Below are positions 1 to 27,137 of a stretch of DNA of 27,137 nucleotides, piece by piece. Made by a program: the position numbers and the translations under genes. Source of the stretch: a virus; the IMG/VR virus record IMGVR_UViG_3300030118_004349, positions 1-27,137 of that record. One strand, 5' to 3'. Numbering within the stretch: the stretch's first letter is position 1; every line of letters starts with the position of its first letter. The notes under the pieces are model-generated. The model saw only the letters and a list, made by a program, of their open reading frames with translations. It was not told the DNA's origin and made no database searches.

Positions 1-849
1 TTTGGCTTTAGCCTTCTTAAAAGCTTCTGGGTCATCTTTGATACTGCCCTCTTCCATGGACTTTTTCTTCTTACCTTTCTTAATAACTCCACGACCCATG
101 AGAACATCTTTCATGGTGACCTTACCATCACCGCTTAAATCAGGGAACTCTTTTTCATCTGCTCTTTTCTCACCTCTAAGCATCTTAAAGTCTTCGGAGT
201 CAATCTTGTTATTCTTGTTTTTATCAAGCTTTTTCTGCTTACCCTTTAGAGCTTCGCTGATCTTGTTCTCAAGCACAGTGAGAAGAACTCTATCTTGTTT
301 ATGCTTAGATACAATCTGTTGAGCGCGTTGACTATTCTCTCTCATCGACTCCGAAAGCTCAGGGAATGCTCCTCTGGTGGAGGGGTCTGATACAAGGTCA
401 AATGTGATAAGTTTGAAATCTTCATTGACAATCTTACCTTTAATGCCTTCAGTAACACTACCAACACCACGGCTGGATATGCCAATCTTCACACCGTCAT
501 TAAGCAGAGCTTCAACAATCTTTCCGTTAGGAGTTGAAAGAATCTCACACTCACCTATCACCGAACCATCCTTATCGACATTTAAGCCAGTAATAACGTG
601 AGAGGCTTGAGAAAGGTGAATAGCATCATTAGCCGGGTGGTCGAGGGCGCCAACTAAAGAGCGGTCACCAATCTTTTCTTGGATAGCTTTAACTTGAGCT
701 TCAAGAATCTTACGAGGGTAGATTCTGCCGTTGTTGTTTTGCTCATCGCATTGTTGGAATTTACCGCGCAGGCGAAGGCGGTTGTTACCCTCTGTACCCT
801 CATTGATAACCTCCACCTTTTCTAAAACATTACACTCTACGAGTAACAT
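1..849 (-). CDS. 21: Prohead core protease, gp21-like, with C-terminal EF-hand-like tail (3' truncated by window)
   Basis: The frame is open from ATG at 849 to base 1 (283 residues, no stop), so the C-terminus is outside the window. An AGGA ribosome site lies 6 bases before the ATG. Residues about 10-165 match the T4 gp21 prohead protease family: NNNGRIYP (38-45), LDHP with likely catalytic His71, HLSQASHVI (78-86), GISSRG with likely catalytic Ser125 or Ser126, and TFDLVSDPSTRGAF (149-162). In T4 this enzyme sits in the prohead core and cleaves scaffold, core and capsid proteins after (L/I)-x-E before DNA packaging. T4-type enzymes are about 210 residues. This one continues beyond 283 with a Lys-rich extension holding two Ca-binding-type loops, 209-220 and 237-248. 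Three small genes precede it, as small core genes precede gene 21 in T4. The family call is firm; the role of the tail is unknown. Confidence 0.93.
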   Translation of the reverse strand, partial: MLLVECNVLEKVEVINEGTEGNNRLRLRGKFQQCDEQNNNGRIYPRKILEAQVKAIQEKIGDRSLVGALDHPANDAIHLSQASHVITGLNVDKDGSVIGECEILSTPNGKIVEALLNDGVKIGISSRGVGSVTEGIKGKIVNEDFKLITFDLVSDPSTRGAFPELSESMRENSQRAQQIVSKHKQDRVLLTVLENKISEALKGKQKKLDKNKNNKIDSEDFKMLRGEKRADEKEFPDLSGDGKVTMKDVLMGRGVIKKGKKKKSMEEGSIKDDPEAFKKAKAK

Positions 850-857
850 AATTAATC

Positions 858-1256
858 CTATTTTTGTTTACGAGACCAGTATTTTTTGCTTTTAAATTTA
901 CCAGTCCTCTGCTTACCATGCCTAACTAATGTTCTAACGGCATATTTTTTAACATCTGCGAATTTAGAAGGAATAGACCCAGGAGAAAATCCTTTGGCTA
1001 CGCGACCTCCTACCTCTTGCTCATCGTCCTTACCCCACTTTCGTTTAGTAATTACATACAAGCGATTTGAATTTTTTGTTGAGAAGATTTGACCAACGTA
1101 TCCTTTTTTCAATGCATTGGTAATGGAGTCGTAAACTTTAACGCGAGACTTACTAGCTTTTGTGCTAGCGCCTTTCTTTCTCATTTTGGATCTACCCTCA
1201 GCAGATCCCTGAGCTTTAGTTGCTCTTGTTTCTTTAATTACGCCTACGAGGTCCAT
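858..1256 (-). CDS. Small basic protein, probable prohead/head-assembly component
   Basis: This is a 132-residue, strongly Lys/Arg-rich protein. The N-terminal 40 residues look disordered (RSKMRKKGASTKASKSR). A compact segment follows at about 41-112 (VYDSITNALKKGYVGQIFST; LYVITKRKWG), and the end is basic (SKKYWSRKQK). There is no membrane segment or known catalytic motif. It overlaps the end of the upstream coiled-coil gene by 23 bases and stops 8 bases before the gp21 start, so it is almost certainly co-expressed with them. Only a weak purine run (AAGAAG) precedes the ATG, which fits translational coupling. T4 has the basic core protein gp68 just upstream of gene 21. The similarity here is of position and charge only, so a core or DNA-binding head role is inference. 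Confidence 0.75.
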   Translation of the reverse strand: MDLVGVIKETRATKAQGSAEGRSKMRKKGASTKASKSRVKVYDSITNALKKGYVGQIFSTKNSNRLYVITKRKWGKDDEQEVGGRVAKGFSPGSIPSKFADVKKYAVRTLVRHGKQRTGKFKSKKYWSRKQK

Positions 1257-1629
1257 TCTTCTTTTTCTTTTTAGCTGCTAAATTAACACCAATCATGCCA
1301 GCGGAGGTCATCTCCTCTATAACATTCTTGGCCTCACTTAGAAGTTCTTTAAGGCTTTCAACTAAAGTTTCAAGTCTTTCTTTTAGGATGACTTCTTCGG
1401 TTATAGGCTCGAAAGCTGGCATCATCTTCTGTTTCTTTTCGGGATCAGAAGACTCATTTAAAGCTTCCGAAAATCCTAAAACCTGATTGACATAGGCATT
1501 AGGGACATGAACGTCCTTAATGCCGTCGTCTAAGATACGGTCGGTATTTGCAGTGACAGGACTGACAGGAGAAGATTCAGCTAGTATGCCCTCAGCGACC
1601 GCTAAAAGATCTTTGGTGCTAGCACTCAT
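1234..1629 (-). CDS. Small coiled-coil protein with basic tail, probable prohead core/scaffold component
   Basis: This is a 131-residue protein. Residues about 77-107 form a charged heptad-like helix (EEVILKERLETLVESLKELL), typical of coiled coils in scaffold proteins. The C-terminus is very basic (AAKKKKKNGPRRRN). A GAGG ribosome site lies 7 bases before the ATG. It starts 9 bases after the stop of the acidic gene and its end overlaps the next gene by 23 bases. It contains (L/I)-x-E sequences such as ILAE (15-18) and LLSE (96-99), which fit the cleavage rule known for T4 gp21. Position upstream of the protease, helical character and cleavage-like sites suggest a prohead core protein. I do not recognise a named family. 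Confidence 0.78.
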   Translation of the reverse strand: MSASTKDLLAVAEGILAESSPVSPVTANTDRILDDGIKDVHVPNAYVNQVLGFSEALNESSDPEKKQKMMPAFEPITEEVILKERLETLVESLKELLSEAKNVIEEMTSAGMIGVNLAAKKKKKNGPRRRN

Positions 1630-1638
1630 CTTTTAACC

Positions 1639-2034
1639 TCACTTCTTATCTTTCATGTGCTTCTTAAGCTGAGGCGGCATCTTACCCTTTTCAGGCTTGT
1701 CACCATTGTCGTCGTCGTCTTCTTTCTCGTCTTCCTTTTCTTCTTCCTCTTCTTCGTCCTCATCATCAGCCTCCGAAAGGTTTTCACCTTCCATTTCAAG
1801 GGCTTCATTGATGGTACCGAGGATGAAGTCAACGCACTCTTGCATGGCTTCCTCAGGGATCGGAGCGTCTAACTCGGACTCACAGAGTGGGCAAACATGC
1901 CCTTCAACGGACTCCTCAACGACCTCTTCAACGGCCTGAACCTCTTGAGACTCCGTTATTGCCTGAGACTCTTCGAGGTTGTTAGCAGCAAGGATCTTGC
2001 TGACGTAATCTTCATTAACATTAATGTAACGCAT
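1639..2034 (-). CDS. Highly acidic small protein, gp67-like prohead core candidate
   Basis: This is a 131-residue protein. It has an N-terminal helical segment, a lone CPLC pair (Cys48, Cys51) with another Cys at 67, an Asp/Glu tract at about 89-109, and a short basic end (PPQLKKHMKDKK). T4 gp67, a small prohead core protein encoded just upstream of genes 68 and 21, also carries a long Asp/Glu tail. The resemblance here is composition plus gene order, not clear homology. Candidate gp21 sites are INEA (75-78) and LSEA (86-89). The ATG has a strong AGGAG seven bases upstream, and a T4 late-promoter octamer lies at 2055-2048. It is the first gene after the longest gap in the window and so looks like the head of a new transcription unit. 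The CPLC pair could be half of a zinc site. Confidence 0.82.
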   Translation of the reverse strand: MRYINVNEDYVSKILAANNLEESQAITESQEVQAVEEVVEESVEGHVCPLCESELDAPIPEEAMQECVDFILGTINEALEMEGENLSEADDEDEEEEEEKEDEKEDDDDNGDKPEKGKMPPQLKKHMKDKK

Positions 2035-2047
2035 AAGTATTCTCCTG

Positions 2048-2055
2048 TATTTATA
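2048..2055 (-). promoter_or_regulatory. Candidate T4-type late promoter (TATAAATA)
   Basis: The minus strand reads TATAAATA, the exact T4 late -10 octamer, inside the 54-base gap between the Cys-rich structural gene and the acidic core-like gene. The octamer runs straight into CAGGAG and then the ATG at 2034. The 8-mer alone is weak evidence, since a few chance copies are expected in an AT-rich window. The location, in the largest intergenic gap and at the tail/head module boundary, raises its credibility. With T4 spacing the start would fall near 2042, leaving only about 8 bases of leader. Confidence 0.5.
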
Positions 2056-2088
2056 TGTATCGTATCCGTGTAAATAAATCTTATAAAA

Positions 2089-5000
2089 TTATGCTACAAC
2101 CGAGGTTACACCCTCTCGATCAGTAACTTTCACTATAGTTTTGCTGTCATCTGGTATCACTTTAGACTTGCCATCACTATTCTTAGCCACATCCTCCAGT
2201 CTGATACCCTCCCTAAACCCATTGGCTATCTCTCTTAACAATTCCTTATTTTCAAAGAATAATTCCCCCACTCTATTTACAGGCATACGGCTATACACGT
2301 CATACCAAGTAAACGTAGTCTTTCCATAGGTAGTAATTAAATAGTCTATGACATCCTTGAGCATGAAAGATAAGCCCAATGAGGAAGGCGGCGAAGAACT
2401 TAGCCCATACCCTCCTCCGCTAACTGAAAAGAAGGTTTCGATGTAGTCCTCTTCAAGATATTCAAAGCCCACGTTTTGAAGGCTTTCCTCCTCTCCAATA
2501 CCAACTCGGGTTTTATCATCCTCCAATTTTAAGTTATAAAATCTAAATGCAGGAGGAGTTCTAGCATCTACGGAAGAGTCGATCGCGGGAGCTACCTTTA
2601 GAGCCCTAACATGTGTAGAATCTTTTGAAATTAATTTAGATCTTGTGTTTAGAGGATTAAATTTACCACCCGCCACGGGAGTGACTACAAATCCAAAGGG
2701 GATATTCTTTACGAATCTAGCTCCAATAGATGAGAATGCCTTATCTTCAAATCCTACTAAATTAAAGTCATTTAAAGACGCTGTTAGGGATGATGTGTCC
2801 AGAATGTATCGATATATGGGATCACGATAATCAACACAAAGCATTGGAGTAGTGAATGCGTTATTGTTAACATGCCTTTCAATATCAGCACTAGCGGTCA
2901 GTAGCACATAATTGGCAGTATAATTTTCAACAAGAGAGTTAGTAGAATATTCTCCCGACACTGAACTGAGATCCAAGGCAAAGAACAATGGGGTAACTGC
3001 TGAAGCACCTAGATCGTCAGCAACAAATTCATGTTTATTGGGTAATGAGGATGCCGTGATTGTTATGCTGGACTCTATGCCCAACATATCCAATACCCTA
3101 GCTCTAACAGGCGCAGGTGCAAAATATGAATCATTTATTAGGCTATCTGTGTAAAGTGGCTTTACAGTCCCATCCGAGCCCTCAGCAGAAACATAGTAAC
3201 CTCCACCGTCTCCTATATTAATTTTATCAGCGTAACCTATAACAGGCCTAGTAGTAGAGTCTTCAGGGTTGATTGCACTAATATCAAACCCTTCATTAGG
3301 AATTGATATAAAGTCAGTTGTGCCGTCAAGCTTGTCAACGCTAACTCTGATATTCATATCCTCGTTTAAAGGTCTAATCCTATTAACCTCAAAGTTGTCG
3401 CGAGGCTCCGGTTTATCATTTTTAAAAGTATTTAAATTGTTTATCAAATAACTTATTGCTAGCTCCTCAGCACGCTCTTTCTCTTTAGGAACTTCAATTA
3501 ACTCAAACTTAGAGGATATTTGACCCTCTGCTGCTTGTATGTAAAAGTCTACGTCAAACTCATCAATAGTTCCTTCAAGTAAATGCTTTCTAATAATGCT
3601 AGCTAAGACACTGGTACCTACCACTTTTCCACCTACGAATCTTAGAAACTCAAAAGCATTTACCAAATCAGTGCTAAGGCTTCTAAGTATTTTATCGTCG
3701 GTCAGGTTTTGTAAAGTTACCTCATCCCAAGCTGCGCTAGTGTTTGAGATTTCCAAAACTCTAGACACCTCAACAGCTATTTCTTCTGCAAATAGTTTCC
3801 TATCGAAGGTATGACTAACAAAGACATCGGGGTTTAAAGGTTCAACGGAAAAGAAATTAAAGGTAGGGTCAAAAAGATTTGGGGTTATCTTGCCAAGAGA
3901 ACTTCTTCTTTTATCTTCGTTGAGTCCCTCTCCCACTGTTAATGGATTTATAATCTTAGCATTAGCCTGAACTTGATTTTGAACAACAGAATTTTGTTCA
4001 GGTATCCTTATGAAGGGTGTTCTGTTCGGCTCAGGATCTGGCTGTACAATATCCGCGAATCTGTTAGGTATTCCTAAAGGACCTGCTGGAGTTGGGCCTG
4101 GGGGGTCGCCGGGTTCAGGCCTATTAACTCCACCTAAAGAATTAGTTGCGTCCATGCAAAACAACTCTATCGGTTGCTGACCTGTAGTAGTAACATTTGC
4201 TATGAAAGTACATCCACCCTGGTCACATGCAGCTTTTGTATCAAATTGACAAGGACCAGTAAAAACTGAAACTTCTGGAATCATAACAGGAGGAACTTTA
4301 AAGAAACCTCCTTGCCCAATAACTGGAGGAGAGAAAAAGCCAGGGTTAGATTGAGTTACCGTGATAGATGTTCCCACCTGCCCAGAATCTTCTGTTTTAC
4401 AAGGCAAACATTCCTGCTTCTTAATTCTGTAAAATTCACCTGCGCGAGGCGATCCAGGTGGACAAAACTCTTTTTCAGTAACACAATTAAACTTATCTTT
4501 AGGACCCGTGGTGGGAGTCGCTACGCTAGGGCCAGTGGGCTGAACATCTCCAATTTCGTCTTCAACAAAACAGGGATATATCGGTCCATCAACACATTCG
4601 CCTCCACAGTTTGCATCAAAATAATTGCAACCTACTTCAATGTTTGGATTCTGACAGGGTTGGCATTCTTTTATTATTTGAGAAATTTGATTGCCCGCTG
4701 GGTGGTTCGATATTGTACCCTCGGGACAAGGTACACTTTGTACTTCTTTGCATTTAAATCTTTGAAATTCCCCTGAAGGACAAAGTTGATTTACACAAGG
4801 CTCCAGCCCAACATCGTCGCAGTTATCATTCAAATACTGGCACTCTGGCCTACCAGGAGGTGGCATGATAGTAGACCTCAGAGGATTTCCAGCTTCATCT
4901 AAACAAGGAATGCATGCCCTGAGGATAAACTCAGATAGCGGAGATCCAAGTCCAAATCCAGGTTCAGAACCAGCAGGGCAGTCCTCTCTAAGTATATCTT

Positions 5001-5193
5001 TACATTCAAATGTTGGCGGTGCAGGAGGTACCTGAGGATCAAATGGAGGTTCAAGAGTTCCAAAAGGATCAGTCTCACTGCCTACAAGAACCCCACCACC
5101 GCCACCAGCGTTGCCGCCACTTCCCCCTGGGTCTTGCCCAGGGCGTTTACCCTTACCACAGGGAAATAAAGTAATATCTCCTGCGACAACCAT
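2089..5193 (-). CDS. Large virion protein with Cys-rich modular N-terminus (1034 residues)
   Basis: I do not recognise a named family. Residues 1-60 are Gly/Pro-rich (Gly run 23-34). Residues 64-346 carry 25 of what appear to be 26 cysteines. They fall into three A modules (C-x6/7-C-x17-21-C-x2-C at 64-97, 148-180, 237-265) alternating with three looser B modules (118-138, 189-208, 315-346). The A modules contain CPxG and C-x-PC elements like those of eukaryotic TNFR/GCC2-type Cys-rich repeats. After a Pro-rich hinge (about 355-400), the remaining 600 residues look globular and mixed alpha/beta, with one Cys. There is no obvious signal peptide. It follows two fibre genes, starting 5 bases after the stop of the first, and precedes the head genes, so a tail-fibre, whisker or surface-display role is inferred. 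No good ribosome site precedes the ATG at 5193; coupling to the upstream gene is likely. Confidence 0.85.
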   Translation of the reverse strand: MVVAGDITLFPCGKGKRPGQDPGGSGGNAGGGGGVLVGSETDPFGTLEPPFDPQVPPAPPTFECKDILREDCPAGSEPGFGLGSPLSEFILRACIPCLDEAGNPLRSTIMPPPGRPECQYLNDNCDDVGLEPCVNQLCPSGEFQRFKCKEVQSVPCPEGTISNHPAGNQISQIIKECQPCQNPNIEVGCNYFDANCGGECVDGPIYPCFVEDEIGDVQPTGPSVATPTTGPKDKFNCVTEKEFCPPGSPRAGEFYRIKKQECLPCKTEDSGQVGTSITVTQSNPGFFSPPVIGQGGFFKVPPVMIPEVSVFTGPCQFDTKAACDQGGCTFIANVTTTGQQPIELFCMDATNSLGGVNRPEPGDPPGPTPAGPLGIPNRFADIVQPDPEPNRTPFIRIPEQNSVVQNQVQANAKIINPLTVGEGLNEDKRRSSLGKITPNLFDPTFNFFSVEPLNPDVFVSHTFDRKLFAEEIAVEVSRVLEISNTSAAWDEVTLQNLTDDKILRSLSTDLVNAFEFLRFVGGKVVGTSVLASIIRKHLLEGTIDEFDVDFYIQAAEGQISSKFELIEVPKEKERAEELAISYLINNLNTFKNDKPEPRDNFEVNRIRPLNEDMNIRVSVDKLDGTTDFISIPNEGFDISAINPEDSTTRPVIGYADKINIGDGGGYYVSAEGSDGTVKPLYTDSLINDSYFAPAPVRARVLDMLGIESSITITASSLPNKHEFVADDLGASAVTPLFFALDLSSVSGEYSTNSLVENYTANYVLLTASADIERHVNNNAFTTPMLCVDYRDPIYRYILDTSSLTASLNDFNLVGFEDKAFSSIGARFVKNIPFGFVVTPVAGGKFNPLNTRSKLISKDSTHVRALKVAPAIDSSVDARTPPAFRFYNLKLEDDKTRVGIGEEESLQNVGFEYLEEDYIETFFSVSGGGYGLSSSPPSSLGLSFMLKDVIDYLITTYGKTTFTWYDVYSRMPVNRVGELFFENKELLREIANGFREGIRLEDVAKNSDGKSKVIPDDSKTIVKVTDREGVTSVVA

Positions 5194-5198
5194 TTTAA

Positions 5199-7904
5199 CT
5201 AGTTACAAATTACAGTGGGGTCGTTGAAACTCATCTTATTACCGGAAGGTCCAAAGGCATTACTTAGAGCGTCGGGACCAACACCTACAACTTCCCATTG
5301 AACGGAAGGGTAAAGAAGCGAAGCAGCCGCATTAAAATACTGAGGTTTAGCAAAGTTAGCTGCGGTTGGATCAACTCCGTTATTAGCTAATAGGTTAAAG
5401 TAAGCTTCTCTAATGCCAGAGGCTCTTGAAAAAGACTCACCGGCACTCTCAGCGGCATTAGTTACGAATGAGCCCCCCACTTTAAGCTGCATCTGTGGTT
5501 GAGCAAATCCAGCAAACTTCTCTGGATTGTCTCTGTCTGCCCACGGGAACAAGTCGTTTACTGAAGTGCCCGTTTGAGAGGTTCCCACGTTACTACCAGC
5601 CCATGCCACACAAATTACAAAGTAGTCCTTATGTTTTTGAACCCAAACATTGGAAGAATTTCTGAATCCAGATTCGTTCTCAGAAGATTTCTTACCCTCC
5701 GACAGTGGAGTGCAATTTAACAGATTAACCTTTACGTGATAATCTTTTACCCAAGGAGTATTCTCAAGATTTAGATTAATTCTTTTAGATACGAAATTAA
5801 TTTGTGCATATCTAGAGTTTAAGGAAGCCAGGGTTAACTGGTTCATATCAGCCAGTTCAGGGGTGGGGTTGCCTTCTGCCACTATTGGGAAATCAGATTC
5901 AGGACCACCCCATTGATACATCGCAAACCTATTTGTGGATGCTGCTGCTATCTCAGCTACAGTGGTAACTGCTCCACCGCCCGGCTGACTTATCCAAGGA
6001 GGTAAGAATTTACCCAGGTTGTTAGCGGTGGTGTGTTCTACGAGCCATGGGGCTGCTATGTTAATGTGATCACATATTTTGTTCCCTGTAAACTGACCAC
6101 GCTTATACCAATTAGCTTTATCCCAGTTTGGGAGGTAGGGAATGGACCCGTTAGGGTAGCCAAACTCACTCTCTATTAAATCAGCTAATTGATTTAAAGG
6201 CACAGTTAGGAGTCCACCTCCGGCATTAGCTTTAGCTAAACGCATCAATGCGCCCTCAGGACCGTAGAAACCTCCTAAAACATTCCCGGTAGCTATGGTT
6301 CTAGAGCCAGTATTGCTGCCTCCTCCTCCCCCACCAAGCGAGGTCGGAGGAGTTGTAGTGGTTGTGGTCGTGCCACCTGTAGTAACTGTTGTTGTTATGC
6401 TAGACTCTATGGTGGTTATCCTATCGCTAAGAGATTTAAATACTCTTTTATCAGCGGCATCAACATAAGCCTCAGTAACTACTGGATTTGCGATTGATAC
6501 TTGAGGAGTAGCGGCAGCTATTCCCGCACGCTCATTGTATGTTAATTCTGTTGTCCTAAAGAAAGGTCTTATATCTATGATGTCTTCATTGGATATAATA
6601 TTGGTTATCGGACCCCCTCCAGCAGCACTCCTAACTCTAATGTAAGCAACAGGGAATATTGACTGACCTATCAATGCAAGGGAGGTAGACTCCAAGTTTT
6701 CAGACAACACAGGAGCTAAATTCATCAAATCATCAGGGGAAGGGAAAGAGCCTCTGATTCTACCTCCAGAAACAGTAAACCCGTTATTACCGCTAATATC
6801 CCCAGGGTGACTTAGCATTACCGGAATACCATCTAAGCTTTGAAGATTAATTCTATCATCAGCTTCAGAGCCAGTAGTTCCTGCCTCTCTAGAAAGCCCT
6901 ATGCCTGCTCCTTTAAGTATTCCCAGTGTGGGAGTAGTTATAGTTGTGGGATTGCCGTTAGCATCAAACTTAGAAATAGTAGTGGATTCCGCATCCACAG
7001 GCTTACTATACACAAACAGTAAGTCCAATCTCTGAGTGCAATTAAGATTTGTTCTTAAACCATCAGAGTCAATATAGTAAAAGTCGTTTTCATCAAAGTC
7101 TGGTACAGTAACCTCCAACTCCTCTGCTACATCAACAACGGAAGTTCTTACCGCACCTCTCCATCTCTTTATGAAGTCGGATTCAACTCTGCCTTGCTCC
7201 GAGCCCGATTGAGGATTATTTGGGTCGTTTGTAAAAACATTTCTTAAAAGAGTTAAATTACGAGTTAGGTTTGGAGAAGCAGATTCAAACAAGGCTCCAA
7301 TAACATTAGGGTATAGAGGTCTTTCATTTGGATCAAAGTCAATGTCAAAAGCTCTGTAGTTGTTAGTAACAACATTCAGAAGATCTGGGCCTCCGTCAGT
7401 GCTCGTACCGTCTAGAGTGTCTATTGGGAAAACAAAAGCTCTCTCAGCTAAACCGTTCATATTTAAAGCGGCGCCGTTAATGCCCTGCTGAAAAATGTCT
7501 AAGACAGATGCCGCAACTGATCCATTAGCTGTATCAGTCTGGTAAGTGTTCATGACCGTAGGGTCGTCAAGCCCTCCTATTTGGGTAATAACCTGGAGTG
7601 GAGTTAGAGTATACGCATCATTAATTCTAGCAGTATATCTACCGGGCTTTACTCTAACTTTTCTGTCGCTCCCCGTAACAAAAGGTTTCAACTCCGAGAA
7701 TCCAGACCTATCTATCTCTAGATTTAGATTATCGGAGTCGGTGATAATACCATCAATTTGATCTCTTAAAAACTTTTGCGATTCCTCTAACTGCTTAAGA
7801 GGAATATTATCAATCTCAAAGTAGTAAGGATCGTTCGCTTTAAAAACCCTAATAGGGTCTATAAACGTAAAAGGCGAATCGTAGTATCTAATTTTATCAG
7901 CCAT
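5199..7904 (-). CDS. Tail-fibre/adhesin-type structural protein with Thr/Gly linker (901 residues)
   Basis: This is a two-part protein. Residues about 27-42 (PYYFEIDNIPLKQLEE) match a motif near the N-terminus of the upstream beta-helix protein, which suggests a common attachment element. The region up to about 500 ends in DIIDIRPFFRTTE and YNERAGIAAATP, a pattern I associate with fibre/baseplate proteins of marine myoviruses (recollection, not a search). A low-complexity Thr then Gly linker follows at about 500-535. The C-terminal 365 residues form a separate domain with FGPSG near the end, possibly the distal receptor-facing part. ATG overlaps the upstream stop (TAATG at 7904), and TTAGGAAG lies upstream as a plausible ribosome site. 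I see no enzymatic motif. A fibre role is inferred from architecture and location. Confidence 0.85.
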   Translation of the reverse strand: MADKIRYYDSPFTFIDPIRVFKANDPYYFEIDNIPLKQLEESQKFLRDQIDGIITDSDNLNLEIDRSGFSELKPFVTGSDRKVRVKPGRYTARINDAYTLTPLQVITQIGGLDDPTVMNTYQTDTANGSVAASVLDIFQQGINGAALNMNGLAERAFVFPIDTLDGTSTDGGPDLLNVVTNNYRAFDIDFDPNERPLYPNVIGALFESASPNLTRNLTLLRNVFTNDPNNPQSGSEQGRVESDFIKRWRGAVRTSVVDVAEELEVTVPDFDENDFYYIDSDGLRTNLNCTQRLDLLFVYSKPVDAESTTISKFDANGNPTTITTPTLGILKGAGIGLSREAGTTGSEADDRINLQSLDGIPVMLSHPGDISGNNGFTVSGGRIRGSFPSPDDLMNLAPVLSENLESTSLALIGQSIFPVAYIRVRSAAGGGPITNIISNEDIIDIRPFFRTTELTYNERAGIAAATPQVSIANPVVTEAYVDAADKRVFKSLSDRITTIESSITTTVTTGGTTTTTTTPPTSLGGGGGGSNTGSRTIATGNVLGGFYGPEGALMRLAKANAGGGLLTVPLNQLADLIESEFGYPNGSIPYLPNWDKANWYKRGQFTGNKICDHINIAAPWLVEHTTANNLGKFLPPWISQPGGGAVTTVAEIAAASTNRFAMYQWGGPESDFPIVAEGNPTPELADMNQLTLASLNSRYAQINFVSKRINLNLENTPWVKDYHVKVNLLNCTPLSEGKKSSENESGFRNSSNVWVQKHKDYFVICVAWAGSNVGTSQTGTSVNDLFPWADRDNPEKFAGFAQPQMQLKVGGSFVTNAAESAGESFSRASGIREAYFNLLANNGVDPTAANFAKPQYFNAAASLLYPSVQWEVVGVGPDALSNAFGPSGNKMSFNDPTVICN

Positions 7905-10900
7905 TAGTTATTCTTCCTAAGATCAAAATTATTAACAGAGTTTAGACCCTTTGATTGGCCTGCATCATCCGAGTCTCCACCGAAACCCTTTATCGGGTAA
8001 TATCCCTCAACTACTTTTGCTAAAGTGGATTTACCAACCATGTTGTGTTTAGCATTGGCAAAAGTATTTAAAGCAGAATCATCTAAGAAAGCTTTAGTGG
8101 TTGTTGGGTTTACCATCATTGAGCTAACTTCATAGAAACCTATGGAAACAGTTTCAGCCCCGTCTCTTTTAAGCAACGAAGTGTATTGGGCGCTTGGCTC
8201 AAAGTCTTGACCAGAAACCGCGCTAAGATTGCCTAAGAAGGGATATCCCTGAGAGAATAACTGATAAGCCACACCGCTCAAGTTGCTGGTAGTGTAACCT
8301 GGAACGGTGCCCACCAAGAATTTGGATGCAGGATCCACTGAGAAAAAGAGTCTGAATGGTCCTATGTTTTCAGCGTCAGTCTTACCAAAGGGGAACTCAG
8401 TGCTGTCTGGCCTTGCTCCATAGTAATCTAATATCGACAAAGAGCTAGTGTCTGGCAACGTGGTTGGTGCGCCTGATATAATAGCCCCAGTATCGTAGTT
8501 ACCCCAAACGCCAGAGGGTCCAAAGTAATGAGACGAGGTGTCTCTCGGGTGGTTACCGCTTACAGATAGATACGAAGCCTCAAGAGTTGAGTCACCAGCT
8601 ATATTCCAAATGAAAAGTCTGGTACAGTTGGGTCCACCTAGAGGGTTAGATCCATCGATGTCATAGGCATAACCAGAGCTATGATATCCTTCATACCTAG
8701 CTGGGAAGTGTACATTATGAGCGTTGACTGTACTATTACCTAAAGCTCGTACACACATACCTCCGGTGGTGATTGTGTCGGCGTTGTTAGCCGCAGGTTT
8801 GAGGAATCTAAATCCTGCGGCTCCTGTATCAGTTTGAAAATTGTAGAGAGAATTGTTGTTAACAGGGGTATTCGCTATCACCGTACCAGTAACTGCATCA
8901 CCATTGGGGTAAAATTCAATAAACCCGGCGCTGGTGTAAGTTTTCAAATCTGAATCCTCGAAATCATAAGAAGCATCAACGGTGCTCGCATAAGCGCCAT
9001 TCCAGTAGCTTTGATAGTCTCCTAAGTTCTCCATTAAAATGTTGGAATTATTATCAGCAACTAGACAAGCTCGGGTGGAGTGTAACTCTACCATTGTATG
9101 GTTATCATTTTCCTCCAAAAGGAAAGAGGACACAAGCAAGTCACCCTTCTCATTTTGATGAGGAGTTATTCTAATATTAGAGTTATCTTCAGCATACGCA
9201 TCAACACCAAACTGAGCTATGACCGTGGGACCTTGAATGTTTAGGGTTGAGTTCTTATTAGCGTATAACCCTGCCATGTTAATTTGCTTGGTCCTAGTGT
9301 CGGGGCCAAAGATAGTGTTGGCAATACCTGTAATGCCTGAAGCATTACCGGACCCTCTAATTGTAACTTTTGAGTTATCAGTAGCTCTTATAACTCTGCC
9401 AAAAGTTGCAGCGGGCGTCGTAGGTTGAACTTGCTCCACAGCATAGACATGCACAAGATCCAAATCAGATCCATTGATGGCTTCAATAGTGGGCTTTAAC
9501 TGAGAGGTGTCACTGTCCTGAACTCCGTGAGTACCACTTAGAGATATCGCATTGTAAAGCTCAGGCATAGAGCTAGTCATAAGAGGCATTATCCTGGAGT
9601 TATTACTCTTTATGCCTTGTCCGTTAAAAATTAAAGACAATTGACCTTGCTGATACTCCTTAATTAAACTATCATTTCCTATGACTCCCCCATACAAATC
9701 TTTATTGTAAAGGAACTTAGATAGATTTAAATTAAGGCCTGTGGACTGGCTAAACCTAATTGCACACTTATCAATGTTTAACTCTGAATTTGAAGAATCA
9801 ATTCCGAAATAGTTACCATCCACTAAAAGCTTACCTGAATAATCTAGAACACTGTTCTCCATCTTTATACCGGCTTCAGTGTTAAGTTCACAGAACAAGC
9901 TTCCTGTGTCAGCTTCCTTGCCATCAGTAGTCTGCCCAGCTTGAGTGAAGTCATTTTGAGCAGTTCCTCCGGTCATCTTGGAATTTACTAAATGAATACC
10001 AATGTCGTTCCGCGAGAAGCAGGACAACTCTTCTCCCACGGGATTCGCCACGATCCCAGAAGCATTTGAATTTGCCTTTATAGTGGCGTTATAAGGTGCG
10101 TCATAAGCATCTTTATTGAATTGCAGAGATCTCTCATAAGCAGAATCAAAGTCAATAGTAGAGTTTAAAGCATAAATACCAGCACCATAAACATCTTGAA
10201 TACCATACGCTTTTTGTTTTACTGAGAAATCTTGGCCTTGCCTAGTTGAGGCAACTTCTTGGTAATTCCTATACGCCACCATGCCTCTAAGAATAGTAAC
10301 CTCTGAGTTGTCAGCATAAAGGCCAGCCTCGTTGCATCTAGCAATAGCGCATCTTTCTAGATTGACCGTAGAGTTCTTTACTTCTATACCTCTATCTGTT
10401 GCATGTTGACCGTCAACATTAAGATTTCTAAGGAATATGGGTCCTCTGCAATTATTGACCTTAACGTAATCTAGTTTGTTAAAATAGCATATACCCACAG
10501 CAGCATCTCTACGATTATTGGTTACAGCGGTGTTACCCCATTTAATCTCAGTGCCGTCAACCTCATTGATAGTGCTGGCGTCAAATGCACTGGGAACAAG
10601 ATCAAAAGCATCAAATCTAATATTAACGGAGCTAAACCCATCCTCAGTGTAGCCCGCTCTGGTAAAGGGATCAGCGGTGCTGCTCAAAGACGCTGTCATT
10701 CTAACATTACGAGAACCGTTAATCCTTCGAGTATACACATAAGGATTGGTAAACCTTTCATCCGTAAATCCACTGGCTTGAGTTCCTGAAGAGATAAATA
10801 TCTCATTACCTGACTCATCCTTAGTAAATAACCTGGATCTCCACGCGTCTGTAGCTAAAGAAGGCACTCCGCTTGCATTTCCGTCTGCGCCAATGGCAAG

Positions 10901-11422
10901 CGTTATGTTGACGGAGTCTCCCTTGGGTGTGTATCCTGAGGCTAAACCATAGTCGTTACCCTCACTAAAGAGCAGAGAGCCTTTATGAGTTCCACTGGCG
11001 TCATACCCTCCTTGGTAAGAACTGTTTCTATTGATTATCTCTAAAGAACCACTCGGCCCGAAAGATTTATTAGAAAGATCTAAACCCCCTAAATTGCCAA
11101 AGCTAGCTATCTCTATTAGTATAGGGTAGTTAATAACTTCAGGCAGAGCAGCGACGCAGGAGCTTAAAGTTGTAAAGTATAAAGGCTTACATGCGTCTGT
11201 AGCATCCGCTGACACAATAAATGAAAATCCAGTTAAAGCTGACGTGGGATGCCCAAGTTTTTCCCACAGAAGATGAGTTCTTTCATCCAAATCATGTAGG
11301 GGTAAATTGTCTTGCTCAAAATTATAGAAAGAACTAGCATCATGCTTAGTGACCTTATCGGTCCAGCAGACTAATAGTTCGTTAGAACCACCTGATACAT
11401 ATACGTCGCTTGGGTTAAACAT
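7904..11422 (-). CDS. Right-handed beta-helix tailspike-like protein (1172 residues)
   Basis: The protein carries about fourteen imperfect copies of a G-(I/L)-x-x-x-N-S-x-(V/I/L) unit between residues about 340 and 900, for example GIEVKNSTVNLE, GLYADNSEVTIL, GIYALNSTIDFD and GIKMENSVLDYS. This is the signature of a parallel beta-helix with an Asn ladder, as in pectate-lyase-like phage tailspikes and adhesins. The N-terminus carries FYNFEQDNLPLHDLDE (32-47), shared with the next gene product and probably an anchor. The C-terminal 270 residues are non-repetitive and may be the trimerisation or binding tip. I cannot identify catalytic acids, so polysaccharide depolymerase versus simple receptor binding is open. 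It starts 1 base after the stop of the 204-residue gene, with GGAT as a weak ribosome site, and overlaps the next gene by 1 base. Confidence 0.88.
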   Translation of the reverse strand: MFNPSDVYVSGGSNELLVCWTDKVTKHDASSFYNFEQDNLPLHDLDERTHLLWEKLGHPTSALTGFSFIVSADATDACKPLYFTTLSSCVAALPEVINYPILIEIASFGNLGGLDLSNKSFGPSGSLEIINRNSSYQGGYDASGTHKGSLLFSEGNDYGLASGYTPKGDSVNITLAIGADGNASGVPSLATDAWRSRLFTKDESGNEIFISSGTQASGFTDERFTNPYVYTRRINGSRNVRMTASLSSTADPFTRAGYTEDGFSSVNIRFDAFDLVPSAFDASTINEVDGTEIKWGNTAVTNNRRDAAVGICYFNKLDYVKVNNCRGPIFLRNLNVDGQHATDRGIEVKNSTVNLERCAIARCNEAGLYADNSEVTILRGMVAYRNYQEVASTRQGQDFSVKQKAYGIQDVYGAGIYALNSTIDFDSAYERSLQFNKDAYDAPYNATIKANSNASGIVANPVGEELSCFSRNDIGIHLVNSKMTGGTAQNDFTQAGQTTDGKEADTGSLFCELNTEAGIKMENSVLDYSGKLLVDGNYFGIDSSNSELNIDKCAIRFSQSTGLNLNLSKFLYNKDLYGGVIGNDSLIKEYQQGQLSLIFNGQGIKSNNSRIMPLMTSSMPELYNAISLSGTHGVQDSDTSQLKPTIEAINGSDLDLVHVYAVEQVQPTTPAATFGRVIRATDNSKVTIRGSGNASGITGIANTIFGPDTRTKQINMAGLYANKNSTLNIQGPTVIAQFGVDAYAEDNSNIRITPHQNEKGDLLVSSFLLEENDNHTMVELHSTRACLVADNNSNILMENLGDYQSYWNGAYASTVDASYDFEDSDLKTYTSAGFIEFYPNGDAVTGTVIANTPVNNNSLYNFQTDTGAAGFRFLKPAANNADTITTGGMCVRALGNSTVNAHNVHFPARYEGYHSSGYAYDIDGSNPLGGPNCTRLFIWNIAGDSTLEASYLSVSGNHPRDTSSHYFGPSGVWGNYDTGAIISGAPTTLPDTSSLSILDYYGARPDSTEFPFGKTDAENIGPFRLFFSVDPASKFLVGTVPGYTTSNLSGVAYQLFSQGYPFLGNLSAVSGQDFEPSAQYTSLLKRDGAETVSIGFYEVSSMMVNPTTTKAFLDDSALNTFANAKHNMVGKSTLAKVVEGYYPIKGFGGDSDDAGQSKGLNSVNNFDLRKNN

Positions 11423-11423
11423 T

Positions 11424-12038
11424 TTATCCGAATGATATTGTCCATCTAAACACTATAGCAAAATTGTTTGTTTTCCTAATATTACTAAAGTATCTGTAGG
11501 CTGCGAGAACTGAAGTCTCAGTAGCGTTTGCTTTTGGATTTTTTATAAACAATCCAATTTCATTTAAAGATGCCTCAGAGCCGTCTCTGGATAGGTTGTT
11601 ACAAGAGTTTTCGTCAATAAATATAGTATACCTAACGGTCCTATCGTCTACGCGAGTGACCTTTGTAAATGGTATTCTTGCAAAAATATTTGTAGTGGTG
11701 ATGGCGGTGTCGTTCTGCCATCTATGCCCGGAGACGGTTTCTAAACCGCTGTCTCCCGCCCCTGTATACTCAGCAGCAGATGATAAGGCTCCCGATACAT
11801 CCGTGGTTGAACTAACCTGAAGTATGGGATCTCCACTAACTCCCAGCTTAAACCTATCTATTTGATAATCCGTGATAACCTCAGAACCCGCTTTGCCATA
11901 AAGGTGACTAAGAGCCCAGCCAAATCCAGAGGTTATAACATTGTCTTCGTCGTAGAGTAGTTCCTCTTCTCCGTTAACAACCTTATGAATTGTAAGGTGA
12001 CCCTTCATATTAACTTGTTCTACGAATGAATTAAACAT
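11424..12038 (-). CDS. Virion structural protein, probable baseplate/fibre connector (204 residues)
   Basis: Recognisable features are the N-terminal MKGHLTIHK followed by DEDNVITSGFGWALSHL, the central TDYQIDRFKLGVSG, and the C-terminal SLNEIGLFIKNP then VLAAYRYFSNIRKTNNFAIVFRWTISF (split here). This resembles small virion proteins encoded next to wedge and fibre genes in marine myoviruses, and the NEIGLF...WTI end recurs in fibre/collar-type proteins (recollection). The start is ambiguous: Met at 12038 or Met at residue 11 (12008), which would begin exactly at the conserved MKGHL; neither has a clear ribosome site. It follows the 358-residue gene by 1 base and precedes the tailspike gene by 1 base, so an adaptor joining spike to baseplate is a reasonable inference. 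Confidence 0.82.
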   Translation of the reverse strand: MFNSFVEQVNMKGHLTIHKVVNGEEELLYDEDNVITSGFGWALSHLYGKAGSEVITDYQIDRFKLGVSGDPILQVSSTTDVSGALSSAAEYTGAGDSGLETVSGHRWQNDTAITTTNIFARIPFTKVTRVDDRTVRYTIFIDENSCNNLSRDGSEASLNEIGLFIKNPKANATETSVLAAYRYFSNIRKTNNFAIVFRWTISFG

Positions 12039-12039
12039 A

Positions 12040-13116
12040 TTATTTGAAGTTGAATTTTATAATAAATACAGGACCACCAAAGTCAAAAGCACTTCCTGAA
12101 TCAGCTAGGACAGACATGCCCGAATTAGAGGAATGGTCGTTGTGAGTCATTAAGTTGTCCCAAAAGCTAACTTTAGAGACTAGCTTATACTTTCTTAGAT
12201 TATCTAGGTTATCCCAACTAAAAGGCGGTGTTAATCCTTGCTTAAGAGTTTCCTTTATATCCAAGCACCACACACCTAGATGCTGAAATCCGCCGAACAT
12301 AGCTATACTGGCAGCATCTCCATCCTTTAAACGGACGGCTAGATTGGTAATCGCTCCTGAGGGCTGGTCTAAGGTGGTGCTAAATATCAATGCTCCGCCT
12401 GAGAAGGCACTGCCTCTGGTGGCGGTTCCAGCCGCACTTAAGGCTTCACCTATCCCTGAAATTTCATTTACATGTAGGAAACCATCTTTATCCATTATTG
12501 CGTCAGAGTTAAAGACTCCGCTTAACTGACCAGATGTTGCTAGCTTCAAAGATCCATCTGTTCTTATGTCAGAAACGCTAGAGGATAAATCTCCCGAAAG
12601 TATAAAGTAATCAAAGTTTTGATAGCCGCTAGGAGGGAATCCACCCACTACGTTCCACGAAGAGCTAAGAGATGATGCCGTAGCTACATTTAGGTAATGA
12701 CCTACATCAGGGATGGCACTAGGGAAGGCTGAAGCTGTGGTGGGCTCAGTAGATGCTAATTCTAATCTTTGATGATTAGGTGCGGGGTAAAGAGGGACAG
12801 AATTATAACTGGCTGAAAATTCAAGGTAAGTTGAACTTATGTCGTAAGAAGATGCGAATGTTGAATTGTCAGTGAAGTTTCTCACTACAACCAAATTATT
12901 GTTAAACCCGCTTACATTATCGCCTTCAGTATCAAGCTGTTGGTTTATAACAGTATGAGCATGACGAGTGTAACCCTCAGCATCCTTACCAAAAGTGACC
13001 GCATGAAAAGTATAGTTTGAAGCATCGAGAATAGCACTGGCCGAAGCTATACCAGCGAATGAAGGATTCGCGGTAAGGATGTCAGTTAGTAGTTCTCCGA
13101 AACCTTGAGTATACAT
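12040..13116 (-). CDS. Unknown virion protein, probably baseplate/fibre-associated (358 residues)
   Basis: I do not recognise a family. The protein is rich in Ser, Ala and Gly and short in Lys, Arg and Cys (one Cys, in GVWCLDIKETL), with alternating hydrophobic/polar stretches typical of beta-rich virion proteins. The N-terminus (MYTQGFGELLTDIL) has no signal peptide, and the C-terminus ends in FGGPVFIIKFNFK, like a terminal beta-strand. Its start overlaps the stop of the 1359-residue wedge gene as TAATG at 13116, and the next gene follows after 1 base, so it is made with wedge and spike proteins. It occupies roughly the place of T4 gp8-gp10 genes, but I see no convincing similarity to those. 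Confidence 0.78.
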   Translation of the reverse strand: MYTQGFGELLTDILTANPSFAGIASASAILDASNYTFHAVTFGKDAEGYTRHAHTVINQQLDTEGDNVSGFNNNLVVVRNFTDNSTFASSYDISSTYLEFSASYNSVPLYPAPNHQRLELASTEPTTASAFPSAIPDVGHYLNVATASSLSSSWNVVGGFPPSGYQNFDYFILSGDLSSSVSDIRTDGSLKLATSGQLSGVFNSDAIMDKDGFLHVNEISGIGEALSAAGTATRGSAFSGGALIFSTTLDQPSGAITNLAVRLKDGDAASIAMFGGFQHLGVWCLDIKETLKQGLTPPFSWDNLDNLRKYKLVSKVSFWDNLMTHNDHSSNSGMSVLADSGSAFDFGGPVFIIKFNFK

Positions 13117-16100
13117 TATGATGGTATAGTTATTTTCTCTATTATATTGGTATTACTTGTAAGAGTAGGTCCAAACAATGTTTTCAGATATCTATAATCT
13201 ATTCGCGAGCCTCCCTCTGCCCCCATTATAGTCTCAGTTATAGTCTTGTTTCGGCTAGCGTTACCCACAGCAGCATTCTTACCAGATATGTCATTAAAGA
13301 ATTTGAATACGTCTAGTATGTCTTGCTTAGTTAACTCAATCCTAAGCTCTAAGCATTTTCTCTTAAGGTAACTAAGCTTACAAAGGACGTTGTTGAACTT
13401 TCCTGTTACAAAGTATTCGGAAAGTTTCTTCATAGTCTTGTTTTCAATCTTCACAGTATCCAACACCATGTAAGTTTCAGATTGAGATTGCGGTGCTATC
13501 AAAACTTCGACTACATATTGCTGATCTTTTCTGTGAAGTTGATTATAACTCTTTTGATAATCTCTGGGTAAGTGCAGTTCTCTGTTGAAAGTATTAAAAT
13601 CAAAGTTAAAAGTTTGGAAATCATCCTCTTTCAAGCCTGCGAGGGGGGATGGACTTACGGTGGAGGATCTCTCGGGAGGAAACACTAGCTGGTCAGAGCA
13701 GTTTGCTTGCGGCTGTCTGTCTTTTGTCGGGTGTGTGAACTGGTGTGAGAACTCACTAAGCAATTCACTTCTGCTTACAGATTCGCTATGCTGAACCCAG
13801 TGACCGTTGGGTGTAAAGGACCACATCTTTCCGTCCTCAGGCTTTGTGTGCAGCCATACGTGAGTGCTTCTACCTCCAAATATGTTTCTGTTATCGTTTG
13901 AAACTAGGGAGTTAAATGCTAGAGAATACTCATGATCAGGCATCAAGAAATTGTTAGAAATGGGGTATTCAGAAGTTGCACCATACTTAGAAATATCAAA
14001 CCTAACGCGAGCGCCTGAATCTGAGTCTGATCTAGATATTACGAATGTCCTATCGTATAGGAATGAATCCAAATTAAATTGCTTTTCAGACTTTGGAACT
14101 CTTACTACGGAGAAGGAGCTATCGTCTCTGGTGCCAGAAGTTAGGACAAGCTCTACTCCATCTAAAATACCAGAACAAACTCTTTCTCTCTTTTTATCTA
14201 GGAGCATGCTACTTGTATCACTAGCGGCAAATGAGTTTACACCCGTAAAGGAATCAGTCAACGCGCTTAATACTATGGGGTCAGTAAAGTCTTGAGTGAC
14301 AGCACTGAAACTTAATATTTTGGAGAAATCATGATTATATAGTAAAGGTCCAAAAGTGTGAGAGAAGATGTTTGCACCATCTAAATCTCTAACAGCAGGT
14401 GTAAGTGCGTGTTGACCATAGTGCTTTGTATAAATATCGAAAAGTCTATGAATGTCCCTACCAAACTCAAAAGTATAATAATTATCTACAGACTCAGGAA
14501 AAGTGAAAGGAAGGCTACTAAGTTGACTCTCAAGGGAGCTTACCAAAATGGTATAAGAAGTTTCTAGTAACCCTCTAACTCTTTCAATTTCAGAATTAAT
14601 AAAGTTTGTTTCACCGGGGCTACCTGCGTGGAAAGGTAGTAGAGAAATTAAAAGTTCTAAATACCCTTCTAACTCTTGGGGTTCAAGTTCAGGAATCCAC
14701 AAGCCCGCTGCTGCTATATCAGGCGTAGCAACAATTTCCAGAGATGAGAATACAATCGAGGCAGAAGCTTCAATAAATTTGGATTGTTCACTTAGTTTGT
14801 GTATAATCCTGTAAATTGGAGGTAGTTGATTCCTATTAACAGTTCTATCATCATTAGCTATTATTGAACTCGGAATACCTCTACAATTTTGAGCATCACT
14901 TACATTAAACCCAAAGTAGCTGTTGTTTGAATTAAAGCCCTCACATTGAGCCCACACACCAGAAACCTGCACATGATTTTCGATAGGGGCGTAGGATATA
15001 GAGCTAGGAACTAAACCCAGAGGAATACCGCTGAAACTGCCGTCCATGGTCATTGTAACAGGCATGTTAAAGCCAGTCCTGTCATAGTAACCATTAAAAG
15101 CCATCAACTTTTCAGTGGATCTTCTCCTAGCTGAGTTTCTAGGCAAATTGCCAGTAGCCGTGGAGGATCTTATTCTGTTAGACACACTTGTACTGGTTGC
15201 TGCTCTAGTTAAGGGCTGCGCTCCAGTATTAACATCTCTTTTATAAGCATTGAAGTTCAGCCCAGACGCGAAGATGTTCTTACCAGCACCAACTTCAATA
15301 TCCACGCTATCTATCGTAACTATGGGCAAGCAGTCGTCTTCTAAATCAAACGGATCAACCGCAGGTACTTCCAAGGTTATTATTGGAATGGAGTGAGCAG
15401 GTGCTCTATCGAAGACAGTCTTACCGATAAAGTCTATAGCGTCACCAGTGTTAGAAACTCCTAATCCCGTTTCTTCAAAGTTAAACTCAGATGCTGAGAA
15501 AGATATTCTAAAGTGAGAGGATTTACCGCACCAGAGGTCAGCGTAACTAAATCTATTATTATTTAACGGATCTGCAATTAAGTCATTAAAATTAGGAGGA
15601 GCAGCATAATCTTGTTTGAACATCAACCAAGACCCTAACTTTACTTCAGTATCTTCTGTTATGGCGGTAGATGTTATGTAAGAGCTAACGCTCTGTGCGA
15701 AATCGGGTGTGCAACCGTAGCAACCTAACCTACTGGCTATAAACTCTATTTGCCTGCTTCCTATCTCACAGTTGATGTAATAAGGAAACTCTTCAAAGGG
15801 AGGTATTGGAAAGTCTCTGCCTCTATACGAGAAGACAGGATTTGCCTCATCTAAAAATTTCTTCAATGGGATCTGATCAGGGAACTCTTCAATTATCTCC
15901 AAGATAATGTTATCAACAGCCATTCGGATGTTATCGTCTAAGCTGGATGTGGAGTAGCCTTCAACATTTAGCTGAGTGGCTAAGTCAGGTGTCCAGGTTT
16001 CAAAATTCTTGAAATATTCAGAGTTTGTGGCTAATGCGTAGTAAATTAGATATGGAACATAGGATTCCCATAGCTCTATGACCCTATTCTCTACAGGACT

Positions 16101-17195
16101 TTGACCTTTTGGAAATATTGTGTTTACGGTACTTTGAATCGACTTTTTAGTTCCTACACTTTTGTAGATACTTACAGCGTTTCGCAACTGAAGCCGCCAC
16201 TTTATTGGATCCTTACCAAACAAGTCCCAACCTATTAGCTGTGCTATTAAGGGTAGAAGCTCATCAGGACATTCGTCTATGTCATACAAAGTTGACAAGT
16301 CGTCTGCGCTGCTATCTGTATCGTAGGCAAAGAAAGATAAAGCTCTGATTAGCCTCGCAAAAGGACCATTTTCTATTTTAAGAGTTGTTTTTATTGAGTT
16401 GTCAGAGAATGTTTGAAATTTATCTCTGACTCTAAAATCAGATGCGTCTGATTGAAGAGGCGAGTAAATAATATCATTCCAAGTATTAAGTTTATCTAGT
16501 TGCTGAGTACCGCTCAGATCTGACCGTTCCCCACTGGCGAACAATGAGGATGGGTATAAAGCACCGGAAGAATTTTTCCAAAGATATTCGCTCAGTCCTT
16601 TAATTCCATCATTTGTCCTAAAAGGATCTCCCTCAAATAAACTACTAACAATGACCTCTTTAACATAAGATGAGGGGTTGTAGTCAGGCCCAGAGGTGTT
16701 CAAAAAATATAACCAAGATAGTTTTTCTATCAAATAGTTATGAATAGCTGATGAATCTCCTATGCTGGAGAACGTAGTAGTGTTTGGGCTGTTAAGAGTT
16801 GTTTTGGGTATGAGTTCAGTATCAATAAACGATTCAAGATTCGCTACAGAACTGAAGTCTTTAAATTTTTTGTTGAAATAAAATAAAACGTCATCTTCAA
16901 AGCTTTGAGTTGTAACTTTAGTTAGGTTATTTTGTTTTACGAAATACTGAGATACTCCGTCAAAGCTGCTTAAACTACTATAAACTGAGCCTTCTACAGC
17001 ACTAACATCCAATACTGATGAAAAGTCGTTAGCAACATCTATATGAGAGTTTATGATTAAATCTACTGGGTCTTCAGCCTTTTTAGTAGTAGCAATATCA
17101 TCATCATACAGGAATGCGGGAAGGATAAACTTTAGTGCCTCAAAGTAATCCCTCTTAAAGAAGTTTTTATTTCTTAAATAGGTTTTGCCCGACAT
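13116..17195 (-). CDS. Large baseplate wedge protein with Tail_P2_I/gp7-like core (1359 residues)
   Basis: Residues about 280-375 contain DIDECPDELLPLIAQLIGWD (306-325), then a WRLQLRNAVSIYKSVGTKKS helix (333-352). This is the pattern of the phage tail protein I family, whose members include the wedge core of contractile tails and correspond to a region of T4 gp7. The protein directly follows gp6, as a wedge partner should, with a 1-base TAATG overlap at 17195. A CYGC pair lies at 492-495. The rest is large and not recognised; the region after about residue 500 looks like a chain of beta-rich domains. P2 gpI is under 200 residues and T4 gp7 about 1030, so this is a strongly extended version. 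The core call is good. Full equivalence to gp7 is inferred. Confidence 0.85.
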   Translation of the reverse strand: MSGKTYLRNKNFFKRDYFEALKFILPAFLYDDDIATTKKAEDPVDLIINSHIDVANDFSSVLDVSAVEGSVYSSLSSFDGVSQYFVKQNNLTKVTTQSFEDDVLFYFNKKFKDFSSVANLESFIDTELIPKTTLNSPNTTTFSSIGDSSAIHNYLIEKLSWLYFLNTSGPDYNPSSYVKEVIVSSLFEGDPFRTNDGIKGLSEYLWKNSSGALYPSSLFASGERSDLSGTQQLDKLNTWNDIIYSPLQSDASDFRVRDKFQTFSDNSIKTTLKIENGPFARLIRALSFFAYDTDSSADDLSTLYDIDECPDELLPLIAQLIGWDLFGKDPIKWRLQLRNAVSIYKSVGTKKSIQSTVNTIFPKGQSPVENRVIELWESYVPYLIYYALATNSEYFKNFETWTPDLATQLNVEGYSTSSLDDNIRMAVDNIILEIIEEFPDQIPLKKFLDEANPVFSYRGRDFPIPPFEEFPYYINCEIGSRQIEFIASRLGCYGCTPDFAQSVSSYITSTAITEDTEVKLGSWLMFKQDYAAPPNFNDLIADPLNNNRFSYADLWCGKSSHFRISFSASEFNFEETGLGVSNTGDAIDFIGKTVFDRAPAHSIPIITLEVPAVDPFDLEDDCLPIVTIDSVDIEVGAGKNIFASGLNFNAYKRDVNTGAQPLTRAATSTSVSNRIRSSTATGNLPRNSARRRSTEKLMAFNGYYDRTGFNMPVTMTMDGSFSGIPLGLVPSSISYAPIENHVQVSGVWAQCEGFNSNNSYFGFNVSDAQNCRGIPSSIIANDDRTVNRNQLPPIYRIIHKLSEQSKFIEASASIVFSSLEIVATPDIAAAGLWIPELEPQELEGYLELLISLLPFHAGSPGETNFINSEIERVRGLLETSYTILVSSLESQLSSLPFTFPESVDNYYTFEFGRDIHRLFDIYTKHYGQHALTPAVRDLDGANIFSHTFGPLLYNHDFSKILSFSAVTQDFTDPIVLSALTDSFTGVNSFAASDTSSMLLDKKRERVCSGILDGVELVLTSGTRDDSSFSVVRVPKSEKQFNLDSFLYDRTFVISRSDSDSGARVRFDISKYGATSEYPISNNFLMPDHEYSLAFNSLVSNDNRNIFGGRSTHVWLHTKPEDGKMWSFTPNGHWVQHSESVSRSELLSEFSHQFTHPTKDRQPQANCSDQLVFPPERSSTVSPSPLAGLKEDDFQTFNFDFNTFNRELHLPRDYQKSYNQLHRKDQQYVVEVLIAPQSQSETYMVLDTVKIENKTMKKLSEYFVTGKFNNVLCKLSYLKRKCLELRIELTKQDILDVFKFFNDISGKNAAVGNASRNKTITETIMGAEGGSRIDYRYLKTLFGPTLTSNTNIIEKITIPS

Positions 17196-18802
17196 TACAG
17201 ATAATCTGCCCTTATGGTGAGGTTATTGAGTTGTATTATCTCGTTGAACCCAACTCTTATTGGATTATCAACATTAGATACTTCTGCAAATCTGATGTTC
17301 TTCTCAGCATCTAAAAGAACTCTGATTAAATCTTGAGGTACAAAGGGCTCTTGAAAGTCAGTATTATCAATATTCATGTAGTTCGTAATTACCCTTTGAG
17401 CGGATTGCAATATCCTGGCTTCATCCCTTCTAAAGTTATTATCTATTGTTAGGGTTACAACAAGGTCCAACGTCCTAATCAAACCATCAACTACAACAAC
17501 CTCATCAGTTATCATCTTCTTAGGCTCAATAGCCTCAAGTAATTGTCTTTTATATTCTTGAGTTGCTTTTCTTAACTGATTGTCAGAGGCTCTCTCCAAA
17601 ACAAATAAATCAATAATGTTAGCAGATGAGAACCCTCTCCTAACGGTAGCGGTGGCTTTTCCTGTGGACCCGTAATTGGAGTTAAAAGAATTTATAAACC
17701 CCTTGAAGTCATTTAGAGTGACCAATCGATCTTGTGATCTGAAAACTAGAGGAGCATATCTTCTAGCCTGCTCGACAGATTCAGCCTCCCTGCCTCCTGT
17801 CCCAAGGCTAGTGTTCTCTACCGTCCCTATTAGGTCTGCGTTCGTCGATAAATCATTAGATGAATCTAGCCTTATTTGAGCGTTAATGACTCCATTTCCT
17901 ATATTACCACGGGTGCCGCCGCCTACCCGGTATGTAATCACATAGCTATCGCCGACTGCGGGGGATTTACCAACTGCATTATCTCCAAACAGAATTGAAG
18001 CTCTAAAGTTCTCATCGGTGGCTACCTGAAAAATCTTGTCATCAGGACCTGAGGCAAAATAAATGTTATCTTCCTCGGAGTAAACTCCTTCTGTTAAAGG
18101 ATTTCCGCTTAAAAAGACCTGAGCACTTTTCTCTACATATGGGAACTCGGAAAGATTAACTGTTTTGATAGCATCGGCAGTTCCAAATGTACCTTCTTCA
18201 ACAACAAAAGCTCCCTCTAAAAGAACTAAGTCTTCAATGAGCACATTACTTCCTGCTGCGGTTACATCAAAGACTAAGTCCTGAGTGGCATCCGAAAGGT
18301 TTACTGTTCCGTCACTATTGACTTTGTACAAAGTATATGTCAGAGAGTTACCATCTTCAGGAGAAGAAATGGTAACAACTCTATTGGACGCTTTAATTGT
18401 AGCCTTGTTAGGAGAAGCAATACTACCCACCGAGTAAGTTATTTTAGCATTGGCAGCCGCAGATATCGGCCCTTTCATCCTAACACCTATTAGTTCTAAT
18501 AGGCGTTTGACACTATCTCTACTCTTAGCGGTTCCTATAAAGTTCTCATTAGCCAAGTAATCAGATTTGTTTGACTGTATATGGCCCACAGCAGCCATCA
18601 TTTCAAGTAACAGGACTCCAAAGTCTGAGGCCTCAAAATTATTGTAATCTAAGGGGAATGTAGCTTTTACATAGTCTACCAAATTCTGCCTAAGAGTATC
18701 AAAGTCAGAAGCACTATAATCAATAAGTTTTTGCTTATTGTCTAATTCAGAGGGAATAAGCTTCAAAAAGTCTGATTGTGTTGTTCCTGAGAAAACTGCC
18801 AT
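17195..18802 (-). CDS. 6: Baseplate wedge protein gp6-like (Baseplate J family)
   Basis: This 535-residue protein has the baseplate J/gp6 layout. The N-terminal helical part (about 1-110) includes FGVLLLEMMAAVGHIQSNKS (61-80) and ENFIGTAKSRDSVKRLLELI (86-105). A beta-rich middle includes RASILFGDNAVGKSP (267-281) and YRVGGGTRGNIGNGVI (291-306). The diagnostic GGREAESVEQARRYAPLVF (336-354) is followed by SQDRLVTLNDF (356-366). In contractile injection machines this protein forms the wedge ring linking the hub to the outer arms and contacts gp25 and gp7. Gene order gp25-gp6-tail protein I is preserved here, with 1-base TAATG overlaps at both ends (18802 and 17195), indicating coupled translation. 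T4 gp6 is 660 residues; this length is normal for simpler relatives. Confidence 0.95.
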   Translation of the reverse strand: MAVFSGTTQSDFLKLIPSELDNKQKLIDYSASDFDTLRQNLVDYVKATFPLDYNNFEASDFGVLLLEMMAAVGHIQSNKSDYLANENFIGTAKSRDSVKRLLELIGVRMKGPISAAANAKITYSVGSIASPNKATIKASNRVVTISSPEDGNSLTYTLYKVNSDGTVNLSDATQDLVFDVTAAGSNVLIEDLVLLEGAFVVEEGTFGTADAIKTVNLSEFPYVEKSAQVFLSGNPLTEGVYSEEDNIYFASGPDDKIFQVATDENFRASILFGDNAVGKSPAVGDSYVITYRVGGGTRGNIGNGVINAQIRLDSSNDLSTNADLIGTVENTSLGTGGREAESVEQARRYAPLVFRSQDRLVTLNDFKGFINSFNSNYGSTGKATATVRRGFSSANIIDLFVLERASDNQLRKATQEYKRQLLEAIEPKKMITDEVVVVDGLIRTLDLVVTLTIDNNFRRDEARILQSAQRVITNYMNIDNTDFQEPFVPQDLIRVLLDAEKNIRFAEVSNVDNPIRVGFNEIIQLNNLTIRADYL

Positions 18803-19245
18803 TATACTGTGACCCCTATGTTAAAAGCGGTGGATACCGAATCCCTAACACTGCAAAATAAATTAACCTTAAGCTGGCTGGTTTCAGTATCAAAAACTTG
18901 TAGCTTTTGAACGCTAACTGTTTTAAGGTATTTACGCACAGCTAAAGTAACCTCCTCTCTTATTATAGCAAAAAGGCTTTCGTCTAAGGGCTCCATGATA
19001 AACCTACGAAGACTACACCCATAGTCGGGTCTCATAAATCTCTCACCGCGTTCGGTCCTGATTAAGGAGTTCAGGTTACTTTTAATCAAATTTAGATTGG
19101 AATTTTTACTAAAGTATCCGTTCTCAGGATTGGTGCTTATAGGGTAGTTTAGACCAGTAAGCTTTGGAGTTTTGAGTGTAACCGGGTCGAGCGCCTGTCG
19201 CGGGCTAACTGTTCCATGCTTTCGTACTATGGTTGAAGTTGGCAT
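18802..19245 (-). CDS. 25: Baseplate wedge protein gp25
   Basis: This 147-residue protein belongs to the GPW/gp25 family. The core motif is TERGERFMRPDYGCSLRRFI (64-83), then EPLDESLFAIIREEVTLAVR (85-104). It shows the conserved pattern of an open N-terminal strand, an Arg-rich RGER-F-x-P-x-YG segment and the helix holding the EPLDE acidic cluster. gp25 sits at the inner wedge beside gp6 and contacts the first sheath ring, helping to nucleate sheath assembly. It starts 4 bases after the LamG gene and its stop overlaps the gp6 ATG. An N-terminal extension of about 40 residues precedes the family core. No strong ribosome site precedes ATG 19245; coupling to the upstream gene is likely. Confidence 0.95.
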   Translation of the reverse strand: MPTSTIVRKHGTVSPRQALDPVTLKTPKLTGLNYPISTNPENGYFSKNSNLNLIKSNLNSLIRTERGERFMRPDYGCSLRRFIMEPLDESLFAIIREEVTLAVRKYLKTVSVQKLQVFDTETSQLKVNLFCSVRDSVSTAFNIGVTV

Positions 19246-19249
19246 CGAA

Positions 19250-21871
19250 TTAACTTAGATCAATGTTTTTAAAGAACTTTTCAGTTGCTCTGTAGTTATT
19301 TAGCACTTCCGCGTCATCTAAGGCTTTTGAGTAGATTCTCGTACACCCTACATATCCTCGAAGTCCACTAACTTTCCCGCCGAAGGATCCTCCCATGAAG
19401 TTTCCAGATGAGTTGCCATCAGTGTAACCTCCTCCAATTATCCAGGGGGTAAAGAACGTATCAAGAGCAGGCCCTTCCTTAAGATCAGAAATTGAATCCT
19501 CATCAATTCTAGACTTTGAATATTCAAAAGAATTATCTAAGAATATCGACGGCGCCCTGTATACTTCACCCTCTCTGGTTGTTCCAAAAACTTCTGAATA
19601 TTGCTCAGTTTTAAGCAAAACACCATCTAAATAAATCTTTACAGAATTTTTAGCAGGGTTTAAAGTTAGAGAAAGCTGACAGAATTCGTCTTTACAACTG
19701 GATAGTGAAACTCCATTGATGACCGAGCTAACAGGAATTACGAGCCCTCTAAGCGAATCCTTATCACAATCGTCCCCTCGATTAGCTATAAACCCAACGG
19801 TAGAAGATGAATTAGACTGCGTAGGTGCTAGAACTAATGACAAGTCGCTCATTGGATTGTCGTTAGGGTTGTTACTAGCTGCCTCATTGAGTGTGAAGCG
19901 ACGATCTCTAGTAAAACCGTAAACCACACCTCTGACTATGTTAACTCCACCATCCTTATCAAGGTTTTCAAGATCGGCTTGAGGTTGAACAATTGTATTG
20001 ATTCCCGTGTTTTCATTAGCTAATATTAGTCTGTACAATGCTGACGTATCCGCACTGCCGACCTGATAGCCAGACAGATCAGTTAAGGCTGGGACATTAA
20101 TCCAAGTCTCAAAGGTAGAGCCCAGTTCGTTGTAGAATATATCTTGTGCTCCTGAGACTTCTGGAAGTTTAACATAACTACCGACAGCCGAGAGAACCGA
20201 ATTATCTGCTGTGTCCAGCTTGCAAATGCCGTCGAGTTTTGCTATACCTAACCCCTTGTCAAAGACAGAAGAAGTTGAGCCCACTATTTGACCGTTTGCT
20301 TTTTCCTGATGAACACTACTATTTCTTAAATCAAAGAATTGCTTGCCGTCTTTAGGATTACTAAAGTCTGCTGTCAGATAGTTGTAAAGTATCTCTAGAT
20401 TGTCCTCAACAATTCTAGTATTGATTTGTAGACTAGGTCCTGCCGAAGTGGAGGATACGTTGTTGATGACCTCGCCCTTTGCAATATTTGCTAAATAAAT
20501 ATGCTCCAGCACTAACGGATCAGAAGTGCTTATCTTTTCGGTAAACTTAACTTCTAATGGTAGAACAACCCCAGTTACATCATCTTGATCAAGAACAATA
20601 TCTCTCTGAGCGTCTATATCTACTAAAAAGTTAGCTCCTGCCAGATAAGAGAAGTCGTTAACGGGAATTTCTCCAGGATTGAAGAGAGGTGCATTGGGGA
20701 CAAAATTGGGAATCTTAACAGCTAATTCAATCTGTTTTTTCCTTTTATTTATCTTATCTTGGAAGGATGAAGTTTGAGACAATAAAACTTGTCTAGCATT
20801 ATCAATAACAGCTTGCGATGCTCCAGCGGCTATTAAATCCGCTAGCTCACCGGACACATCAAAAACTTTCCTATCCTTTTGACCCTCTAAGTTTAGAAGT
20901 AACTCGTCACCTTGGTAATAGCTCTGAATACCTACAGAGTTATCAATAATATTAGGATCTAAAATATTGTCAAAGTAAAACCTTAGATCTTTAACGGTTG
21001 TTGGTCTACCTCGTCCACCAAGGCTAGGATCAAACTCTAATCTCCATAGATTGCCATTAGGAGCAGCAGAAGTGCCTTGTAGGCTATCTTCTCTCTGAGA
21101 CAACTCTAACAGTGCGGGTTCAATTCCACTGGTCTGAGAATCATAGTAAAGGCCGTCTACAGATAATACAAACTTACCGCTTCTGGACTTTGGAGGTCCA
21201 TTGTCGAGTCTGAATACTGACTCTGTAGTCACAAGTTCTTCGTCGGGCTCTAAAGAAGGATCAAGAGATCGCTGTAGGAGTATATTATCTATGACAGCTA
21301 TCTGCCTATCTGCATCATCTATAAATGCTTGAGCTTGCTCGGCTTGCTGAAAATAAACTCCAAACTGAGAGTTTATCATGTCATCAAACGCTTGCGGATC
21401 TTTCTCTGCAAGCTCTTCTCTTCTCTCAGAAGCACTACCATTTGTAAAGTCTAAGAATTGCTTGTATTTATCCAAACATTCAACTGCTGCCTCATACCTT
21501 GCTTTAAGCTCGTTTGCCGCCGCAATTGCAGCTTGAGCAAAGCCTATGAACGTGCCTATTACCCCTGTTATCCCCCCTATTACATCTAACCCCATTCTGG
21601 AAAAATCTGAGAAGTAGCCAAAGAAACCATCTCTGTTTGGGAATAGAGAAATTCCTAGTAAATCTCTAATGTATGAATTAATCCTCCTGACTATACCGTC
21701 AGCTATGGCTCGACCCACAGCTAGACTATGGCGCATTGCTAATAGGATGGGGCTTGGTACGAGATTCAAAACCTCATTAGCCATGTTTAGCATGCAAGAG
21801 GGAACTCCCAAAGAAGTGCCTATATTGGCACTACCTCCAGACTGTAGAAAACTTTTTGCGTCAAATCCCAT
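19250..21871 (-). CDS. Baseplate-region structural protein with C-terminal LamG/concanavalin-like domain (873 residues)
   Basis: The N-terminus has LGVPSCMLNMANEVLNLVPS (20-39), a pattern I recall from cyanophage structural proteins. A hydrophobic Gly/Ala-rich segment follows at about 94-117 (VIGGITGVIGTFIGFAQAAI and beyond), then a long helical stretch to about 205. The middle is beta-rich. Residues about 577-865 read as a laminin-G/concanavalin-like jelly roll: STFETWINVP, KNSVKIYLDGVLL, and the typical end GYVGCTRIYSKALDDAEVLN. Such domains usually bind glycans. The gene lies between the spike and gp25, which places the product at the baseplate. The 1-base overlap at 21871 couples it to the spike gene. 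The hydrophobic segment could be a membrane-insertion element or simply a buried helix. The LamG call is good; the function is not known. Confidence 0.83.
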   Translation of the reverse strand: MGFDAKSFLQSGGSANIGTSLGVPSCMLNMANEVLNLVPSPILLAMRHSLAVGRAIADGIVRRINSYIRDLLGISLFPNRDGFFGYFSDFSRMGLDVIGGITGVIGTFIGFAQAAIAAANELKARYEAAVECLDKYKQFLDFTNGSASERREELAEKDPQAFDDMINSQFGVYFQQAEQAQAFIDDADRQIAVIDNILLQRSLDPSLEPDEELVTTESVFRLDNGPPKSRSGKFVLSVDGLYYDSQTSGIEPALLELSQREDSLQGTSAAPNGNLWRLEFDPSLGGRGRPTTVKDLRFYFDNILDPNIIDNSVGIQSYYQGDELLLNLEGQKDRKVFDVSGELADLIAAGASQAVIDNARQVLLSQTSSFQDKINKRKKQIELAVKIPNFVPNAPLFNPGEIPVNDFSYLAGANFLVDIDAQRDIVLDQDDVTGVVLPLEVKFTEKISTSDPLVLEHIYLANIAKGEVINNVSSTSAGPSLQINTRIVEDNLEILYNYLTADFSNPKDGKQFFDLRNSSVHQEKANGQIVGSTSSVFDKGLGIAKLDGICKLDTADNSVLSAVGSYVKLPEVSGAQDIFYNELGSTFETWINVPALTDLSGYQVGSADTSALYRLILANENTGINTIVQPQADLENLDKDGGVNIVRGVVYGFTRDRRFTLNEAASNNPNDNPMSDLSLVLAPTQSNSSSTVGFIANRGDDCDKDSLRGLVIPVSSVINGVSLSSCKDEFCQLSLTLNPAKNSVKIYLDGVLLKTEQYSEVFGTTREGEVYRAPSIFLDNSFEYSKSRIDEDSISDLKEGPALDTFFTPWIIGGGYTDGNSSGNFMGGSFGGKVSGLRGYVGCTRIYSKALDDAEVLNNYRATEKFFKNIDLS

Positions 21872-23106
21872 TATGTAGCTCCTGGGCCGGTAAATCCATC
21901 AGCGTAGTCATTTGGAAGTGGTGGCACCATTAAAGGAGGTGTCGGATTAGAGGTAGCTGGGGAAACAGGAGCAGGCGCTCCCACGGGAATAACTACAGAT
22001 ATATCACCACCAGTTGGATTCATGGTTGCTAGTGGAATATTGTTTATTATGTGAGAGGCTCCGTCGTATTTAACAGCCCCATTAGATCCCAACGAAAGAA
22101 CGGCTCCTGCCGCTACTGTAGTAGCTCCATTGCTATTGATGCCGACAGTTCCTTGAGAATTGATAAATGTGCCTCCGGTGCTGTTTAGGGTTGTTAGAGC
22201 CTGAGAATTTAAGTTAAGAGCAGCAGAGTTTAGATTTATCGCAACACCTGCATTTAAGTTTATAGTTCCTAGTGACTCTAGGCTGATGTTAGTTGGAGTG
22301 AACATCTTTATCTCACCTGTTAGCGTATCTATGGTAATTTTACCTGTGTTAGTAACTATATGTATCTTGCTAGTTGGACCTAGGGCTGCTAAAGTAACGT
22401 CCCTAAACCTACTCTTAATTCTCACGTTGCCGAACCAAGGAGGAATAGCGTATACTCCAAATGAGTTATTCTCTATATTGACATCACCGCCCCCTGTAAC
22501 CCTAAGATTCATATCTCCAGCTAAACACTTGTATTCTTGAGAGCCCTGAGTCTCAATAAACAAGCTGCGGGAGCCATAGGCGTCATTTGGTTCAGCGCCA
22601 TTCAAAACTATTGAGTCACCATCTGAGTTTTTTATTTGAACTCCGAGAGGAGACAGGCAAACTTCATGACCATCTTCAGATTTTAAGACAACATTGTTGG
22701 TAATTTTATCGGGAGTCTTCTCTCTTTGAATATACATGCCTGCCCCAGCACCGTTGGTAAAGTGCTGAGTCGTAGGTTTACCCTTTGCGCTGTAGGTGGG
22801 GAGATCATTTTGAGGAAAAACATTAAACTTATCGTCCTCTTCGTCTGCGTTAATATCTTTTCTAGCTACGATAGTTGAGTGATAGTAAAACTCTTCCTCA
22901 TCATCCTCCGGGAACTCATTATGGACAGCTAGAATTTGATCTCCTTTATCAGGAATGCCTAAAAAGCCACCGGCATTAACTTTAAAGAAAGGAGAGGTGT
23001 AGGTTACTGTGAAAGCGTCAGGACCCACCTTCGGGAAAATGGCAAGAAATTTACCCTCTTCTGTGGTGTCAGCATTCGATACTACTTGTCCTTTTATAAT
23101 ATTCAT
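21871..23106 (-). CDS. 5: Central baseplate spike, gp5/VgrG-like OB-fold plus beta-helix
   Basis: This is a 411-residue protein. The N-terminal OB-fold (about 1-85) shows GKFLAIFPKVG, then GFLGIPDKGDQILAVHNEFP, the usual pattern of gp5/gpV spike proteins. The middle (about 115-220) includes GAGAGMYIQREKTPDKITNN and EDGHEVCLSPLGVQIKNSDG. Residues about 225-345 form short repeats rich in N, L, T and G (TINLNAGVAINLNSAALNLN; GTVGINSNGATTV), typical of the triple-stranded beta-helix needle. T4 gp5 has a lysozyme domain of about 160 residues between OB-fold and needle; no such domain fits here. Residues 374-411 are a Pro-rich tail. The trimer should plug the hub and pierce the outer membrane. The gene follows the hub gene after 26 bases and lacks a good ribosome site. 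Confidence 0.9.
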   Translation of the reverse strand: MNIIKGQVVSNADTTEEGKFLAIFPKVGPDAFTVTYTSPFFKVNAGGFLGIPDKGDQILAVHNEFPEDDEEEFYYHSTIVARKDINADEEDDKFNVFPQNDLPTYSAKGKPTTQHFTNGAGAGMYIQREKTPDKITNNVVLKSEDGHEVCLSPLGVQIKNSDGDSIVLNGAEPNDAYGSRSLFIETQGSQEYKCLAGDMNLRVTGGGDVNIENNSFGVYAIPPWFGNVRIKSRFRDVTLAALGPTSKIHIVTNTGKITIDTLTGEIKMFTPTNISLESLGTINLNAGVAINLNSAALNLNSQALTTLNSTGGTFINSQGTVGINSNGATTVAAGAVLSLGSNGAVKYDGASHIINNIPLATMNPTGGDISVVIPVGAPAPVSPATSNPTPPLMVPPLPNDYADGFTGPGAT

Positions 23107-23132
23107 TACTTATTATAGCTTAGAGCGCATTT

Positions 23133-26100
23133 CTAGGGAATGTTTGGATTAAGATCATTATTCTCTATCAGTTTATTTAATAGCTGTTTGTTGGAGAGTT
23201 GATCTGGATCGGATCTCTTATTGTATGTTTTAATGACAGACATTACTGACGGAGGAATTTTTTGAGTCTCACCAGTCATATCTGCCTCAGTGGTATTTGC
23301 GGGGAATTTTCTAACCATTTTGAACTCTGAAAAAGCGTCTGAGTTTGACATGTAATGTCTAACCTGTGTAATATTATACTTGCCATTAAACACCGAGTAA
23401 TTAGACTTGTTAGATAACACAGAACCTATTATATTATTTTGAAGTCCAAACAGGAAAGAGGATCTACCTAGCATCGGACCATTATTGAAGAATGGTAGAG
23501 TTTTAATGTCTACCTGAGTAGTATGTCTGTTTAAATCTTCTAAGATATCCGTGTAAGCCCTGTGGCGATTACCCAGGTCAACATTTACTCTTGGTCCTGG
23601 AGCAGGTAAATCGTCGTCTAGAACAAAGAACTCTATAACTGTAGCAAAGTCTACTACATTTATTTTGCTCAACGCCTCTTCGCCTCCTTCCTTGCCTCCA
23701 GCTTTATCGTAAACTAATGTTTGAAACTCAGCATCCTGACCTAACAAAGCAGCTACCTGTCGCTGTATTTTACCCCTACCAACACCCTTTGATATTCCTT
23801 TGTCTTTAACATACTCAAGCACTGCATCCAAAAGAACGTCGTTGTTAGTTAGATACTGACTAAACTTAGCGTTTGCTGCTGCTGTCCTCACGGCTGATTC
23901 AGGAGTTAAAGAGTTTAATATAGATAAGTATTTTTTATTTTGATATTTGACACTAAGTACATTTGCATTCTTTACATTATGCATGAATACAAATTCATCA
24001 TCGGTTAAAGTTTCTCTAAACTTATCACTAAAGGGTCCAAAGTCTATGGTCTCGCCAAACGAAGAAGTTCTTCTTTTCAGACTGTAAAACTCTTGCTTAA
24101 AATCCTCACCATATCTTTTCCAATTCTCAGATATATCCTTATTGCTGTAGGAGAAAGTCTTACCAAGTTTTGCCACATCAACTTGCTCCTCTCTACTAGG
24201 TGATAAAAGTTTTCTAGTTATTTCTTTTGAGCCAAAAACAACAATCGGAGATTCTCTGTTGACTATCAACCCCGCATCCTTTAACAACCCTAAAATCTTA
24301 GTATCGGTTTCTTCAAATAACGAAAAAGAGGAGGTCTTATCAAGATGTGGTCTTAATCCTCTTGCAAAGTCATATAAAGGATCAAAAGCAGGCTCAGAAG
24401 CCAACTCAAAAGCTTTATTCTCCCAAAGTTTACGCATTGATATCTTAGCTTTCTTAGTTTCTAATTCGGGTTCGTCCGTCTCCTGAGTGTAATCAGTGTT
24501 GCTCCTAATCGCGGGAGCCTTGGTTGAACCTCTAATTAAGCCATCGCTAGTGCTGCCTGCTTTGGTTTCAATTTCTGTGTCTGAGGGTAATGTTTTAGAG
24601 AGATCTTTAAGGTTGCTGACTGCGTTTTTAATTCTGTTTGCTTGAATCGCTACGTCTGACTTTCTTTTAGCAGCGATTTTCTCAGTCATGGTTTTAGCTT
24701 TCTCTTCTTCAGGGGTCGGTGGAGCCTTGAACACTTTAATGATGTCGGGGTCCTTAATAATAAATTCACCTCGCTCGCCCGTCATTGCTTGTTGCATCCT
24801 GAAACTAGTTTCATCAAGTTCATCATAAAGTTCTCTAAGAGATCGTCTCTTTCTAGATGGAATATCTTCGTATATCCCCGCACCCTCTATTGCCTGAACA
24901 TAACTTTCAAAGATAGTTAGACCGTCTGCCCTCTCAAGCCCTGCAACGTCTTTGAACTCTCGGGCTAATTCATGGTTTGCAAAATTCCAAAAGTTTTCTA
25001 GTAGCTTCTGATGCTCAGGGGGAAGTTCTACTTTGCCTGATGTCGGGCGTCTAAACCCAAAGGGTATTGTGGACTTACTGGTTAAAAAAGATGGTAGATT
25101 TTCACTGGTTTTTAGGAAGAACACGTCATCTGTAGCAAAACCGTGGTGAACTTCGTAAGATTTACGTTCCTCCCAAAACCACTGCCCTGTAACTTGTGAA
25201 ACTGGCGTAGCTTTAGCCCCAAAAATCCTACTGCCACCAACTTGAACACCAGAACCTGCTACCTTTTTCCTGATGTTTTCTCTTATTGCGTTTACCTTTG
25301 CAGCGCCGGTTAATTCCTCTTTTTTAACATCTTTTACAAGTCTATTTTGATCTTCTTTTTCTGCCTCTTCTCTAGGATTATTTTTACTACCTTTAGACTT
25401 TTTTGGTTTCTTAACAGAAGTTTCAAATTTCTTTACTTCCCTCAGCGTGGGAGTTATACTAATCCCCATCTTTTTTAGATTTGCAGAGTGATCCATTACC
25501 ACCTTTCTATCGTAGTTGTTAAGACGAATGGGAGACTTCTTTCCGTTCTTAGGGTCATCAGAAGCAGAATTAGCATCTAAATCAGTATCAAAAAGAATTA
25601 AGATGTTACCTAAAGGCACAGAGGGGAACAATTCTCTAAGATACTTCTGCAATAACTTTCTAACAGAAAAGTCCCAACCCTCCGAACAAAACTTACCAGA
25701 GGTAACTCTAAACTCATGTTCTGCTTCTATTTTTATTCTTCCGTACTTTTTATTTTTGGCATCAAAACTAGATTCTAATGGAGTGTATGTTCCGTCATTT
25801 ACATAATTATTAGTGAAGCACCTAACAGATTCGGAATTTGCCGTGAAACTAAGTTCTATTTCCCTAACTGAATCTTTTGTTAAGGATAGCTCTGCGTTAG
25901 CTAGATGCATAACATAAGGACCGGACCAAGTTCTAATATCATCTCCTACACCAAAAGATATGTAATACTTACTGGCAGGGTCATTCTCCTGGTCTTTCGT
26001 TGGATCTGCTAATAATGCTCTTTTCTTAGCTATCCTATTTTGACTGAGAGTAGTAACGGGGTGATCATTTAGAACAAAAAAGTCTGCTATCTCAGATGTT

Positions 26101-26336
26101 TCTACCATTTTCAAGACAGTAAAAACGCCTGCTCCCGGCTTTCCCTGATTAAAGTCTAGCTCAATGAAACCATGTCCCCTGCCTGGAGATAGTATCAGTA
26201 GTTTATTTCTGTCCTCAGTGGATAGATCGTCTAAAAACTTATTAAGACTTACTCTTGCTCTATTACTAGGAAAAAACAAACTATCCAAAACATCTCTGGA
26301 TTTGGTTACAATCACATTGTAAGGGTAGGAACGCAT
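23133..26336 (-). CDS. Baseplate hub protein, gp27-like, with large charged insert (1067 residues)
   Basis: The N-terminal about 190 residues contain YYISFGVGDDIRTWSGPYVM followed by NAELSLT and REIELSFTA, a tube-like hub domain pattern. The C-terminal part (about 902-1012) has IEFFVLDDDLP, DILEDLNRHT, TLPFFNNGPMLGRSSFLFG, YNITQVRHYMS and FSEFKMVRKF, the hallmarks of the hub ring domain that holds the spike. T4 gp27 is 391 residues. Here the two parts are separated by roughly 700 residues rich in Lys, Glu and Arg with predicted helices (for example KKPKKSKGSK and REEAEKEDQNRLVKDVKKEE), apparently an insertion of unknown role. It lies between gp53 and the gp5-like spike, the expected hub position, and starts 1 base after the gp53 stop. 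Homology to gp27 is by motif recognition, not alignment. Confidence 0.85.
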   Translation of the reverse strand: MRSYPYNVIVTKSRDVLDSLFFPSNRARVSLNKFLDDLSTEDRNKLLILSPGRGHGFIELDFNQGKPGAGVFTVLKMVETSEIADFFVLNDHPVTTLSQNRIAKKRALLADPTKDQENDPASKYYISFGVGDDIRTWSGPYVMHLANAELSLTKDSVREIELSFTANSESVRCFTNNYVNDGTYTPLESSFDAKNKKYGRIKIEAEHEFRVTSGKFCSEGWDFSVRKLLQKYLRELFPSVPLGNILILFDTDLDANSASDDPKNGKKSPIRLNNYDRKVVMDHSANLKKMGISITPTLREVKKFETSVKKPKKSKGSKNNPREEAEKEDQNRLVKDVKKEELTGAAKVNAIRENIRKKVAGSGVQVGGSRIFGAKATPVSQVTGQWFWEERKSYEVHHGFATDDVFFLKTSENLPSFLTSKSTIPFGFRRPTSGKVELPPEHQKLLENFWNFANHELAREFKDVAGLERADGLTIFESYVQAIEGAGIYEDIPSRKRRSLRELYDELDETSFRMQQAMTGERGEFIIKDPDIIKVFKAPPTPEEEKAKTMTEKIAAKRKSDVAIQANRIKNAVSNLKDLSKTLPSDTEIETKAGSTSDGLIRGSTKAPAIRSNTDYTQETDEPELETKKAKISMRKLWENKAFELASEPAFDPLYDFARGLRPHLDKTSSFSLFEETDTKILGLLKDAGLIVNRESPIVVFGSKEITRKLLSPSREEQVDVAKLGKTFSYSNKDISENWKRYGEDFKQEFYSLKRRTSSFGETIDFGPFSDKFRETLTDDEFVFMHNVKNANVLSVKYQNKKYLSILNSLTPESAVRTAAANAKFSQYLTNNDVLLDAVLEYVKDKGISKGVGRGKIQRQVAALLGQDAEFQTLVYDKAGGKEGGEEALSKINVVDFATVIEFFVLDDDLPAPGPRVNVDLGNRHRAYTDILEDLNRHTTQVDIKTLPFFNNGPMLGRSSFLFGLQNNIIGSVLSNKSNYSVFNGKYNITQVRHYMSNSDAFSEFKMVRKFPANTTEADMTGETQKIPPSVMSVIKTYNKRSDPDQLSNKQLLNKLIENNDLNPNIP

Positions 26337-26337
26337 A

Positions 26338-26637
26338 CTACAGATCTACTATCTTTATTTGATCACCAATGTTTAACTGTTGGAAAGGATCTGAAATATT
26401 GTTAGTCCAGCATATCAACCAGTCCAGCGTTGGGGTTTCATAAAACAATTCTGAAATTTTATCAGCCCTATGTTCAAAACCAGGAGGAATTACTCCGATG
26501 GAGAAGTCTAACTCATCCAGGCTGTTAACAAACTCTTTAAATTTTAAAGAGTTAAGAGAAGAAGCAACCTCTTTGCCCCTATGTGTGGCTAGATTGTATC
26601 CTATCTTTAAATGATTTTTATAAGCTGGCAAGGTCAT
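26338..26637 (-). CDS. 53: Baseplate wedge protein gp53-like (LysM-type)
   Basis: This 99-residue protein has the gp53/LysM-like baseplate pattern: PPGFEHRADKISELFYETPT (51-70), then LDWLICWTNNISDPFQQLNI (71-90), then GDQIKIVDL at the end. These match the family features: an R-x-D-x-(I/L) turn, a W-x-(I/L/V) strand-helix, N-x-I-x-DPF, then a closing GD-x-(I/L)-x-(I/V) strand. In T4, gp53 strengthens contacts between neighbouring wedges in the ring around the hub. T4 gp53 is 196 residues, so this is the short form common in other myoviruses. An AAGGAG lies 3 bases before ATG 26637, and the start overlaps the upstream gene by 20 bases. Confidence 0.88.
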   Translation of the reverse strand: MTLPAYKNHLKIGYNLATHRGKEVASSLNSLKFKEFVNSLDELDFSIGVIPPGFEHRADKISELFYETPTLDWLICWTNNISDPFQQLNIGDQIKIVDL

Positions 26638-27137
26638 TCACTCCTTCGCTAGTCAAGCCGTTGTAGGGATCAAGCTCATTGTTAGATATAATAGACTCCC
26701 AGCCGGTAAGGTTATCTCCCGCTATGGGATCACCCGCGACGTAGTCCCCATAGTCTCCAGTTCTAGACTCAACAAGATTCATAACAACTTGAATTCTTTT
26801 AGGAGTTAGCGTCTGAACCTCGTAGCCTGCCTCCTCAATCACGCTTATGGAGTAATCCTCCACTAGACACGGAATATTAGAATACATTGCCCCTTGTGTG
26901 AGTCTAACGATAGGAGGGCCATATGTTGTGTTATCTGATCTGTTGAGAACAGAGCCTCTGATTAAATTTAACCAGACTTGAATAAGGTCAAGATATTCAT
27001 TAACCTGTCCGTAGTCAGTTTCAACAAAACGGTCCAGATCATTAGGCGCACTAAGATCAATCTCGAAGAGATCATCCCCAGTTACTAGGCCACCAGCCCC
27101 TAGACCATTTGATGTGGAAAATGTCTTTTCATCGGCG
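26618..27137 (-). CDS. Tail-tube initiator/baseplate protein, C-terminal part (5' truncated by window)
   Basis: The frame is open from the window edge (first full codon at 27136) to the stop at 26618, giving 172 residues. The Met at 26887 is internal, because the frame stays open and family-like before it. The visible part contains TTYGPPIVRLTQGAMYSNIP, then CLVEDYSISVIEEAGYEVQT, then LTPKRIQVVMNLVESR. This strand pattern (PP-x-V-x-L-x-x-G, then N-(V/I)-PC, then a closing P-x-x-(I/V)-x-V-x-(M/L)-x-L) is typical of tube-like domains in tail-tube initiator proteins, in the position of T4 gp48/gp54. These sit between hub and tail tube. The gene immediately upstream of gp53 and the hub is where such a protein belongs. 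I cannot decide between gp48 and gp54 equivalence. Confidence 0.75.
   Translation of the reverse strand, partial: ADEKTFSTSNGLGAGGLVTGDDLFEIDLSAPNDLDRFVETDYGQVNEYLDLIQVWLNLIRGSVLNRSDNTTYGPPIVRLTQGAMYSNIPCLVEDYSISVIEEAGYEVQTLTPKRIQVVMNLVESRTGDYGDYVAGDPIAGDNLTGWESIISNNELDPYNGLTSEGVNDLASL

Follow-up and report, generated by a model that had tools for sequence, protein, structure and literature searches.

Our analysis suggests that a gene of an uncultured phage probably encodes a tail- or baseplate-associated virion protein in which three tandem eight-cysteine disulfide domains are carried on a flexible, Gly/Pro-rich N-terminal arm. The gene lies in a viral sequence of 27,137 nucleotides (IMG/VR record IMGVR_UViG_3300030118_004349, positions 1 to 27,137), referred to here as the window. 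Disulfide-rich repeats of an extracellular type would not be anticipated in a protein that folds inside the bacterial cytoplasm. Further, the phages concerned are uncultured, and the protein had no match in the cultured-phage collection searched.

Organization of the cysteine-rich protein

The array is part of a 1034-aa open reading frame on the minus strand (2089..5193), whose ATG at 5193 is 5 nt past the stop of the preceding gene; all parts of the protein given here are read from that strand. It begins with a conserved N-terminal motif (..FPCGKGKRPG.., residues 1-23, 5125..5193), followed by a Gly/Pro-rich linker that differs among relatives (residues 24-63, 5005..5124). Three units of eight cysteines come next. 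Unit 1 (u1) extends from C64 to C138 (residues 64-138, 4780..5004) with spacings of 7, 21, 2, 20, 6, 7 and 4, unit 2 (u2) from C148 to C208 (residues 148-208, 4570..4752) with spacings of 7, 20, 2, 8, 6, 3 and 7, and unit 3 (u3) from C237 to C346 (residues 237-346, 4156..4485) with spacings of 6, 17, 2, 49, 7, 4 and 17. A Pro-rich linker (residues 347-424, 3922..4155) joins the array to a conserved body (residues 425-1034 plus the stop, 2089..3921), for which the AF2 model is confident (pLDDT 85.7, pTM 0.86).

A prior sequence-only reading had placed a cysteine-rich stretch at 5004 down to 4156 on the minus strand, and this does correspond to residues 64-346 of the frame. The spacing that it gave for its A modules was also correct. 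It counted 25 cysteines in these residues, however, and our recount gave 24; the whole protein has 26, the other two being C12 and C786. With a cysteine background of 0.65% in the other open reading frames of the window, the probability of finding at least 24 in 283 residues is ~3e-19. We looked for DNA tandem repeats, and none underlie the three units. Searches of Pfam, PHROGs and INPHARED with the 1034-aa protein returned no match.

The eight-cysteine domain

The units share the layout A1-x6/7-A2-P...A3-x2-A4...B1-x6/7-B2-x3-8-B3...B4, with a long A4-to-B1 loop in unit 3. Spacings were listed for 29 complete units, and 32 units entered the domain alignment. Every complete unit contains A together with B. 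An AF2 model of window unit 2, built with the 32-unit alignment, reached a mean pLDDT of 92.3 and a pTM of 0.67, and consists of a two-strand beta hairpin (5-14, 29-38) together with short strands and one small C-terminal helix. Because A and B co-occur in all complete units and fold as one unit in the model, we take A plus B to be a single domain. Thus the cysteine-rich stretch described earlier as A-B-A-B-A-B is real, but its separate A and B modules make better sense as a single eight-cysteine domain present three times.

Comparison of the domain with known folds brought no credible match. A single unit had no Foldseek match in the PDB at E <= 0.001, and its best and only VIA row was a thrombospondin type-1 didomain (Z 2.2, rmsd 4.6 over 55 residues). 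A sequence profile search of the PDB found no relative of the domain above chance. The domain was confined to this gene in all related contigs and loci that we searched, and it appears to be previously undescribed.

Orthologues in uncultured phages

Viral contigs were scanned with the protein, with its 901-aa syntenic neighbor (5199..7904, minus strand), which served as bait for relatives, and with alignments of each. The scan with the neighbor alignment gave 189 encoding stretches, 80 of which were kept. These searches revealed that many uncultured phages share the family in synteny, with the orthologue as the next gene in each relative examined. A tblastn search of INPHARED with the window protein, the 901-aa neighbor and distant relatives gave no match, and LR756511, a 595 kb uncultured phage whose gp6 and capsid make it the nearest record, had no orthologue of the body or the domain in the 48 kb examined.

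Orthologues range from 639 to 2137 aa and follow one plan: the N-terminal motif, a Gly/Pro-rich region whose length varies widely and a body of ~600 aa. The body is conserved over most of its length, and the N-terminal Pro/Gly-rich region holds anywhere from 0 to 82 cysteines. Each of the 60 family members whose N-terminus is complete has a cysteine within its first 20 residues. This cysteine is kept even in members free of array cysteines and would be a single one outside the even set described below. Extreme members include L046:12508-18921 (2137 aa, 82 array cysteines), L068:10257-14534 (1425 aa, 60), L052:3078-7277 (1399 aa, 46) and L042:12576-16310 (1244 aa, 50). Minimal four-cysteine modules (C-x6/7-C-x~21-C-x3-C) occur in L046, L068, L039, L040 and L070. 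Three near-identical phages (L027, L028 and L029) differ in their number of GPTTTGPTGPSTGGPA-type linker repeats.

The sequence-only reading proposed that close homologues lacking the cysteine pattern would speak against it, and the outcome is divided. Close homologues keep the eight-cysteine unit and differ in copy number, but L023, L101 and L103, with a body identity of ~40%, have no array cysteines. The 639-aa orthologue in L113 has two cysteines and no detectable eight-cysteine domain. Given the array-free members and the varying copy number, the array is a variable accessory rather than an essential fold. With the paired gains and losses described below, the comparison points to a disulfide-bonded arm that is longer in some phages than in others. 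In the window protein, the array has its nearest counterparts in L026, L031, L024 and L032 (134-160 bits), whereas the body most resembles those of L020, L018 and L001 (55% versus 40%). We do not claim exchange of arrays between lineages, since descent from an ancestor with three units, some of which were lost later, fits this mismatch equally well.

Paired gain and loss of cysteines

Array cysteines are even in number in 51 of 53 non-redundant orthologues, with counts of 0, 2, 4, 6, 8, 10, 14, 16, 18, 22, 24, 38, 46, 50, 60 and 82. The only odd counts, 13 in L044 and 7 in L078, belong to sister tips. The start of the body was extrapolated from the profile match in these counts, and the boundary between array and body was set by hand for L050 and L070. 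Parity counts are phylogenetically non-independent, and kinship was corrected for in part with a body tree, on which ~27 changes in count were accompanied by one change in parity. When parity was randomized per count class, the mean was 11.2 parity changes and none of 2000 trials reached one. Control cysteines showed no such bias (body, 30 even and 23 odd; 901-aa neighbor, 35 even and 31 odd). A preference for even cysteine numbers is accepted as a signature of exported, disulfide-bonded proteins (PMC7678975).

Units with six cysteines also changed in pairs. Among the 17 examined, A2 and B4 were lost in 10 and A4 and B1 in seven, and no other pair was lost. Such units occur in more than one clade of the body tree, although homologous units could share one event. 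Because these losses are coupled, we infer disulfides A2-B4 and A4-B1 in each unit; A1, A3, B2 and B3 would supply the other two of four intradomain bonds when oxidized.

The same patterns bear on whether the cysteines instead bind zinc, or an Fe-S cluster, and so let the domain fold while still in the reducing cytoplasm. The C-x2-C and C-x3-C spacings look like metal knuckles, and the scattered weak matches include a zinc-finger family, PF07754, for one unit (E 0.011) and a ferredoxin model for another (E 0.13). However, the six-cysteine variants drop non-adjacent cysteines and keep C-x2-C or C-x7-C halves, so that every simple CxxC/CxxC site is broken and intact four-ligand sites are not conserved. 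There is no conserved His, and counts are even throughout the range of 0 to 82, units of four and six included. We therefore regard metal binding as unlikely; the cysteine patterns speak for disulfides rather than for zinc or Fe-S. The sequence-only reading had offered metal binding or oxidation after lysis as alternatives. Its option of oxidation outside the reducing cytoplasm now has evolutionary evidence, while the paired non-adjacent losses and the even-number rule disfavor its option of zinc or Fe-S. We also considered a phage-encoded thiol oxidase, and a search for thioredoxin in 16 related contigs, which are fragments, gave no match; this counts against the disulfide reading, as do the two odd counts.

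Gene neighborhood

Genes upstream match the gp53, gp25 and gp6 baseplate (wedge) families in Pfam and PHROG, and downstream is a head protease whose start is inside the window. In relative L009, a gp23-type capsid gene and a head-tail adaptor follow the protease. Thus the gene belongs to the baseplate-head block of a gp23-type phage, with capsid and protease read in L009. Its flanking genes in this T4-like phage are baseplate genes on one side and head genes on the other, so the array protein likely sits in the virion tail. The label of structural protein given to it earlier is backed by this gene context and by conservation.

Alike as the block is to the T4-like one in its gp53, gp25, gp6 and gp23 neighbors, it differs in that nothing in Pfam or PHROGs significantly matches the cysteine-rich protein or its neighbors of 901 and 1172 aa. 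Comparison of the body with the PDB and BFVD by Foldseek and VIA gave no credible fold match. Kinship between the body and the 901-aa neighbor was considered and rejected, since profile comparison shows none. The two large neighbors (5199-7904 and 7904-11422) have N-terminal motifs that are alike (PYYFEIDNIPLKQLEE / SFYNFEQDNLPLHDLDE) and that may represent a common baseplate-attachment segment.

Discussion

Disulfides are not new to phage tails. The contractile tail of Agrobacterium phage Milano has many disulfides in its sheath, baseplate and receptor-binding proteins, and these proteins can be linked in this way yet remain functional (PMC10811340). This raises the question of whether array cysteines in the window protein likewise cross-link neighboring tail proteins as a contraction lock. 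The Milano baseplate, sheath and receptor-binding proteins set a precedent for such cross-links (PMC10811340), and the N-terminal motif cysteine, present in all complete members with or without an array, could be one such link. For the array itself, however, cysteine numbers that are even per protein and per domain, together with compact single-domain folds, fit intrachain pairing, and a network between subunits is quite unlikely. The bonds listed for Milano are also mostly inter-subunit and join ordinary tail proteins, in contrast to a dedicated array of intradomain eight-cysteine units with variable copy number. Disulfide-linked tails are thus already known, and an array of disulfide domains that varies in this way seems to be new.

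The domain also invites comparison with cysteine-rich modules of cellular organisms. TNFR and GCC2-GCC3 repeats are likewise short, tandem and cysteine-rich, with C-x2-C elements, and the sequence-only reading had likened the A modules to them. This likeness found no backing in Pfam, PDB-sequence or Foldseek matches; the TNFR and GCC2_GCC3 Pfam profiles matched neither the whole protein nor any of 32 single units. The window domain differs in having eight cysteines with predicted 2-8 and 4-5 pairs, a pairing unlike the TNFR pattern. The [FY]xSxxxCxxxC ending and the AF2 hairpin with a short C-terminal helix resemble Kunitz/BPTI domains, but the window-type domain has eight cysteines, with an extra A4-B1 pair and B4, and shows no significant sequence or fold match. 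Acquisition of passenger adhesion or protease-inhibitor modules (Kunitz/Kazal/TNFR-like) from cellular organisms could be read from that ending, which may be reminiscent of the Kunitz C-terminus, from a sub-threshold Kunitz match to the four-cysteine mini-modules of L039 (E 0.1), and from a PDB sequence comparison in which a Kazal entry matched marginally (E 0.53). All such matches fall below cut-off, however. Kunitz PF00014 scored 13.2 bits against a gathering score of 21, in L039 only and nowhere in the window, no Foldseek match was obtained at E <= 0.001, and the domain is known from this phage gene alone in the related contigs and loci searched. Such an origin is distinctly improbable. Neutral drift of a dispensable, low-complexity linker would accommodate the array-free members L023, L101 and L103 (~40% body identity) and the much shorter L113 orthologue, but strict cysteine parity, coupled losses and conserved eight-cysteine spacing require selection, making drift very hard to credit.

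Taken together, these considerations favor a disulfide-domain arm on a tail protein, and a sequence of events can be proposed. The fixed parts would be the short N-terminal motif and the C-terminal body, with intervening domains gained, lost and remodelled by lineage. The protein would be made and assembled in reduced form in the host cytoplasm, and the domains would lock through oxidation on release or perhaps late in infection. Once oxidized, they would form an arm that resists protease and denaturation and projects from the distal tail. Because motif and body are constant while the cysteine domains between them vary, we predict that the arm is an exposed accessory element. Our best guess is that it acts as a variable spacer or a weak adhesin, binding surfaces with low affinity during the search for a host. 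More tentatively, and with less than even confidence, we suggest that this phage-restricted family provides an 'oxidation-set' tail arm across a large uncultured T4-like clade, soft and reduced in assembly and then locked once released, its number of domains (0 to 82 cysteines) being tuned to host or environment. An array that ranges from 0 to 82 cysteines yet stays even offers a natural test case for oxidative folding in virions. It also yields cysteine pairings that can be tested, a new family of domains and a candidate for a variable element of host contact.

Host and other genes of the window

The L113 relative is QCKN01000003.1, a 130-kb phage-like contig with a gp23-type capsid in the single-cell genome of Prochlorococcus sp. 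AG-409-P03. It is a possible link of the clade to Prochlorococcus, by way of one distant relative's single-cell genome and not the window phage. We considered psbA as a host marker and set it aside, as it was present only in the Prochlorococcus genome, where it sits on contig C2 and the phage capsid gene on C3.

Two further genes of the window, both on the minus strand, may be mentioned. A small acidic protein (1639-2034) carries a CPLCESELD...C motif with three cysteines (four in L112) and has counterparts downstream in L001 and L112. The 873-aa tail protein at 19250-21871 has a weak LamG/concanavalin-like match (Pfam E 8e-4).
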